From Alphaproteobacteria bacterium (GTDB taxonomy: Bacteria > Pseudomonadota > Alphaproteobacteria > Ferrovibrionales > Ferrovibrionaceae): a DNA stretch of 64,000 nucleotides. The stretch spans positions 1 through 64,000 of the forward strand of contig CANJGB010000019.1 in assembly GCA_947473805.1 (NCBI GenBank), read 5' to 3'. Under the pieces are notes generated by a model. It was not told the origin of the DNA. It ran no database searches and saw only the letters and a list, made by a program, of their open reading frames with translations. Below are positions 1 to 64,000 of this stretch, in pieces. Positions within the stretch are counted from its first letter, which is position 1, and each line of letters begins with the position of its first letter. The translations under genes and the position numbers were made by a program.

Positions 1-91
1 CCGATATCTTCTCACCGCCATGCACAAGCCGCACCGCCTCCCGCTTGAACTCAAGCGTATAGCGCGCCTTCACTCCGTCCTTCATCCTCAT
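1..91 (-). CDS. IS3-type transposase OrfA, N-terminal fragment cut by window edge
   Basis: The minus strand carries ATG at 91-89 followed by 30 open codons running off the window. The peptide contains RYTLEFKREAVRLV, the typical N-terminal helix of the IS3/IS911 OrfA helix-turn-helix protein that binds the insertion-sequence ends. An AAGGGG ribosome-binding site lies just upstream. A second ATG at 85 is possible. Only the N-terminus is visible, so it cannot be said whether the element is intact. It points outward, with a damaged gene on its inner side, which suits an insertion-sequence border. The terminal inverted repeat was not identified. Confidence 0.72.
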   Translation of the reverse strand, partial: MRMKDGVKARYTLEFKREAVRLVHGGEKIS

Positions 92-150
92 ACCCCTTCG
101 CTGATCTGTTCCTATCAGCCAAGGGAGACGTCAGGCAGGGGCAAGCTCAG

Positions 151-1070
151 GTGTCTGGCGTGCGTGTGGAGATCGGTTTTGCGCTTGGTCTGGCCCTTGC
201 GGCAGGGACGCCTGCTGTTGCGCAGGTCGCGCCGCCGCAACTGGCCCCGACTCAACTTGCCCAGGCCGCCGCGCCTTCCGCCGCCCTGGCCAGCGTCGCC
301 GGCCTTCCGCTTTCCGCCCCAGCGCATCGGCGCCATCACCGCGGTGCTCGCGCCGTCCGCCGCGCCACCGCCCGCGCCGGCGACGCCGGCGTCGCAGCAG
401 CAACAGGCGCAGCCGGCCCAGAATCAGCCGCCGGCGTCCGGCCAGGGGGGGGCAAAATGCACCGCCACCTGGTGGAGGAAATGGATCGGCCACCAGGATC
501 GCCGGCCAGAGCACGGCCAGCGGCGCCTTCTTCGCCGGAAGCTTTCAGGCCGGCACGCAGCAGATCGGGCCCGGTGGCCAGGCGGCACAACTCGCGGCCC
601 AGGACGCCGCGAACTCTTTTTCCGAAGTGACCACATTCGACCAGTTGCGCAGCATCGCCTCAGGCTCGGCATCTTTCGCCGCCAATCCGGTCGCGCTGTC
701 CGGCTCCGGCACCGGGTTTTTCGGCTTCAGCAACACCATCAACTTCGCCGCGCGGACCATGACCGTGGCCGTGAACGGGAACTACACACTTGGTATCTCG
801 CCCAACTACAGTGGGTTGATCTACAGCGAAGTGTTCGACTGCTCCGCCCGCACCGGCAGTGCGTCCACCGGCCTCGGGATCAATTCCGTGTCCGACTCCG
901 CGAATTTCAGCCCCTCGTTCCTTGGCACCGGGCACACCGCTGTCATCAATCTCGCCGTGCTGAACAACACTTCCAACCGCACGTTGGCGCAGGCGTTCAA
1001 GGCCAGCCTCGCGCTTGACGATGGCGCCGGCCATTCCATGGCGGGCACCGGCGTCGCGCCGCGCAACTAG
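151..1070 (+). pseudogene. frameshifted exported repeat-rich protein (FecR-like outlier)
   Basis: The coding signal moves across all three forward frames. Frame 1 from GTG 151 encodes a signal peptide (hydrophobic GFALGLALAAG, cleavage after AVAQ) and a Pro/Ala/Gln-rich stretch. Around position 300 the sense moves to frame 2 (QRIGAITAVLAPSA, then a Gln-rich segment). It then moves to frame 3 after a run of eight G at 445-452. The frame-3 tail, ending at 1070, is rich in Gly, Ser, Thr and Asn, like a secreted beta-structured protein. Each switch needs one surplus base. The 8-G run is a natural slippage site, so this may be a decayed gene, a phase-variable gene or a sequence error. The family is not firmly recognised. 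The neighbouring transposase fits a decaying locus. Confidence 0.5.
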
Positions 1071-1184
1071 GCTGCCGCGGGCCACGGGCGGTCCCTCGAC
1101 CCTTAGCCGCTCGGGGGCGGCAAAGCGCGTTTCCCGCTTGGCTGGACAGGTTGCGGACCCCCCGGTAAAACCTTGGTCTGGTAG

Positions 1185-1202
1185 CCAAATCCCTTGATTT
1201 GG
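1185..1202 (+). promoter_or_regulatory. hairpin in the alaS leader
   Basis: CCAAATC-cctt-GATTTGG is a perfect 7-bp inverted repeat with a 4-nt loop, 26 nt before the alaS start. No T-tract follows, so it looks like an operator or RNA hairpin and not a terminator. E. coli AlaRS represses its own gene by binding a palindrome at the promoter, which makes autoregulation a reasonable but untested idea. Confidence 0.35.
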
Positions 1203-1228
1203 TGCATCTCCCCTCACAGGTAGCGTAC

Positions 1229-3886
1229 ATGGCCAGCGCGAACGACATCCGGCAGACCTTCCTCGGCTATTTCGGCGATGCCGGGCACGAGGTCGTGCCG
1301 TCCAGCCCGCTGGTCCCGCGCAACGACCCGACCTTGATGTTCACCAATGCCGGCATGGTGCAGTTCAAGAACGTCTTCACCGGCGCCGAGACGCGGACCT
1401 ACAAGCGCGCGACGACCAGCCAGAAGTGCGTCCGCGCCGGCGGCAAGCACAACGATCTCGATAATGTCGGCTACACCGCCCGGCACCACACCTTCTTCGA
1501 GATGCTCGGCAACTTCTCGTTCGGCGACTACTTCAAGGACCGCGCCATTGAACTGGCGTGGAACCTGATAACCAAGGAATTTGGCCTCGCCAAGGACCGG
1601 CTGACCGTCACCGTCTATCACGACGACGACGAGGCCTTTAACCTGTGGAAGAAGGTCGCCGGCCTGCCCGACAGCCGCATCATCCGCATCCCCACCGCCG
1701 ACAATTTCTGGGCCATGGGCGATACCGGCCCGTGCGGCCCGTGCTCGGAAATCTTCTTCGACCATGGCGACAAGATTCCGGGCGGCCCGCCGGGCAGCGC
1801 CGACGCCGATGGCGACCGCTTCATCGAGATCTGGAATCTCGTGTTCATGCAGTTCGAGCAGGTGACCAAGGCCGAGCGCGTCGCCCTGCCGCGGCCCAGC
1901 ATCGACACCGGCATGGGGCTGGAACGCCTCGCCGCCGTGCTGCAGGGCAAGCACGACAATTACGACATCGACCTGATGCGCGCGCTGATCGAGGCCTCGG
2001 CCGATGCCTCCGACGCCGACCCGGACGGCCCGCATAAGGTCAGCCACCGCGTCATCGCCGACCACCTGCGCTCAAGCTGTTTCCTCATCGCCGACGGCGT
2101 ACTGCCGTCGAACGAGGGGCGCGGCTACGTGCTGCGCCGGATCATGCGCCGCGCCATGCGCCATGCCGAACTGATGGGCTGCAAGGAGCCGCTGATGTGG
2201 CGCCTCGTGCCGGCGCTCATCGGCCAGATGGGTCTCGCTTACCCTGAGCTGTCGCGCGCCGAGAGCCTGATCAAGGAAACCCTGAAGCTGGAGGAGACCC
2301 GCTTCAAGCAGACGCTGGAACGCGGCCTGAAGCTGCTGGATGAGGAAATGGCCCGGCTGCCGTCCACCGCCGCCCTGCCGGGCGAGGTGGCGTTCAAGCT
2401 GTACGACACCTATGGCTTCCCGCTGGACCTGACGCAGGACGCCCTGCGCACGCTGAACCGCACCGTCGACACGGCCGGCTTCGACGCTGCCATGGCGCGG
2501 CAAAAGGCCGAGGCGCGCAAGCACTGGGCAGGCTCCGGCGAGGCCGCGACCGACACCGTCTGGTTCGAGATCCGCGACGAGAAGGGGGCCACCGAATTCC
2601 TCGGCTACGACACCGAGATGGCAGAGGGCCGCGTCGAGGCCATCGTCGTCGGCGGCAAGAAGGTCGAGACGGCGCAGCCGGGGGACGAGGTCCAGGTCGT
2701 CGTCAACCAGACCCCGTTCTATGCCGAAAGCGGTGGCCAGGCCGGCGATGCCGGCGTGCTGCGCACACCCGGCGGCAGCGTCGTCGAGGTCCACGACACG
2801 ATGAAGAAGCTGGGCGCGCTGCATGTCCATGCCGGCAAGGTTTCGGGCCAGCCGCTGAAGGTTGGCGATGTGGTCGAACTCCATGTCGATCACCAGCGCC
2901 GCTCTCGCGTGCGCGCCAACCACTCGGCGACCCACCTGCTGCACAAGGCATTGCGCCATCGTCTCGGCGATCATGTCAGCCAGAAGGGCTCGCTCGTCGC
3001 GCCCGACCGCCTGCGTTTCGACATCAGCCATCCGAAGCCCCTGACGGACGAGGACATCGCCGCCGTCGAGGCCGAGGTCAATGCCCGCATCCGCCGCAAT
3101 GGCGAGGTCGGCACCACGCTGATGACGCCGGACGAGGCGATCAAGGCCGGCGCCATGGCCCTGTTCGGCGAGAAGTACGGCGAGGAGGTGCGCGTGGTCG
3201 CCATGGGCGGCGACATCAACGAGCCGTTCTCGGTCGAGCTTTGCGGCGGCACCCATGTGGGCCGCACCGGCGACATCGCGTTGTTCAAGGTGGTGAGCGA
3301 GGGCGGCGTGTCCGCCGGCGTTCGCCGCATCGAGGCGCTGACCGGCGATGCTGCACGCGCCTGGTACGAGCAGGAGGCGCGCGCGCTGAAGGAAGCGGCG
3401 AACATCCTGCGCACCCAGCCGTCCGAGGTGCCGCAGCGCGTGACCGCCCTGCTGGATGAACGCCGCAAGCTCGAGCGCGAACTGTCCGACCTGCGGAAGA
3501 AGCTGGCCACCGGCGGCGGCGCGTCATCCGGCGGCGACACCAAGGAAATCGCCGGCGTGAAATACGCCTCGCGCCTGCTCGACAGCGTGCCCGCCAAGGA
3601 CCTGCGTGGCATGGCCGACGCGCTGAAAAAGGAACTCGGTTCGGGCGTCGTGGCGCTTGTCTCGGTCGCCGACGGCAAGGCCTCGCTGGTTGTTGCCGTC
3701 ACCGACGACCTGACCAAGCGCATCTCGTCGGTCGATCTCGTGCGTGCGGGTGCAGCGGCTCTCGGCGGCAAGGGTGGCGGTGGCCGCCCCGAATTCGCCC
3801 AGGCCGGCGGCCCCGAAGGCGACAAAGGCCAAGTGGCGCTCGACGCCATCGCTGCCGCGCTGGAATCAGTCCCGCAGGCGGCCTGA
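1229..3886 (+). CDS. alaS: alanyl-tRNA synthetase
   Basis: Cytoplasmic class II synthetase that charges tRNA-Ala with alanine and edits mischarged Ser/Gly. The 885-residue length is normal. The N-terminal catalytic domain shows [15 protein letters not shown] and the [12 protein letters not shown] region. The middle carries the tRNA-recognition helices. The editing domain has the metal-binding [12 protein letters not shown] and CGGTHV motifs, and a C-terminal DHHA1-type domain ends the protein. The start is placed at ATG 1229 ([10 protein letters not shown]), where similarity to the family begins; a GTG 30 nt upstream would add ten unsupported residues. A hairpin precedes it. It appears monocistronic, facing a convergent dioxygenase gene. 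Confidence 0.98.
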
Positions 3887-3894
3887 GGCCGCCT
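3876..3894 (+). terminator. hairpin spanning the alaS stop codon
   Basis: AGGCGGCC-tga-GGCCGCCT is a perfect 8-bp stem whose 3-nt loop is the alaS stop codon itself. There is no T-run, so intrinsic termination is uncertain. It sits between the convergent ends of alaS and the dioxygenase gene. Confidence 0.35.
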
Positions 3895-3901
3895 CGTCGC
3901 C

Positions 3902-4729
3902 CTACGCCACCGCGTCCTGTTTCACACCGCGGTCGCGGTACGACGCCCAGACGCGGGTGAGGTAATCCAGCACTTCGGGGTCCTCGTCGCGTACCGGCGG
4001 CTTTTCCAGGTCCCAATGGCCGTAGCGGTCGGTGCCACGCGCCAGCAGCGCGCCGCGCCGGCCCAGCGAACAGGTGGCGCTCGCCGGCATGTACAGGATC
4101 GAATAGCCGATCCGGCGGTCATCGCTCTCATTGGCTTCCGAGCCATGCACCGTGCGCTCGTGGTGCAGCGAGAACTGACCGGCGCGCAGTTCCACATCGA
4201 CCGCCTTGCTCACGTCCACGCCGGGCAGGACCTGGCCGCGGGTCAGCATGCTCTTGGGGTTGAACGTCTCCTCATGCACGATATCCGGCCCCACATGGCT
4301 TTCCGACAGCACGCGCAGGCAGCCATTCTCGCGGTTGCTGTCGCTCAGCGCGACCCAAGCCTGCAGCGCGGTGACAGGCTCGATTCCCAAATAGACCGAA
4401 TCCCGGTGCCACGAGACGAAGCGGCCGTCACGGGCGTTCTTCGCCCAGACCGATGAGGAATAGATCAGGATGTCCGGTCCGATCAGCGATTCGATGCGGT
4501 CGAGGATGGCCGGGTGCGTCGCCACGTCGTGCAGCCAGGTGAAGATCAGGTGCGATTTCAGGCCCACCTCCTTCAGCGGATCCTGGCCGCTGCGCCGCTC
4601 CCAGTCCTCCAGCTTCGCCCGCCGTGCGGCCGCCTCGGTGGTCGTCAGCGCGGTAAACGGGTGCAGGTGGCCCTGACGGTTATAGGTGGCGACTTCCGCC
4701 GCCGACAGCGCGCCGCGATTAGCCGCCAT
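3902..4729 (-). CDS. phytanoyl-CoA dioxygenase (PhyH) family protein
   Basis: Predicted non-haem Fe(II)/2-oxoglutarate oxygenase of 275 residues. The facial triad is visible: H108-x-D110 in VSWHRDSVYLG and the distal H195 in RTVHGSEAN, with Arg residues about ten positions on for 2-oxoglutarate. PhyH-family members hydroxylate many small molecules (acyl-CoAs, ectoine, phosphonates), and nothing here fixes the substrate. There is no signal peptide, so it is cytoplasmic. It lies alone between convergent alaS and the divergent channel gene, with a 115-bp divergent promoter region. Confidence 0.85.
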   Translation of the reverse strand: MAANRGALSAAEVATYNRQGHLHPFTALTTTEAAARRAKLEDWERRSGQDPLKEVGLKSHLIFTWLHDVATHPAILDRIESLIGPDILIYSSSVWAKNARDGRFVSWHRDSVYLGIEPVTALQAWVALSDSNRENGCLRVLSESHVGPDIVHEETFNPKSMLTRGQVLPGVDVSKAVDVELRAGQFSLHHERTVHGSEANESDDRRIGYSILYMPASATCSLGRRGALLARGTDRYGHWDLEKPPVRDEDPEVLDYLTRVWASYRDRGVKQDAVA

Positions 4730-4844
4730 GATATTCCCTCCCGTTTATTGTGCTTTGTCGCTTGCGCCATTTTGCCACGCGCCCGATGGCGGCGTAAACT
4801 GTGACAGTCCCGCTCGGGGACCGTGAGCGGGGGAACAGGGGCGC

Positions 4845-5990
4845 ATGGAGGCTACGCGCAAGAGGCTGTACGGCTGGGTGGCCGATGGCGGCCACGGCAC
4901 CGGCCACGCCCTGGTCATGCTCCTCATTATCAGCGCCGTTGCCGCCTCGGTCGGCGCCGCCATGGTCGAAACCGTGCCCGATGCCGGACCGCTCGCCGAC
5001 GATTTCGTCTGGTGGGCCGACCGCTACGCCGCGATCCTGTTTTCCGTCGAGTACATTGCCCGCATCTGGCTGACGCCCGACGGCGATATCGGCATCGCCG
5101 CCGGCGGTGCCGCCCGCGCCCGCTGGGCCTATTTCCGCTCGTTCTACGGCATCGTCGATCTCATCGCCGTATTGCCGGCCTGGGCCGCCTTCGTGGTGCC
5201 GGTGGGGCGCGAATTCTTCGAACTGGTCGGCGTGCTGACGCTGCTGAAGCTCGCCCGCTACATGTCGGCTTTGCCGCTGGTCGGCGCGGTGCTGAAGCGC
5301 GAGGGCCGCTCGCTAATGGCGGCAGCCACCACTATGGCGGTGCTGCTCGTCATCGTGTCTACCGTGATGTACCTGCTGGAACGTCACGCCCAGCCCGAGG
5401 TGTTCAGTTCTATCCCCAACACCATGTGGTGGGGCATCGTCACCATGGCGACGGTCGGCTACGGCGACATGTCGCCGATCACGCCGGTTGGCCGGGTGTT
5501 CGGCGGCTTCACCATGATGCTGGGCATCGCCATGTTTGCGGTGCCCGCCGGTATCCTGGCGACCGGCTTCGCCGAGGAACTGAAGAAGCGCGACTTCGTC
5601 GTCTCGTGGCGCCTGGTCGCCCGCGTGCCTTTCTTCGCCCGCCTCGATGCCGCCCGCATCGCCAGCATTGCCGGCCTGCTGCACGCGCAGATCGTGCCGC
5701 CCAACACCGTCATCGTCCGCAAGGGCGACCCGGCCGACGCCATGTTCTTCATCATGGAAGGCGAGGTGGAGGTCGATGTCCAGCCGCAACCCGTGCGCCT
5801 CAAGGCCGGCCAGTTCTTCGGCGAGGTGGCGTTGCTCCGCGACCTGCAGCGCACCGCGACCGTGAGTGCGGTCAGTGAATGCCGCCTGCTGACCCTCGAC
5901 GTCGCCGACTTCCGCCGCCTGATCGAGACGCACCCCGACCTGAAAACCGAAATCGAACGCGTCGCCAGCCAGCGCCAGCCGGGAGAGTAG
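4845..5990 (+). CDS. cyclic-nucleotide-gated potassium channel
   Basis: Inner-membrane K+ channel of 381 residues resembling the bacterial MloK1 group. Hydrophobic segments S1-S4 span about residues 20-150. S4 carries few basic residues (K135, R138), as in weakly voltage-dependent CNG channels. The pore has the K+ filter TVGYGD at 203-208. A C-terminal cNMP-binding domain covers about 250-370 and contains the phosphate-binding cassette FFGEVALLRDLQRTATV, with the Glu and Arg that bind the cyclic nucleotide. The start is ATG 4845. Ligand-gated opening by cAMP is the likely behaviour. A class III cyclase lies at 55885 in this window. Confidence 0.93.
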   Translation: MEATRKRLYGWVADGGHGTGHALVMLLIISAVAASVGAAMVETVPDAGPLADDFVWWADRYAAILFSVEYIARIWLTPDGDIGIAAGGAARARWAYFRSFYGIVDLIAVLPAWAAFVVPVGREFFELVGVLTLLKLARYMSALPLVGAVLKREGRSLMAAATTMAVLLVIVSTVMYLLERHAQPEVFSSIPNTMWWGIVTMATVGYGDMSPITPVGRVFGGFTMMLGIAMFAVPAGILATGFAEELKKRDFVVSWRLVARVPFFARLDAARIASIAGLLHAQIVPPNTVIVRKGDPADAMFFIMEGEVEVDVQPQPVRLKAGQFFGEVALLRDLQRTATVSAVSECRLLTLDVADFRRLIETHPDLKTEIERVASQRQPGE

Positions 5991-6017
5991 GCGGCCGCTC
6001 CCGTCTCTCCGTTCGTC

Positions 6018-6040
6018 ATGCCCGGGCTGGTCCCAGGCAT
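6018..6040. repeat. REP-like palindrome (ATGCCcGGG / CCCaGGCAT)
   Basis: Within CGTCATGCCCGGGCTGGTCC and the following bases, ATGCCcGGG pairs with CCCaGGCAT around a 5-nt loop, with one C-A mismatch. This wording (CGTCATGCCCGGGCT then GGCATCCACG) resembles dispersed intergenic palindromes common in alphaproteobacteria. It sits between convergent genes and may also end their transcripts. No second copy was noticed in the window. Confidence 0.55.
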
Positions 6041-6062
6041 CCACGTTTTGGGTCGTTCGCTC

Positions 6063-7073
6063 CTAAAGCTCGACGTTTGGGCCAGTCGCTTTTGGCCGGC
6101 CTTGCAGTTCTTTCGCCTTGCGCACGTCGGCGGTTGCTTCGTCGGAACGGTTCAGCGCCAGCAGTACCTTCGCGCGCCGCTCGTAGGACAATCGGTGCCC
6201 GGGGTCGGCCGCAACTGCTGCTGTAAGGTCCTCAAGTGCGCGAACCATATCGCCCTGCGCGAACCGTGTTTCTCCACGATTGGACAGCGCCGCCGCGTAA
6301 CCCGGCCGAGCCTTCAGGGCTGCATCGAAGTCGGCAATTGCCTCGGTAAGTTTGCCTTGCCGGCGCAACGCTTCACCCCGATTTCCCAAAGCGGGAGCAT
6401 AGGTAGGCAGAAGTTTCAGCGCTGTCGTGTAGTCGGCAACAGCCCGGTCAAGGTCGCCTTTGCGCGCGAACAGCGTGCCACGATTGTTCAGCGCCGCCGC
6501 AAGTGTGGGGTCGAGCCCGATGGCAGCGCTGAAATCCGCCACCGCGCGATCGAGGTCGCCTTTGCGTAGATAGGCGAGTCCTCGGTCCGAATAGGCTGGC
6601 GCATGCGTCGGATTTAGCTTCAACGCTTGGTTCAGGTCTGCAATGGCATCGTTGAATCGGCCGCGCGTCAACGCGGTATCAGCCCGACCCACCCACGCAT
6701 CAAGCAGCTTCGGGTCCAGTTTCAACGTCTGATCATAGTCCGCTTTCGCACGGTCGGTCTGGCCAAGTCGCAGATAGGCAACCGCACGCCCGAACCATGC
6801 CCGCGATTGCGCAGGGTCGAACTCCAGTGCGGCGGCACAGTCGGTAATGGCAAGCTTGAACTCGCGCTTCGAATTCTGGGCCAGGCAGCGGCCGGCAAGT
6901 GCCGCCCCGCGATTTTTATCGCTCAGCTTGCCGTCGGCGAGAATAGTGCTGCACGCGGCGATGCGTGGTTCCGCCGGGCCGTCGGCCAAGCAGGTCTGAA
7001 CCGGGGTCGCGGCATTCTGCGCCTTTGCCGTGATTGGCAACGATAGTGCGAGAATGAAGAGAACTTTTCGCAT
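6063..7073 (-). CDS. exported TPR-repeat protein
   Basis: 336 residues with a Sec signal peptide (MRKVLFILALSLPITAKA, cleavage near residue 18), so it is periplasmic or envelope-attached. Residues 55-325 are tandem 34-residue TPR units with the usual W/G/Y/A/P pattern, for example AWFGRAVAYLRLGQTDRAKA, AYSDRGLAYLRKGDLDRAVA and ALNNRGTLFARKGDLDRAVA. TPRs are protein-protein scaffolds and no catalytic motif is seen. Third codon positions look somewhat less GC-biased than in neighbouring genes, by eye. It ends 9 bp before the next minus-strand gene and may be co-transcribed with it. The partner is unknown. Confidence 0.85.
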   Translation of the reverse strand: MRKVLFILALSLPITAKAQNAATPVQTCLADGPAEPRIAACSTILADGKLSDKNRGAALAGRCLAQNSKREFKLAITDCAAALEFDPAQSRAWFGRAVAYLRLGQTDRAKADYDQTLKLDPKLLDAWVGRADTALTRGRFNDAIADLNQALKLNPTHAPAYSDRGLAYLRKGDLDRAVADFSAAIGLDPTLAAALNNRGTLFARKGDLDRAVADYTTALKLLPTYAPALGNRGEALRRQGKLTEAIADFDAALKARPGYAAALSNRGETRFAQGDMVRALEDLTAAVAADPGHRLSYERRAKVLLALNRSDEATADVRKAKELQGRPKATGPNVEL

Positions 7074-7081
7074 ATCCCGCC

Positions 7082-7906
7082 TCAGTAATTGATCGCCCTC
7101 AGCGCGCCGCCATCCACCGCAATCGCCTGGGCGGTGATCTGGCCTGACAGCGGCGAGGCGAGCAGCAGCACCAGCGGCGCGATGTCGGCGCCGTAGAGTA
7201 CGCGGCCCGTCGGCACGAAGCTGTTGAACCGCGCCTCGACCTGGTCCGGCGTCTCGCCCAGCTGTTTGGCCCGCGCCGCGACATGGTCCTTGAACCGGCC
7301 GGTGTCGACGGAATGCGGATGCACCACGTTGACGGTGATGCCGTACGCCGCGCTTTCCTCCGACAATTGCCGGGCGAACACCGAGAGCGCCGCATTGCCG
7401 AGGCCCTGCGGCAGGGTCGAGCCGGGGTTCATGATTTCGTCGCCACGCTGTACCGTGCGCGCCGCGGTGCCGCCGATCAGCACGATGCGCCCGCCGCCCG
7501 CTTTCCGCATATGCGGCAGGACCAGGCGCGAGCAGCGGATCGCCGGCATGGTCTTGCCGTGGATGCGCGCCAGCACCTGCTCGTCGGTGGCGTCCTCGAC
7601 CTTCTTCGGCGTGCTGTCCACGTTGGCGGTGGCATTGTTGACCAGCACGTCGATGCGGCCGAACTCCCGCGCCGCGCCCTCGATCACCGCGCGGCAGCCG
7701 TCCCCGGTCTTCAGGTCGGCGACGACCGCGACGCAGCGCACGCCGGCCTGGCGTATCTCCGCCGCGGTTGCCTCCAGCTTCGCCCCGTCACGGGCGCAGA
7801 TCATGAGGTTGGCGCCCTCGGCCGCGAAGGCGAGGGCCAGGTCGCGGCCCAGGCCCCGGCTGGCGCCGGTGACCACCACGGTGGTGTCTTTCAGTTTCAG
7901 GTCCAT
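7082..7906 (-). CDS. SDR-fold protein lacking the catalytic residues
   Basis: 274-residue Rossmann protein starting at ATG 7906 (MDLKLKDTTVVVTGASRGLG). The glycine-rich dinucleotide motif TGASRGLG and the structural VNNATA segment are intact. The region that should hold the Ser and YxxxK reads IVLIGGTAAR and PQGLGNAALSVFARQ. Tyr is therefore replaced by Gln and Lys by Asn, and the Ser position appears as Gly. Classical SDR dehydrogenase chemistry is thus unlikely. It may bind NAD(P) and act structurally, or use other residues. It is divergent from the amidohydrolase operon at 8001 with a 94-bp gap, suggesting related roles. Confidence 0.85.
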   Translation of the reverse strand: MDLKLKDTTVVVTGASRGLGRDLALAFAAEGANLMICARDGAKLEATAAEIRQAGVRCVAVVADLKTGDGCRAVIEGAAREFGRIDVLVNNATANVDSTPKKVEDATDEQVLARIHGKTMPAIRCSRLVLPHMRKAGGGRIVLIGGTAARTVQRGDEIMNPGSTLPQGLGNAALSVFARQLSEESAAYGITVNVVHPHSVDTGRFKDHVAARAKQLGETPDQVEARFNSFVPTGRVLYGADIAPLVLLLASPLSGQITAQAIAVDGGALRAINY

Positions 7907-8000
7907 GGCGTGGACAGTATCGGCCGGCTTCAGTTTTTTGAAGGGCTGCCCGGCGCCTTCCTGTATTCTCCGCCGCAAGACGTGTGGAGGAGAAACGCCC

Positions 8001-8816
8001 GTGGAAATCGTCGATGCCCACCAGCATGTGGGAACCCTGGCGGACGCCATGCCGAAAAGCGACAACCCGGTCGGGCAGGAGATTGCGGTCGAAACCGACG
8101 CCGCCCAGCGCATCCGGCTCATGGACGCGGTCGGCGTGTCGTGGGCGGTGCTCCAGCCCAGCCACGGCTACCTGCGCCCCGACGGCATCAAGGACACCAT
8201 GCGGGTCAACGACCGCATGGCCAGCTACCGCAAGGTCGCGCCCGACCGCTTCCGCGCCATCCTCGGCACCGTCGAGCCGCTGCATGGCGAGCGCAGCCTG
8301 CCCGAGATTGATCGCTGCAAGCACGAGCTGAAGCTCGACGGCCTGTCGTGGCATCACCGCTTCGCCGGCTGCTTCATCGACAGCAAGTGGATGTGGCCCA
8401 TCCTGCGCCGCATGGTCGAGCTGAAGTTCGTGCCGCTGATCCACGTCAACGTCGATTCCAGCATCGAGGCGCACTGGCGGCTGCAACGCCTGGCCAAGGA
8501 GTTCCCGGAACTCACCTTCATGGCGCTGGACGGCCTGTGGTCGTACGAGCGCGCCCGCCATGTGTTCGAAACCGCGTCGATGACGCCGAATGTCATCTGG
8601 GATATCGGCGGGCCGATCAACTACATCACCATCGAGGAATGGGTGGCGAAGAACGGCGCGGAGACGATCTGCTTCTCCGCCGATCTGGCCTATGCCGGCG
8701 ACGTGGTGCACAAGCCCAAGCTGCTGGACCAGGTCGAGCGCGCCAGGGTACCCGATGCCGACAAGGCGAAGATCCTCGGCGGCAACATGCGCACCCTGTT
8801 CCGCCTGACCGCATGA
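8001..8816 (+). CDS. amidohydrolase-2 family protein
   Basis: 271-residue TIM-barrel protein of the amidohydrolase-2 (ACMSD/LigW-like) group. The start is GTG 8001, fixed by a GGAGGAG ribosome-binding site at 7986-7992. VDAHQHVGTL near the N-terminus gives the metal-binding HxH. Later strands carry LSWHHRFAG, PLIHVNVDS and CFSADLAYAGD, consistent with His/Asp metal ligands. Family members hydrolyse or decarboxylate ring acids and lactones; the substrate is unknown. It is the first gene of a tight operon: its stop overlaps the next start (ATGA). Confidence 0.85.
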   Translation: MEIVDAHQHVGTLADAMPKSDNPVGQEIAVETDAAQRIRLMDAVGVSWAVLQPSHGYLRPDGIKDTMRVNDRMASYRKVAPDRFRAILGTVEPLHGERSLPEIDRCKHELKLDGLSWHHRFAGCFIDSKWMWPILRRMVELKFVPLIHVNVDSSIEAHWRLQRLAKEFPELTFMALDGLWSYERARHVFETASMTPNVIWDIGGPINYITIEEWVAKNGAETICFSADLAYAGDVVHKPKLLDQVERARVPDADKAKILGGNMRTLFRLTA

Positions 8817-9589
8817 GCGAGCGTCCCGTCGCCATCGTCACCGGCGCGGCGCGGCCCTGGGGCATTGGCCGCGCCACCGCGCTCGACCTCGCGCGGCGTG
8901 GCTATGACATCGTCATCGCCGACCTGCGCGCCGACTGGGGCGCGGAGGCCGAGGCGGAGGTGCGCGCAACAGGCGCTGCGGCCCTGTTTGTCGAAACCGA
9001 CGTGTCAAACCGCGCCAGCGTCTTCGCCATGGTGGATCGCGCCGTGGCCACGTTCGGCCGCGTCGATGCGCTGCTGAACGTCGCCGCGATACATGGGCGC
9101 ATCAGCACCGAGGATTTCACCGATGAACAATTCCACCAGGTCATCGGCGTCGATCTGCTGGGGCCCATGCTGTGCGCCCAGGCGGTCATCGCGCCGATGA
9201 AGGCGCGCAACTATGGCCGCATCGTCAATGTCGCCTCCACCTCGCCCTATCGTGTGCCGGCGCGCGAGTACCCGGTTTCGCTCTACAACGCCGCCAAGGG
9301 CGGGTTGATCGCCTGGACGAAATCCGCCGCCATGGAGCTGGCTCCCTACGGTATCGTGACCACCGTGGTCGCCGTCGGCGCCACCTCGACCCGCATGGGC
9401 GCGGAGAAGGGGCCGAGCGCGCGGTACAACGAGTTCATGGAAAAGGAACTGCACGACGCGCCGCCCTGGGGCCGGCTCAGCACCGTCGCCGAGGTGGCCG
9501 AGGTGCTGGCCGATGTCGCCACGGCGAAGAACCACCTGCTGCTGGGCGCGACGATTCACGCCAGCGCCGGCCGCGTCATGGGAATTTGA
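8813..9589 (+). CDS. SDR family NAD(P)-dependent oxidoreductase
   Basis: 258-residue classical SDR, starting in a 4-bp overlap with the amidohydrolase stop. It has the cofactor motif TGAARPWGIG (a looser Gly motif than usual, with a PWG insertion as in FabI-like divergent members), LLNVAAIHG in place of NNAG, catalytic Ser in VASTSPY, and Y-N-A-A-K as YxxxK. It should reduce or oxidise a small carbonyl/alcohol. Its position between an amidohydrolase and a ferredoxin-fold protein suggests one catabolic or modification pathway. Confidence 0.9.
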   Translation: MSERPVAIVTGAARPWGIGRATALDLARRGYDIVIADLRADWGAEAEAEVRATGAAALFVETDVSNRASVFAMVDRAVATFGRVDALLNVAAIHGRISTEDFTDEQFHQVIGVDLLGPMLCAQAVIAPMKARNYGRIVNVASTSPYRVPAREYPVSLYNAAKGGLIAWTKSAAMELAPYGIVTTVVAVGATSTRMGAEKGPSARYNEFMEKELHDAPPWGRLSTVAEVAEVLADVATAKNHLLLGATIHASAGRVMGI

Positions 9590-9600
9590 GGGAGACAGAG

Positions 9601-10377
9601 ATGTTCGCCAAGAAGACTTTCTTCTCGGTCATGGGCGTGACCGACGCGACGAAGCACCACGAGTACAATGAGTACCACCAGCTGGACCACCGGCCGGAAA
9701 ACCTGCTGCTGCCGGGCGTCGCCTGGGGCGACCGCTGGGTCCGCTCGCCCGATTGCGTGCCGGCGTCGTCCGGTTCCGACCGCAACTTCGACGATGCCCA
9801 CTACGTCGCCATGTACTGGCTGTACGAGCCGGTGGCGCAAAGCCTGAAGCAGTGGACCGATCTCGGCGAACTGGCCTGGCAATGGGGCCGCCGGCCCGAC
9901 ATGCCGTGGCGCAAGAACCATTTCCAGAAATTCATGGACCCGCTGAAGGGTTACGTCGCGCCGCGCGTGCTGGTCTCGAACGAGGCGCTCGTCTACCGCC
10001 CGGTACGCGGCATGCACTTCACGCTGTCGCGCTTCCGCAGGCACGATGCCGAGGTGCACGAAACCTTGAAGTGGTACGACCGCGTGCGCTTCCCCGATCT
10101 GCTCACCTGCCGCGGGGTCGCCGGCGCGTGGAGCTTTGTGACCGAGGACCTGCTGAAACCCGATCGTGATACCACCTCCTCCTACGACGACGCCAGCTGG
10201 ACGCGCGTCACCCTGCTGTACCTCGACGAAGACCCGCTGGATGTGATGGCCGATATCCAGCGCCACGACCGCGCCAATCCGTCGCGCCTGCGCGACACGT
10301 CGGCGGTGGAGGACGTCTTGTTCGCCACGCCGCTCCGCGCCATCATTCCCTGGCAATGGAACTGGTTCGACAAATGA
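9601..10377 (+). CDS. conserved hypothetical protein, tandem alpha/beta-barrel (EthD-like)
   Basis: 258 residues, no signal peptide or membrane segment. Two similar halves can be seen: EYNEYHQLDHRPENLLLPGV near residue 22 and WYDRVRFPDLLTCRGVAGAW near residue 160. Both read like the helix-loop of dimeric alpha/beta-barrel proteins (EthD/Dabb type), where a His/Asp-rich helix leads into a leaving or binding strand. It is very rich in Trp and Tyr, suggesting a hydrophobic pocket. ATG 9601 is preceded by GAGGGAGACAG. Its stop overlaps the methyltransferase start. Function is unknown; the family call rests on pattern and not on alignment. Confidence 0.7.
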   Translation: MFAKKTFFSVMGVTDATKHHEYNEYHQLDHRPENLLLPGVAWGDRWVRSPDCVPASSGSDRNFDDAHYVAMYWLYEPVAQSLKQWTDLGELAWQWGRRPDMPWRKNHFQKFMDPLKGYVAPRVLVSNEALVYRPVRGMHFTLSRFRRHDAEVHETLKWYDRVRFPDLLTCRGVAGAWSFVTEDLLKPDRDTTSSYDDASWTRVTLLYLDEDPLDVMADIQRHDRANPSRLRDTSAVEDVLFATPLRAIIPWQWNWFDK

Positions 10378-11066
10378 CCGATCTCCCGCGTCTCGCCACC
10401 ATCGATGCCCTGGTCCAGGCGGTTGACCTCAAGCGCAAGCGCGTCATCGACGTCGGCGCGGGCGACGGCAACATGGCGCGCGCCAGGGCCGGCCACGGCG
10501 CGCACGTGCTGGGCGTCGAATGCGCGCCGCAGCAGCTGGCGCGCGCCAACGCCGCGGCAAAGACGGCCGACGAGCGCTATGTCGAGGGCGTGGGCGAGGC
10601 ATTGCCCGCGCCCGATGCTAGCGTCGACCTCGTCGTCTTCATCAACTCGCTGCACCACGTGCCGGTGGAAGGGCAGGGAAAAGCCCTTGCCGAGGCCGCG
10701 CGCGTGCTGGCGCCGGGCGGCCTGCTCTACATTGCCGAGCCATTGGCCGAGGGCGCGATGTTCGACCTGACGCAGCCCGTGAACGACGAGACCGCGGTGC
10801 GTGCCGCCGCCTATGCGCGTATCCGCGAGGCGGCCTCGCACGGCCTCGAACAGATCTGGGAGAAGGTGCATCTCATGGTGCGGCGCCTCAGCACGCTCGA
10901 TGCCCTGCGCGACCAGATGCTGGCGGTCGACCCGGACCGCGCGCCGCTGTTCGCCCGGCACGACGCCGAACTGCGCCGCCGCTTCGACGCCATTCCGCTG
11001 GGCCCCTTCAACATGCGCCAGGTCGAGCAGCCGATCCGCGTCAACCTGCTGCGCAAGGTAGCTTAG
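10374..11066 (+). CDS. class I SAM-dependent methyltransferase
   Basis: 230 residues starting at ATG 10374 in a 4-bp ATGA overlap with the preceding stop. Motif I is VIDVGAGDGNMA. The acidic end of strand 2 is GVECAP, motif II/post-I follows in ASVDLVVFINSLHHV, and motif III is LAPGGLLYIAEPL. This is the Methyltransf_11/25 fold seen in UbiE-like small-molecule O- or C-methylases. It is the last gene of the 8001-11066 operon and is followed by a strong terminator. The acceptor is unknown. Confidence 0.88.
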   Translation: MTDLPRLATIDALVQAVDLKRKRVIDVGAGDGNMARARAGHGAHVLGVECAPQQLARANAAAKTADERYVEGVGEALPAPDASVDLVVFINSLHHVPVEGQGKALAEAARVLAPGGLLYIAEPLAEGAMFDLTQPVNDETAVRAAAYARIREAASHGLEQIWEKVHLMVRRLSTLDALRDQMLAVDPDRAPLFARHDAELRRRFDAIPLGPFNMRQVEQPIRVNLLRKVA

Positions 11067-11077
11067 CCCCGAACGAA

Positions 11078-11102
11078 AATGGCCGGGACGAGCCCGGCCA
11101 TT
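11078..11102. terminator. bidirectional intrinsic terminator
   Basis: AATGGCCGGG-acga-GCCCGGCCATT forms a GC-rich stem with A/T-rich flanks on both sides, so it can stop the methyltransferase operon and the convergent icd transcript. Wording and placement closely match the hairpin at 29573-29598, including the leading CGAAAATGGCC. Confidence 0.85.
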
Positions 11103-11123
11103 CCGTCGCAATTTGCGTGAGTA

Positions 11124-12335
11124 CTAGCCCAGCTTGGCGCGCAGGTTCTCGTCGATCTTGTCGAGGAACTTGGTGGTCGAGAGCCAGGGCTGGCTGGGGC
11201 CGATGAGCAGCGCCAGGTCCTTGGTCATGTGGCCGGCCTCGACGGTGTCGATGCAGACCTTCTCCAGGGTGTGCGCGAACTTGTCGAGCTCGGCATTGTT
11301 GTCCAGCTTGGCGCGGTGCATCAGGCCGCGCGTCCAGGCGAAGATCGACGCGATCGGGTTGGTCGAGGTCTCGCGGCCGGCCTGGTGTTCGCGGTAGTGG
11401 CGCGTCACCGTGCCGTGGGCGGCCTCGGCCTCCACCGTCTTGCCGTCCGGCGTCATCAGCACCGAGGTCATCAGGCCCAGCGAGCCGAAGCCCTGCGCCA
11501 CGGTGTCCGACTGCACGTCGCCGTCGTAGTTCTTGCAGGCCCAGACGAACTTGCCGCTCCACTTCAGCGCACTGGCGACCATGTCGTCGATCAGGCGGTG
11601 TTCATAGATGATGCCGGCCTTCTTGAACTTGTCCTTGAACTCGGACTCGAACACTTCCTCGAAGATGTCCTTGAAGCGGCCGTCATAGGCCTTGAGGATC
11701 GTGTTCTTGGTGCTGAGGTACAGCGGCCAGCCGCGGTTCAGCGCGTAGTTCATGCTGGCGCGGCCGAAGTCGCGGATCGAGTCGTCCAGGTTGTACATCG
11801 CCATGGCCACGCCGGGGCCCGGGGCCTTGAACACTTCCTTCTCGATGACCTTGCCGTCGTCGCCGACGAACTTGATGGTCAGCACGCCCTTGGTCGGAAA
11901 CTTGAAGTCGGTGGCGCGGTACTGGTCGCCGAAGGCATGGCGGCCGACCACGATGGGATCGGTCCAGTGCGGCACCAGGCGCGGCACGTTCTTGCAGATG
12001 ATCGGCTCGCGGAAAATCGTGCCGCCCAGGATGTTGCGGATCGTGCCGTTCGGCGACTTCCACATTTCCTTGAGGTTGAACTCTTTCACCCGCGCCTCAT
12101 CAGGGGTGATGGTGGCGCACTTGACGCCCACGCCGTGCTTGGCGATGGCGTTGGCGCTGTCGATAGTGACCTGGTCCTTTGTCGCGTCGCGATGCTCAAC
12201 GCCGAGGTCGAAGTAAAGCAGCTGCACGTCGAGATACGGCAGGATCAGCTTGTCCTTGATGAACTGCCAGATGATGCGGGTCATCTCGTCGCCGTCGAGT
12301 TCGACGACGGGGTTCGCAACCTTGATTTTGGGCAT
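11124..12335 (-). CDS. icd: NADP-dependent isocitrate dehydrogenase
   Basis: Citric-acid-cycle enzyme oxidising isocitrate to 2-oxoglutarate with NADP. 403 residues is the length of the homodimeric form shared by alphaproteobacteria and eukaryotes. Seen are [20 protein letters not shown] at the N-terminus, the substrate region [19 protein letters not shown], the metal-binding [18 protein letters not shown], and the nucleotide region [15 protein letters not shown]. The start at ATG 12335 fits the family N-terminus. It is convergent with the methyltransferase operon and separated by the shared terminator. Confidence 0.97.
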
Positions 12336-12423
12336 GAAGTCCTCTGACAGACAGGCGACGGGCGGGAAGTGCTTGAAAAGCGCGGGCAATCTAGCACCCG
12401 CCACCGCCGTGGTGAAGGGCGGT

Positions 12424-13008
12424 TTACAGCCGTTCCGGCCGTTCCGGCACTCCTTCCGGCCCGGCGGCGCGGATGGCGTCCAGCACCCCGGCCGGGCTGT
12501 CCACCACCGTGAACAGGCGGCGGGAGGCCACGCTGGCAAAGCCGCCCTCGATCACCGCGTCGAACAGGGCCAGGAATGGCTGCCAGTAGTTCTGGTGGTT
12601 GACCAGGATGATCGGCTTGTCGTGCAGGTTCAGCTGCCGCCAGGTGATGATCTCGAACGCCTCGTCCAGGGTGCCGAGGCCGCCGGGCAGGATGACGAAG
12701 GCGTCGGCCATTTCGAACATCTTGTGCTTGCGGGTGTGCATCGACTCGACGACGTGCAGCTCTGTCACATGCTGGTGGCCGATTTCCACCTTGTTCAGGA
12801 AGGTCGGGATGATGCCGATAACCTTGCCGCCGGCCTGCAGCACGGCGTCGGCCACCACGCCCATCAGGCCGATCCGCCCGCCGCCATAGACCAGGGCGAC
12901 GCCCTGCCCCGCCAGTTCGCGACCAAAGGCCGCAGCGGTTTCCCGATGACGGGGATCGTTCCCCATCTGGGACCCGCAATAGACGCAAACGGAGGTTATT
13001 TCAGCCAT
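12424..13008 (-). CDS. LOG-family nucleoside monophosphate phosphoribohydrolase (TIGR00730)
   Basis: 194 residues, Rossmann-type. It has [15 protein letters not shown] at the N-terminus, [16 protein letters not shown], and the signature [19 protein letters not shown] (the PGGxGTxxE motif), which together define the Lonely Guy family. Characterised members release free bases from nucleoside 5'-monophosphates such as cytokinin ribotides or AMP. The physiological role in non-plant bacteria is uncertain. The gene sits 88 bp upstream of icd on the same strand, so read-through is possible, and is divergent from the cytochrome c' gene. Confidence 0.93.
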
Positions 13009-13130
13009 AGCCGGGACATATCCGGTATTTTGTTGTGCTGGGCAAGCGGCGCAGGAATATCCCGCCGCCGGGCGTGTTAACTACTGGCACGGCACATCGC
13101 CGCCGCACGATTTTCTCTCTGGAGGACGGT

Positions 13131-13592
13131 ATGAAGGTTTCGGGTCGAGTTCTTGCAGCAGCGGTGCTTGCCGCTTTCCTGGCCGCGCCGGCGGGCATGG
13201 CCGTGGCGCAGGATGCCAAGGATGTCTACGCCAAGCGCGTCGACACGATGCGGTCGAACGGACGCAGCATGGGCGCCATCAGCCGGTTCGTGAAGGGCGA
13301 AGTAGAATACAGCCCCGCCATTGCCGAGGCCGCCGCCCAGCTCGACGCCAACGCCAAGATCTACCCGACCCTGTTCACCCCGGGCTCGGCCGTCGAAGGC
13401 AGCCGCGCCAAGCCGGAAATCTGGACCAATGCGGCCGATTTCCAGGTCAAGCTGACCGCCTTCCAGACTGCGGCGGCCAGCTTGGCCGCCGCTGCCAAGA
13501 CCAATGACAAGGCGGCCATCCAGACTGCCATGGGCCCGGTCGGCGCCGCGTGCGTCGGCTGCCACCAGAGCTACCAAGCGCCGCCGAAGTAA
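13131..13592 (+). CDS. cytochrome c'
   Basis: Periplasmic c-type cytochrome of 153 residues. ATG 13131 follows a clear GGAGG site at 13121-13125. The signal peptide ends near GMAVAQ. The mature part is a four-helix bundle with the haem site C141-V-G-C144-H145 close to the C-terminus (AACVGCHQSYQAPPK), the diagnostic position for class II cytochromes c. Such proteins bind NO or handle electrons and are often linked to nitrosative stress. A diheme cytochrome locus lies directly downstream. Confidence 0.93.
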   Translation: MKVSGRVLAAAVLAAFLAAPAGMAVAQDAKDVYAKRVDTMRSNGRSMGAISRFVKGEVEYSPAIAEAAAQLDANAKIYPTLFTPGSAVEGSRAKPEIWTNAADFQVKLTAFQTAAASLAAAAKTNDKAAIQTAMGPVGAACVGCHQSYQAPPK

Positions 13593-13634
13593 GCGCCAAT
13601 TGCGCTCTGCCCGGCCGCCCGGCATGATCGCCGG

Positions 13635-14537
13635 ATGATCGGACAACGACATAAGACAGGGGCGGTGGCTTTGGCTGCCGCCCTTTTCCTTTTCGGCGCA
13701 GTAGCAGTTCGCGCCCAGAACGCCGACCAGGTGGCGCGCGGCGAATATCTCGTCCGCGCCGGCGGCTGCATCTCGTGCCACACGGACCATGCGGGTAAGG
13801 GGCCGCAACTGGCGGGCGGCCGGGCGCTGGATACCCCGTTCGGCATCTTCTACAGCCCGAACCTGACGCCGGACCGCGCCACGGGCATCGGCGCTTGGTC
13901 CGACGCCGACTTCATCCAGGCGCTGAAACACGGCAAGCGGCCGGACGGCGCCCTGTATTTCCCGGTCTTTCCGTATCCGACCTATACCAGGATGACCGAT
14001 GCCGACGCCCTGGCCATCAAGGCCTAGCTGTTCGCCCAGGCGCCGGTGAGCCACCCGAACCGCCCGCACGACGTATCATTCCCGTTCTCGTGGCGCTTCC
14101 TGCAGACCGGCTGGCGCCTGCTATTCTTCAATCAGGGCGACTGGCGCGATGACCCGAAACAGTCGGCCGCCTATAATCGCGGCGGCTATCTGGTCGAGGC
14201 CTTGTCCCACTGCCAGGAATGTCACACCCCGCGCAATCCGCTGGGCGGGCTCGACCGCTCGAAGCCCTTCGCCGGCACGCCCCATGGGCCCGAGGGCGTG
14301 CTGGTTCCCAACATCACACCGGATCCGGAAACCGGCATCGGCAACTGGGGCAAGGACGATCTCGCCCAGATGCTCAAGACAGGCGAGACGCCGGAATTTT
14401 CGACCGTGGCGAAATCCATGGGCGAGGCGATCGATGACGGCCTGAAATACCTCACTGAGGAAGACCGGGCCGCCATCGCCACCTATATCCTGGCGCAAAA
14501 GCCGATCCGCAACGCGGTCCGGGCAGCCGGTAAATAA
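13635..14537 (+). pseudogene. diheme cytochrome c interrupted by an in-frame amber codon
   Basis: One reading frame from ATG 13635 to the stop at 14537 would give a 300-residue exported diheme cytochrome, broken by TAG at 14025-14027. The first part has a signal peptide (ending VAVRAQ), haem 1 (C45-I-S-C-H49) and TRMTDADALAIKA. The frame resumes with LFAQAPVSHPNRP and haem 2 (C193-Q-E-C-H197). Family members read Ala-Tyr-Leu here, so a Tyr codon appears to have become TAG by one base change. Frame, length and motifs are otherwise intact. This may be a recent nonsense mutation or a sequence error. It resembles the membrane-anchored cytochrome subunits of periplasmic dehydrogenases. Confidence 0.85.
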
Positions 14538-14559
14538 CTAGGCGTGTGCAGCCATTGCC

Positions 14560-14577
14560 CCGCCGGGCGTCCGGCGG
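14560..14577 (+). terminator. hairpin after the cytochrome locus
   Basis: CCGCCGG-gcgt-CCGGCGG is a perfect 7-bp stem 23 nt after the cytochrome stop and 41 nt before the LysM gene. There is no T-run, so it is a weak or Rho-assisted terminator at best. Confidence 0.4.
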
Positions 14578-14618
14578 TACGGTGCGGCCGTTCGTAACAT
14601 TTTGGTTGAGGCACCGCC

Positions 14619-15614
14619 ATGGGCGGTAATCGCTGGACGCTGGCTGTCGTTGTGTTGCTGATCGCCGCGATCGGCCTCTTCGTCGTATTCCGCGAGGACC
14701 TGGGCAAACGCGTGCTGCCGCCCCAGGCGGCGGCACCGGCGCTGCCCGCCGCCGCGCCCGCCTCGCCGACCGCCGCCAATGCCGAGCCGGTCAAGCCGAC
14801 CTTCGATGTCGTCCGCGTCAGCCGCAGCTGCACCGCCGTTGTCGCCGGCCGCGCCGCGCCAGGTGCCTTGGTCACGGTCAAGGCCGGTGACCAGGAACTT
14901 GGCCGTGTCACCGCCGACGTGCGCGGCGAATGGGTGCTGGTGCCCGACCTCCCGCTCAAGGCCGGCAATCACGAGATCGGCCTGACCGCGCGCCTCGGCA
15001 CGACAGCCGAAACCATCTCCTCCTCGGTCGTGGTCGTGTCGGTCCCGGTGTGTGACCCGAACAACCCGACCGGCGAACAGGCCATCGCGGTGCTGACCCC
15101 GCGCCAGGGCGCCAGCCGCCTGCTGCAGATTCCCGAGGCCAAGAACGTCGCCGCCGGCGGCCTCAGTCTCGATACCGTCGATTACGATGAGGCCGGCAAC
15201 CTGGTCTTGTCGGGCCGCGCCAAGGCCGGCACCACCGTGCAGGTCTATGTGAACAACCAGCCGGTCGGCGCGCCGACGGCCGATGCCAAGGGTCGCTGGG
15301 TGCTGAAACTGGACCAGACCGTCCCGCCCGGCCTCTATACCCTCCGTGTCGACCAGGTCGAGGATACCGGCAAGGTCGTGTCCCGCCTCGAAGTACCGTT
15401 CGCCCGGGCCAGCCAGGCCGAAATCGACCTGGGCGGCGGCAGTATCGTGGTTCAGCCGGGCGCCAGCCTGTGGCGCATCGCCCGGTCCAGCTACGGCAAG
15501 GGCACCCAGTTCACGGTGATCTACCAGGCCAACAAGGAACAGATCCGCGATCCGGACCTGATCTACCCTGGCCAGATATTCGCCTTGCCCAAACCGGCCT
15601 CTGCCACCAACTAA
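14619..15614 (+). CDS. membrane-anchored LysM domain protein
   Basis: 331 residues. One N-terminal membrane helix (LAVVVLLIAAIGLFVVF) without an obvious cleavage site anchors it in the inner membrane, facing the periplasm. An Ala/Pro-rich linker follows, then two Ig-like beta domains (about 50-130 and 170-260). A C-terminal LysM domain ends the protein, with IVVQPGASLWRIARSSYGKG and DPDLIYPGQIFALP, the typical start and end of the peptidoglycan-binding fold. The arrangement matches the alphaproteobacterial Ig-LysM family. It likely binds cell wall. It lies 60 bp upstream of the ABC exporter gene. Confidence 0.88.
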   Translation: MGGNRWTLAVVVLLIAAIGLFVVFREDLGKRVLPPQAAAPALPAAAPASPTAANAEPVKPTFDVVRVSRSCTAVVAGRAAPGALVTVKAGDQELGRVTADVRGEWVLVPDLPLKAGNHEIGLTARLGTTAETISSSVVVVSVPVCDPNNPTGEQAIAVLTPRQGASRLLQIPEAKNVAAGGLSLDTVDYDEAGNLVLSGRAKAGTTVQVYVNNQPVGAPTADAKGRWVLKLDQTVPPGLYTLRVDQVEDTGKVVSRLEVPFARASQAEIDLGGGSIVVQPGASLWRIARSSYGKGTQFTVIYQANKEQIRDPDLIYPGQIFALPKPASATN

Positions 15615-15674
15615 GAACAACGGACTATCGGCCGGCGCAGTCGCGCGCCGCCTTCATCGGAGTCATTCCAGGTC

Positions 15675-17570
15675 ATGAGACATTCGCGGACCGCGGTTGC
15701 GGCCGAAAAGCCGGGCCGCAGCGCGTTCGAAACGCTTGCCACCCTGGCCCCCTATCTGTGGCCACCGGGCCGCAATGACCTGAAGCTGCGCGTGGTGGTC
15801 GCCATGGCGCTGCTCGCCGCGGCCAAGCTGGCCAATGTCTACGTGCCGTTCCTCTACAAGCACGCGGTCGATGCGCTGTCCGGCGCCGACGCGATGGCGA
15901 CGACGCTGATGGTCGCCGCCATGATCATCCTGGCCTATGGCGTGGCCCGCGTGGTGTCGCAGACCTTCGGCGAGTTGCGCGACGCGGTGTTCGCCAAGGT
16001 GGCGCAGCACGCGGTGCGGCAGATCGCGCTCGGCACCTTCCAGCACCTGCACGCGCTGTCCTTGCGCTTCCATCTGGAACGGCAGACCGGCGGCCTCAGC
16101 CGCGTGATCGAACGCGGCACCAACGGCATCCAGTTCGTGCTGCGTTTCATGCTGTTCAACATCCTGCCGACCATCCTGGAAATCCTGCTGGTCTGCGGCG
16201 TGTTGCTGTTCGTCTATGGCTGGGGTTTCGCGGTCGCCATCGTCGTGACCATCGCCGCCTATGTGTGGTTCACCCTGGCCTTTACCGAATGGCGCACCCG
16301 CTTCCTGCGCGAGATGAACAAGCGCGACGAGGAGGCGAATACCCGCGCCGTCGACAGCCTGCTGAACTACGAGACGGTGAAGTATTTCAGCAACGAGGCG
16401 CATGAGTCCCGCCGCCTCGACACGGCCTTGGCCAAGTATGAAACCGCCGCGGTGAAAAGCTCGCGCACGCTGTCGCTGCTCAACGTCGGCCAGGGCGTCA
16501 TCATTTCGGCCGGCCTGATCGTCATCATGATGATGGCCGCCTATGGCATCCGCCAGGGCACCATGACGCTGGGCGACTTCGTCATGGTCAACGCGTTCCT
16601 CATTCAGCTGTACCAGCCGCTGAACCAGCTCGGCTTCGGCTACCGCGAAATCCGCCAGGGCCTGATCGACATGGAGCGCATGTTCCAGACCATGTCGGTG
16701 CCGCCCGAGGTGAAGGACAAGCCGAACGCCCCGCCGCTCAACGTGGCGGGCGGCGCGGTCGAGTTCAGCAATGTCGATTTCGCCTACGATCCACGCCGGC
16801 CTATCCTCAAGGGCGTCAGCTTCAGTGTTCCCGCGGGTGAGACCGTCGCCATCGTCGGCTCGTCCGGCGCCGGCAAGTCCACCGTGTCGCGCATTCTGTT
16901 CCGCTTCTACGACATCTCGGGCGGCAGCGTGACCATCGACGGCCAGGACATCCGCGACGTTACCCAGGCCAGCGTGCGAGCCGCCATCGGCATCGTTCCG
17001 CAGGACACCGTGCTGTTCAACGACACCATCCGTTACAACATCCGCTACGGCCGGCCCGACGCGACGGACGAGGAAGTGGCCGAGGCCGCGCGCCTCGCCC
17101 ATATCGACGTCTTCATCGCCGGCCTGCCCGATGGCTTCAACACCATGGTGGGCGAGCGCGGCCTGAAACTCTCCGGCGGCGAGAAGCAGCGCGTCGCCAT
17201 TGCCCGCGCCATCCTGAAGAATCCGCGGATCATGATTTTCGACGAGGCGACCAGCGCGCTGGACAGCCACACCGAAAAGGAAATCCAGGCGTCTTTGCGC
17301 GAGGTTGCGGCCCAGCGTACCGCCGTGGTCATCGCCCACCGCCTGTCCACCGTGGTCGATGCCAACGAAATCATCGTGCTGGACCATGGCGTGATCGTCG
17401 AACGCGGCCGGCACGCGGACCTTCTGGCCCGCCAGGGCCGTTATGCCGCCATGTGGGTCCGTCAGCAGGAGGCCGCCGCCGTCGAACGCCGCCTGGCCGA
17501 ACTGGCCCCGGAAGGCGATGTGGAGGTTCCCCTGCGGGAGCCGCTTAACGCCGTCGCAGCGAACGGATAG
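15675..17570 (+). CDS. Atm1/HMT-type ABC exporter (fused permease-ATPase)
   Basis: 631-residue half-transporter. Six membrane helices span roughly residues 35-330, then an ATPase domain with Walker [10 protein letters not shown] near 393, Q-loop [10 protein letters not shown], signature [14 protein letters not shown] near 499, and Walker [13 protein letters not shown] near 518. The N-terminus ([20 protein letters not shown]) and overall order match the bacterial Atm1 group that exports glutathione-linked or metal-linked compounds and supports heavy-metal tolerance. Lipid A flippase (MsbA) is a less likely alternative. It sits 10 bp ahead of psd, so the three genes to 19136 may be one operon. 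Confidence 0.93.
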
Positions 17571-17580
17571 ACTGACAGCC

Positions 17581-18273
17581 ATGGACGCCATTCGCAAAGC
17601 TCTCGTGCCGCTCCACCCGGAAGGTTGGAAGTTCGTCGCCATTTTCGCCCTCGTCACCCTGGTGCTGTTCTGGCTGTGGGTGCCGCTGGGCTGGGTCGGC
17701 GTGGTCCTGACCGCCTGGTGCGCCTATTTCTTCCGCGATCCGTCCCGCGTCACCCCGATCCGCGCCGGTCTGGTGATCGCGCCGGCCGACGGCGTGGTCC
17801 AGCTGGTCGGTCCCGCCGTGCCGCCGGCCGAACTGGACATGGGAACTGATCCGCGTCCCCGCGTTTGTATCTTCATGAACGTCTTCAACGTCCACGTGAA
17901 CCGCGTGCCGGTCACCGGCACGATCGAGAAGATCGCGTACAAGCCGGGCGCCTTTTTCGACGCCTCGCTGGACAAGGCCTCGGCCGAAAACGAGCGCAAT
18001 GGCATGCGCGTCCGCGCCGATGATGGCCGCATCTATGGCGTCGTCCAGATCGCCGGCCTCGTCGCCCGCCGCATCCTGTGCGAGGTGCGCGAAGGCCAGG
18101 TGCTACGCGCCGGCCAGCGTTTCGGCCTGATCCGCTTCGGCAGCCGCGTCGATGTCTATCTCGATGACGGCATGATCCCGCTGGTGGCCCCGGGCCAGAC
18201 CTGCGTGGCCGGCGAAACCGTCATCGCGGACGCCCATTCCACCGAACCGACCCGCGCGGTCGAGGCCGGCTGA
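17581..18273 (+). CDS. psd: phosphatidylserine decarboxylase proenzyme
   Basis: Converts phosphatidylserine to phosphatidylethanolamine at the inner membrane. 230 residues is the short archaeal/alphaproteobacterial type. Two N-terminal hydrophobic segments (about 18-50) precede the catalytic part, with IAPADG at 67-72, [12 protein letters not shown] around H105, and the self-cleavage site G187-S188 in IRFGSRVDV. Cleavage there gives the pyruvoyl cofactor on the alpha chain. The start ATG 17581 is 10 bp after the exporter stop. The stop overlaps the pssA start (TGATG), so psd and pssA are translationally coupled. Confidence 0.96.
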
Positions 18274-19136
18274 TGCCAGGCAACCGCCCGGGTCTGCGAG
18301 GACGGTTGCCGCTCGCCACGCTGGCGCCCAATATTCTCACGACTCTGGCGCTCTGCTTCGGCCTGACCGCCATCCGGTTCGGCCTGCAGGAGCGCTGGAA
18401 GGCCGCGGTCCTCGCCATCATCATCGCCGCCATCTTCGACGCGCTCGATGGCCGCGTGGCGCGCCTGCTGAAAACCACCTCGAAGTTCGGCGCCGAGCTC
18501 GACTCGCTGTCCGATTTCATCTCGTTCGGCGTGGCGCCGGCCGTGCTGCTCTATCTCTGGACCCTGCACGACATCGGCAATGTCGGCTGGTTCGCGGTGT
18601 TGTGGTTCGCCACCTGCGCCGCGCTCCGCCTCGCGCGCTTCAACACGATGGCCGAGGACCCGAACCGCCCGGAATGGTCCGGCAAGTTCTTCGTCGGTAT
18701 TCCGGCGCCGGCCGGTGCTGCTCTCGCGCTGATGCCGGTCATGCTGTCGATCGAGCTTGAGGGCGCCGACAACATCGCCCGCTTCGCCCCGTTCAGCCTG
18801 GTATGGGTCATCATTGTCGGCCTCGGCATGGTCAGCCGTCTGCCGACCTATTCCTTCAAGAAGGTGCGCATCCGGCGCGACCTGGCGCTGCCGCTGCTGC
18901 TGCTGGTCGGCCTCTACGCCGCCGCCTTTGTCAGCGACCCGTGGCTGACCATGTTTGGCACCGGCATCCTGTACCTGGGCCTGATCCCGTTCAGCGTCCG
19001 CGCCCATGCCCGCTACCGCAAGCGGGACGCCTGGCCCGATTTCATGGCCCGGCCGCTGATCGACGCCGGCCCCGATGCCGACGACGATGCCGACGAGCCC
19101 CCGCCGCCGGCGCCGCCCGCCCCGCCGCTGCACTAG
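18273..19136 (+). CDS. pssA: CDP-diacylglycerol-serine O-phosphatidyltransferase
   Basis: Makes phosphatidylserine from CDP-diacylglycerol and serine, the substrate of the preceding enzyme. 287 residues with several membrane helices. The CDP-alcohol phosphotransferase signature D-x2-DG-x2-AR-x8-G-x3-D-x3-D is complete, running from D56 to D81 with D56, D59, G60, A63, R64, G73, D77 and D81. The C-terminal end is Pro-rich and acidic (DDDADEPPPPAPP). The start shares one base with the psd stop. The order psd-pssA gives one-step expression of the phosphatidylethanolamine pathway. Confidence 0.96.
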   Translation: MPGNRPGLRGRLPLATLAPNILTTLALCFGLTAIRFGLQERWKAAVLAIIIAAIFDALDGRVARLLKTTSKFGAELDSLSDFISFGVAPAVLLYLWTLHDIGNVGWFAVLWFATCAALRLARFNTMAEDPNRPEWSGKFFVGIPAPAGAALALMPVMLSIELEGADNIARFAPFSLVWVIIVGLGMVSRLPTYSFKKVRIRRDLALPLLLLVGLYAAAFVSDPWLTMFGTGILYLGLIPFSVRAHARYRKRDAWPDFMARPLIDAGPDADDDADEPPPPAPPAPPLH

Positions 19137-19185
19137 GGCTGTTGCCCGCTAAAATAGGCAAACGGTTCCGGCAAAAATAGCAGTC

Positions 19186-19204
19186 GCCCGGCGATGCGCC
19201 GGGC
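19186..19204 (+). terminator. hairpin between pssA and the first dioxygenase gene
   Basis: GCCCGGCG-atg-CGCCGGGC is a perfect 8-bp stem followed by TTATC. Its position 50 nt after pssA suggests it ends the lipid operon. The T-run is poor. Confidence 0.5.
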
Positions 19205-19240
19205 TTATCATGGCGGCCAGAAGAAACGCTGGAGGACCCC

Positions 19241-20185
19241 ATGGCTCGCGACACGTCGGCTTTTACCAGGCTGTCCGTACTCCCTGTTGCCGGCGCGCTC
19301 GGCGCGGAAATCCGCGGTCTCGATCTCAGCAAGCCACTGGATGACACGGCTTTCGCGGAACTCCGCCAAGCCTGGTTGCAGTATCACGTCGTGTTTCTGC
19401 GCGACCAGAAAATGGCGCCGGGAAACATGGAGGACGTGGCCCGCCGGTTCGGCGATCTCGCAATCACCTCCTATACCAACCCGGTGCCGGGCCACAAATT
19501 CGTGCACATGAACGTGCGCCCGGCCGAGGCACCGCGCGGCTCGCGCAATTACGGCGACTTCTGGCACATCGACCAGACCACGCGCGAAATTCCGACCGGC
19601 GGCTTCCTGCTCTATGCGCAGATGATCCCGCCCTATGGTGGCGACACCGGCTTTGCCAATATCGGACTCGCTTACGACATGCTGTCGCCGGGCATGCAGG
19701 CCTTGTGCGATCGGCTGGTCTGCGTGCACACGCCGGCCGGCGTCTATGGCGACGGTTCAGGGTCCGGCGGCAAGCGCCCCTTCCGCCTGCCGGGATCGGA
19801 CAAGGCTTACACCATTTCCGACGAGACACTGGGCCAGTACCTGAAGAAGGAAACCCTGCACCCGCTGGTCATCGAACATCCGATCACCGGCCGCAAGGGC
19901 ATCTATTACACGCCCTACGCCAATCGCTTCGTCGATATGACCGAGGCGGAAAGCAAGCCGATCCTCGACTATCTCGCTGGCCACATCGTGCGCCCGGAAT
20001 TCACCTGCCGCTTGCGTTGGGAAGTGGGTTCGCTCGCGATCATCGACAACAACGCGATGCAGCACTTCGCCTATCAGGATTATCACGGTCACCGGCGCGA
20101 GATGCTGCGCTGCGAATTTTCCGGTACCGTCAGGCCGTTCGGGCCGGCAATGCCGCGGCCTGAGAGCCGCGCCGCCGCCGAGTAG
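19241..20185 (+). CDS. TauD/TfdA-family Fe(II)/2-oxoglutarate dioxygenase, copy 1
   Basis: 314-residue cytoplasmic oxygenase. It shows GALGAEIRGLDLSKPLD near the N-terminus, the metal motif H109-x-D111 in DFWHIDQT, SYTNPVPG, and distal H275 with R286 for 2-oxoglutarate in AMQHFAYQDYHGHRREMLR. Members attack taurine, 2,4-D, sulfonates and related compounds; the substrate is not determined. It has the same length as the gene at 21186 and matching motifs throughout, so the two are paralogues. The 3' end overlaps the convergent LysR gene by 56 bp. Confidence 0.93.
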   Translation: MARDTSAFTRLSVLPVAGALGAEIRGLDLSKPLDDTAFAELRQAWLQYHVVFLRDQKMAPGNMEDVARRFGDLAITSYTNPVPGHKFVHMNVRPAEAPRGSRNYGDFWHIDQTTREIPTGGFLLYAQMIPPYGGDTGFANIGLAYDMLSPGMQALCDRLVCVHTPAGVYGDGSGSGGKRPFRLPGSDKAYTISDETLGQYLKKETLHPLVIEHPITGRKGIYYTPYANRFVDMTEAESKPILDYLAGHIVRPEFTCRLRWEVGSLAIIDNNAMQHFAYQDYHGHRREMLRCEFSGTVRPFGPAMPRPESRAAAE

Positions 20186-21083
20186 GCGCGCGCGCGGCAT
20201 CCCCGGAAGGCAATCGGGCATAGTCGAGGAAAGCGCGGCAAGCCGCGCTTTCATAGGCGTCGCTGCGCGCGATGATGCTCGTCATGCGGTCCAGGGCCAT
20301 GCCCTCGACCGCGAGTTCTTTGAGCGCACCGGACCGGAATTCGCCCGCCAGGGCATTGCGTGACATGCAGCCGATACTGCCGCCGGCGGCGACTGTCCGC
20401 TTGATCGCCTCCTGGTTGGGGGTGGTAAGCGCGATGCGGATGTTCGGCAACTGGCCGAGGATGGCGGTGGTTACCGTCGAGCGGGTGGCCGAACCCGCTG
20501 GCGGCAGGACCCACGCTGCGTCCTTCAGGTCGGCTAGCCCGAGGCGCTGCCGCGCCGCCAGCGGATGGTCGGGCGCGGCGAAAATCGCCAGGCGGTCCTC
20601 GCGCCACGGTGTGACGGCGATGCCGGCCCGGTTGCAGGGCGAATCGATGAAGCCGCAATCCAGCACCATGTCCTCGACCAGCCCGATGACCTCGGTTGAC
20701 CGCAGTACGCTCAGTTCGACATTGACCTCGGGATGTTGGCGCAGGAACGCGCCGAGGAGCGGCGGCAGGACATAGGTGCCGAGCGAGGTGGCCGCGCCGA
20801 TGCGCAGCGTGCCGCGCAGCTGGTCATCGTCGCGGGCCAGTTCGATTTCGCGCGCCTGCGCCAGCAGGCCGTGCACCCGCGGCATCAGCCGGCGCCCGTG
20901 TTCGTTCAGCACCAGACGCCGGCCGCGGCGCTCGAACAGCGCGACCCCCAGATGGGCCTCGAAGTCGCGCAGCGAAATGCTGGCGGCGGACTGGCTGACG
21001 GCGATTTCATCCGCTGCCCTTCGCACCGAACCGGTGCGGGCGACGACGTCGAAGACGGTCAGTTGCTTGAGCGTGATCCTCAT
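20130..21083 (-). CDS. LysR-family transcriptional regulator
   Basis: 317 residues. The N-terminal winged helix-turn-helix reads TLKQLTVFDVVARTGSVRRA with DEIAVSQSAASISLRDFE. The effector domain covers about 90-295 (GTLRIGAATSLGTYVLPPLL). The C-terminus is an Arg/Ala-rich tail reaching 56 bp into the opposite dioxygenase gene. The start ATG 21083 faces the second dioxygenase across 102 bp, the usual LysR/target arrangement. It is clearly related to the LysR at 47172 (shared GFIDS-CNR and RTGSV segments). Likely function: substrate-responsive control of the TauD-type genes. Confidence 0.93.
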   Translation of the reverse strand: MRITLKQLTVFDVVARTGSVRRAADEIAVSQSAASISLRDFEAHLGVALFERRGRRLVLNEHGRRLMPRVHGLLAQAREIELARDDDQLRGTLRIGAATSLGTYVLPPLLGAFLRQHPEVNVELSVLRSTEVIGLVEDMVLDCGFIDSPCNRAGIAVTPWREDRLAIFAAPDHPLAARQRLGLADLKDAAWVLPPAGSATRSTVTTAILGQLPNIRIALTTPNQEAIKRTVAAGGSIGCMSRNALAGEFRSGALKELAVEGMALDRMTSIIARSDAYESAACRAFLDYARLPSGDAARAPTRRRRGSQAAALPARTA

Positions 21084-21095
21084 CTGGTGCCGATC

Positions 21096-21110
21096 CGATC
21101 AGCGTGATCG
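21096..21110. promoter_or_regulatory. inverted repeat in the LysR/dioxygenase divergent region
   Basis: CGATC-agcgt-GATCG lies 13 bp upstream of the LysR start and 76 bp before the dioxygenase start. LysR proteins bind short inverted repeats in such regions. An A/T-rich patch (GAAAATTTGAAATTC) follows and may hold a -10 element. Candidate operator, by position and symmetry only. Confidence 0.4.
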
Positions 21111-21185
21111 AAAATTTGAAATTCGGGCGCGTCCACAGCGCTCGTAGCATGGGGCCATCTGCCGTTGAACTAAGGGAAAACACCG

Positions 21186-22130
21186 ATGGCCCGCGACACA
21201 GGCTACAGCAGGATTCGCGTCATGCCGGTAACCGGCGCGCTCGGCGCGGAAATCGAGGGCGTAGACCTCTCGGCCCCGCTCGACGCCACCGCTTTCGCCG
21301 AGATCCGGCGCGCCTGGCAGGAAAATGCGGTCCTCTTCTTCCGCGACCAGAAGGTCACGCCCGAAGGTATCGAGGCGCTGGGACGCCGTTTCGGCGAGTT
21401 GACCATCACCTCGTATACGAATCCCGTGCCGGGCTTCAAATTCGCCCACAGCCTCGTCCGCGCAGCCGAGGTCGCTGCGGGAGAACGCAATTTCGGGGAT
21501 TCCTGGCACATCGACCAGACGGTGCGGGAAATACCGAATGCCGGCTTTCTGCTCTATGCGGTTGACTGTCCGCCTTATGGCGGCGACACCGGCTTCGCCA
21601 GCCTCTATGCCGCCTACGATGCCCTCTCGCCGGGCATGAAGGAGCTCTGCCGGAGTCTGGTCGCCGTCCACAGCCCTGCCGGCCTGTTCGGCCGCGATGG
21701 CACGGGCGGGCCCGGCAAGAAGCCGTTCATGCTGGCCGGCGCCGACAAGGTCTACAACATGACGCCGGAGAAGATGCGCGCCTATATGGGGCAGGAGACC
21801 GAACATCCACTGGTGTGCGAGCATCCGGAAACCGGCCGCCTCCACCTCTACCTCACCGGCTATGTCACCCGCTTCCGCGACATGACCGAGGAGGAGAGCA
21901 GGCCGCTGATCGACTACCTTACGGCGCACGTGGCGCGCCCGGAATTCACCTACCGTTTCCGCTGGCGCAACGGCTCGCTGGCGCTGATCGACAATCGCTG
22001 CCTGCAGCATATCGCCTATCAGGACTATGCCGGCTTCCGGCGCGAGATGCTGCGCGTCGAACTGGCCGACAAGGTTGCGCCATTCGGCCCCGCCATGCCG
22101 CGCGAAGCCGCGCGGGTCGCGGCGGAGTAG
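21186..22130 (+). CDS. TauD/TfdA-family Fe(II)/2-oxoglutarate dioxygenase, copy 2
   Basis: 314 residues. Metal and cosubstrate residues are H108, D110 (DSWHIDQT), H275 and R286 (CLQHIAYQDYAGFRREMLR). It is divergent from the LysR gene, so it is the regulator's most likely direct target. Compared with copy 1 the core is conserved, but the lid region around residues 160-215 differs (GLFGRDGTGGPGKK against a GSGSGGKR version), which may alter substrate range. Followed by a C/G-rich hairpin. Confidence 0.93.
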   Translation: MARDTGYSRIRVMPVTGALGAEIEGVDLSAPLDATAFAEIRRAWQENAVLFFRDQKVTPEGIEALGRRFGELTITSYTNPVPGFKFAHSLVRAAEVAAGERNFGDSWHIDQTVREIPNAGFLLYAVDCPPYGGDTGFASLYAAYDALSPGMKELCRSLVAVHSPAGLFGRDGTGGPGKKPFMLAGADKVYNMTPEKMRAYMGQETEHPLVCEHPETGRLHLYLTGYVTRFRDMTEEESRPLIDYLTAHVARPEFTYRFRWRNGSLALIDNRCLQHIAYQDYAGFRREMLRVELADKVAPFGPAMPREAARVAAE

Positions 22131-22140
22131 CAAGGAAAAG

Positions 22141-22168
22141 CCCTCCCCCCCTTGAGGGGGGGGGAGGG
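22141..22168. repeat. C-tract/G-tract palindrome, REP-like, probable terminator
   Basis: CCCTCCCCCCC-ttga- followed by nine G, A and GGG forms a near-perfect stem of about 11 bp. Such CCCTCCCCC/GGGGGAGGG palindromes recur between genes in many alphaproteobacterial genomes. It sits between the convergent ends of the dioxygenase and RND genes and can terminate both. The unequal homopolymer arms (7 C against 9 G) are prone to length change. Confidence 0.7.
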
Positions 22169-22206
22169 CAGGGCCGGGGTGATTGTGTCCGCGAGCCTGG
22201 CGTGTA

Positions 22207-25200
22207 TTATTCCGCCGCGCCGGCCACCGGTTCGCCGTCATGCGCCGGGTGCTGCGTCGCCATGGCGGCGTCGCTCTGGCTGATGAACGTGTAGAACATC
22301 GGCACCACGAACAGCGTGAACAGCGTGCCGATCGACATGCCGGCGGCGATGACCAGGCCGATTGAGAAGCGCGCCGCCGCACCGGCGCCGGTCGCCGTCA
22401 GCAGCGGCACGACGCCCAGCACCATCGCCGCGGTGGTCATCAGGATGGGACGCAGACGGACCCGCGCCGCTTCCTCGATGGCAGCCCGCTTGCCGACGCC
22501 TTCCTCGCGCCGGCGGTTGGCGAACTCCACCATCAGGATGCCGTGCTTGGTGATCAGGCCGATCAGGGTGATCAGACCGACCTCGGTGTAGATGTTCAGC
22601 GTCGCCACGCCCAGGTTCAGCGGGATCATCGCGCCGAAGATCGACAGCGGCACCGACATCATGATGATCAGCGGATCGCGAAAGCTTTCGAACTGCGCCG
22701 CCAGCACCAGGTAGATGACGATGATCGCCAGGCCGAAGGCCAGCATGATCGAGCTGCCCTCCTTGATGGTCAGGCGCGATTCACCGGCAAACTCCTCGAA
22801 GAAGCCGGCCGGCATCGTCTCGCGGGCGATACGGCGCAGTTCTTCCAGGCCCTCGGCATTGGTCACGCCCGGCAGCGGCAGGGCCGACAGCGTGGCCGAG
22901 TTCAACTGGTTGAACTGCTCCACGCCCTTCGGCGCCGCCTGGGTGCTGATCGTGACCACCGCCGACAGCGGCACCATCTGGCCGCCCGCGCCGCGCACGT
23001 AGAACGCGCTCATACCCTCGGGGTTCGAGCGGTACTGCTGCTCGGCCTGCGGGATGATGTCGTAGCTGCGGTCGTCGCGGTCGAACTTCGAGATGTAGTT
23101 CTGCGCCACCAGCACGCTCAGCGTCGTGCCGATATCGGCCACCGACACGCCCAAGGCCGCCGCACGGTCGCGGTCGACGGTAACCGTGGCGCGCGGGCTT
23201 TCGAAACTCAGCGAATTCTGCACCACGATGAAACGGCCGCTCTTCATCGCCTTGTTGCGCACTTCCTGCGCGATCTCGTAGACCTGCTGCGACGGGCCGG
23301 TCGATTGCAGCACGTACTGGATCGGCAGGCCGCCGCCAGCACCCGGCAGCGACGGCGGCGGGAACACGAAACCCTGCAGGCCGGCAATGTCGCTGACCTT
23401 GGCCTGGATCTCCTGCTGCAGGACCTTGGCGGTCTTCTTGCGCTCGTTCCAGGGCTTGAACACCCAGAGGCCCAGGTTGAAGTTGCCGCCGTCCATGCCG
23501 ACCGCCCAGAACGAACTCTCGCGTTCGGGCATGCCCTTGTCGATGTCGCCCACCTTGCGGATGAACGTCTCGATATAGTCCGACGTGGCATAGGCCGGCG
23601 CGTTGAAGATGGCGAACACCGCGCCCTGGTCCTCGTCGGGGGCCAGCTGCTTCGACGTATGCGTGTACATGTATCCCGTCATGCCCAGCAGGGCGACGAC
23701 GATGAGCAGCGTCACGGGGCGGAAATCCAGCGAGCCAGCCAGGCGCCGGCCGTACCAGGCGGCAAGGCCGTCGAACCGCTTGTCCACGAAGCGCTGGAAC
23801 CGGCTGACGCCGGCGCCGTGCGGCTTCAGCAGGCGCGCCGACATCATCGGCGACAGGGTCAGCGCCACGACGCCCGAAATGACCACCGCGCCGGCCAGGG
23901 TGAAGGCGAACTCGCGGAACAGCGATCCGGTCAGGCCTTGCGTGAAGCCGATCGGCATGTACACCGCCGCCAGCGTGATGGTCATGGCGATGACGGGGCC
24001 GGCGATTTCGTGCATGCCCTTGATCGCGGCGTCGAGGGGCGTCATGCCTTCCTCGATGTGCCGGTGGATGTTCTCCACCACGACGATGGCGTCGTCGACC
24101 ACCAGTCCGATGGCCAGCACCATGGCCAGCAGCGTCAGTGTGTTCAGCGAATAGCCCATGACGTAGAGCACGAGGCAGACGCCGACCAGCGACAGCGGAA
24201 TGGTCACGACCGGAATCACCACCGACCGGAACGAGCCCAGGAACAGCAGGATCACCAGCACGACGATCAGCACCGCCTCGCCGATGGTCATGAACACCTC
24301 TTCGATCGAGGCGCTGATGAAGCGCGAGCCGTCATAAACGATGGTGCCGTTCAGGCCCTCGGGCAGGCCGGCCTGGATCGACGGCATTTCCTTGCGCACG
24401 CCGTCCGCCACATCAAGCGGATTGGCGTCGGGGCCGGGGAAGATGCCGATGAAGGTGCCGGGCGAGCCGTTGAATTCGACGCGGGTCTCCTCGCTGGCCG
24501 CGGCCAGTTCGACGCGGGCGACATCGCTCAGTCGCACGATGTCGGCGCCGGTCGCACGCAGCGGCAGGGCGCCCATGCTCTCGGGCGTCTGCAGCGTGGT
24601 CTTGGTTTCCACGGCGTACGCAACAAAAGTATTCTCGGTCTTGCCCGGTGCGGCCAGGAAGTTGCTGCTGCGTACCGCCGCCACCACGTCGGTCGCGGTC
24701 ACGCCGCGCGCGGCCAGCTTGGTCGGGTCCAGCCAGATGCGCATGGCAAAGGTCTTCTGGCCCAGCAGCTGCGCGTCGGCGACGCCGTTGACGGTCGCCA
24801 GGCGCGGCTGGATCACGCGCGTCAGGTATTCCGTCACCTGTTCGGGCGACATGCGTTCGCTGGTAAAGGCCAGGTACATCAGGGCGAAGTTCTGGCCGTT
24901 GCCCTTGATGATGATCGGATCCTGGGCGTCGGTCGGCAGCACGCTGCGCACCTGCTGCACCTTGGACATCACCTCGGTCAGCGCGGCGTCGGGGTTCGAG
25001 TTCAGGCGCATGAACACCTGCACACGGCTGACGCCCTGGCTGCTCTGCGACGTCACGTAGTCGACGCCGTTGGCGCTGGCCACGGCCTTGGCGACGGGCG
25101 TGGTGATGAAGCCCTGCATCAGGCTGGCGCTGGCGCCCGGATAGGCGGTCGTCACGCTGATGACCGTCTCTTTCACTTCCGGGTACTGGCGGATCGCCAG

Positions 25201-25293
25201 GTTGATGATGCCCTGCGCGCCCATCAGGAAGATGAGCAGGCTGACCACCGTCGCCAGGACAGGGCGACGGATGAAGATTTCGGTGAAGTTCAT
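22207..25293 (-). CDS. RND multidrug efflux permease (HAE1 family)
   Basis: 1028-residue inner-membrane proton antiporter, the normal length for AcrB/MexB relatives. The N-terminal helix is MNFTEIFIRRPVLATVVSLL. The proton-relay region VLAIGLVVDDAIVVVENIHR holds the paired Asp near 406, and LITKHGILMVEFANRRREEG lies in TM10. Two large periplasmic loops form the porter domain. It pairs with the membrane-fusion gene, whose stop overlaps this start by 4 bp. No outer-membrane factor is encoded nearby, so a TolC-like protein from elsewhere must complete the pump. Control is likely by the PadR protein upstream. Confidence 0.96.
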   Translation of the reverse strand: MNFTEIFIRRPVLATVVSLLIFLMGAQGIINLAIRQYPEVKETVISVTTAYPGASASLMQGFITTPVAKAVASANGVDYVTSQSSQGVSRVQVFMRLNSNPDAALTEVMSKVQQVRSVLPTDAQDPIIIKGNGQNFALMYLAFTSERMSPEQVTEYLTRVIQPRLATVNGVADAQLLGQKTFAMRIWLDPTKLAARGVTATDVVAAVRSSNFLAAPGKTENTFVAYAVETKTTLQTPESMGALPLRATGADIVRLSDVARVELAAASEETRVEFNGSPGTFIGIFPGPDANPLDVADGVRKEMPSIQAGLPEGLNGTIVYDGSRFISASIEEVFMTIGEAVLIVVLVILLFLGSFRSVVIPVVTIPLSLVGVCLVLYVMGYSLNTLTLLAMVLAIGLVVDDAIVVVENIHRHIEEGMTPLDAAIKGMHEIAGPVIAMTITLAAVYMPIGFTQGLTGSLFREFAFTLAGAVVISGVVALTLSPMMSARLLKPHGAGVSRFQRFVDKRFDGLAAWYGRRLAGSLDFRPVTLLIVVALLGMTGYMYTHTSKQLAPDEDQGAVFAIFNAPAYATSDYIETFIRKVGDIDKGMPERESSFWAVGMDGGNFNLGLWVFKPWNERKKTAKVLQQEIQAKVSDIAGLQGFVFPPPSLPGAGGGLPIQYVLQSTGPSQQVYEIAQEVRNKAMKSGRFIVVQNSLSFESPRATVTVDRDRAAALGVSVADIGTTLSVLVAQNYISKFDRDDRSYDIIPQAEQQYRSNPEGMSAFYVRGAGGQMVPLSAVVTISTQAAPKGVEQFNQLNSATLSALPLPGVTNAEGLEELRRIARETMPAGFFEEFAGESRLTIKEGSSIMLAFGLAIIVIYLVLAAQFESFRDPLIIMMSVPLSIFGAMIPLNLGVATLNIYTEVGLITLIGLITKHGILMVEFANRRREEGVGKRAAIEEAARVRLRPILMTTAAMVLGVVPLLTATGAGAAARFSIGLVIAAGMSIGTLFTLFVVPMFYTFISQSDAAMATQHPAHDGEPVAGAAE

Positions 25294-26441
25294 GGCGTCG
25301 TCCGCTTCGTCTGGGCGTCGCTCGCGCCGATGGCGGCGGGGTCGACCGAATTGTCGATCTTCACCGGCGTGCCGCCGGACAGCTTGTTCTGGCCCGAGGT
25401 GACCACCAGCTGGCCCGGCTTCAGGCCCTCGGTGATCTCGATCAGGTTGCCCTCGCGCCGGCCGGTCTTGACGAAGGCCTGCTTGACGATCTGCTGCTTG
25501 ACGCCCTTGTCGTCGGTCTTGTCGCCGTCGACGATCAGATAGACATAGTTGCCGTACAGCGTGGTGCTGACCGCCGTCTGGATGACGGTGACGACGCTGT
25601 CGGTCGTCGCCATGTCGACGCGCACATGCACGAACTGGCCGGGCCGCAGGCCCAGCGCCTTGTTGTCCACCTCGGCGCGCGCGGTGACCAGGCGGGTCTG
25701 CGCGTCGCTGCGCGGCTCGATGCCGGCCAGCTTGCCTTCGGCGTTCAGACTGTCGTTGTTCGCGCCGACGCGCACCTTCTGGCCAATGGCCAGGCGCGTT
25801 GCCACCTGCTCGGGCACCGTGAAGTCGATCCGCATCAGGTCCAGGTTCTGCAGCGTGGCCACGACCTGGCCCGGCTGCACGTACTGGCCGGGATTGATCT
25901 GCGGAATGCCGACCACGCCGGCGAATGGCGCGTTGATCGTCTTGCGGTCCAGCACCGCACGCAGCCGCGCCATGTTCGAGCGCGAGGCGTTGAGGTTGGC
26001 GTCCGTCGTCTCCACCGCCGCCTGGGCGACCACGCCGCGGTCGCGCAGGTCGCGCTGGCGCTTGGCCGCTGCCTCGTCGCGGCTGAGGGCGGCCTGCATG
26101 GCCATCATGTCGGCGCGCTCGACCGCGTCGTCGATCTGCACCAGCAACTGGCCGGCCTTGACCCGGTCATTGGCCTTGAAGGTGACGGTCCGCACCTGGC
26201 CGCCGACCTCGACCGAGACATCGATGCCCTGGCTGGCCTTGGCGGTGCCGATGGCGTCGATGCTCGGCTGCCATGACGATGCCTGGGCAGGCGTCGCCGA
26301 GATCGTCTGCACCGGCGCCTGCCGGTTGGCGAAGAACTGCCCGATCATCTTGGTGCGGAACATGTTGAAACCGACGATGCCGCCGCAAAGCAGGACGATC
26401 ACCAGGATCAGCACGCTGACGACGATGTAACGCTTGGTCAT
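25290..26441 (-). CDS. RND efflux periplasmic adaptor (membrane fusion protein)
   Basis: 383 residues from ATG 26441 (MTKRYIVVSVLILVIVLLCG). One N-terminal membrane anchor is followed by the lipoyl-like half motifs (SVEVGGQVRTVTFKANDRVK and NAPFAGVVGIPQINPGQYV), an alpha-hairpin, a beta-barrel (FTVPEQVATRLAIGQKV) and a membrane-proximal domain. It links the permease at 22207 to an outer-membrane channel. An alternative start further upstream would add about 54 residues with no family likeness. Operon order is padR-adaptor-permease. Confidence 0.95.
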   Translation of the reverse strand: MTKRYIVVSVLILVIVLLCGGIVGFNMFRTKMIGQFFANRQAPVQTISATPAQASSWQPSIDAIGTAKASQGIDVSVEVGGQVRTVTFKANDRVKAGQLLVQIDDAVERADMMAMQAALSRDEAAAKRQRDLRDRGVVAQAAVETTDANLNASRSNMARLRAVLDRKTINAPFAGVVGIPQINPGQYVQPGQVVATLQNLDLMRIDFTVPEQVATRLAIGQKVRVGANNDSLNAEGKLAGIEPRSDAQTRLVTARAEVDNKALGLRPGQFVHVRVDMATTDSVVTVIQTAVSTTLYGNYVYLIVDGDKTDDKGVKQQIVKQAFVKTGRREGNLIEITEGLKPGQLVVTSGQNKLSGGTPVKIDNSVDPAAIGASDAQTKRTTP

Positions 26442-26472
26442 GAAGCTCTCTGTCTCTTGAGTTTCTTGTGGG

Positions 26473-27006
26473 TCAGTTCTGGCCGGAGGCGAGGAGGGCC
26501 TCGCTCTCGACCACATGCCGGTTGTCGGCCAGGTATTCCAGCGCGGCCCCATAGATAGTGCGCCCCAGCCCCTGGACGAATCGCTCTGCCGGTGATGCTG
26601 CAACGGCCAGCGCGCCGTCCAGTTCGCCCAGTTCGCGCCGGCATTCGGCGATCCGCTCGTCGATCAGCTGCGACAGGTGGCGCGGCGGCAGCAGGTCGGC
26701 GAACAGCATGGTGGCGAGGAATTCCGAGCGGAAGCGGTCGGCGCCGGGCTTGCGCATCAGCGCGTCGAGGAAGGCGAGGCGGCCCTTCGGCGTGATGCGA
26801 TAGACCTTCTTGTCCGGCCGCTTCGCCTGCGCCTGGGCTGAGCACGTCACCAGCTCCTCCGCCGCCAGGCGGTTGAGCGCCGGATAGATCGAGCCGAAGC
26901 TGGCGTCGAGGAACAGCCGCAGCGGCCCCTCGAATACCTTCTTCAACTCGTAACCGGTGGCCTCCTGCCGGGTGAGCATGCCAAGGCACAGAACGCGGAC
27001 GTCCAT
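26473..27006 (-). CDS. PadR-family transcriptional regulator
   Basis: 177 residues from ATG 27006 (MDVRVLCLGMLTRQEATGYE). The winged helix-turn-helix carries FGSIYPALNRLAAEELVT and KVYRITPKGRLAFLDAL, the PadR signature. The C-terminal helical dimerisation part (LIDERIAECRRELGEL) follows. PadR proteins repress export or detoxification genes and release DNA on binding a drug or phenolic acid. It is 31 bp upstream of the efflux adaptor on the same strand, so it probably controls its own operon through the AT-rich dyad at 27040-27058. Confidence 0.92.
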   Translation of the reverse strand: MDVRVLCLGMLTRQEATGYELKKVFEGPLRLFLDASFGSIYPALNRLAAEELVTCSAQAQAKRPDKKVYRITPKGRLAFLDALMRKPGADRFRSEFLATMLFADLLPPRHLSQLIDERIAECRRELGELDGALAVAASPAERFVQGLGRTIYGAALEYLADNRHVVESEALLASGQN

Positions 27007-27039
27007 GGTGCAAGTTTCCGATTTTGATTGGTAGGCGAA

Positions 27040-27058
27040 CATATCAGGCAGATATATG
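27040..27058. promoter_or_regulatory. AT-rich dyad upstream of padR, candidate PadR operator
   Basis: CATATC-aggca-GATATATG contains a 5-bp inverted repeat (ATATC/GATAT) 34 bp before the padR start, in an AT-rich island that is unusual for this genome. A further GAGATATAAAATC lies at 27066. Position over the padR promoter suggests autorepression. The exact PadR half-site (often ATGT-N8-ACAT) is not matched. Confidence 0.45.
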
Positions 27059-27097
27059 GCTGGTCGAGATATAAAATCCGCCGGCAATCCTTGGACT

Positions 27098-27116
27098 TGG
27101 CGCTAAAGTGGCGCCA
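27098..27116 (+). promoter_or_regulatory. inverted repeat before the FAH-family gene
   Basis: TGGCGC-taaagtg-GCGCCA is a perfect 6-bp inverted repeat 24 bp before the FAH-family start, a likely operator or promoter-proximal site. No regulator is assigned. Confidence 0.35.
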
Positions 27117-27139
27117 TCAGGGAGCCGGGGAACAAGACC

Positions 27140-27985
27140 ATGAAACTGTTGAGTTTTGAACATGCCGGCAGGGCCGGCTGGGGGGTTGTTGTCGAAGGCG
27201 GTGTGGTCGATACCGGCCGCCTGCTGCCGCAATTTGCCAGCGTCCGCGCCGTCCTCGCCGCCGATGCGGTGTCCCAGGTTGCGACCGCCGCAAAGGGCAA
27301 GGCCGCCGACTACAGGCTGGCCGACCTCACGTTCCTGCCGCCCATCCGCGATCCCGCCAAGATCATCTGCATCGGCCTGAACTACGAGGCCCACCGGGTC
27401 GAGACCAAGCTGCCGGTGTTCGAATACCCTGTCGTTTTTACCCGCTGGGCGTCCAGCCATGTGGCGAACGGCCAGCCGCTGGTGCGGCCGAAGGCGTCCA
27501 CCAAGTACGACTACGAGGGCGAACTGGTGGCCGTCATCGGCAAGCCGGCGCGTCACGTCGGCCGCGCCGACGCGCTGAAATACATCGCCGGCTACTCGAT
27601 CTACAACGACGGCAGCATCCGCGATTTCCAGCGCCACTCCTCGCAGTTCATCCCCGGCAAGAATTTTCCCGAGACAGGCGCGTTCGGCCCGTGGCTGGTG
27701 ACCGCCGACGAAATCCCCGATCCGTCGAAGCTGACGCTGGTGACGCGTCTCAACGGCGCGGAGGTGCAGCGCACCGGCACCGATGACCTGATCTTCGACG
27801 TGCCGGCGTTGATCGAATATTGCTCCGGCTTCACCCGGCTGGAACCCGGCGACCTCATCGTCACCGGCACGCCGGGCGGCGTCGGTTATATCCGCAAGCC
27901 GCCGCTCTTCATGAAGGGCGGCGACACGGTCGAGGTCGAGATCAGCGGCATCGGCACGCTGTCGAACCCCGTCCGCGACGAGTAG
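27140..27985 (+). CDS. fumarylacetoacetate hydrolase (FAH) family protein
   Basis: 281 residues. The N-terminal cap domain (about 1-70) precedes the catalytic beta-roll with FLPPIRDPAKIICIGLNYEAH, metal ligands in KYDYEGELVAVIGK (E/E), GYSIYNDGSIRDFQ, KNFPETGAFGPW and LIVTGTPGGVGYIRKPP. Family members are divalent-metal C-C hydrolases, hydratases or decarboxylases for ring-cleavage products such as oxaloacetate or acylpyruvates. Start ATG 27140. It is divergent from padR and 4 bp ahead of the dehydratase gene, suggesting a two-gene catabolic operon. Confidence 0.93.
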   Translation: MKLLSFEHAGRAGWGVVVEGGVVDTGRLLPQFASVRAVLAADAVSQVATAAKGKAADYRLADLTFLPPIRDPAKIICIGLNYEAHRVETKLPVFEYPVVFTRWASSHVANGQPLVRPKASTKYDYEGELVAVIGKPARHVGRADALKYIAGYSIYNDGSIRDFQRHSSQFIPGKNFPETGAFGPWLVTADEIPDPSKLTLVTRLNGAEVQRTGTDDLIFDVPALIEYCSGFTRLEPGDLIVTGTPGGVGYIRKPPLFMKGGDTVEVEISGIGTLSNPVRDE

Positions 27986-27989
27986 GGCG

Positions 27990-28955
27990 TTGCTGCGGCC
28001 CGAGGCGCATTACCGCGGCATCGCCGCCGCCATCGCGCCGCACGTCAAGCGCACGCCGCTGCTGCGGGCCGAGGCGCTGGATGCCTCTGCCGGCTGCGAG
28101 GTCTGGCTGAAGGCCGAACTGTTCCAGCATACCGGCTCGTACAAGCCGCGCGGCATGCTGCATGCGCTGGGGCTGCTGGGTGCCGAAGGCCTGTCGCGCG
28201 GACTGATTACCTTCTCCGCCGGCAACGCTGCCCTGGGTCTTGCCTATGCCGCGAACCGCCGTGGCGCGCGCGCCATTGCGGTGATGCCCGAGGGGGCCAG
28301 TGCCATCAAGGTGTCGGCGGCGCGCGCGCTGGGCGCCGAGGTCATCCTGCACGGCACCGCGAAGGAGGCCTTCGCGCTGATGCAGCAGATGATTGCCGAG
28401 AAGGGCTACCACTACGTGCCGCCCAGCGATCATCCCGACATGATCGAGGGTAATGCCTCGCTCGGCCTGGAGATCGCCGACGACGCGCCCGATGCCGATG
28501 CGGTGTTCGTGCCCATCGGTGGCGGTGGCATGATCTCGGGCGTTGCGTCAGGTCTGCGCGCCGCCGGATCGAACGCGGTGATCGTCGGCATCGAGCCTGT
28601 CGGCGCCGCCGTCATGCATCGCAGCCTCGCCAATGGCCGGCCGACCGATCACGACGGGCCGCCGCAAACCATTGCCGATGGCCTCGCCTATCCGTTTGGC
28701 GGCCGCTACACCTATCCCATCGTGCGCGACCTCGTGCAGCGCGTCGACCTGGTCGAGGACGAGGAGATTCGCCGCGCCATGCTGGCGTTGATGACAGAAG
28801 CCAAGCTCTATGCCGAACCCTCGGCCGCTGCCGGCCTCGCCGGCCTCGTCAGGCACCGCGCGGCATTGGCCGACGCCTATGGCCCGATCCGCAAGGCCGT
28901 GGTCGTGGTCTCGGGTGGCAACCTCGACCCCGTCCGCCTCAAGGACCTGCTCTAG
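27990..28955 (+). CDS. threonine/serine dehydratase-like PLP enzyme
   Basis: 321-residue fold-type II PLP enzyme, starting at TTG 27990 four bases after the FAH stop. The cofactor lysine is in TGSYKPRGMLHAL (SxKxRG), ITFSAGNAALGLAYAA is the substrate loop, and VFVPIGGGGMISGVASGL is the tetraglycine phosphate clamp. There is no C-terminal ACT regulatory domain, so it resembles catabolic threonine dehydratase or hydroxyaspartate dehydratase and not the biosynthetic IlvA. SAGN in place of the usual SSGN is a small departure. The weak TTG start suggests translational coupling. Confidence 0.92.
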   Translation: MLRPEAHYRGIAAAIAPHVKRTPLLRAEALDASAGCEVWLKAELFQHTGSYKPRGMLHALGLLGAEGLSRGLITFSAGNAALGLAYAANRRGARAIAVMPEGASAIKVSAARALGAEVILHGTAKEAFALMQQMIAEKGYHYVPPSDHPDMIEGNASLGLEIADDAPDADAVFVPIGGGGMISGVASGLRAAGSNAVIVGIEPVGAAVMHRSLANGRPTDHDGPPQTIADGLAYPFGGRYTYPIVRDLVQRVDLVEDEEIRRAMLALMTEAKLYAEPSAAAGLAGLVRHRAALADAYGPIRKAVVVVSGGNLDPVRLKDLL

Positions 28956-29012
28956 CGGTTCTGGAACGAAGCTTGCAACCCGGTTGGCAGCTTCTGTCGG
29001 GAACGATCATCC

Positions 29013-29558
29013 ATGCCGCCGCCCATCCATGTCTCTTTTGCCGCTGGTGACACCGGGACGTGGCGCATTGAGTCCGTCTCGCCGGTTGCCGGCGAAAGCC
29101 TCGCGCCGGCCGCTTGTCTTTCGGTGCACGAAAACGCGCCAAACGCTGCCGGCAATGCCTGGACTTTGCGCGGCACGACCAGCAACACCCGCTACACCAC
29201 CCGCGCCGAGGTGGCGGCGCTGGCCGCGGTGCAGCAGGGCCTCGGCCGGCCGGCTGCTACCCGCGCCGCCCTCATCCCCATCCGCAAGACCGAGGCCTGG
29301 TGGGCGCTGGCGCAGGACCAGCGCCGTGCGATCATCGAGGAACAGTCGCGCCACATCGCCATCGGCCTGGAATATTTGCCGCCCATCGCCCGCCGCCTGC
29401 ACCATTGCCGTGAACTTGGCGGGCCGTTCGACTTCCTGACGTGGTTCGAATACGCGCCTGAGCACGCCGACGCGTTCGAAGACCTGGTTCGTCGCCTGCG
29501 CGCGACCGAGGAGTGGAGTTATGTCGACCGCGAAATCGATATCCGGCTGAGCCGGTAG
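29013..29558 (+). CDS. chlorite dismutase family haem protein
   Basis: 181 residues, no signal peptide. The C-terminal half fits the Cld/HemQ fold: RKTEAWWALAQDQRRAIIEE, RHIAIGLEYLPPIARRLHHC, GGPFDFLTWFEYAPEHADAF and LRATEEWSYVDREIDI. Family members bind haem; some split chlorite to chloride and O2, others (HemQ) decarboxylate coproheme. The short N-terminal part and cytoplasmic location suggest a member of the functionally undefined proteobacterial branch. It is followed by a strong terminator shared with the convergent LLM gene. Confidence 0.85.
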   Translation: MPPPIHVSFAAGDTGTWRIESVSPVAGESLAPAACLSVHENAPNAAGNAWTLRGTTSNTRYTTRAEVAALAAVQQGLGRPAATRAALIPIRKTEAWWALAQDQRRAIIEEQSRHIAIGLEYLPPIARRLHHCRELGGPFDFLTWFEYAPEHADAFEDLVRRLRATEEWSYVDREIDIRLSR

Positions 29559-29572
29559 ATAGCCGAGACGAA

Positions 29573-29598
29573 AATGGCCCGCACGACGGCGGGCCATT
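29573..29598. terminator. bidirectional intrinsic terminator
   Basis: AATGGCCCGC-acgacg-GCGGGCCATT is a perfect 10-bp stem between two convergent genes, flanked by AAAA on the left. The leading GACGAAAATGGCC nearly repeats that of the terminator at 11078. Confidence 0.87.
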
Positions 29599-29622
29599 CA
29601 CGTCACTTGCGAGTACGATGAA

Positions 29623-30795
29623 CTATTCCGCCGCCGCCTTGTGCTGCACCGCGACCTTCGTCGCCGGCCGCCGCGCGCGGAAGTACGGAATGACGTAGCG
29701 CCCGATGTTCTGGATCGTCTGCAGCTGCGCCCATTGCGGGATGGTGCCCAGGTTGCACATGAACAGGATCTCGTCCGCGCCGGCGGCGATCAGCTTCTCG
29801 ACATAGTTGATGCAGTCGTCGACCGTGCCATAGGCGTGGTTCGGGTTGAGGATTTCCTGCGAGGGCTTGCGCTTCTCGCCGCCCATGACGACTTCTTCCG
29901 AGCCGACGCGGGTCTTGATGATGATGCTGCCGTCGTCGGCCTTGGTCAGGTCCTCTTCCCACTTGCTCGGGTCCGGCTTCTCGCCGCCGGTGTACCAGTG
30001 CGCCAGCGATTCATAGAAATAGCGCTGGCCGCGAATGCCGATCCGGCGCGCCTTGTCGCCATCGTCGAGCACCAGCGCCGGGCACAGGGCCGCCAGGTGT
30101 TCGATCGGACGGAAACCGACCTGGTCCTCGACCTTCCGCTTGGCATAGGCCTCGCGGTACAGGCGGTTCTTGCGCGCCACGTCATCCGGGCCGCCAAAGC
30201 CCAGCACGAGGGCGCCGAGGCCGCGGCTCGCCGCGCGCGGCAGGCTGTCGTCGCCGGTGCACGCCATGTACATCGGCGGGTGCGGGTCCTGGTATGGCTT
30301 GGGGTGGATCGGCCGCTTCGGGATCTTGATGTACTTGCCGTCGTGCTCGATGAAGTCCTGGGTGAACATCTTCGGGATCAGGTACATCGACTCGTCGATC
30401 ATCGGCTGCAGCTCGGCCAGGTCGTAGCCGAACGCGCCGGCTTCCTGCTGGCTGCCGCCCTTGCCGACGCCGAAGTGCACGCGGCCCTTCGACAGGATGT
30501 CGAGCGTCGCAATGCGCTCCGCCACCTTGATCGGATGGTTCATCTTCGGCGGCAGGCACACCACACCGTGGCCGATGCCGATCTTTTCGGTCTTGCCGGC
30601 AACGAACGCCAGGAAGGTCTCCGGCGCACTCATGTGCGCGTAATTGGTCAGGGCGGTATGTTCAACGCACCAGACGATGTCGAAGTCCAGCTTGTCCGCC
30701 AGCACCACCTGTTCGACCAGTTCCTCGAACACCTTGCGGTCGCCGGCGCGGGAATCGTCGGTCGTCTGGGCTTCATAGATCAGCGAAAAGCGCAT
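29623..30795 (-). CDS. LLM class flavin-dependent monooxygenase
   Basis: 390-residue luciferase-like TIM barrel. It shows MRFSLIYEAQTT at the N-terminus, DIVWCVEHTALTNYAHMSAP, KIGIGHGVVCLPPKMNHPIK, ATLDILSKGRVHFGVGKGGS and GLGALVLGFGGPDDV, a pattern typical of FMNH2- or F420-dependent bacterial luciferase relatives. The C-terminal part is longer than in minimal family members. Such enzymes oxidise aldehydes, sulfonates, amines or cyclic compounds. The substrate is unknown. It is monocistronic, with an unremarkable promoter region to its right. Confidence 0.92.
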   Translation of the reverse strand: MRFSLIYEAQTTDDSRAGDRKVFEELVEQVVLADKLDFDIVWCVEHTALTNYAHMSAPETFLAFVAGKTEKIGIGHGVVCLPPKMNHPIKVAERIATLDILSKGRVHFGVGKGGSQQEAGAFGYDLAELQPMIDESMYLIPKMFTQDFIEHDGKYIKIPKRPIHPKPYQDPHPPMYMACTGDDSLPRAASRGLGALVLGFGGPDDVARKNRLYREAYAKRKVEDQVGFRPIEHLAALCPALVLDDGDKARRIGIRGQRYFYESLAHWYTGGEKPDPSKWEEDLTKADDGSIIIKTRVGSEEVVMGGEKRKPSQEILNPNHAYGTVDDCINYVEKLIAAGADEILFMCNLGTIPQWAQLQTIQNIGRYVIPYFRARRPATKVAVQHKAAAE

Positions 30796-30966
30796 CGCAC
30801 GCTCCTTAAGGATTTCTGTGTCGCCATTGCGGCGCCCCCGCCTCCCGACGGGCGGGGGCAGAGTGTGCCCGCTCGATCAATCTTTCCAATGCTATTTTTC
30901 GGGACGACCAATCTCACTGAGACATTAAAGATTGAGCCATGCTGGTCGATATTAAGAATAATATCC

Positions 30967-30995
30967 TTGACATGGCGGTGATTCATTCCTATCCT
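30967..30995 (+). promoter_or_regulatory. sigma-70-type promoter, TTGACA-N17-TATCCT
   Basis: The -35 hexamer is a perfect TTGACA and the -10 is TATCCT with a 17-bp spacer, the best housekeeping promoter match noticed in the window. Predicted transcription start is near 31002, giving a leader of about 317 nt before the DAHP synthase start. Confidence 0.6.
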
Positions 30996-31075
30996 AATTC
31001 AGGTTCCTGCTTCGCGGAGGAGGGGCGTAACGCCCGTATCGAAGGGGTCAGTGCAGACCGCAGGAAGTGCCACCG

Positions 31076-31163
31076 AAACTCATCGAAACGCCTCCCAAAC
31101 TCGCCAAACCTCGACTCAAACTCGCAGACGCGTCACCGAAACTGCTCCTAGCGGCACTGAAAC
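31076..31163. repeat. AAAC elements phased at one DNA helical turn
   Basis: AAAC begins at 31076, 31086, 31097, 31106, 31118, 31139 and 31160. Offsets of 0, 10, 21, 30, 42, 63 and 84 match multiples of 10.5 bp within 1.5 bp. Short A-runs in helical phase can bend DNA. The block lies between the consensus promoter and the hairpin upstream of the DAHP synthase gene. Confidence 0.5.
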
Positions 31164-31249
31164 AGCACTCTTGCTGGCGAAAAAGGGCGGTAATCTGCCG
31201 CTGCGGACGGGCGGGGGTTGGCAAACCGGATTCCGAGGGCCTATAGGAG

Positions 31250-31273
31250 AGGTAGCCAAATCGGCTACCTTTA
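31250..31273 (+). terminator. hairpin with T-run in the DAHP synthase leader, possible attenuator
   Basis: AGGTAGCC-aaatc-GGCTACCT is a perfect 8-bp stem followed directly by TT and then ACCC, ending 46 nt before the DAHP synthase ATG. It could act as an attenuator or end a small RNA started at about 31002. The T-run is short, so strength is uncertain. Confidence 0.55.
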
Positions 31274-31318
31274 CCCATCTAGCCGGTAACTTGGCTTTAC
31301 TAGTGTGTGAGACGAAAC

Positions 31319-32701
31319 ATGGCTGCCAAATGGGCGCCGGATAGCTGGCGCAGCCGGCCGATCCAGCAAGTGCCGGACTATCCCAACCAGCTCGCCCTCA
31401 AGGCGGCCGAAGCGCGCCTGCGCAAATTCCCGCCGCTCGTTTTTGCGGGCGAGGCGCGCCAGCTCAAGTCCCACCTGGCCAAGGTGGCCGCCGGCAAGGC
31501 GTTCCTGCTCCAGGGCGGCGATTGCGCCGAGAGCTTCGCCGAATTCGGCGCCGACAATATCCGCGATACCTTCCGCGTCATCCTGCAGATGGCGGCGGTG
31601 CTGACCTTCGGCGCCGGCATGCCGATCGTTAAGGTCGGCCGCATGGCTGGCCAGTTCGCCAAGCCGCGCTCGTCCGGCACCGAGAAGAAGGGCGAGGTCG
31701 AACTGCCGTCCTATCGCGGCGACATCGTCAACGGCATGGAGTTCGATGCCGCCACGCGCGTGCCTGACCCCGAGCGCCAGATCCAGGCCTATAACCAGGC
31801 CGCGGCGACGCTCAACCTCGTGCGTGCGTTCGCGACTGGCGGCTATGCTGACCTGCATTCCGTACATCGCTGGAACCTGGGCTTCGTCAAGAACAGCCCG
31901 GAATCGGCACGCTGGGAAGACATCTCGAACCGCATCACCGAGGCGCTCGACTTCATGGAGGCGTGCGGTGTCACGCCAGACCAGTCGGAACAGCTGCGCA
32001 CGGTCGAGTTCTACACCAGCCACGAGGCGCTGCTGCTCGGCTACGAGGAGGCGCTGACCCGCGTCGATTCCACGTCCGGCAGCTGGGTCGATACCTCGGC
32101 GCACATGCTGTGGATCGGCGACCGCACGCGCCAGCTGGATGGCGCGCATGTGGAATTCCTGCGCGGCGTGATCAATCCGGTCGGCCTGAAGTGCGGCCCG
32201 ACGTCCGACCCCGACACGCTGCTGCGCCTGATCGACACGCTGAACCCCGACAACAAGGCGGGTAAGGTCACGCTGTACTCGCGCATGGGCGCCGACAAGG
32301 TCGAACAGCACCTGCCACAGCTGATCCGCGCGGTGCAGCGCGCCGGCAAGGTCGTCGTCTGGTCGTGCGATCCGATGCACGGCAACACGCTGACCTCGTC
32401 GAACGGCTACAAGACGCGGCCCTTCGACCGCATCCTGCGCGAAGTGCGGCAGTTCTTCGAAGTGCACGCGGCGGAGGGCAGCTATGCCGGCGGCATCCAT
32501 GTCGAGATGACCGGCAGCGAAGTGACCGAGTGCCTGGGCGGCGCCCAGGCCATTGCCGAGACCGATCTCAGCGACCGCTACCACACGCACTGCGATCCGC
32601 GCCTCAACGCGTCGCAGGCGCTGGAACTGGCCTTTCTCGTGGCGGAGATGCTGAAGAAGGAGCGCATCCGTGTCGGCACCCGTCTCGCTGAAGCGTCCTG
32701 A
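31319..32701 (+). CDS. 3-deoxy-7-phosphoheptulonate synthase, class II
   Basis: First step of the shikimate pathway: condenses phosphoenolpyruvate and erythrose 4-phosphate. 460 residues, the class II (plant/actinobacterial) type. Signatures include [20 protein letters not shown], the metal Cys in that motif, [41 protein letters not shown] and [19 protein letters not shown] 31319 is preferred over GTG 31307 because the family N-terminus ([19 protein letters not shown]) begins just after it. The long leader upstream suggests transcript-level control. The 3' end overlaps the next gene by 32 bp. Confidence 0.96.
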
Positions 32702-33848
32702 GGCGCCGGTAACCGGAGCATCGGCGGTGGTCGATCCGGTCGAGGCCGAGATCGCGGCCCGCACCGACGTCTATTTCCGCAAGACCCGCGCGGTCGTCGC
32801 CGGCTATGGCGACAAGCAGGTGACCTACGCGGTGTTCATGCGCCGCCCGGTGATCTTCTGCCCGCGCCTGGTGGTCGACTGGCTGCAGCAGGTCGCGAAG
32901 GCCCGCGGCGCCGAGTTCAAGATCGAATTGCTGTTCGACGAGGGCGACTGGGTCGGCGCGGGTGAGCCGCTGATGTATCTCACCGGGTCGCTGCATGAAC
33001 TGGTCGATCTCGAGACGCTGTACCTGCAGAAGCTCGGCCCCTCGTGCGTCGCCGCCTACAACGCCTATTCGATGTGCTGCGATCTGCCCAAGGCGCGCTT
33101 CATCGCCATGGACGCGCGCCACTGCGCCGGCGCCGAGATGGCCGAGATGATGGCCTATGCCGCCTCCGTCGGCAGTCGCGCGGCGCAGCGCGATGTTGGC
33201 GCCGTGGGCTTCGTCGGCAATGCGACCGATGCCACCGCGCACTATTTCGGCAACGAGAAGGGCATGGGCACCATGCCGCACGCGCTGGTCGGCTATGCCG
33301 GCTCCACGCTGCGCGCCGCCGAGATGTATATCGAAAGCTTCGAGGGCGACCCGGTCACGGTGCTGGTCGATTATTTCGGCCAGGAAGTGACTGACTCGCT
33401 CGCCGTCTGCCGGCGCTTTCCCGAACTCGCCGCCGCCGGCAATCTCGCCATCCGCCTCGACACCCACGGCGGCCGCTTCATGGAAGGGCTCGACCCGGCG
33501 GAATCCTACGCCGTGCTGGAACGCCACGTGCCGAACGCGATCCGCCAGTACCGTTCCGAGCAGGAATTGCGCTGGCTGGTCGGCACCGGCGTCACCGGCG
33601 CCGCGATCTGGCATATGCGCGAAAAGCTCGACGCTGCCGGCTTCCCGCACGTGAAGATCGTTGCCAGTTCCGGCTTCACCCCGGCGAAGTGCAAGGTCAT
33701 GGCCAGCGTGCAGGCGCCAATCGACATCGTCGGCACCGGTTCGTACCTGCCCGACCTGTGGACCGAAACTTATGCGACGGCGGACATCATCCAGTATGAC
33801 GGCTTGCCGTCAGTGAAAGTGGGGCGCGAGTTCCTGTTCCGCCGCTAG
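32670..33848 (+). CDS. pncB: nicotinate phosphoribosyltransferase
   Basis: NAD salvage: joins nicotinate with phosphoribosyl pyrophosphate to give nicotinate mononucleotide. 392 residues. Seen are [13 protein letters not shown] near the N-terminus, [21 protein letters not shown], the active-site-like [17 protein letters not shown], and [17 protein letters not shown]. The start is GTG 32670, placed by AAGAAGGAG at 32654-32662, so the first 32 bp lie inside the DAHP synthase gene. Together with nadE at 36432 it gives a local salvage route to NAD. The protein is on the short side for the family and closest to the compact NAPRTase branch. Confidence 0.88.
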
Positions 33849-33873
33849 CGGCGTCGAAGCGAGGGAGGCAAAT

Positions 33874-34620
33874 ATGATCCTGACCGGGACACCCGACAGG
33901 ACGCATCACGTGCGCTACGACCTGGAAGGCGGGGTCGTCGAGAAGGACACGCTGATTGCGTCGCCCGAGGGCGCGCCGCCCGCACCCAACGCTTTCCTGA
34001 TCCGCCAGTCGCCGCATTACGTCATCCGCCCGCATTTTCACTTCAACAGCCAGTTCCAGGTTGTCGTCGAGGGTTCCGGCCATCTCGGCAATCACGAGGT
34101 GCGGCCCTTCACCGTCCACTATGCCAACAGGCAGACCGGCTACGGCCCGATCGTCGCCGGGCCGAACGGCCTCGCCTATTTCACCCTGCGCGCGGCGATG
34201 GAGGCTGGCGCCTATTTCCTGCCGGAATCCAATGCGCAGCGCGACCTGTCGGTCCGCAAGATGCAGGTCACCGCGCCCGCCGCCTCGCCGGCCGAGGATG
34301 CCGAGCGCGCGTCGCGTACCGTGAGCAGTGTCGAGGTACTGATCGAGCCGAATGCTGACGGCCTCGCCGCGTGGCTGCTGCGCGTGCCGGCCGGTGCCGC
34401 CGTGTCGTGGCCGGTGCATGGCAACGGCGCGGGCCGCTATTGTCTCGTCGGCGCAGGTTTGCTCGATGTTGCTGGTGAGACACTGCCGCGCAACGGCCTG
34501 GTCTGGGTGCCGGCGGACGAAGTGCCTGCGGCACGCGCCGGTTCTGCCGGCGTCGATATCGTCGTCATGCAGTTTCCCGCCAGCGTCGTACACGACCAGG
34601 CACCGCCACAGGCAGCATGA
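33874..34620 (+). CDS. cupin-like hypothetical protein
   Basis: 248 residues, cytoplasmic. The first half holds a cupin-type strand pair with HYVIRPHFHFNSQFQVVVEG (HxH followed by a later acidic or Gln residue) and ends with GPIVAGPNGLAYFTLR. The second half (about 155-240) is again beta-rich with ending patterns like LLRVPAGAAVSWPVHGNG, so a bicupin is likely. Metal-dependent oxygenase, isomerase or sensor roles are all possible. It follows pncB by 25 bp behind a GAGGGAGG site and may share its operon. Confidence 0.65.
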   Translation: MILTGTPDRTHHVRYDLEGGVVEKDTLIASPEGAPPAPNAFLIRQSPHYVIRPHFHFNSQFQVVVEGSGHLGNHEVRPFTVHYANRQTGYGPIVAGPNGLAYFTLRAAMEAGAYFLPESNAQRDLSVRKMQVTAPAASPAEDAERASRTVSSVEVLIEPNADGLAAWLLRVPAGAAVSWPVHGNGAGRYCLVGAGLLDVAGETLPRNGLVWVPADEVPAARAGSAGVDIVVMQFPASVVHDQAPPQAA

Positions 34621-34703
34621 TTTCGGTCGCACATGCGGCCTTGGTTTTGCCTGAAAGTCTCGCCTAAGCTGCGCTGCTCGAACGGGGGAAGGAGGTGGCG
34701 TCG

Positions 34704-35096
34704 ATGTGGAAGAATGTTTCAGCTGCATTGCTGGCCCTTGCCCTGATGGGCGCCGCGGCCCATGCCGCTGGCCCATCCGACCCGCAGGTGATGAAGCTGC
34801 AGCAGGCGCTGAAGAAGTATGGCGCCGACATCAAGCCCGATGGCCGCATGGGCGATGGCACCCGCACCGCGATCCTCAACTTCCAGTCCAGCCAGGGCCT
34901 GCCGACCACGGGTGAGCCCGATCAGGCCACGCTGCAGAAACTGGGCCTGGCCAAGGGCGGCACGGTCGCGAAACCGGCTGCCCCGACGCCCGCGACTGCC
35001 AAGCCGGCGAAGCCCGAAACCAAGGTGATCGAAACGCAAAAGGGCGCCGTGAACGCCACCAAGATCATCAGCCCTGGCCGCGTCCCTGCGAAGTAA
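34704..35096 (+). CDS. exported peptidoglycan-binding protein (PG_binding_1)
   Basis: 130 residues. ATG 34704 lies 7 nt after an AGGAGGT site; a GTG at 34695 overlaps that site and is less likely. The signal peptide ends near AAHAAG. The mature N-terminal half is one PG_binding_1 domain (VMKLQQALKKYGADIKPDGR, MGDGTRTAILNFQSSQGLPT). The second half is a Pro/Ala/Lys-rich tail. It is presumed to bind cell wall in the periplasm. The gene faces the MFS gene, their stops being 2 bp apart. Confidence 0.85.
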   Translation: MWKNVSAALLALALMGAAAHAAGPSDPQVMKLQQALKKYGADIKPDGRMGDGTRTAILNFQSSQGLPTTGEPDQATLQKLGLAKGGTVAKPAAPTPATAKPAKPETKVIETQKGAVNATKIISPGRVPAK

Positions 35097-35098
35097 GA

Positions 35099-36307
35099 CT
35101 AGGCCACGACCGTCTGCTTTCTGATGCCCCACAGGCCGATCAGCGGCACCAGGGAGAAAACCAGGAACGCCGTATCGATGCCCGCCGCGCCGGCCAGCCA
35201 GCCGAAGGTCAGCGGCCCGATGATCACGCCGATGGCGCCGAACACCATGGTGCCCGACGTGATTTCGCCCACCCGGTCCGGCGGCGCCAGGCGCGCGCAT
35301 TCCGACAATTGCACGCCGTTCCAGCCATTGGTCGTGATGCCGCAGAAAATCGCCAGTGCCACGACGGCTGCTCCGGGCCAGGCCGGCGAAATCAAGCCCA
35401 GCAGAAGCGCCGCCACGATCTGTCCGCTGCCGCAGGCGATCATGACCGTGCGGGGGCTGACCCAGCGGACGGCCGCGCCGCCAACCATCACGCGTGCCAG
35501 CACGGCGGCGAATTGCAGCACCGCCATGACGGTACCCGCCTGGACCAGCGTGTAGGACAGCCGGTCGACCAGCGCGCTGACCAGGAAAATGCTGATGCAG
35601 AATTGTATGCACGTGAAGGACAGGGCGCACAGGCTGAGCGGCAGGATGCCCGGCCACGTCACCGATGCGCGCAGCGAGGTCACGACACCGCCCAGGATCG
35701 AACGCCGGGCCGACGGCCGCACGGGCAGGGCGGCATTGTCATAGCGGCGGTGGATCGGCTCCATGGCGAGCGCCATGATGATCGCGGTCGCGGCGATGAC
35801 CAGCAGCGTGCCGCGCCACGAAATGGTGTGCAGCAGCAGCGGCAGGATGAAGCCCGCGCACATCGCCCCGCCCGGCAGGCCGGTCTGCTTGGCAGAGAAG
35901 ATCAGCGGCCGCTGGCGCGGCGTGGTGAGTCGCATCAGCAGCTGCGAACTGGCCGGCGTCTCCGGCCCCGCGGCCAGGCCGATAATGGCGGCGCACAAGG
36001 CCACTGCGACCACGCTGCCGGTCGAGGCCACGCCCAGCGCCAGCGCCACGCCCAGGCAGCAGGCCTGTGACATCCGCGTCGGGCCGAAGCGCGCCAGCAA
36101 TTCGCCCGACAGCAGGATGGTCACCAGCGAGGTGCCCCACAGGATGGCGCTGTAGGTGCCGATGAAGCCCAGGCCGACGCCCAGCTCCTTGGTCAGGACC
36201 GGCGCCAGCACCGAAATCGACAGCACGCCGAACGCAATCGAGACCTGCACCAGGGTCAGGACGACGACCGGCAGCCAGATCGGTTGGCGGGGTTCGGGCG
36301 GAGTCAT
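35099..36307 (-). CDS. MFS transporter
   Basis: 402 residues with about twelve hydrophobic segments. It starts MTPPEPRQPIWLPVVVLTLV, typical of the NarK/CynX-like or sugar-exporter MFS branch. A cytoplasmic loop between helices 6 and 7 holds RRYDNAALPVRPSARRS. The A-type motif between helices 2 and 3 is weakly kept (GELLARFGPTRM). Substrate cannot be inferred. It is divergent from nadE across 124 bp in which no clear operator was seen. Confidence 0.88.
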   Translation of the reverse strand: MTPPEPRQPIWLPVVVLTLVQVSIAFGVLSISVLAPVLTKELGVGLGFIGTYSAILWGTSLVTILLSGELLARFGPTRMSQACCLGVALALGVASTGSVVAVALCAAIIGLAAGPETPASSQLLMRLTTPRQRPLIFSAKQTGLPGGAMCAGFILPLLLHTISWRGTLLVIAATAIIMALAMEPIHRRYDNAALPVRPSARRSILGGVVTSLRASVTWPGILPLSLCALSFTCIQFCISIFLVSALVDRLSYTLVQAGTVMAVLQFAAVLARVMVGGAAVRWVSPRTVMIACGSGQIVAALLLGLISPAWPGAAVVALAIFCGITTNGWNGVQLSECARLAPPDRVGEITSGTMVFGAIGVIIGPLTFGWLAGAAGIDTAFLVFSLVPLIGLWGIRKQTVVA

Positions 36308-36431
36308 TCTGACCTAGGGAAAGCAGGGGAGAATCGACGGGCGGGCGGCCAGAATGGGGCAGGCCGGGCCGGGCGGCAAGGCCGGGCCGCCGGCCATTGC
36401 CCGGGGCGGCCGGTTCGTCGTACACAAGCCC

Positions 36432-38099
36432 ATGCCCTCCCCCGACCGCCTGCGCATCGCCCTGGCGCAACTGAACCCGACCGTGGGCGCGATTGCGGCC
36501 AATCTGGCCCTGGTTCGCGCCGCCCGCGCCGAGGCTGCCGCCGCCGGCGCCGACCTGGTCGTCTATCCTGAACTGGTCGTGACAGGTTATCCGCCCGAGG
36601 ACCTGGTCCTGCGCCCGGCGCTGCAGAACGCGGCCGAGGCGGGGGTGCAGGCGCTGGCCGCCGAGACCGCCGATGGCGGCCCGGCGTTGCTGGTCACCTC
36701 ACCCTGGCGCGAGGACGGCAAGCTGTACAACGCCGTGCTCCTATTGGACGGCGGCCGCATCGTCGCCACCCGCTACAAGCACGACCTGCCGAACTACGGC
36801 GTGTTCGACGAGAAGCGCGTCTTTGCCGCCGGCCCGCTGGCCGGCCCCATGGCGTTTCGCGGTGTGCGCCTCGGCGTGCTGATCTGCGAGGACATGTGGA
36901 CGCCCGAGGTCGCCGAATGCCTGGCCGAAACGGGCGCCGAAATCCTCGTCGTGCCGAACGGCTCGCCGTTCGAGGCCGACAAGCCCGAGGTGCGCCTGAA
37001 CCTCGCCATCGCCCGCGTTGTCGAAACCAGCCTGCCGCTGATCTACCTGAACCAGGTGGGCGGGCAGGACGAGCTGGTGTTCGACGGCGGCTCGTTCGTG
37101 GTGAACGCCGATCGCAGCCTGGCGCTGCAGCAGCCGCAGTTCGAGACCTCGCTGGTGGTGACCGACTGGTCAAGGCAGGGCAATGGCTGGGTCTGCGCAC
37201 CCATGCCCTTGCCGACGCCGCGCGTGCGTCTGGAAAACATCTACCACGCGATGATGCTTGGCCTGCGCGACTACGTGAACAAGAACCGCTTCCCCGGCGT
37301 GGTCCTGGGCCTGTCGGGCGGCATCGATTCCGCGATCAGCGCGGCGGTTGCGGTCGATGCGCTGGGCGCCGAGCGCGTGCACTGCGTGATGATGCCGTCG
37401 AAATTCACCACGGGCGAAAGCCTGGGTGATGCCGAAATCTGCGCGAAGCTTTTGGGTGTGCGCTATGACAGCATTGCCATTGAACCGGCGGTGCAGGCCT
37501 TTACCGGCATGCTGGCGCCGCATTTTGCCGGCCGTGCGCCTGACATCACCGAGGAAAACCTGCAGAGCCGCGTGCGTGGCGTCACGCTGATGGCGCTGTC
37601 GAACAAGTTTGGCCACATGGTGCTGACTACCGGCAACAAGTCCGAGATGAGCACCGGCTATGCCACGCTGTATGGCGACATGTGCGGCGGCTATTCGGTG
37701 CTGAAGGACGTCTACAAGACGACGGTGTTCGACCTGTCGCGCTGGCGCAACGCGCACAAGCCGCCGGGCGCGCTGGGCCCCGACGGCCCGGTCATGCCGG
37801 ACAATGTGATCGTCAAGCCGCCGACGGCGGAGTTGCGCGAGAACCAGAAGGACCAGAATTCGCTGCCGCCCTACGACCAGCTCGACTTCATCCTCGAGCA
37901 CCTGGTCGAGAAGGAAAAGTCGGTGGACGAGATCGTGGCGCTGGGCCAGCCGCGCGACGTGGTCCGCCGGGTGCAAAACCTGCTGCTGGTCGCTGAGTAC
38001 AAGCGCCGGCAGGCCCCGCCGGGCGTCAAGATCACCAGCCGCAATTTCGGCCGCGACCGCCGCTACCCGATCACCAACGGCTTCCGTGACGTGCCGTGA
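36432..38099 (+). CDS. nadE: glutamine-dependent NAD+ synthetase
   Basis: Last step of NAD synthesis: amidates nicotinate adenine dinucleotide using glutamine and ATP. 555 residues. An N-terminal nitrilase-type glutaminase domain carries the E47-K117-C152 triad ([40 protein letters not shown]). The C-terminal synthetase domain has the ATP P-loop [15 protein letters not shown] and [18 protein letters not shown]. The start ATG 36432 matches the family N-terminus; an in-frame ATG 78 nt upstream would add a Gly/Pro-rich lead. The stop overlaps the next start (GTGA), showing coupling to gltX. Confidence 0.97.
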
Positions 38100-39424
38100 C
38101 GGTTCGCGTCCGGTTCGCGCCCAGCCCGACAGGGCAGCTTCATCTCGGTAATGCCCGCACCGCCCTGGTGAACTGGCTGTTCGCGCGCCATGCGGGCGGC
38201 CGGTTCATGCTGCGCATGGACGACACCGATACCGCACGCAGCACGGCCGAGTTCGCCAGCGGCATCGAGTCCGATTTGCGCTGGCTGGGTCTGGACTGGG
38301 ACGAGTTCGCGCGCCAGTCCGGGCGCATGGAGAAATATGCCGATGCCGTTGCGCGCCTGAAGGCCGCCGGCCGCCTGTATCCCTGCTACGAGACGCCGCA
38401 GGAATTGGACCTCAAACGCAAGTTGCTGCAGGCCCGCCACCAGCCGCCGGTCTATGACCGCGCCGCGCTGAAGCTGGCCGATGCCGACCGCACGCGGCTG
38501 GAAGGCGAGGGACGCAAGCCGCATTGGCGCTTCCTGCTGGACCGTCGCCGCGTGGAATGGGCCGACCTTGTGCGCGGTCCGGCAGAGGTGGATACGTCAA
38601 GCCTCAGCGACCCGGTCCTGGTGCGCGAGGACGGCGTGCCGCTCTACACGCTGGCGTCCGTGGTGGACGACATCGAGTTCGGCGTCACCCACGTGGTGCG
38701 CGGCGAGGACCATGTCACCAACACCGGCCCGCAGATCGAACTGTTCCAGGCGCTGGGTGGCGCGGTGCCGGCATTCGCGCACCTGGCGCTGCTGATCGGC
38801 AAGGACGGATCTGGCTTGTCCAAGCGTCTGGGGTCGCTCTCGCTGGCGAACCTGCGCGATCAAGGGGTCGAAGCCATGGCGGTCGCCAGCCTGCTGGCGC
38901 GTCTCGGCACCTCGCAGCCGGTCGAGCCAAAGCAGAGCCTCGCCGACCTTGCCGCTGATTTCTCGTTCAGCCATTTCGGCCGCGCCCCGGCGCGTTACGA
39001 CGACGACGAACTTACATCCCTGTCCGCCCGCGTCCTGCACGGCATGGACTTCGCGACTGCCCGTCCACGCCTGCCGGACGGCATGAGCGAGGCTTTGTGG
39101 CTGGCGGTGCGCGGCAATATCGCGAAGCTGACCGATGCTGCCGAATGGCTGCCGGTGGCGAATGGTCCGCTGGTCCCTGTGGTGAGCGAGCCTGACTATC
39201 TGAGCGAGGCTGCGGCTGCCCTGCCGCCCGGCCCGTTCGATGCCGGCACCTGGCCGGCCTGGACGGCGACGCTTAAGGCGAAGACCGGCCGCAAGGGCAA
39301 GGCCCTGTTCCAGCCACTGCGCCTCGCGCTGACGGCGCGCGAGCATGGACCGGAAATGCAGGTTCTGTTACCTCTCATCGGCCCCGAGCGGGCCCGCGCG
39401 CGCCTGTCCGGCGCGACGGCCTGA
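38096..39424 (+). CDS. gltX: glutamyl-tRNA synthetase
   Basis: Class I synthetase charging tRNA-Glu. 442 residues, a little shorter than the usual 470. The HIGH-type motif is [20 protein letters not shown] at the N-terminus and the KMSKS-type loop is [10 protein letters not shown]. Start GTG 38096 overlaps the nadE stop by 4 bp. Many alphaproteobacteria carry two gltX copies, one of which charges tRNA-Gln for later amidation; which copy this is cannot be told here. It lies in the nadE-gltX-cysS-HAD run, with cysS 12 bp downstream. Confidence 0.95.
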
Positions 39425-39436
39425 AGGAAATAAGAC

Positions 39437-40765
39437 GTGCCGCTGCAACTCTACGATTCGCTCGCGCGCAAGAAGCGCGACTTCGTTCCGCTCGATCCCG
39501 CCAAGGTGGGCATGTATGTCTGCGGCCCGACGGTCTACGACTTTGCCCATATCGGCAATGCGCGCCCGGTCATCGTGTTCGACGTGCTGTTCCGCCTGCT
39601 GCGGCGGCTGTATGGCGAGAACGCCGTCAACTATGTCCGCAACATCACCGACGTGGACGACAAGATCAACGCCCGCGCCCGTGACGAGAAGATCGCGATC
39701 GGTGAGCTGACCGCCCGCACCACGGCCGAGTTCCACGCCGACATGGCCGCACTCGGCAATCTGCCGCCGACGCACGAGCCGCGCGCGACGCAGCGCATTG
39801 CCGAAATGCAGGCGATGATCGCGCGGCTGATCGAGAACGGCCACGCCTATGCTGCCGAAGGGCACGTCCTGTTCAACGTGACCAGCAAGGCCGATTACGG
39901 CCGCCTGTCGGGCCGCTCGCGCGATGAGCTGATCGCCGGTGCGCGGGTCGAGGTCGCGCCCTACAAGCGCGATGCCGGCGACTTCGTGCTGTGGAAACCG
40001 TCCGATGTCGACACGCCGGGCTGGGACAGTCCGTGGGGCTTTGGCCGACCCGGCTGGCACATCGAATGTTCGGCCATGTCGAAGTTTCACCTCGGTGACC
40101 ATTTCGACATCCATGGCGGCGGCCGCGACCTGATCTTCCCGCACCACGAGAACGAGGTGGCGCAGTCGGAGTGCGCCAACGGCACGCCGTTCGCGAACTA
40201 CTGGGTGCATAACGGCTTCGTCACCGTGAACGGCGAGAAGATGTCGAAGAGCCTCGGCAACTTCCTGACCGTGCGCGATCTGCTGGCGAAATATCCGCCC
40301 GAAGCGATCCGCCTTGCCATGCTCAAGACCCACTACCGCCAGCCGCTCGACTGGACGGATGCGGGCGTGAAAGAGGCGAAGGACAAGCTCGACGCTTGGT
40401 ATCGCAAGACCGACGGCGTGACGTCTAGTGGTGCCGTGCCTGCTGCGGTGATCGACGCGTTGGCAGACGACCTGAACACACACCATGCGCTGACGGTGAT
40501 GGAGTCGCTGTCGCCGGCCGACTTGAGAGCGGCGGCCGCGTTTATTGGCCTGCTCGCGGCGCCGGTGGCCGACTGGTTTCGCTGGCAGCCGGCCGGCGCA
40601 GCTCTCGACGAGAGCAGCATTCAGAGCCAGATCGACGCGCGTGTCGCTGCCAAGGCAGCGAAGAACTTCGCCGAGGCCGACCGCATCCGTAAGGAATTGC
40701 TGGATCGGGGCATCGTGCTGGAAGACAAGCCGGGCGGCGTGACCTTGTGGCGGCGCGCGGGCTGA
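39437..40765 (+). CDS. cysS: cysteinyl-tRNA synthetase
   Basis: Charges tRNA-Cys. 442 residues. Start GTG 39437 with AAGGAAA at 39424-39430. The zinc-binding and HIGH region is [20 protein letters not shown]. Further zinc ligands are in [12 protein letters not shown] and [12 protein letters not shown], and KMSKS is exact in [12 protein letters not shown]. The C-terminal anticodon domain ends [19 protein letters not shown]. The stop is directly followed by the TTG start of the HAD gene. Normal family member. Confidence 0.97.
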
Positions 40766-41383
40766 TTGCGCTACCGGCTTCTCATCTGCGATCTCGACGG
40801 CACGCTGGTCGATTCCGAGCCGGTCGCTAATCGGCTGCTCGCTGACGGCCTGCGGCGTCTGGGCGTGCCGCTGACGCAGGAAGAAGGGGAGACGATCTTT
40901 GTCGGTCTGTCGCTTCCGCTCTGCTTCGAGCTCGTCCGCGATCGCTGGGGCATCCAGGTGCCGGCCGGTTTTGAGGCAGGCCTTCAGGCCGAAACCTTTG
41001 CCCTGCTGCGCCGCGACCTGCAGCCGATGCCAGGTGCTGCCGAGGCGCTGGCACGCATATCAGGCGCCAAATGCGTGGCGTCCTCCAGCGAGATGGCGAA
41101 GATCAAGCTGGAGCTCGATGTCACCGGCCTGCGTCCACATTTTGGCGACGCCCTGTTTAGCGGGCGCGACGTGCCGCACGCGAAGCCCGCGCCTGATGTG
41201 TTTTTGCGCGCTGCGGCGGTGATGCAAGTGGCGCCGGCGGATTGCGCGGTGATCGAGGACAGTCCGCCCGGCATCGCCGCCGGTCTTGCCGCCGGCATGA
41301 CCGTGTTCGGCTATGGCGCCGCGCCGCAGCCGGGCGTCACGCCGTTTGCCGACTGGCGCGACCTGCCGGACCTACTGGCCTGA
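40766..41383 (+). CDS. HAD-family phosphatase
   Basis: 205 residues. The nucleophile motif DLDGTLVDSEP lies at residues 9-19, motif II is CVASSSEMAKIK, the lysine is in HAKPAPDVFLRAA, and the acidic motif is CAVIEDSPPGIAAGLAAG. A helical cap domain lies between 15 and 75. It resembles small sugar-phosphate or 6-phosphogluconate phosphatases. Start TTG 40766 immediately follows the cysS stop and is a weak start, so translation probably depends on cysS. Its end overlaps the convergent YeeE gene by 12 bp. Confidence 0.88.
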   Translation: MRYRLLICDLDGTLVDSEPVANRLLADGLRRLGVPLTQEEGETIFVGLSLPLCFELVRDRWGIQVPAGFEAGLQAETFALLRRDLQPMPGAAEALARISGAKCVASSSEMAKIKLELDVTGLRPHFGDALFSGRDVPHAKPAPDVFLRAAAVMQVAPADCAVIEDSPPGIAAGLAAGMTVFGYGAAPQPGVTPFADWRDLPDLLA

Positions 41384-41794
41384 ACGTTTCGCGATCTGCC
41401 GCCAGACCAGCATGCCGACGACCACGCTGGCGAAGAAGATCGTTGCCGGATGCGAGTCCAGGACCAGGGCGGTGACCGCCGGGCCCGGGCAGAGGCCAAC
41501 CAGTCCCCAGCCGAGGCCAAACAGGGCCGCGCCGGCCAGCAGCCGGCCGTCGATGGTGTTGTCCGGTTCTGCCGGGAAGGCCGGGGCGAACAGCGGCATC
41601 GTGCGCCGACCGACCAGGCGAAAGCCGACAAAGGCGGTAACCACGCCGCCCAGCATGACAAAGGCGAGGCTGGGGTCCCAGTCGCCGGCGATGTCGAGGA
41701 AGCCCAGAACCTTTGCCGGATCGACCATGCCGGAAATGGTCAGGCCGATGCCAAACACCAGGCCGGCGACGAGGGCGGTGACGATTTCACGCAT
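41372..41794 (-). CDS. YeeE/YedE-type (DUF6691) membrane protein, half-transporter
   Basis: 140 residues from ATG 41794 (MREIVTALVAGLVFGIGLTI), mostly membrane helices. Family hallmarks: SGMVDPAKVLGFLDI, AFVMLGGVVTAFVGFRLV and GLGWGLVGLCPGPAVTAL with a conserved Cys. It is the second half of a split thiosulfate/sulfur-carrier transporter (PmpB-like); the first half is encoded just upstream with a 1-bp gap. Substrate is likely a reduced sulfur species, inferred from the family. Start chosen where family likeness begins; fourteen upstream residues are not conserved. Confidence 0.88.
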   Translation of the reverse strand: MREIVTALVAGLVFGIGLTISGMVDPAKVLGFLDIAGDWDPSLAFVMLGGVVTAFVGFRLVGRRTMPLFAPAFPAEPDNTIDGRLLAGAALFGLGWGLVGLCPGPAVTALVLDSHPATIFFASVVVGMLVWRQIAKRSGQ

Positions 41795-41795
41795 C

Positions 41796-42221
41796 TCAGC
41801 CCCCCACCACGTGGCGGCTAACGAACACGGTGGCAAAGGCTACGACCATGAACACGCCGACTGCGACGATGGAGCGCAGCGAAAGCCGCGCCATACCGCA
41901 AATGCCGTGGCCGCTGGTGCAGCCACCGCCCATCTGGGTGCCAAGGCCGACGAGCAGGCCGCCAACGACGAGAATGCCCCGGTCAGCCGTGATAGCAATG
42001 GCGGGTTCGCTGCCCGAGATGGTCGTCCAGGCGAGCGGTCCCAGCAACAGGCTCAGCAGGAAGGCGAGGCGCCAGTACAGTTCACGTCCGCGCGCGCCCA
42101 ACGCGCCGCCGATGATGCCGCTGACGCCCGCCAGCCGCCCGTTGCCGGCAAACAGGATGACGGCCGCGAGGCCGATGAGGATGCCGCCGAATAGCGACGC
42201 CCAGGGCGTGAAATGGGCCAT
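41796..42221 (-). CDS. YeeE/YedE-type membrane protein, half-transporter
   Basis: 141 residues from ATG 42221, behind a good GGAGGGAG ribosome-binding site. It shows FGGILIGLAAVILFAGNGRLAGVSGI and the diagnostic GLGTQMGGGCTSGHGICGMARLS, with two conserved Cys that in TsuA pass thiosulfate along. Paired with the following gene (PmpA/PmpB arrangement), it forms one sulfur-compound transporter in the inner membrane. The palindrome TGTCCGGACA sits 30 bp upstream. Confidence 0.9.
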   Translation of the reverse strand: MAHFTPWASLFGGILIGLAAVILFAGNGRLAGVSGIIGGALGARGRELYWRLAFLLSLLLGPLAWTTISGSEPAIAITADRGILVVGGLLVGLGTQMGGGCTSGHGICGMARLSLRSIVAVGVFMVVAFATVFVSRHVVGG

Positions 42222-42250
42222 TTCTCCCTCCTTCTGGCGGTACAAGATTT

Positions 42251-42260
42251 TGTCCGGACA
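42251..42260. promoter_or_regulatory. palindrome TGTCCGGACA upstream of the YeeE pair
   Basis: Perfect 10-bp palindrome in the 127-bp divergent region between the YeeE-type pair and the SDR gene. Such pairs are often controlled by BigR/ArsR-type repressors, but none is encoded here. A role as operator is inferred from symmetry and place. Confidence 0.35.
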
Positions 42261-42348
42261 GGCCGATTCTCGCGTTGCGGCGATGCCGGGCCTGCTCTAC
42301 TTTCCAGCCGCATTTTACCGGCTGTTCGCAGCGTTTAGGGAGGTTTCT

Positions 42349-43263
42349 ATGGCTGGGTGTCTCGAGGGCAAAGTCGTCGCGGTAACGGGCGCTGGGCGCG
42401 GCATCGGCCGCGACATCGCGCTGCTGGCCGCCAAGGAAGGCGCCAAAGTCGTGGTGAACGATCTGGGCGTGTCGACCGACGGCGCCAATCCTGACGCCAC
42501 CCCCGCCAACGAGGTGGTCAACGAGATCAAGGCGGCTGGTGGCCAGGCCGCGTCGAACGGCGACAGCGTCGCCGATCCGGCGGCCGCCGAGAAGATCGTG
42601 CAGTGCGCGCTGGACAATTTCGGTCGCATCGACGGCATCGTGAACAATGCCGGCATCCTGCGCGACGTCATCTTCCACAAGATGTCGCACGCCGACTGGA
42701 AGGCGGTCATCGACGTTCACCTGCACGGCGCGTTCAACGTGTCAAAGGCGGCGGCGATGCACTTCAAGAACCAGGGCAGCGGTTCGTACGTGCACTTCAC
42801 GTCGACCAGCGGCCTGATCGGCAATATCGGCCAGGCGAACTACGCGGCGGCCAAGATGGGCATTGTCGGGCTGTCGAAGATCATCGCGCTGGACATGGCC
42901 CGCTTCAACGTCCGCTCAAACTGCATCTCGCCTTGGGCGTGGAGCCGCATGACGGCGTCGATCCCGACCGAGACCGAGGCGCAGAAGGCCCGCGTCGAGA
43001 AGTTCAAGCAGATGTCCACCGCGCACATCGCCCCGCCGGTGGTGTACCTGCTGAGCGACCTGGCCAAGGACGTGAACGCCCAGATCATCGGCGTGCGCAA
43101 GAACGAGCTGTTCCTGTTCAACCACAACCGTCCGCTGCGCTCGGTGCAGCGCAGCGAGGGCTGGAATGCGCAGACCCTGCACGAGCATGCGTTCCCCGCG
43201 CTGAAGGCGTCGTTCGCCAAGCTCGAGACCTCGCCCGAGGTCATCAGCTGGGACCCGATCTGA
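42349..43263 (+). CDS. SDR oxidoreductase of the hydroxyacyl-CoA dehydrogenase (HSD17B4-like) type
   Basis: 304 residues from ATG 42349, after AGGGAGG at 42337-42343. NAD site VTGAGRGIGRDIALLAAKEG, VVNDLGVSTDG (a specificity loop as in MFE-2 dehydrogenases), IVNNAGILRD, catalytic Ser in FTSTSGL and Y-A-A-A-K in YxxxK. A 60-residue C-terminal extension (HEHAFPALKASFAKLETSPE) is longer than in plain SDRs. It probably oxidises a hydroxyacyl-CoA or related alcohol in beta-oxidation-like catabolism. It ends 22 nt before a very strong terminator. Confidence 0.92.
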   Translation: MAGCLEGKVVAVTGAGRGIGRDIALLAAKEGAKVVVNDLGVSTDGANPDATPANEVVNEIKAAGGQAASNGDSVADPAAAEKIVQCALDNFGRIDGIVNNAGILRDVIFHKMSHADWKAVIDVHLHGAFNVSKAAAMHFKNQGSGSYVHFTSTSGLIGNIGQANYAAAKMGIVGLSKIIALDMARFNVRSNCISPWAWSRMTASIPTETEAQKARVEKFKQMSTAHIAPPVVYLLSDLAKDVNAQIIGVRKNELFLFNHNRPLRSVQRSEGWNAQTLHEHAFPALKASFAKLETSPEVISWDPI

Positions 43264-43285
43264 TCCAGGTTATCGGCTAGGAAGC

Positions 43286-43317
43286 AGGCCTGACGCGTCC
43301 GCGCGTCAGGCCTTTTT
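43286..43317 (+). terminator. strong intrinsic terminator overlapping the end of the opposite gene
   Basis: AGGCCTGACGCG-tccg-CGCGTCAGGCCT is a perfect 12-bp stem followed by TTTTTCTT: the best terminator in the window. Its right arm and T-run form the last codons (Lys-Lys-Lys-Ala-stop) of the minus-strand LLM gene ending at 43306. Confidence 0.95.
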
Positions 43318-44205
43318 CTTGAGCGTAAGCAGGCGGTCGATGAAGGGGCCGAATTCGGCCGGCGTCGCGCAATAGTCGCGGACATTGCCGGTGATCATGG
43401 TGACACCGGCGGCTATATAGGCCGGCACTGTCGCGAACGACGCCTCGATATCGGTTTTGCCATTGGCATCCTTCACAGAGCGCAGGGTTGCGCGGATCGG
43501 GAAGGTGTCCGGGTTGCGGCCCTCCTCCTTCAGCGCCACCTTGATCTCGCGCACGCCCTTGGCGATCAGTTCCACATCCATTGGTCCCGGCGCCCAGCCA
43601 TCAGCGAGGCGGGCGATGCGCGGCACATTGCGGGGCGTCGCGTCCATGCCGAACAGGATCGGCAACTGCCCCCGCTGCGGCGGCAGCGGCATGGAATAGA
43701 GATTGTCGAAATTGACGTGCCTGCCGTGGTAGCTGGCCGGCGCCTGGCTCCACACCGCGCGGCATGCCTCGACCTGTTCCTCGAGAAAGCCAAAACGGCC
43801 CTTGAAGGGCATGCCGGTGGCATCGAACTCCTCCTCGTGCCAGCCGGCGCCCCAGGCCAGTTCGGCGCGACCGTCGGAGATCACGTCGAGAGTCGCGATC
43901 TGCTTGGCCAGTAGAAGGGCCGGCCGCAGCGGCGTGACGATGATGTTGGTCGAAAGCCGGACCCGCTTTGTCACCGCTGCCGCGGCCGACAGGAAGGCGA
44001 TCGGCTCATGATAGGGGTAGTCGACGGGATAGCTGAAATTGCCGCGCGGATATTTGTGGAAGCCGGCGGGCAGCAGTGCCAGATGCTCGCCGACCGTAAT
44101 CTGGTCAATGCCCTTGGCATCAGCCAGCTTGATCAGGTCCAGCATGCCGGAAAAGGCGCCGTCGAAATAATTGGTGACGCCTAGCAGGTTCAGCGCGACC
44201 TTCAT
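43306..44205 (-). CDS. LLM class oxidoreductase (TIGR03619-like)
   Basis: 299-residue luciferase-like protein. It has TVGEHLALLPAGFHKYPRG, VRLSTNIIVTPLRPALLLAKQ, ATLDVISDGRAELAWGAGWH, DATPRNVPRIARLADGWAPG and the C-terminal YIAAGVTMITG. This layout is the F420/FMN-dependent family often found with catabolic cassettes. It is the third gene of the minus-strand operon from 47063 and follows the amidohydrolase by 11 bp. Its last codons are built from the terminator arm at 43302-43317. Probable role: oxidation of an intermediate from the two amidohydrolases (inference). Confidence 0.9.
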   Translation of the reverse strand: MKVALNLLGVTNYFDGAFSGMLDLIKLADAKGIDQITVGEHLALLPAGFHKYPRGNFSYPVDYPYHEPIAFLSAAAAVTKRVRLSTNIIVTPLRPALLLAKQIATLDVISDGRAELAWGAGWHEEEFDATGMPFKGRFGFLEEQVEACRAVWSQAPASYHGRHVNFDNLYSMPLPPQRGQLPILFGMDATPRNVPRIARLADGWAPGPMDVELIAKGVREIKVALKEEGRNPDTFPIRATLRSVKDANGKTDIEASFATVPAYIAAGVTMITGNVRDYCATPAEFGPFIDRLLTLKKKA

Positions 44206-44216
44206 GGCAGGTCTCC

Positions 44217-45926
44217 TCAGCCGGGCAGTTTGTTTCGCAACAGGCGGCCGGGCAGGGCACCGGTCGGCACATTGTTCTTCAGCATGATCTGGCCATTCAC
44301 GACCGTGGCCGTCATGCCGACCGCCTTCTGGCGCAGGCGCTTGGCCCCGGCGGGCAGGTCGGTCACCACTTCGGGCATGCAGGGGGCGATGGTATCGGGA
44401 TCGAAGACGATGAGATCGGCCGCCATGCCTTCACGCACCAGGCCGCGATCGTGGAAGCCCCACAACGTCGCCGGTTCGTAACTGAGCTTGCGTACCGCCT
44501 GTTCCAGTGTGAAGGCCTGCTTCTGCCGGACCCAGTAGCTCAGCAGATGGGTCTGCAATGAGTTGTCCATGATCTGCGAGACATGCGCGCCGGCATCGGA
44601 GAAGGTCACTACCGCGCGCGGGTGCTTCATCATATCCAGCGCTTCGCGTTCGTCTTCGTTGGCGCCGGGCTGGATCAGGAACAGCTTCATGTCACGTTCC
44701 AGCGCCAGGTCGATCAGCAGGTCTTCCGGCGAGGTGCCGCGCTCACGCGCGACTTCCGCCATGGAGCGGTAGGGTGGCGCGACGCTATCCATGATGAAGA
44801 CCGCATCCCACTTCGGCGGCTTGGCCACTGCACCGACAAGTGCCGGGCCGGTATAGGGCCGCTGGGCTATCTCGACCAGCTTGCGGCGCGTGTCCGGATT
44901 CTGCAGCGCGGCCTTCTGCTGCGCCAGCGGCAGCTTGCGGATGTCGCGCCACAATTCCCATGTGTCGAACGGCAATTGCGTCTCGAACGACAGCAGCACG
45001 TTGATCGCACGGGTATGGACCTGCACGAACATTCGCGCGCCTTCAGCGGCGGCCTCCTCCAGCACGTCGAAATAGGGCCGCCAGCGGTCGGGCCACGCCT
45101 TGTAGGCGAACATCCCAAAGGTGACTGGCCGTCCGGAGTCGCGCGACAGGTCCTTCAGATGGCGCAGATAGGCCAGCGCCTCGGCCGGTTCGATGGTCAT
45201 CGGGTTGCCGGCAATCTCCATGATGCCGGAGTTGAGTTTCCCCATGCCGTGGACGATGGCGTCGATCTCGCTCCACTGCGCCAGGCGGCTGGCCACCGGG
45301 CGGTCGTCCGACGTCTCGTGGTTGATACTGATCGAGGTGGAGAAGCCCATGGCGCCGGCGCGCACGGCGTCCTGCACGTTGCGTACCATGGCCTTCAGGT
45401 CTTCCTCATTTGCCGCCTCGGTGAAGGCGCGTTCGCCCATCACGTAGGTGCGCAAGGCGGAGTGGCCCAGATAGCCACTATAGTTGATGCCCTTGGGCAG
45501 GGCGTCCAGCACATCGAGGAATTCGGGAAAGGTCTCCCACCGCCACTTGATGCCTGCTTTCATCGCCTCGCGGCTGATGTCCTCGGCCCGCTCCAGATTG
45601 CGGAATACGAAGTCCACTTCCTTTTCGCGGCATGGAGCCAAGGTAAATCCGCAATTGCCCATCACCACTGAGGTGACGCCGTGGTAACAGGATGACGTGC
45701 CGATGGGGTCCCAGAAGATCTGCGCATCCATGTGGGTGTGGCCATCGACGAAGCCCGGCGAGACGATCTGGCCGTCGGCATCGATCACCTCTTTGGCGGG
45801 TGAGGTGATCTTGCCGATGGTCGTGATAATGCCGTCCTTCACGCCCACATCGGCGCGATAGCGGGCAATGCCAGAGCCATCGACCACCATGCCGTTCCTG
45901 ATCACGAGATCGTAGGTCACGTGCAT
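44217..45926 (-). CDS. amidohydrolase, N-acyl-D-amino-acid deacylase type
   Basis: 569 residues, cytoplasmic. The N-terminal beta-sandwich and metal motif are DLVIRNGMVVDGSG and SPGFVDGHTHMDAQIFWDP (HxH). GVTSVVMGNCGFTLAP carries the Cys often seen in D-aminoacylases. TFSDAGAHVSQIMD gives the later Asp/His ligand, and TAVVNGQ-type ends close the sandwich. Family members hydrolyse N-acyl-D-amino acids, dihydroorotate-like rings and similar amides. It is the middle gene of a minus-strand operon (24-bp gap before it, 11 bp after). Confidence 0.92.
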   Translation of the reverse strand: MHVTYDLVIRNGMVVDGSGIARYRADVGVKDGIITTIGKITSPAKEVIDADGQIVSPGFVDGHTHMDAQIFWDPIGTSSCYHGVTSVVMGNCGFTLAPCREKEVDFVFRNLERAEDISREAMKAGIKWRWETFPEFLDVLDALPKGINYSGYLGHSALRTYVMGERAFTEAANEEDLKAMVRNVQDAVRAGAMGFSTSISINHETSDDRPVASRLAQWSEIDAIVHGMGKLNSGIMEIAGNPMTIEPAEALAYLRHLKDLSRDSGRPVTFGMFAYKAWPDRWRPYFDVLEEAAAEGARMFVQVHTRAINVLLSFETQLPFDTWELWRDIRKLPLAQQKAALQNPDTRRKLVEIAQRPYTGPALVGAVAKPPKWDAVFIMDSVAPPYRSMAEVARERGTSPEDLLIDLALERDMKLFLIQPGANEDEREALDMMKHPRAVVTFSDAGAHVSQIMDNSLQTHLLSYWVRQKQAFTLEQAVRKLSYEPATLWGFHDRGLVREGMAADLIVFDPDTIAPCMPEVVTDLPAGAKRLRQKAVGMTATVVNGQIMLKNNVPTGALPGRLLRNKLPG

Positions 45927-45950
45927 CTCCTTCTCTGGGCGGCTTGTTGC

Positions 45951-47063
45951 CTAACTAATCTTGTAGATCGCGGCGGCATTGTCCCACAGGACTTTGCGGC
46001 GCACGGCGGGGTCAGCGTTGCCGAACATGCGCTCGCGCACCTGTCGCGAGTGGGGGAAGCTGCCGTCACCATGTGGGTAGTCGGCCGCCCACATGAAGTT
46101 GTCAGCGCTGGTCTCCGGAATCAGCTTAACACCCAGCGTCTCGTCGGCGAACGTCGCGTAGCACTGGCGATGGAAGATTTCACGCGGCGTGGCCTTCAGC
46201 GTTACCGAACTGGCGCGCACCATGCCGTACTGGCTGATCTCATAATCCAGCCGTTCCAGCACGTAGGGAATCCAGCCGATGCCGGATTCGCCCAGCACGA
46301 ACTTCATCTTCGGATGCCGGTCCAGCACGCCGGACAGGATCATGGTCGTCAGCACTTCCTCAAGCTGCATGCCCAGCACCGCGGCCAGTGACGGCAGTTT
46401 CCACGGTTGGTCATTCGGAATCTTCAACAGGCTGTGCGAGCCCGCGCCGACATGAACATTGATCGACATTCCGGTTTCTTCAGACGCGTTCCACAGCGGC
46501 TCCCACATCGGATCGAAAATCGGCTTCACTGCGCCCCACACGTCGAAATAGGCGCCCTTTAGGCCGATGGACTGGCCGCGCTTCAACTCCCGAACCGCCG
46601 CCTCGGCATCGTGCGCAGGCAGCGTGGCAAGACCGATCAACCGGCCCTTTGCGTCTGCGCATAGTTCCTCCGCCTGCCACGAGTTGAAGGCGGTGCAGAC
46701 GGCGGACTTCAGTTCCTGGTCGGTGAAGCTCCAGTCGAGGAAATTGTAGAGGACCTGCGCGTACACGCCTTCGGCATCCATGTCCTGCAGGCGGTACTTC
46801 GCGCTGGTCGCGCGCCAGACGCCGGGTTCCGGCTCCTCGGGCAGGCCGGCCTTGTCGAATACGATGATCTTGTTCTCGGGCCGCTTCGAGCCCCAGTGAC
46901 CCCACGACTTGTCTTCGCGCACCCACATCTTCCCACCATGTGGATTGTCGATGACCTTTGGTCCGGCGTCGCGATACTTCGCCGGCAGGCGCTTCTGCCA
47001 CAAATCCTGCGGCACATATGTCAGGTCAATGTGGTCGTCCGCAGAAATAACGCGCTCGTTCAT
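45951..47063 (-). CDS. amidohydrolase-2 family protein
   Basis: 370 residues from ATG 47063 (MNERVISADDHIDLTYVPQD), where ADDHI takes the place of the usual HxH. SINVHVGAGSHSL and FVLGESGIGWIPYVLERLDY are typical of the ACMSD-related amidohydrolase-2 group, and MWAADYPHGDGSFPHSR carries the final Asp/His. Substrates in this group are ring acids or amides. It is the first gene of the operon that continues to 43306 and lies opposite a LysR gene with strong dyads between them, which points to inducible control. Confidence 0.9.
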   Translation of the reverse strand: MNERVISADDHIDLTYVPQDLWQKRLPAKYRDAGPKVIDNPHGGKMWVREDKSWGHWGSKRPENKIIVFDKAGLPEEPEPGVWRATSAKYRLQDMDAEGVYAQVLYNFLDWSFTDQELKSAVCTAFNSWQAEELCADAKGRLIGLATLPAHDAEAAVRELKRGQSIGLKGAYFDVWGAVKPIFDPMWEPLWNASEETGMSINVHVGAGSHSLLKIPNDQPWKLPSLAAVLGMQLEEVLTTMILSGVLDRHPKMKFVLGESGIGWIPYVLERLDYEISQYGMVRASSVTLKATPREIFHRQCYATFADETLGVKLIPETSADNFMWAADYPHGDGSFPHSRQVRERMFGNADPAVRRKVLWDNAAAIYKIS

Positions 47064-47091
47064 GACGCTTCTTCCCCAATGTCTTTTTATC

Positions 47092-47106
47092 ATCGCAAAT
47101 TGCGAT
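47092..47106. promoter_or_regulatory. palindrome ATCGCAAATTGCGAT, candidate LysR operator
   Basis: Perfect 7-bp arms around one central base. T93 and A105 also give the T-N11-A spacing of LysR boxes. It lies 29 bp upstream of the amidohydrolase start and 66 bp upstream of the LysR start, at the usual activator-binding position for a divergent pair. Confidence 0.6.
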
Positions 47107-47121
47107 TATCCGGGCGAGTCC

Positions 47122-47153
47122 GTATATTTGGAAAGCGTGTTATTCAAATATAC
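47122..47153. promoter_or_regulatory. 9-bp inverted repeat GTATATTTG-N14-CAAATATAC
   Basis: A perfect 9-bp inverted repeat with 14 bp between arms, ending 18 bp before the LysR start. It is AT-rich and covers the probable LysR promoter, so it is likely a second regulator site (autoregulation). An arm-to-arm match of this length is unlikely by chance in a region of about 110 bp. Confidence 0.65.
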
Positions 47154-47171
47154 CTTATTGGAAGTCCGCGT

Positions 47172-48083
47172 ATGAGATTATCCCTGCGGCAACTGGAAGT
47201 GTTCGACGCCATTGCCCGCACCGGCAGCGTTGTGAAAGCGGCCGAGGTCATCGGCCTCAGTCAGTCTGCCACCAGCCTGTCGCTCCGCGACCTGGAAAAC
47301 AATCTCGGAGCGCCGCTGTTCCTGCGGCATGGAAAGAAGCTACTGATCAACGAGAACGGTGAGCGGCTGCGCCTGCGCGCCAATTCCCTCATTCGCCAGA
47401 TATCGGAAATCGAATCCCTCCTGGACGACCGCTCGCTTCAGGGCACCCTGCGTGTCGGCGCCAGCGACACGATCGGCAATTACATTTTGCCGGCGCTCTG
47501 CGGCGGGTTCATGCGCGCGCACGAGAAGGTCCGCATGGAATTGGCCGTCCAGACCGCCGGCAGCGTGATGGACGGCCTTGAGAACATGTCGCTGGATCTC
47601 GGTTTCATCGACAGTTCGTGCAACCGGCATGCGCTGCATGTCCTGCCATGGATCGAGGATGAACTGGTGTTCTTCTGCGCGCCGGACCATCGGTTGGCGG
47701 GCCGCAAGCGCTTGCCGGTCGCCGAGCTGGAGCGCGAGACCTGGTTCCTGCAGCCGCCGTACCATTCCGCGCGCACCTTTGTCGTGCCCTATATTGGCCG
47801 CTACATTCGCGCGCTGAACATCGGTTTCGTGTCCGACAGCGCCGAGGCGATAAAGCAGACGGTGGCGGCGGGTACTGGCATCGGCTGCTTGTCGCGCATC
47901 GTTCTGGCGCCCGAACTGAAGTCCGGACAGTTGCGCTCCATCGAGGTGCACGAACTGGATTTCCGTCGGGTGTTTAACATCATCACTCGCAAGAACAGTT
48001 ACCAGACAGAGCTGCAGCGCGCCTTCGTCGATTATGTCATGGCGGCCGGTGCTCAGGCCGCGGAGTCGGTCGGCAGCCGATAG
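47172..48083 (+). CDS. LysR-family transcriptional regulator
   Basis: 303 residues from ATG 47172. Helix-turn-helix: SLRQLEVFDAIARTGSVVKA with EVIGLSQSATSLSLRDLE. Effector domain about 90-295 (TLRVGASDTIGNYILPALCG, LGFIDSSCNRHALH). The two dyads immediately upstream make it the probable activator of the divergent amidohydrolase operon. It is a paralogue of the LysR at 20130: the motifs RTGSV, SLRD and CGFIDS/LGFIDS align at the same positions. Its 3' end overlaps the convergent ligase gene by 31 bp. Confidence 0.93.
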   Translation: MRLSLRQLEVFDAIARTGSVVKAAEVIGLSQSATSLSLRDLENNLGAPLFLRHGKKLLINENGERLRLRANSLIRQISEIESLLDDRSLQGTLRVGASDTIGNYILPALCGGFMRAHEKVRMELAVQTAGSVMDGLENMSLDLGFIDSSCNRHALHVLPWIEDELVFFCAPDHRLAGRKRLPVAELERETWFLQPPYHSARTFVVPYIGRYIRALNIGFVSDSAEAIKQTVAAGTGIGCLSRIVLAPELKSGQLRSIEVHELDFRRVFNIITRKNSYQTELQRAFVDYVMAAGAQAAESVGSR

Positions 48084-49699
48084 GTCCTGAACTGGTCGCG
48101 CAGCGTCGTTTTTTGCAGCTTGCCTGTTGCGGTGTGGGGCAGGGTATCGACGAACACCACGTCGTCGGGCAGCCACCACTTCGCGACCTTGTCACCCAGG
48201 AAAGCGAGAAGCTCTTCACGGGTGACCGTGGCGCCCGACTTCTTGATCACAACCAATAGCGGCCGTTCCCCCCATTTGTTGTGCGCAATGCCGATGACCG
48301 CAGCCTCCTGCACGGCGGGGTGTGCGACGGCAGCGTTCTCCAGATCGATCGAACTGATCCACTCGCCGCCTGACTTGATGACGTCCTTCGACCGGTCGGT
48401 GATCTGCATATAGCCGTCGGGATCCAGTGTCGCGACATCGCCCGTGCGGAACCAGCCCTGTTCATCGATCACCGCGTCGTCGTTCTTGAAATATCCGCGC
48501 GTGACCCAAGGGCCGCGGACCAGCAAGTCGCCGAAGGCCTTCCCATCGCGCTGCAATTCCTTGCCGTCCTCGCCGACGATCTTCATCTCGACGCCGTAGA
48601 TGGCTCGACCCTGCTTCACCTGCACCGCGGTGATCTTCTCGGTCGACAGGCCTGCATGCTTTGGCAAGAGGTGTCCCACCGTGCCGATGGGGCTCATCTC
48701 GGTCATGCCCCAGGCATGGACAACGAACGCGCCAAACAAGTCGCGGAACTTCTCGATCATTGCGCGTGGCGCTGCCGAACCGCCAATGATCACGCGCTTT
48801 AGCTTGATATCGGACAGGTTCAGGCTGGCGCGGTTCTGCTCGATATAGTCCAGCAGCATCAGCCACACGGTCGGGACGCCCAACGTCAACGTACAGGCCT
48901 CCTTGGCGAGCAATTCGTAGACGCTTCTGCCGTCGAGTGCCGGCCCCGGCAGGACCAGCTTGGCGCCGGACATCGCCGCCGAATAGGCAACACCCCAGCC
49001 GTTAACGTGGAACAGCGGCACAATCAGCAGGATGCTTTCGCCGCTGGATATACCGAGCCCGTCGGCGGAGCAGCCGCTGAACGAGTGCAGCACGGTGCTG
49101 CGGTGAGTGTACAGCACACCCTTTGGATTGCCTGTCGTGCCCGAGGTGTAGCAAAGCGACGAGGCGGTCCGTTCATCGAACTGCGGCCACTCGAACCGGT
49201 CCGGTTGCGCGGCCAGCATCTCTTCGTAGCACAACAGGCCGGACACATTGATGGCTGGCAAGTGCGCCTTGTCGGTCAGCGCGACGATGTTGCGGATAGT
49301 CTTGAACCTGGGCGCCAGCTTCTCGACCAGCGGGGCGAAGGTCGCGTCGAAGAACAGCAGCGTGTCCTCGGCGTGGTTGGCTATATATTCGATCTGCTCG
49401 GGAAACAGGCGGGGGTTGATGGTGTGCAGCACGGCGCCCATGCCCGACACCGCGTAATACAGTTCGACGTGCCGGTAGCCGTTCCACGCCATGGTGGCGA
49501 CCCGGTCCCCCGGCTTCACGCCCAGTGCGACGAGCGCGTTCGCCAGCCGTTTGGCTCTGGCGTTGATTTCGCGCCAGTTGGTGCGGTGGATTGGGCCCTC
49601 AACCGTCCGGGACACGACTTCACGATCGCCGTGGTACAGCGCGGCATGCTCGATCAGCGATGACAACAGCAGCGGGCGGTCCTGAATCAGGCCCAGCAT
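48053..49699 (-). CDS. acyl-CoA synthetase (AMP-binding)
   Basis: 548 residues. Start [20 protein letters not shown] with [14 protein letters not shown] is the common opening of the group annotated as 3-(methylthio)propionyl-CoA or medium-chain acyl-CoA ligases (DmdB-like). ATP loop [45 protein letters not shown], and C-terminal Lys in [10 protein letters not shown]. It activates a carboxylic acid to its CoA thioester through an acyl-adenylate. The exact acid is unknown. The gene converges on LysR and may feed products of the same catabolic region into beta-oxidation. Confidence 0.93.
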
Positions 49700-49777
49700 C
49701 CCTTCCTCCCCGGACGTTTTTTCACGGTCAGTTTATGAAGGCGGGCAGGCGCCAGCAAGCGGCGGCCAGCCGGAAAA

Positions 49778-50185
49778 CTAGCTGGCCTGGGCGGCCAGTC
49801 GCTTGGCGAGGTTGGCGCGCTTGTCGAGCTGGGCGCGCACGGCGGAGAGCAGTTCCTCGGTTGTGAACGGTTTGGTGATGTAATCTTCGGCGCCCAGTTC
49901 CATCCCCTTGCGCTGGGCCGACCGCTCGACCGCGGCGGTCAGGAAAACGACCGGGATGGCTTCGGTCGCAGGGTGGCTTCGCAGCACGGAAATGGCGCCA
50001 TAACCGTTCAATTCCGGCATCGAAATATCGCAGAGAATAAGGTCCGGCTTGTGCAGCTGGGCCATGCCGACGCCGACCGCGCCGTTGTCCGCGCCAAGCG
50101 CCTCGTAGCCCTCGAACTTGAGCAGCTTGAGGATGCGCTCGCGGATCGGCGCCTCGTCATCGATAACCAGAATGCACGCGCTCAA
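49778..50185 (-). CDS. single-domain response regulator
   Basis: 135-residue receiver with no output domain. Acidic pocket D9-D10, phospho-acceptor D53 in LILCDISMPELNG, T83 in VVFLTAAVE, and K105 in DYITKPFTTEEL. A short helical C-terminus (ANLAKRLAAQAS) follows. Lacking a DNA-binding domain, it must work through protein contacts or further phosphotransfer. Its start lies 4 bp inside the end of the kinase gene, so it is that kinase's partner. Confidence 0.95.
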   Translation of the reverse strand: MSACILVIDDEAPIRERILKLLKFEGYEALGADNGAVGVGMAQLHKPDLILCDISMPELNGYGAISVLRSHPATEAIPVVFLTAAVERSAQRKGMELGAEDYITKPFTTEELLSAVRAQLDKRANLAKRLAAQAS

Positions 50186-51180
50186 ACCGGTACTCCCTCT
50201 TCGCGCGGCGCCGGGCCTTCGGCCACGCGGACATCAACCTCGGTTCCCTTGCCGATTTCGCTCCGGAGCTCCACTGTGCCGCCCAGTTGTGCGGCGGCAC
50301 GCTGCACCACGGCGAGACCGAGACCGGATCCGGAAATTGCCTCCACGTTACCACCCCTGTGGAAGGCTTCAAAGACCCGCTGCCGGTCCTCCACGGGAAT
50401 GCCGATACCGTGGTCGATCACCTTTATGGTTAAATTCCCTTGTTCCCGGCCCAGCTCCAGCCGGACGATGTCCGCATCGGGCGAGTATTTGATGGCATTG
50501 CTGAGCAAATTGTCCAGTATCTGCCGAAACTTGGTCGTTTCGACCACGGCCTCCTCCGCTCCCGGGGCGATCATCAGGTCCAGCGAATGGCGCGCCTGCT
50601 GCACTACGCGGCACCGGTTCCAGACTTCGCGGGCTACCGTCGCCAGATTGACCTTCTCAAATTTCAGGCGCGGCGCCCGGCCGGGGCCGTCATCGATGGT
50701 CAGGACATCGTCCATCAGGCCGGTGATCGCGCGTACCTCGCTTTGTATCGCTTCGATCTCGACCATCCGCTCCTCCTCGCTCATCTGCGCGCCATAGAGC
50801 TTGAGCAGATCGCTGGCGGCGTAGATCGTGGTGAGGGGGGTGCGGATTTCGTGGCTGATCATGGAGACGAAGCGTGTTTTCAGGTTGCCCAGTTCCTGTT
50901 CGCGCTCCAGTCGCGCCGAAAGACGGCGCTGTTGCTCGGCCACTTGCTGTGCTTGGCGCAAATAGATACCTGCCATGACAAGGATCGCGACCGCGATGAT
51001 CGCAGTGAGCCCGAGGTCGAAAATCACCGGATGGTGATGCAGCAGGTGGATGGCCAGCCAGACGACGGCGCCCAGCCCGACGGTGAATGGTGCGAGCAAC
51101 GGGAGTGCAAACCGCAGGGGCGATCGGGGGGGAACGCCACTGCGGCGCTCGACGCCGACATGTCTGGTCTTGTTGCTCAC
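50182..51180 (-). CDS. membrane sensor histidine kinase
   Basis: 332 residues. Two membrane helices near 25-75 (PFTVGLGAVVWLAIHLL and AIIAVAILVMAGIYL) with almost no periplasmic loop, so sensing is probably intramembrane or cytoplasmic. A short coiled segment follows, then HisKA with H110 in SMISHEIRTPLTTI. The ATPase domain has N box DNLLSNAIKYS, G1 DHGIGIP, F box and G2 GSGLGLAVV. It phosphorylates the response regulator encoded next. The stimulus is unknown. It is divergent from the aminotransferase gene. Confidence 0.94.
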   Translation of the reverse strand: MSNKTRHVGVERRSGVPPRSPLRFALPLLAPFTVGLGAVVWLAIHLLHHHPVIFDLGLTAIIAVAILVMAGIYLRQAQQVAEQQRRLSARLEREQELGNLKTRFVSMISHEIRTPLTTIYAASDLLKLYGAQMSEEERMVEIEAIQSEVRAITGLMDDVLTIDDGPGRAPRLKFEKVNLATVAREVWNRCRVVQQARHSLDLMIAPGAEEAVVETTKFRQILDNLLSNAIKYSPDADIVRLELGREQGNLTIKVIDHGIGIPVEDRQRVFEAFHRGGNVEAISGSGLGLAVVQRAAAQLGGTVELRSEIGKGTEVDVRVAEGPAPREEGVPV

Positions 51181-51270
51181 GGAACCAGTCTAACCCATAA
51201 AAGCCGGTTTTGACGCCGTCGCGGAATCGACCTCTAATCGGTTGCCGCCAATCCGAGGTCCTGCCCCACC

Positions 51271-52656
51271 ATGCAAAACCCCAATTCCGCCGCCGCGCGC
51301 GACATTGCCAGCGTGCTGCATCCCTATACCAATCTTGCGGTGCACGAAGAGAGAGGCCCGATGGTTATCGAACGGGGGGCGGGCATTCGGGTGTGGGACG
51401 ACAGCGGACGCGAATATATCGAGGCGATGTCCGGGCTGTGGTGCGCGGGCCTGGGCTTCAACGAAGAGGCGCTGGTCGAGGCCGCGGCGGCGCAGATGCG
51501 GAAACTGCCCTTTTATCATCCGTTCGGGCACAAGTCGCATGGGCCGATGATCGATCTGGCCGAGAAGCTGAAGGCCATGGCGCCGGCGCCGTTTTCCAAA
51601 GTGCTGTTTGCCAATTCCGGCTCGGAGGCGAACGACACGATCATCAAGCTGATCTGGTACTACAACAACGCGATTGGCAGGCCGGCGAAGAAGAAGATCA
51701 TCTCGCGCCAGCGCGCTTATCACGGCGTTACATTGTTTTCGGGCGGCCTCACCGCGCTGCCCAACAATCAGCGCGACTTCGACATGCCATTGGGCCGCAT
51801 TGTCTATACGGACTGCCCGCATTTTTCTCGCAATGGCCTGCCCGGTGAAAGCGAGGCCGGGTATTCGTTGCGGCTCGCCGCGAATCTCGAACGGTTGATC
51901 CTGCGCGAGGGAGCCGAGACCGTGGCCGCCTTTATTGCCGAGCCGGTCATGGGTGCGGGCGGGGTGATCGTCCCGCCGGCCGGGTACTTCGAAGCCATTG
52001 CGCCGGTGCTGAAGAAGTATGACGTGTTCCTGGTGGCTGACGAAGTCATCTGCGGCTTTGGGCGGACTGGCAATATGTGGGGCAGTCAGACCTTTGGGAT
52101 GACTCCGGATTTCCTGTCCTGTGCCAAGCAGCTTTCCTCGGGCTATCTGCCCATCTCGGCGTTGATGATTCCGGACGGCGTCTACCAGGTAATGGTCGAG
52201 CAGAGCCGCAAGATCGGCACGTTCGGCCATGGCTTTACCTATGGCGGGCACCCGGTCGCGGCCGCCGTCGCGCTGCGGACGCTGGAACTGTATGAAGAGC
52301 GGGGCATCGTCGACCACGTGCGCGCCGTTACGCCGCACTTCCAGGCCCGCCTAGCGCACCTGGCCGACCACCCGCTGGTTGGCGAAACGCGCGGTGTCGG
52401 ACTTATTGGCGCCGTGGAACTTATGGCTGACAAACCGGGGCGTCGGGCGTTTCAGCCTGGACAAGGTGTCGGCAGCTATTGCCAGGCGCAGGGCCAGGAA
52501 AATGGGCTGATCACCCGCGCCTTGGGCGACAGCATCGCGCTGTGTCCACCAATGATTATTACCGTTAGTGAGGTCGACGACCTGTTTGATCGCCTCGAGC
52601 GCGCGCTGGACTCAACAGAATCATGGGTTCAGGCCGAGGCGCTGCGCCAGCCGTGA
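51271..52656 (+). CDS. class III aminotransferase (omega-amino acid/pyruvate type)
   Basis: 461-residue PLP enzyme. Phosphate-binding NSGSEANDTIIKL, SRQRAYHGVTLFSGGLT, VFLVADEVICGFGRTGNMWG with the pyridine-N Asp, and catalytic Lys in SCAKQLSSGYLPISA. TFGHGFTYGGHPVA is typical of the beta-alanine/putrescine/taurine-pyruvate branch, while KKIISRQ and FDMPLG are common in its alphaproteobacterial members. The amino donor is uncertain. Start ATG 51271. It is followed by a strong hairpin at 52664. Confidence 0.93.
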   Translation: MQNPNSAAARDIASVLHPYTNLAVHEERGPMVIERGAGIRVWDDSGREYIEAMSGLWCAGLGFNEEALVEAAAAQMRKLPFYHPFGHKSHGPMIDLAEKLKAMAPAPFSKVLFANSGSEANDTIIKLIWYYNNAIGRPAKKKIISRQRAYHGVTLFSGGLTALPNNQRDFDMPLGRIVYTDCPHFSRNGLPGESEAGYSLRLAANLERLILREGAETVAAFIAEPVMGAGGVIVPPAGYFEAIAPVLKKYDVFLVADEVICGFGRTGNMWGSQTFGMTPDFLSCAKQLSSGYLPISALMIPDGVYQVMVEQSRKIGTFGHGFTYGGHPVAAAVALRTLELYEERGIVDHVRAVTPHFQARLAHLADHPLVGETRGVGLIGAVELMADKPGRRAFQPGQGVGSYCQAQGQENGLITRALGDSIALCPPMIITVSEVDDLFDRLERALDSTESWVQAEALRQP

Positions 52657-52663
52657 GGAGGTA

Positions 52664-52690
52664 ACCCGGTGCCACACCGTGGCACCGGGT
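52664..52690. terminator. bidirectional hairpin between the aminotransferase and csbD
   Basis: ACCCGGTGCCAC-acc-GTGGCACCGGGT is a perfect 12-bp stem between convergent genes, 8 nt after one stop and 9 nt from the other. It can end both transcripts, although the T-run is short. Confidence 0.85.
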
Positions 52691-52698
52691 CGCACTTC

Positions 52699-52899
52699 TT
52701 AGTGGTAGGTCTTTTCCCAGACCGAGACCTGCTTCTCTGCTTCGTCCTTGGCAATGCCATAACGCTCCTGCAGGCGGCCGATCATCTGGTCGCGCTGGCC
52801 GGCGATCTGGGTCAAGTCGTCGTCGGTCAGCTTGCCCCACTGCTCCTTGACCTTGCCCTGAGCCTGCTTCCAATTGCCTTTCACGGTATCCCAGTTCAT
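52699..52899 (-). CDS. CsbD-family stress response protein
   Basis: 66 residues from ATG 52899: MNWDTVKGNWKQAQGKVKEQ, then WGKLTDDDLTQIAGQRDQMI, the CsbD family pattern of a small, charged helical protein made in quantity under stress. The biochemical role of CsbD proteins is unknown. A consensus EcfG promoter on the same strand (52987-52963) predicts induction in the general stress response with a leader of about 55 nt. Divergent from the 98-residue protein gene, which has its own EcfG promoter. Confidence 0.93.
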   Translation of the reverse strand: MNWDTVKGNWKQAQGKVKEQWGKLTDDDLTQIAGQRDQMIGRLQERYGIAKDEAEKQVSVWEKTYH

Positions 52900-52962
52900 A
52901 GCGTTCTCCTTGAAATTGAGGGCGTTGGTACCGGGGTGAATGTGCCCCGCGTGCATTGCAAC

Positions 52963-52987
52963 AACGGGAGCGCCGGTCAGGGGTTCC
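52963..52987 (-). promoter_or_regulatory. EcfG (general stress sigma) promoter of csbD
   Basis: On the minus strand GGAAC (52987-52983), 16 bp, CGTT (52966-52963): an exact match to the alphaproteobacterial EcfG/SigT consensus. It is placed 64 bp before the csbD start, and csbD is a classic stress gene, so site and target agree. Confidence 0.8.
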
Positions 52988-53010
52988 GTGACAAGGCAGG
53001 GGATGAACCG

Positions 53011-53035
53011 GGAACCACCATTCCCACAGCGCGTT
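53011..53035 (+). promoter_or_regulatory. EcfG (general stress sigma) promoter of the 98-residue protein gene
   Basis: GGAAC (53011-53015), 16 bp, CGTT (53032-53035): exact consensus. Predicted start near 53042, 29 nt ahead of the ATG at 53071. Together with the opposite promoter at 52963-52987 it forms a back-to-back stress promoter pair, their -35 elements 23 bp apart. Confidence 0.8.
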
Positions 53036-53070
53036 TTAGAAGCGCTACCATCCACCAAGAAAGCCAGGTC

Positions 53071-53367
53071 ATGAACAACCACGTGAAAGCGAAGATTCTC
53101 GATATCGAGCTCGCGCTTACAGATCCGGCGAAAGTTTTCGGTGATCCGAATGAGGTTCTCGGGTGCGACCTGCTGAGCCACGACCAAAAGGTCGACGTCT
53201 TGCGTCGTTGGGAAATGGATACCCGTTTGCTGTCCATCGCCGAGGAAGAGGGCATGACTGGCGGCGAATCAAACAAACTGAATTCGGTCGGCGAAGCGCT
53301 GCTGAAACTCGGCGAGGACAAGGGCCACCGCGCGGACTCCGGCCCGCCGAGCAAGATGGGCAGCTAG
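53071..53367 (+). CDS. small conserved hypothetical protein of the predicted stress regulon
   Basis: 98 residues. Start ATG 53071. The sequence is charged and helical: ILDIELALTDPAKVFGDPNE, HDQKVDVLRRWEMDTRLLSI, AEEEGMTGGESNKLNSVGEA. There is no signal peptide or membrane segment and no recognised catalytic motif. Related short proteins seem to sit near stress genes in alphaproteobacteria, though that is memory-based and unchecked. The EcfG promoter upstream is the strongest clue: likely a stress-response protein of unknown function. It ends in a 4-bp overlap with the convergent Kef antiporter gene. Confidence 0.8.
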   Translation: MNNHVKAKILDIELALTDPAKVFGDPNEVLGCDLLSHDQKVDVLRRWEMDTRLLSIAEEEGMTGGESNKLNSVGEALLKLGEDKGHRADSGPPSKMGS

Positions 53368-55040
53368 CTGGCGGCTGTCTGCCCCGCCTCGATCGCCTCG
53401 ATCAGGCCGCGGGCTATCTCGCGTTCGCCCAAAATAATCAGATTGGCGCCATGCTTCTTCAGATAGTCGACTTCCGCATCTGAATGAGCACGCGCCAAAA
53501 TGAGAAGGTCGGGGTTTGCCGCCCTGGCGCCGGCGACGATATGGCCTGCTTCGAACCCGTTAGGGATCGCTATTACCAGCCAGGATGCCCCCGCCAAATT
53601 GGCAGCGTCGATGATCTCGCGCACGGCGGCGTTACCGCTGATCGTCTCGATGCTCTTTGCGCGCAATAATTCGACCAGGGGCTGACGCTCCTCGATGACC
53701 AGGAATGGTTTGCCGCTGGCTTGCAGGGCGTCGCCTACTAGACTCCCCACGCGGCCATAGCCGATCAGCACGATGTGGTTCTGCAAGGCCGTCCTGGTCA
53801 GCGTTTCCTCGATGGCCATATCGGTTCTGGCCACGTCCTTCCTGGTGCCGTCCAGCCAGGGCTTGAAGCGGGCGATCGCAACGAAGAACATCGGGTTGAG
53901 CAGGATGGTCACGATCGCCCCTGCCAGGATCAGGTCTCGCCCTCGTTCAGGCAGCAGGCCCAAGCTGACGCCGAGCGTGGCCAGAATGAACGAGAATTCG
54001 CCGATCTGCGCCAGGCTGGCCGAGATGGTCAGGGCCGTGGCATTCGGATGGCCGAATGCGCGCACGATGCCATAGGCTGCAACTGATTTGCCCACGACGA
54101 TGATCGCCACCGTGGCCAGCACCGGCAGCGGGTCGGTCAACAGGATGCGCGGGTCGAACAACATGCCGACCGATACGAAAAACAGCACCGCGAACGCGTC
54201 GCGCAGCGGCAGGGTTTCTTCGGCCGCGCGGTGGCTGAGCTCGGATTCAGCCAGAACCATGCCGGCGAAGAAGGCGCCTAGTGCGAATGACACACCGAAC
54301 AGCTGCGTCGAGCCCAGGGCGACGCCCAGCGCCACCGCGAGCACCGCCAGGCGGAACAGTTCGCGCGAACCGGTATGCGCGACATAGTGCAGGACCCACG
54401 GAATCACCCGGCGGCCAACCACCAGCATGACAACCAGGAAGGCCGCTACCTTGCCCAGGGTAATGGCCAGCGCCATCAGGATTGCTTCAGTGCTTGGCGT
54501 TGCGCCGTCCCCGCCCAGGGCACCAGCCACGGCCGGCAGCAGCACCAGGACCAACACCATGGCCAGGTCCTCGACAATCAGCCAGCCGACCGCGATGCGG
54601 CCCTTGTCCGTATCAACAAGCCGGCGCTCCTGCAATGCGCGCAGCAGCACGACGGTGCTGGCAACCGATAGCGCGAGACCAAACACCAGACCCTCGCCCG
54701 CCGTCCAGCCGAACGCCCAGCCGAGGCCCATGCCGAGCAGCGTGGCTATCGTGATTTGCGCCACTGCACCCGGCACGGCAATGGCTTTGACCGACAGCAG
54801 GTCTTTCAGCGAAAAATGCAGCCCCACGCCGAACATCAGAAGGATGACGCCAATTTCCGCCAGTTCCTGCGCCAGGTTCTGGTCAGCTACGAAGCCCGGC
54901 GTGAAAGGGCCCACGGCGACGCCCGCCAGCAGATAGCCGACCAACGGTGACACACGCAGGCGGTTTGCTATGGCGCCGAAGATGAAAGCCAGAACGAGGC
55001 CGGCGACGATAGTGGCGATGAGCGGGGTGTGGTGCGGCAT
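53364..55040 (-). CDS. Kef/YbaL-type monovalent cation:proton antiporter with RCK domain
   Basis: 558 residues. About twelve membrane helices (CPA2 family): PLVGYLLAGVAVGPFTPGFV, GVILLMFGVGLHFSLKDLL, SVASTVVLLRALQERRLV, FALGAFFAGMVLAESELSHR. The C-terminal TrkA-N domain from about 410 has the NAD site VLIGYGRVGSLVGDAL. There is no TrkA-C tail of length, as in YbaL. It exchanges K+ (or Na+) for H+ and may respond to electrophile or pH stress, which suits its place beside stress genes. The start ATG 55040 is consistent with the family. Confidence 0.94.
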   Translation of the reverse strand: MPHHTPLIATIVAGLVLAFIFGAIANRLRVSPLVGYLLAGVAVGPFTPGFVADQNLAQELAEIGVILLMFGVGLHFSLKDLLSVKAIAVPGAVAQITIATLLGMGLGWAFGWTAGEGLVFGLALSVASTVVLLRALQERRLVDTDKGRIAVGWLIVEDLAMVLVLVLLPAVAGALGGDGATPSTEAILMALAITLGKVAAFLVVMLVVGRRVIPWVLHYVAHTGSRELFRLAVLAVALGVALGSTQLFGVSFALGAFFAGMVLAESELSHRAAEETLPLRDAFAVLFFVSVGMLFDPRILLTDPLPVLATVAIIVVGKSVAAYGIVRAFGHPNATALTISASLAQIGEFSFILATLGVSLGLLPERGRDLILAGAIVTILLNPMFFVAIARFKPWLDGTRKDVARTDMAIEETLTRTALQNHIVLIGYGRVGSLVGDALQASGKPFLVIEERQPLVELLRAKSIETISGNAAVREIIDAANLAGASWLVIAIPNGFEAGHIVAGARAANPDLLILARAHSDAEVDYLKKHGANLIILGEREIARGLIEAIEAGQTAAS

Positions 55041-55124
55041 GCTCCGTCCTTATGGTGGGCGGGGATCAGCCGTTATCGGGAATCAGGGCGGACATGCCAA
55101 GGCGAAATTGCCCAGGCGCGCGGA

Positions 55125-55874
55125 TCAGACGTGCTGACCGCCGTTGATGTGGATTTCCGCGCCGTTGACGTAGGACGCAGGTGCCGTGCAGAGAAAATAG
55201 ATCGTGGCGGCGACTTCCTCGGGCTTGCCCAGCCGCTTCATGGGAATTTCGCGCTGCACGATCTCGTCGGTACCCGGGGACAGGATGGCGGTGTCGATCT
55301 CGCCCGGCGCAATGGCGTTGACGCGTACGCCGAGCGGCCCGAAGTCGAAGGCCATTTCCCGGGTAAGCGCGGCCAGAGCCGCCTTGGACGTCGCATATGC
55401 CACCCCTGCAAACGGGTGAACGCGCGAGCCGGCGATGGAGGTGACGTTGACGATGGCGCCATTCGCCGCCGCCAGTTCGCGCGCCAGGCCCTTGGCGAGG
55501 ATCGCAGTCGAAAACAGGTTCACGTTGAAGACCTGCTGCCAGACCTCGACATCTGTGGTCAGGACGCCGAGGCGCGCATTCTTGGGACCCTTGGGCGAAA
55601 TACCGGCATTGTTGACCAGGGCATCGAGTGGCGCGCCGGCCAGCCGCTCGCGCAGACCCTCAATGGCGGCCGGCAGCTTGTCGAGGTCAGCGAGATCGAG
55701 CTGAACATGGTTCGCTTCGCCGCCGTCCCACGGGCAATGTTCGGAAAACGGGTGACGCGACACGGTCAGCACGCGCCAGCCGGCGGCGCTGAAACGCTTT
55801 ACCGTGGCGTGGCCTATGCCGCGGCTTGCGCCCGTCAGCAACAGGTTCTTTTGGCGTTCCGGGGAGGTGGACAT
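55125..55874 (-). CDS. SDR family oxidoreductase
   Basis: 249 residues from ATG 55874 (MSTSPERQKNLLLTGASRGI). Cofactor motif TGASRGIG, DALVNNAGISPKG, catalytic Ser in VNVTSIAGS, YATSK as YxxxK and the C-terminal YVNGAEIHINGGQHV. Substrate not inferable. It follows the cyclase gene by 10 bp on the same strand, so co-transcription is likely. Confidence 0.92.
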   Translation of the reverse strand: MSTSPERQKNLLLTGASRGIGHATVKRFSAAGWRVLTVSRHPFSEHCPWDGGEANHVQLDLADLDKLPAAIEGLRERLAGAPLDALVNNAGISPKGPKNARLGVLTTDVEVWQQVFNVNLFSTAILAKGLARELAAANGAIVNVTSIAGSRVHPFAGVAYATSKAALAALTREMAFDFGPLGVRVNAIAPGEIDTAILSPGTDEIVQREIPMKRLGKPEEVAATIYFLCTAPASYVNGAEIHINGGQHV

Positions 55875-55884
55875 GGTGCCGAAC

Positions 55885-57810
55885 CTACTCCGCCGCCGGA
55901 CTGGGCGCCAGCGCCGCCACGGGCGCCGCGTCAAGGCATTTGAGCAACTGGAATACTTCCGTATCAGCCTGCCGGCCGCGCAAGACATGGGTCCCGAAGG
56001 GCAACAGGGCGAAAGCGGGGGCCACACGGCTGGCGGCGGCGTCCCCCAGCAGGATGACGACGTCGCGGCCGTCAGGCACGACCTGCTTGGCCAATTCACA
56101 CAGCCGGCTGGCGGTATTCACCGGATCGCCGACGATGGTGTAGCTCAGACGGCTGGCCGCACCGATATTACCGACCGTTACCGCGCCGCAATGGATGCCG
56201 ATACGGACATTGATCTTCGGCAGGCCGAACGCCGCCCGGTCGCGGTTCTGCGCCTCAACCGTGTCGCGGATTTTCAGCGCGGCGCGGCAGGCGCGTTCGG
56301 TATGGTCGTCCTGCGTCTCCGGCGCCCCCCAGAAGGCCATGACACCGTCACCGAGATGTTTGTCCACCGTGCCCTGCTCGGCATCGATCACCTTGTCGAC
56401 CAGAGCGAAATGCTCGTTCAGAAAATCTGCGACCTCGGCAGCGCCCATGGTTTCCGACAGGGTTGTGAAGCCGGCGATATCGGTGAACATGACCGTCACC
56501 TCGCGCTGGATCGATTCCACGCCGCGCTCGCCGCCAGCCCGGATCAGGCGGCGCACCAGCGAGCGCGGCGCATAGCTCTCGAACCAGCGCAGGCCATCGA
56601 TCATAGAGTTGAAGGCGGTCGCCGTGTCGTCCAGTTCCCGCAGGCGGCTGCGGCCAACATGGGGCGCGCCGGCAAAATCGAACTGTTTGACTGAAACAGC
56701 TGTATTCGCCAGTTCGCGCAGCTTGCCGGTCATCCACCGACCAAACAAGAATGTCAGCACCAGCGAGACGGCAAGGATCGTGAGGCCCACGGCGACGGCC
56801 CTGATGATGCGGTCGATGGCGGCATCCAGCGTATGCTCCGGCTGTACGGTTCCGACCAGCCAGGCCGCACCGTAGTCCTCGACCTCGCGGTAGGCATAGA
56901 CGTAGGTCTGATAGCCGATTTCGCGCAGATGGCCTTCGCCTTTCAGCAGGCTGCGGCTTCGCCGCTGGTCGATGAAGTCGGAGCCGGTCCAGATTCCGGC
57001 CATCACGGCGTCGCCGATCTCGGCGATCGTCGGCAGCGGATGACCTCTGTCGCGATTGCCAAAACCCGAGGCCAGATTCGGGTGCGCCAGGACCAGTGTG
57101 CGGTCCACCAGGACGAACGGTGTCAGGCCATAGTCGTCGGCCACCGCCTTGAGCGACTGGGAAAGTCCGCCGACGGTGACCACGGCGATCAGCAGGCCGC
57201 GCAACTGCCCATCCTTTCGGACGGGCACGCGCAGGCTGAGGACCGGTTGCTTGATCTCGTCGACCCAGGCGATGTCGGCCCAGTGCGCGCCGGGCATGGC
57301 CATGCTCCGGGTGCCAGTGGCGATCAGTTCGGGATCTTTGGTGGTGACGTACGTGCTGGCGATCCGGCCATCGGCCTCGCGATAAATGCGGATTTCCTGG
57401 GAATCTGTCGGCTCGGTGGAGGGGCGGATGAACACGATTGCCAGCACCTGCGGCGTCGCCGACAACGCGCCGCCGGCCAGTTCCACGAACCGGCGGTCGT
57501 CAACGGGGTCGATGTCGCTGGCAATGATGGTCCGGGCCAGGTATTCGCCCTGGGTCCGCACCGGTTCCAGCGTATCGCGCAGGCGTTCGCGGACCAGCGC
57601 GGTGGCCAGTGCCGCCTTGTCGCGCGTCAGGTCGGCGGTATTCGCGCCGCCGGCCCAGACGCCGACGTACAGCACGCTGGCAATGGCGATGGTGACAAGG
57701 CCCGTGAGGCCGACGCCCAGAACAACGCCTATCGAGGCGCGCCAGTAACGGCCCGCGAAACGAAAGCGCAGGAATAGCCGATTGACCGGTCGGGTCGGCT
57801 CAGCGATCAG
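55885..57810 (-). CDS. class III adenylate/guanylate cyclase with sensor and HAMP domains
   Basis: About 640 residues. Membrane helix near the start (RASIGVVLGVGLTGLVTIAI), a Cache-type extracytoplasmic sensor of about 250 residues, a second helix (IIRAVAVGLTILAVSLVLTF), a HAMP-like linker and a C-terminal cyclase domain: VTVMFTDIAGFTTLSETMG (metal Asp), HLGDGVMAFWGAP and YTIVGDPVNTASRLC (Asp for adenine selection). So it probably makes cAMP in response to an external signal. No ATG/GTG/TTG exists between the uspA stop and the first helix. Candidates are CTG 57810 overlapping that stop, ATG 58017 inside uspA, or GTG 57675 in the helix. The start is therefore uncertain. Confidence 0.87.
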   Translation of the reverse strand: MIAEPTRPVNRLFLRFRFAGRYWRASIGVVLGVGLTGLVTIAIASVLYVGVWAGGANTADLTRDKAALATALVRERLRDTLEPVRTQGEYLARTIIASDIDPVDDRRFVELAGGALSATPQVLAIVFIRPSTEPTDSQEIRIYREADGRIASTYVTTKDPELIATGTRSMAMPGAHWADIAWVDEIKQPVLSLRVPVRKDGQLRGLLIAVVTVGGLSQSLKAVADDYGLTPFVLVDRTLVLAHPNLASGFGNRDRGHPLPTIAEIGDAVMAGIWTGSDFIDQRRSRSLLKGEGHLREIGYQTYVYAYREVEDYGAAWLVGTVQPEHTLDAAIDRIIRAVAVGLTILAVSLVLTFLFGRWMTGKLRELANTAVSVKQFDFAGAPHVGRSRLRELDDTATAFNSMIDGLRWFESYAPRSLVRRLIRAGGERGVESIQREVTVMFTDIAGFTTLSETMGAAEVADFLNEHFALVDKVIDAEQGTVDKHLGDGVMAFWGAPETQDDHTERACRAALKIRDTVEAQNRDRAAFGLPKINVRIGIHCGAVTVGNIGAASRLSYTIVGDPVNTASRLCELAKQVVPDGRDVVILLGDAAASRVAPAFALLPFGTHVLRGRQADTEVFQLLKCLDAAPVAALAPSPAAE

Positions 57811-58676
57811 TGCACCATCAGGACAGGCATGGTGACACTGGCCAGCACCTCGCCGGTCACGCCGCCGAAAATCAGCCGCCGCAGCTGATTGCGGGTATAG
57901 GCGCCCATGACGATCATATCCGCACCCTCGCCGAGGGCAGCGGACATCATCGCCTTGCCGGCGCCGGCGCCGCTTGGGTCGGCCGGCACCGTCACTGATT
58001 TCGCCTTGATCCCGCACCAGGCGAGATACTCGACAACGTCCTCGCCGGTCGGCATGACGGTCGAGCCCAGATAGACCGACAGCACGGTTACCTTGTAGGC
58101 GCCGTCGAGGAACGGCATGGCAAAGCGGATGGCGCGGCCGGACTCAACCGAACCATTCCAGGCAATAGCAATGTGGTTGCCGAATGCGCCGGCAACAGGT
58201 GTCGGCATGACCAGGACCGGACGTCCGGTTTCGCGCAGGCAGGCGTCCAGCGTGAATGACGGTGCCCCACGGGGCGGCGTCCCCGGCAGCGGTGCGACAA
58301 TCAGGTCGGCCAAACGGCCTCGCTCGGCGACCTTCTCGTCCTCCCGGCCGGTCAACTGCAAGAAGCGGGCGGAAAACCCGGCCGACCGTGGGGTCTCCAT
58401 GATCTCCGCCTCGTGTTTTTCCACGATGCGTTTGAACTGGTCGGCCGCCCGGCTGCCACGGGCACCGCCCTCGCGCTCCGCTGCCTGCATGATCTGTTCG
58501 ATCATCGCCGCCGTCATGCCCTCGCCGACGAAGGCAACGGCATCGCGCGGATCCAGCCCGACCTGCATGGCGTCGATATGGGCACCCAGCCGCTTGCCGA
58601 CCGAAAACACCGTATCCAGAAACGTATCGTCGTCTTCGACGCCGCCCAGCGGCGCGAGGATTGTGCGGATGGCCAT
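57807..58676 (-). CDS. universal stress protein (UspA family, two-domain)
   Basis: 289 residues, two tandem Usp domains (about 1-145 and 146-289). The second ends with IVMGAYTRNQLRRLIFGGVT and VLASVTMPVLMVH, the ATP-binding Gly pattern G-x2-G-x9-G(S/T). The first domain is degenerate (MAIRTILAPLGGVEDDDTFL, DLIVAPLPGTPPRGAPS). Start ATG 58676 with AAGGAG behind it. The following cyclase probably couples to this stop. No EcfG consensus was seen upstream. Role: stress survival, by family. Confidence 0.93.
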   Translation of the reverse strand: MAIRTILAPLGGVEDDDTFLDTVFSVGKRLGAHIDAMQVGLDPRDAVAFVGEGMTAAMIEQIMQAAEREGGARGSRAADQFKRIVEKHEAEIMETPRSAGFSARFLQLTGREDEKVAERGRLADLIVAPLPGTPPRGAPSFTLDACLRETGRPVLVMPTPVAGAFGNHIAIAWNGSVESGRAIRFAMPFLDGAYKVTVLSVYLGSTVMPTGEDVVEYLAWCGIKAKSVTVPADPSGAGAGKAMMSAALGEGADMIVMGAYTRNQLRRLIFGGVTGEVLASVTMPVLMVH

Positions 58677-58756
58677 TGTTGTTACTCCTTCGACCGGCTC
58701 CCTGTTGCGGAAACTCTACTCGAAGAGGCGGCGAATATGAAGCCGTGCAGGGTGCG

Positions 58757-59668
58757 TCACCGTGCGGGGTACACCGGCGTGCCTGGCTCCGGCAGGCCGG
58801 CCGGGTCCTGGTGAATAATGACCTCCGCCCCCGGAAATTCGCCCAGAATGACGGCTTCGATGCTGTCGGCGATTTCGTGGGCCTGCATCAGGGTCAAATT
58901 GCCGTCCAGCTCGAGGTGGAACTGGATAAAGGTCTGGGTTCCGGAGGCCCGCGTTCGCAGGTCATGGATGGCGCGGGCAGCCGGGTGGGCCCGCGCCAGG
59001 GTCTTGATCCGCTCTCTCGCGTCGGCCGGCAGCTCCCGGTCCATCAGATGATCGAACGATTGCCGGAAGATGGCCGCCACACTGCGCAACATCCATAGTC
59101 CAACCAGAATGGCGAAAAGTGGGTCGGCCTGGGTGAAGCCCAACACGCTCGACAGTACCAGCGAGAGGATAACGCCGCCGTTCATCAACAAGTCGCCGGC
59201 GTAATGCAGTGAATCAGCGCCGATGGCGATCGAACCGGTCCGCCGCACGACGCTCCTCTGGTAACTCACCAGGCACAGGGTGGCGACAATTGCCAGGACC
59301 GATATCGCTATACCGTATTCGCTGTGGGATACGGGGTGGGGGTGGAGCAGCCGTTGGACACCGCTGGCGAACAGAAGCAGGGTTGATCCGGTGATGAAGG
59401 CCGCCTGCGCCAGCCCCGCCAGTGGCTCGACCTTGCCGTGACCGAAGCGGTGCTCGCGGTCGGCAGGCTCCAGCGCGTGCCGAACTGCCAGCAGATTGAT
59501 GAATGAGGCGAATGCGTCGAGGGCCGAGTCCATGGCCGAACTCATCATCGCGACCGACCCGCCCACCAGCCATACGCCGCCCTTCGACAGCGTGAGGAGG
59601 ACAGCGACCGCCAGCGCCGCGGTCGCCGCGCGCCGCATCAATCGGCCGCGGACAATATCATCGCTCAC
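58757..59668 (-). CDS. cation diffusion facilitator (FieF-like metal exporter)
   Basis: 303 residues, six membrane helices. Metal site A ligands: [12 protein letters not shown] (D-x3-D) and [16 protein letters not shown] (D-x2-H-x3-D). Interface motif [20 protein letters not shown]. Cytoplasmic C-terminal ferredoxin-like domain ([17 protein letters not shown]). Exports Zn2+/Fe2+ against protons by family. Start GTG 59668 shares GTGA with the pdxH stop; ATG 59692 would also work with a 28-bp overlap. It is coupled to pdxH. Confidence 0.92.
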
Positions 59669-60261
59669 GGGTATAGCCGCTCGGTGGTCCACTCTCCGGC
59701 TGCATCGGTACGCTCGAAGACGAGCCGTTCATGCAGACGGAACATCCGGTCGTCCCAGAATTCGATCCGCCGTGGCGCAACACGGAAACCCGACCAGTGC
59801 GGCGGCCGTGGAATGTCGCCCAGGCCGAACTTGGCGGCAAAAACGGCTACCGCTTTTTCAAGCGCGAAACGATTCTCAAGCGGCCGCGACTGGCGCGACG
59901 CCCACGCACCGATGCGGGCCTCGCGTGCGCGGCTGGAAAAATAGGCATCTGCCTCGGCATTGGTCACGACCGAAGCACCCCCTTGGATTCGCACGCTCTT
60001 GCGCAGGCTCTTCCAGTGAAAGCAGAGCGCGGCATGGGGATGGGCCAGGAGCTCGACGCCCTTGGCGCTTTCAAAATTCGTGTAGAAGACGAACCCGAGC
60101 GGGTCGAATCCCTTGAGCAGGACCATTCGGACATTCGGATGGCCGTGCGCGTCGACTGTTGCCAACGCTACAGCCGAAGGGTCGTTCGGTTCGCTCTTTT
60201 CGGCGAGTGCGAACCATTCGCCGAACAGGTCAATCGGGTTTGAAGTTTCGTCCATGGGCAT
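59665..60261 (-). CDS. pdxH: pyridoxamine 5'-phosphate oxidase
   Basis: FMN enzyme that makes pyridoxal 5'-phosphate from the pyridoxamine or pyridoxine form. 198 residues from ATG 60261 ([20 protein letters not shown]). Motifs include [47 protein letters not shown] and the ending [12 protein letters not shown] then [10 protein letters not shown]. Standard length of about 200. Two ATGs six bases apart are possible; upstream sequence has no family likeness. Its promoter region is shared divergently with the 17-kDa-like lipoprotein gene. Confidence 0.95.
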
Positions 60262-60330
60262 GATGCAACAGGTAATGCGCCGACAGGGTTTTGTCGAACA
60301 CCACCTCTCATTTTGAAGTTCTTTGACCGG

Positions 60331-60355
60331 GGAACCTGGACCGGTGAAACCCGTT
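60331..60355 (+). promoter_or_regulatory. EcfG (general stress sigma) promoter upstream of the 17-kDa-like gene
   Basis: GGAAC (60331-60335), 16 bp, CGTT (60352-60355): exact consensus and identical spacing to the two sites at 52963-53035. The predicted start is near 60362, giving a leader of about 130 nt before ATG 60491. Confidence 0.72.
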
Positions 60356-60490
60356 TGAAGTGTGATCTGCGGCACAGTAGGATGCCTAATTGTCGCCATC
60401 ATTACTGTAGATATGTGGCTCTGGCGCGATCCGCATCGCGGATTGCCTGGTCAACAAGAGGGGTCCCGTAAACCGGGATCGGCACGAAAA

Positions 60491-61018
60491 ATGAAGTTCA
60501 TCAAGATTACAGCGGTTGTCCTGGCCCTTGGCGTGACGGCAGCGTGTGCCGACCAGTTTGGCCAGGGTGGCTATGGTAGCGGCGGCAGCTCGGGCAGTTC
60601 GGGCGGCATCAGCAAACAGACCGGCGGCGCCGTGCTCGGCGGCATCGGCGGCGCCGTGGCAGGCTCTGCCTTCGGCAGCGGCACCGGACGCCTCGTGGGT
60701 GTCGGCGCGGGTGCGCTGCTCGGCGCCCTGCTCGGCAGCGAAATCGGCAAATCGCTCGACAAGGCGGATCAGACCGCGCTGAACAGCACCACGCAGCGCG
60801 CGCTGGAAACCGCGCCGTCGAACCAGCCGGTGTCGTGGCGCAATCCCGACAGCGGCAATTCGGGCACGATTACCCCGCGTCCGGCGGTTCAGAACGCCAG
60901 CAACGGCCAGTATTGCCGCGAATTCACCCAGACGATCAATGTCGGGGGCAAGTCCGAACAGGGTGTCGGCACGGCCTGCCGCCAGCCGGACGGCTCATGG
61001 AGGATCGTCAGCCAGTAA
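60491..61018 (+). CDS. glycine-zipper 17-kDa antigen-like outer-membrane protein
   Basis: 175 residues from ATG 60491. The signal segment ITAVVLALGVTAACADQ has a Cys placed like a lipobox, though the -3 residue (Thr) is weak. A Gly/Ser-rich stretch follows, then the glycine-zipper KQTGGAVLGGIGGAVAGSAF and GALLGALLGSEIGKSLD, then a C-terminal domain with two Cys (YCREFTQTI, GTACRQPDGSW) as in the Rickettsia 17-kDa/RT0821 surface-antigen group. Outer-membrane or periplasmic anchoring is likely. The EcfG promoter suggests stress induction. A hairpin terminator ends the gene. Confidence 0.88.
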   Translation: MKFIKITAVVLALGVTAACADQFGQGGYGSGGSSGSSGGISKQTGGAVLGGIGGAVAGSAFGSGTGRLVGVGAGALLGALLGSEIGKSLDKADQTALNSTTQRALETAPSNQPVSWRNPDSGNSGTITPRPAVQNASNGQYCREFTQTINVGGKSEQGVGTACRQPDGSWRIVSQ

Positions 61019-61043
61019 TCTTTCGAGTCAGTAGCGTCACGGG

Positions 61044-61068
61044 ACGGCCCCACTTATGGTGGGGCCGT
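61044..61068 (+). terminator. intrinsic terminator after the 17-kDa-like gene
   Basis: ACGGCCCCAC-ttatg-GTGGGGCCGT is a 10-bp perfect stem followed by TTCGTTT. It ends 25 nt before the Sel1 gene, so the two genes are likely separate transcripts. Confidence 0.85.
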
Positions 61069-61093
61069 TTCGTTTGGGTCCCGCCAGATCAGC

Positions 61094-62326
61094 ATGAGAG
61101 CCGTCCTCTTCGTCCTTCTTTTTCTGTCGTTCGCCGGGCAAATTGCCCGCGCCGATTTCGACGCTGGTACGCGCGCTTTCGATGCCGGTGACTACGCGAC
61201 GGCGATCAAGGAGTGGCAGCCGGCGGCCGAGGGCGGCGACGTCGCCGCGATGCGTAACCTTGGCCAGATCTACCGCTTGGGCCTGGGGGTCGAAAAGGAT
61301 CCCGTTCAGGCAATCAAATGGTACAAGCGCGCCGCTGAAATCGGATTCGATCGCGCGCAGGCGAATCTGGGCGCCATGTACCTGGAGGGTTACGGGGTCG
61401 ATCGCGACTTCGCCGAGGCGGCGCACTGGTTCGACCGCGCGGCGCGGCAGGGGCATGTCCTGGCGCAATATAATCTGGGCCTGATGTACGAGAATGGTCT
61501 TGGCGTGTCGCGCGATCCCGCGCGGGCCTTGGGTTGGTATAACCTTGCGGCGCGCCAGGGACATCCCGAAGCGCTGCAGAAGCTCAGCCACCTGGTGCAG
61601 GAAGCCCCGCCGGCGACGCCGCCGGCGAAAACGAACAATTCCGAATCCGCCGATGCCGCCGCGGCGCAGCCGGCAACCGTACCGGCCGCCACTCCAACGT
61701 CGCCGCCCGTTGCGCCCGCAGTGGCGCCAGTGCCACCGCCGGTGTCACCATCCGCGCCGGTGCCTCAGCCCGCGACCACCCCGGCGGACACAGCCTCGGA
61801 CGACAGTGGCCCCAAGCCAGTGGAGTTTGATCTGTTTGGCATGATCAGCAAGTTCGTCAAGGAACAGCAGGCCAAGTCCGCCAAAGCACCGGCCCCCGCA
61901 AAGCGGGACGCTTTGCCGCCGCCAGCATCTGTCGCCGTTATTGCCACGCCCGCCGAACCGGACCCCGCGGGCGGCACCCCTACCCAGCTCATCCCGCCGC
62001 CTAAGGATGAGGTCGCTCCATCAGACCCCCTGGAAGAGGGAAGCGCCGAATATGACCAGCAGAATTATCGCCGGGCCCTTGGTCACTGGCTGCCGCTGGC
62101 TAATGACGGCAATTCGCGGGCGCAGTTCCTTGTCGGGCGGCTGTACTACAACGGCGAGGGCCTGGTGCGCGACCGGACCCGTGCCTTCATGTGGTGGATG
62201 CTGGCTGCCCGCCAGGACGACGCCGAGGCCCGGGCGGCGCTGGAGCGAGTTACGGCGGAGTTGAACGAGTCGCAGCTTGCCGACGGCCGAACACTCGTCG
62301 AGAATTTCCGGCCGCGCCGCAACTAA
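61094..62326 (+). CDS. exported Sel1-repeat protein
   Basis: 410 residues. Signal peptide (MRAVLFVLLFLSFAGQIARA). Sel1 repeats from 25 to 165: AAMRNLGQIYRLGLGVEKDP, QANLGAMYLEGYGVDRDFAE, AQYNLGLMYENGLGVSRDPA. A long Pro/Ala linker (about 180-320) follows and one more Sel1-like unit lies at 330-395 (SRAQFLVGRLYYNGEGLVRD). Sel1 proteins are periplasmic scaffolds in envelope or signalling complexes. The separated terminal repeat across a Pro-rich linker is unusual. Function unknown; no enzymatic motif. Confidence 0.87.
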   Translation: MRAVLFVLLFLSFAGQIARADFDAGTRAFDAGDYATAIKEWQPAAEGGDVAAMRNLGQIYRLGLGVEKDPVQAIKWYKRAAEIGFDRAQANLGAMYLEGYGVDRDFAEAAHWFDRAARQGHVLAQYNLGLMYENGLGVSRDPARALGWYNLAARQGHPEALQKLSHLVQEAPPATPPAKTNNSESADAAAAQPATVPAATPTSPPVAPAVAPVPPPVSPSAPVPQPATTPADTASDDSGPKPVEFDLFGMISKFVKEQQAKSAKAPAPAKRDALPPPASVAVIATPAEPDPAGGTPTQLIPPPKDEVAPSDPLEEGSAEYDQQNYRRALGHWLPLANDGNSRAQFLVGRLYYNGEGLVRDRTRAFMWWMLAARQDDAEARAALERVTAELNESQLADGRTLVENFRPRRN

Positions 62327-63873
62327 ACGGTCGTCTCCGGTCCGAAGCGCGGGCGGAGCAGGTTTTTCTGCACCTTCATCGCCGCATTGCGCGGCAATTC
62401 ATCGACGAACAGCACGCGCGTCGGTTTTTTGTAGCCGGCCATGTTGCTGCGCACGTGATCGACGACCGCAGTGGGGGCAAGATCGGCACCCGGCTGCCGC
62501 ACCACAGCAGCCGCGACCGTTTCACCCCAGTGGTCATCTGGCACGCCCAGTACCGATACTTCACGCACGCCGGGAAGGCGCAGCAGGACCAGTTCGATCT
62601 CGGATGGGTAGACGTTCATGCCGCCGCTGACGATCACGTCCTTGCAGCGGTCGGTAATATAGACATAGCCGCCCGAATCGATCCGGCCGACGTCGCCGGT
62701 GCGGAACCAGCCATCGCTGAAACTTTCCGCATTCGCCTTCGGCTGGTTCAGGTAGCCCGAGAACATCGTGTCCGACTTCGCGCCCAGTTCACCTGTTCTG
62801 CCATCCGGTGCAGGCCGGCCGTTCTCGTCCAGCACTGCGATGGCCGCGCCGGGCACGGGCCGCCCAACCGAGGACAGCAGGTCCTCCGCACCGCTTAAGC
62901 CCCGGAGGTCGGGCCGCGTCATGGCGGTCAGCGGCCCGACAGATTCCGTCATGCCCCACGTTTCGATCAGACGGTCGCCCACCACGTCGGCGAGTTCGGC
63001 CAGATAGTCGCGCGGCACTTTCGAGCCGGTATGGACGATGGTCTGCAGGTCGCTCAGCACCTTGGGGCTGCGCGCGATCTTCGCCGTGAACGCGCGCGCC
63101 AGCGGACTGGGCAGCCACGTATAGGTGGTGCCGTCCTCGGCCATCAGTGTGAACCACTTGTCGAGGTCGCTGGCTTCCAGCAGGCGCAAGGTGCTGCCGG
63201 TGTAGAGCAGCGGATACAGGACGCCCCACAGCGCAGAGGTAAACGAGAACGAGCCTGCGAACGCGGCGACGCCATAGGTGGCCATGCTTTGCACCATTGC
63301 CTGCAGCCGGGTGCAATTCACGATGGCTCGATGGCTGCACTGCGCGCCCTTGGGTGCGCCCGTCGTGCCGCTGGTATAGCCGATGACGGCGATGTCTTCC
63401 GGTGCGCGCTGCGCGTCTGGCGGGGCCGAAGCCGCCCGGACCAGTACGTCCTCGTACCCGTGCGCACCGTTCAGGTGTTCGCCATTGCCAATGCCGATCA
63501 GTGGCCCGACGCTGCCAATTCCATCGACGCCCGCCACTGCCGGCGCCAGCGGCGCGGCATAGACCACGGCGCGCGCGGCTGAATCGGCCAGCACGTGCGT
63601 AACCTCGCCGCTCTTGAAGCGCGCGTTTACCGGCACCAGAACAGCGCCGGCCAGGGCGCAGCCGAGGTAGACCTCGATATTCTCCAGCCGGTCGTCCAGC
63701 ATCGCCGCAACCGGGTCGCCCGGCTTGATACCGAGCCCTTGCAGCGCGTTGGCAAAGCGCGCCGCGCGGTTGCCCAGTGCGGCATAGGTTAATGCGCGGT
63801 CGTTCTGTCGCGCCGCGACGCGGTTCCCGTACCGCTGCGTGGCGCGGTAGAGCAAATCCCCTGTCGGTGTCAT
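62323..63873 (-). CDS. acyl-CoA synthetase (AMP-binding)
   Basis: 516 residues from ATG 63873 (MTPTGDLLYRATQRYGNRVA). ATP loop VIGYTSGTTGAPKGAQCSH, adenylate motif IETWGMTESVGPLTAM, hinge RTGDVGRIDSGGYVYITDR, and C-terminal Lys in RNAAMKVQKNLLR. Related to medium-chain or aromatic acid-CoA ligases. It is 4 bp downstream of the carotenoid-oxygenase-like gene on the same strand, suggesting one operon in which a cleavage product is converted to a CoA thioester (inference). Its stop overlaps the convergent Sel1 gene by 4 bp. Confidence 0.92.
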   Translation of the reverse strand: MTPTGDLLYRATQRYGNRVAARQNDRALTYAALGNRAARFANALQGLGIKPGDPVAAMLDDRLENIEVYLGCALAGAVLVPVNARFKSGEVTHVLADSAARAVVYAAPLAPAVAGVDGIGSVGPLIGIGNGEHLNGAHGYEDVLVRAASAPPDAQRAPEDIAVIGYTSGTTGAPKGAQCSHRAIVNCTRLQAMVQSMATYGVAAFAGSFSFTSALWGVLYPLLYTGSTLRLLEASDLDKWFTLMAEDGTTYTWLPSPLARAFTAKIARSPKVLSDLQTIVHTGSKVPRDYLAELADVVGDRLIETWGMTESVGPLTAMTRPDLRGLSGAEDLLSSVGRPVPGAAIAVLDENGRPAPDGRTGELGAKSDTMFSGYLNQPKANAESFSDGWFRTGDVGRIDSGGYVYITDRCKDVIVSGGMNVYPSEIELVLLRLPGVREVSVLGVPDDHWGETVAAAVVRQPGADLAPTAVVDHVRSNMAGYKKPTRVLFVDELPRNAAMKVQKNLLRPRFGPETTV

Positions 63874-63877
63874 CGGA

Positions 63878-64000
63878 TCAGGCCGCGATCCCGTCGCCCC
63901 ACCAGCCATGGGCGCTGAATGGCACCCGGTGGGGAAGGGCAATGGTGGCTACCGGTTCGCCGGTGAGGTTTTTCGCGTCCAGAATGATGAAGTCGCTCCG
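63878..64000 (-). CDS. carotenoid oxygenase family protein, C-terminal fragment
   Basis: The last 40 codons are seen before the window edge: SDFIILDAKNLTGEPVATIA then LPHRVPFSAHGWW. The DA(K/D)-L-x-G-P-V-A-x-I-x-LPxRVPxxxHG pattern is the conserved C-terminus of carotenoid/lignostilbene dioxygenases, where the His is the fourth Fe(II) ligand. These enzymes cleave C=C bonds of apocarotenoids or stilbenes. The bulk lies beyond the window. It is followed 4 bp later by the CoA-ligase gene. Confidence 0.78.
   Translation of the reverse strand, partial: RSDFIILDAKNLTGEPVATIALPHRVPFSAHGWWGDGIAA

Follow-up and report, generated by a model that had tools for sequence, protein, structure and literature searches.

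A 64,000-nucleotide stretch of DNA (hereafter, the window) carries two exact matches to GGAAC-N16-CGTT, placed back-to-back on opposite strands within the 73 bp at 52963-53035 between csbD and a gene encoding a 98-residue protein (P98). The question is whether these matches are promoters of the stress-response sigma factor EcfG and whether P98 is a new member of its regulon. A preliminary description had identified the motif as the EcfG recognition sequence, in agreement with the EcfG (ECF15) promoter motif published for Sphingopyxis granuli (PMC7083833) and Rhizobium etli (PMC3892343), and its coordinates and strands for the sites facing csbD and P98 were confirmed (Table 1). The -35 ends of the two sites face each other and are separated by 23 bp, within a csbD-P98 intergenic region of 171 bp. 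The -10 elements lie 63 nt from the start codon of csbD (ATG at 52899) and 35 nt from that of P98 (ATG at 53071), so that both genes have an exact EcfG site at promoter distance, as expected of regulon members. An AAGGAG-like ribosome site is present 5′ of the csbD ATG, and a search of 52650-53400 for sigma-70-type promoters found none. csbD itself is an ordinary representative of the CsbD family (PF05532), unusual solely in having P98 as its divergent partner. The window also contains a third exact site, located 135 nt 5′ of the start (ATG at 60491) of a possible further regulon member, a lipoprotein-like gene that has glycine-rich repeats.

Table 1 Coordinates of the sites and genes discussed (window positions unless a locus is given).
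Feature	Coordinates	Strand	Details
Putative EcfG-type promoter of csbD	52963..52987	-	GGAACCCCTGACCGGCGCTCCCGTT; -35 GGAAC 52987-52983, N16, -10 CGTT 52966-52963
Putative EcfG-type promoter of P98	53011..53035	+	GGAACCACCATTCCCACAGCGCGTT; -35 GGAAC 53011-53015, N16, -10 CGTT 53032-53035
csbD, 66 aa	52699..52899, stop included	-	Pfam CsbD, E = 1e-21
P98, 98 aa, unnamed family	53071..53367, stop included	+	Homologue alignment; two-helix hairpin predicted
Third exact EcfG-type site	60331..60355	+	5′ of lipoprotein-like gene
61-aa ORF in nepR position	L035:7460-7645 (G000:C4)	-	Between EcfG autopromoter and ecfG

The 73-bp stretch is very probably a pair of divergent EcfG promoters, one driving csbD and the other P98. 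RNA polymerase carrying EcfG would recognise the -35 GGAAC and -10 CGTT of each site and transcribe outward in both directions, and csbD and P98 would consequently be induced together under the stress response. The sites, the genes, the positional enrichment of the motif, its conservation across genera and the presence of EcfG in the genome are observations. From these we infer EcfG-dependent transcription of the two genes.

The number of motif matches says little about their role. The window has three exact matches where 0.95 are expected, a weak excess that was reached in 6 of 100 shuffles. The whole genome (G000; 3.31 Mb in 58 contigs, 95.3% complete) was scanned for GGAAC-N16/17-CGTT, a check that the preliminary description had proposed. 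Exact matches numbered 78 (36 + 42), compared with 73 (41 + 32) for the reversed motif. The raw count therefore shows no enrichment over the reversed form and is uninformative. The placement of the sites, unlike their count, was decisive for a promoter role. Among the first 30 sites of either kind by contig order, a sample that does not include the window's own sites, 22 real sites and no reversed site were promoter-placed, that is, intergenic and at most 250 nt 5′ of a same-strand start (Fisher p = 8e-10). Genes were called here by codon usage; since the caller favours a long antisense frame at the target region, it served as a comparative tool and not as annotation. GGAACC occurs in 15 of the 22 promoter-placed sites and an N16 spacer in 14, and both window sites have these features. 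Divergent pairs this close are expected by chance roughly 0.1 times genome-wide, as estimated from the site density.

P98 gave no match in Pfam, NCBIfam or PHROG, and a single-sequence search of the genome contigs also found none. An alignment of four homologues from the genome's own family succeeded as a query where the single sequence had failed, retrieving 61 GTDB loci whose record titles name mostly alpha-, beta- and gammaproteobacteria, and P98 was present in 31 of 385 alphaproteobacterial genomes. P98 is a member of an unnamed proteobacterial family that has no Pfam entry, with a core of L..W..D.....VA.EE.M and a C-terminal tail of P[ST]KxG. Non-duplicate P98 loci were scored for an exact same-strand EcfG site within 250 nt 5′ of the gene. 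Such a site was found in 20 of 52 alphaproteobacterial loci, 2 of 10 loci of unclear class and none of 25 other loci, where the host class was taken from record titles and a few labels may be wrong. The remaining 32 alphaproteobacterial homologues are without one when exact matches only are considered, near matches being outside the scoring. At the same loci and over the same 250-nt range, the reversed motif was found in none, and 0.065 sites are expected from shuffled upstream regions. Across whole P98 loci, the alphaproteobacterial set contains 64 motif and 3 reversed sites, while the others contain 1 and 4, respectively.

These data bear on the alternative that one or both window sites are chance matches and that csbD and P98 use other promoters. 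The genome-wide parity with the reversed motif and the shuffled windows reaching three matches would fit such an explanation, but the promoter placement of the sampled sites, the retention of the site 5′ of P98 homologues in alphaproteobacteria only, and the lack of a sigma-70-type site around the two genes make it very improbable.

A real pair of sites might instead be read by another ECF sigma factor with a similar -35 preference. The genome has further ECF sigmas (e.g. at C48:10869), and an AAC-containing -35 element is often common to this class. We nevertheless judge this very unlikely, because the full GGAAC-N16-CGTT sequence equals the published EcfG motif (PMC7083833, PMC3892343), an exact site of this type precedes the EcfG operon itself (see below), and P98 genes outside the alphaproteobacteria, where EcfG is absent (PMC3892343), do not have the motif. 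The site is thus conserved where EcfG exists and absent elsewhere, as expected of a regulon member. That P98 forms only the C-terminal part of a longer + strand frame running antisense through csbD (52669-53367) is extremely unlikely: this frame does extend over 232 open codons and the codon-usage caller chose a version of it, but homologues start at or near the P98 ATG, csbD on the opposite strand is a clear Pfam match, and the exact promoter sits just 5′ of the P98 start.

Gene neighbourhoods are consistent with divergent EcfG promoters for csbD and P98. The divergent pair, again with one exact EcfG site per gene, recurs in loci L099 and L120 (G198); conservation of the csbD site is known from these two loci, and the wider survey covered P98. 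In G010 (L088), a genome of the related genus g4, P98 is not preceded by an exact site. In eight loci (L058, L061, L075, L100, L101, L109, L113, L145), ecfG-like and/or phyR genes are found close to P98, and many loci have csbD or DUF3309 near it. In G003, a genome of the same family, csbD adjoins phyR. Literature searches on a connection between EcfG and DUF3309, and on the general stress response in Ferrovibrio, gave nothing useful. In S. granuli TFA, csbD has been shown to be an EcfG target (PMC7083833). Together with the upstream-site contrast, the recurring pair and the ecfG/phyR neighbours, this supports the earlier proposal that the 98-residue protein is a new EcfG-regulon member, on the strength of comparative DNA evidence. 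An unnamed small-protein family spread over the Proteobacteria would thereby be placed in the general stress response, and it offers a natural contrast between alphaproteobacteria, with exact EcfG sites 5′ of the gene, and other groups, with none.

The sigma factor itself was sought in the genome. Six exact EcfG-type sites are clustered at 70.1-76.4 kb of contig C4, which also encodes an ECF sigma (C4:72866-73342, - strand). Its best match is PDB 5uxx (E = 6.6e-39), which we take to be an EcfG-type sigma from Bartonella together with NepR, and it scores above the PhyR_sigma2 model cut-off. One of the sites (C4:73673-73698, - strand) sits 29 nt 5′ of a 61-aa ORF, which is followed by the sigma gene, and this order of site, short ORF and sigma resembles the autoregulated nepR-ecfG layout of S. 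granuli (PMC7083833). Other sites of the cluster precede genes for an OmpA-family protein and small lipoproteins or membrane proteins, and one is beside a superoxide dismutase gene. A paralogue of the C4 sigma, 63% identical, is encoded on contig C1. In a tree of 43 sequences, the C4 and C1 sigmas group with orthologues of the related genus g4 (99/96), and this group is on the side holding 5uxx and the phyR-linked EcfGs. By homology and gene order, the genome has EcfG in the form of an autoregulated locus and a paralogue, and one of these two would most likely be the sigma acting at the csbD/P98 promoters. A third EcfG-like copy (C21:3505-3966; L175, L220) has an in-frame TAG and is apparently broken.

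PhyR and NepR have been described in essentially all free-living alphaproteobacteria (PMC3892343). Of the components of the canonical PhyR-NepR-EcfG partner switch, an EcfG sigma with an autoregulated promoter was found in this genome, and neither PhyR nor NepR was. The preliminary description had proposed looking for ecfG, phyR and nepR elsewhere in the genome; the outcome is mixed, as ecfG was found but phyR and a Pfam-matching nepR were not. Searches of the genome with the PhyR sigma-like model and full PhyR proteins yielded receiver-only or sigma-only matches and no PhyR, while identical searches recovered full PhyR in two genomes of the same family (G003 and G014). The missing 5% of the genome could hide phyR. 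As a whole explanation, this is argued against by ten g4 genomes (G004-G013), among them the single-contig G013, in which no full-length PhyR was found. As for the HWE/HisKA2 sensor kinase of the switch, one match in the genome exceeded the cut-off of the HWE_HK model (32.2 bits, at C2:14469-14699). A PAS-HisKA-HATPase-receiver hybrid kinase on C2 (L218:2428-4090), located behind an exact EcfG site, was weighed as a possible stand-in for PhyR. Having HisKA but lacking a sigma-like domain, it was rejected in that role and is only a candidate signalling input.

The NepR model PF18557 had no match in the genome, and none was obtained with the 61-aa ORF and its relatives even at E <= 10. Comparison of this ORF with the NepR profile was weak (hhalign probability 3.7%, E 0.012). 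The ORF shares W-L-x-R-x-L-x-x-L with the first conserved segment of NepR anti-sigma factors but is without their EPxP...LL segment. In five g4 genomes (L149-L153), a short protein again lies 5′ of the EcfG orthologue and ends in ...F..WLDRaLP.L..yL...KxKH. Of the NepR features, this conserved ORF retains a "WLxRaL" helix only. With a dN/dS of roughly 0.3-0.65 within g4, where computable, it appears to be a genuine gene. Compared with the EcfG (ECF15) regulons of S. granuli and R. etli, the system has the same promoter, an autoregulated sigma locus and csbD among the presumed targets, and differs in the unnamed target P98 and in that the searches found neither PhyR nor a NepR recognisable by Pfam. 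These features may indicate a new variant, located outside 52963-53035, in the form of a PhyR-less EcfG system. A Ferrovibrionaceae lineage with a PhyR-less EcfG regulon, in which a short one-helix protein replaces NepR and control of EcfG falls to some other input, such as autoregulated synthesis, proteolysis or an alternative antagonist, is a tentative reading to which we give slightly less than an even chance. A lineage keeping EcfG and its regulon with no detected PhyR or recognisable NepR is a testable case of partner-switch rewiring.

AlphaFold2 (mean pLDDT 76.9, pTM 0.61) predicts that P98 forms a two-helix hairpin along with short helices. A fold search with this model gave no match at E <= 0.001, and a PDB profile search of P98 reached E = 0.7 at best. 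Small ribosomal-protein hairpins among the weak top fold matches (E >= 2) were regarded as noise. One Burkholderiales MAG encodes P98 as a fusion with a universal stress protein (Usp) domain (L089:3010-3765; Usp E = 4e-30), and a Usp-like sequence directly follows P98 in a Betaproteobacteria MAG (L087:3291-3728). Our guess, a somewhat doubtful one, is that P98 may be a small helical cytoplasmic protein for stress protection or an adaptor, possibly working with universal stress proteins. As a separate observation from outside the alphaproteobacteria, P98 in a Hydrogenophilales MAG (L063:1491-2150) lies near a protein that was recognised by eye as resembling ribosome hibernation promoting factor.
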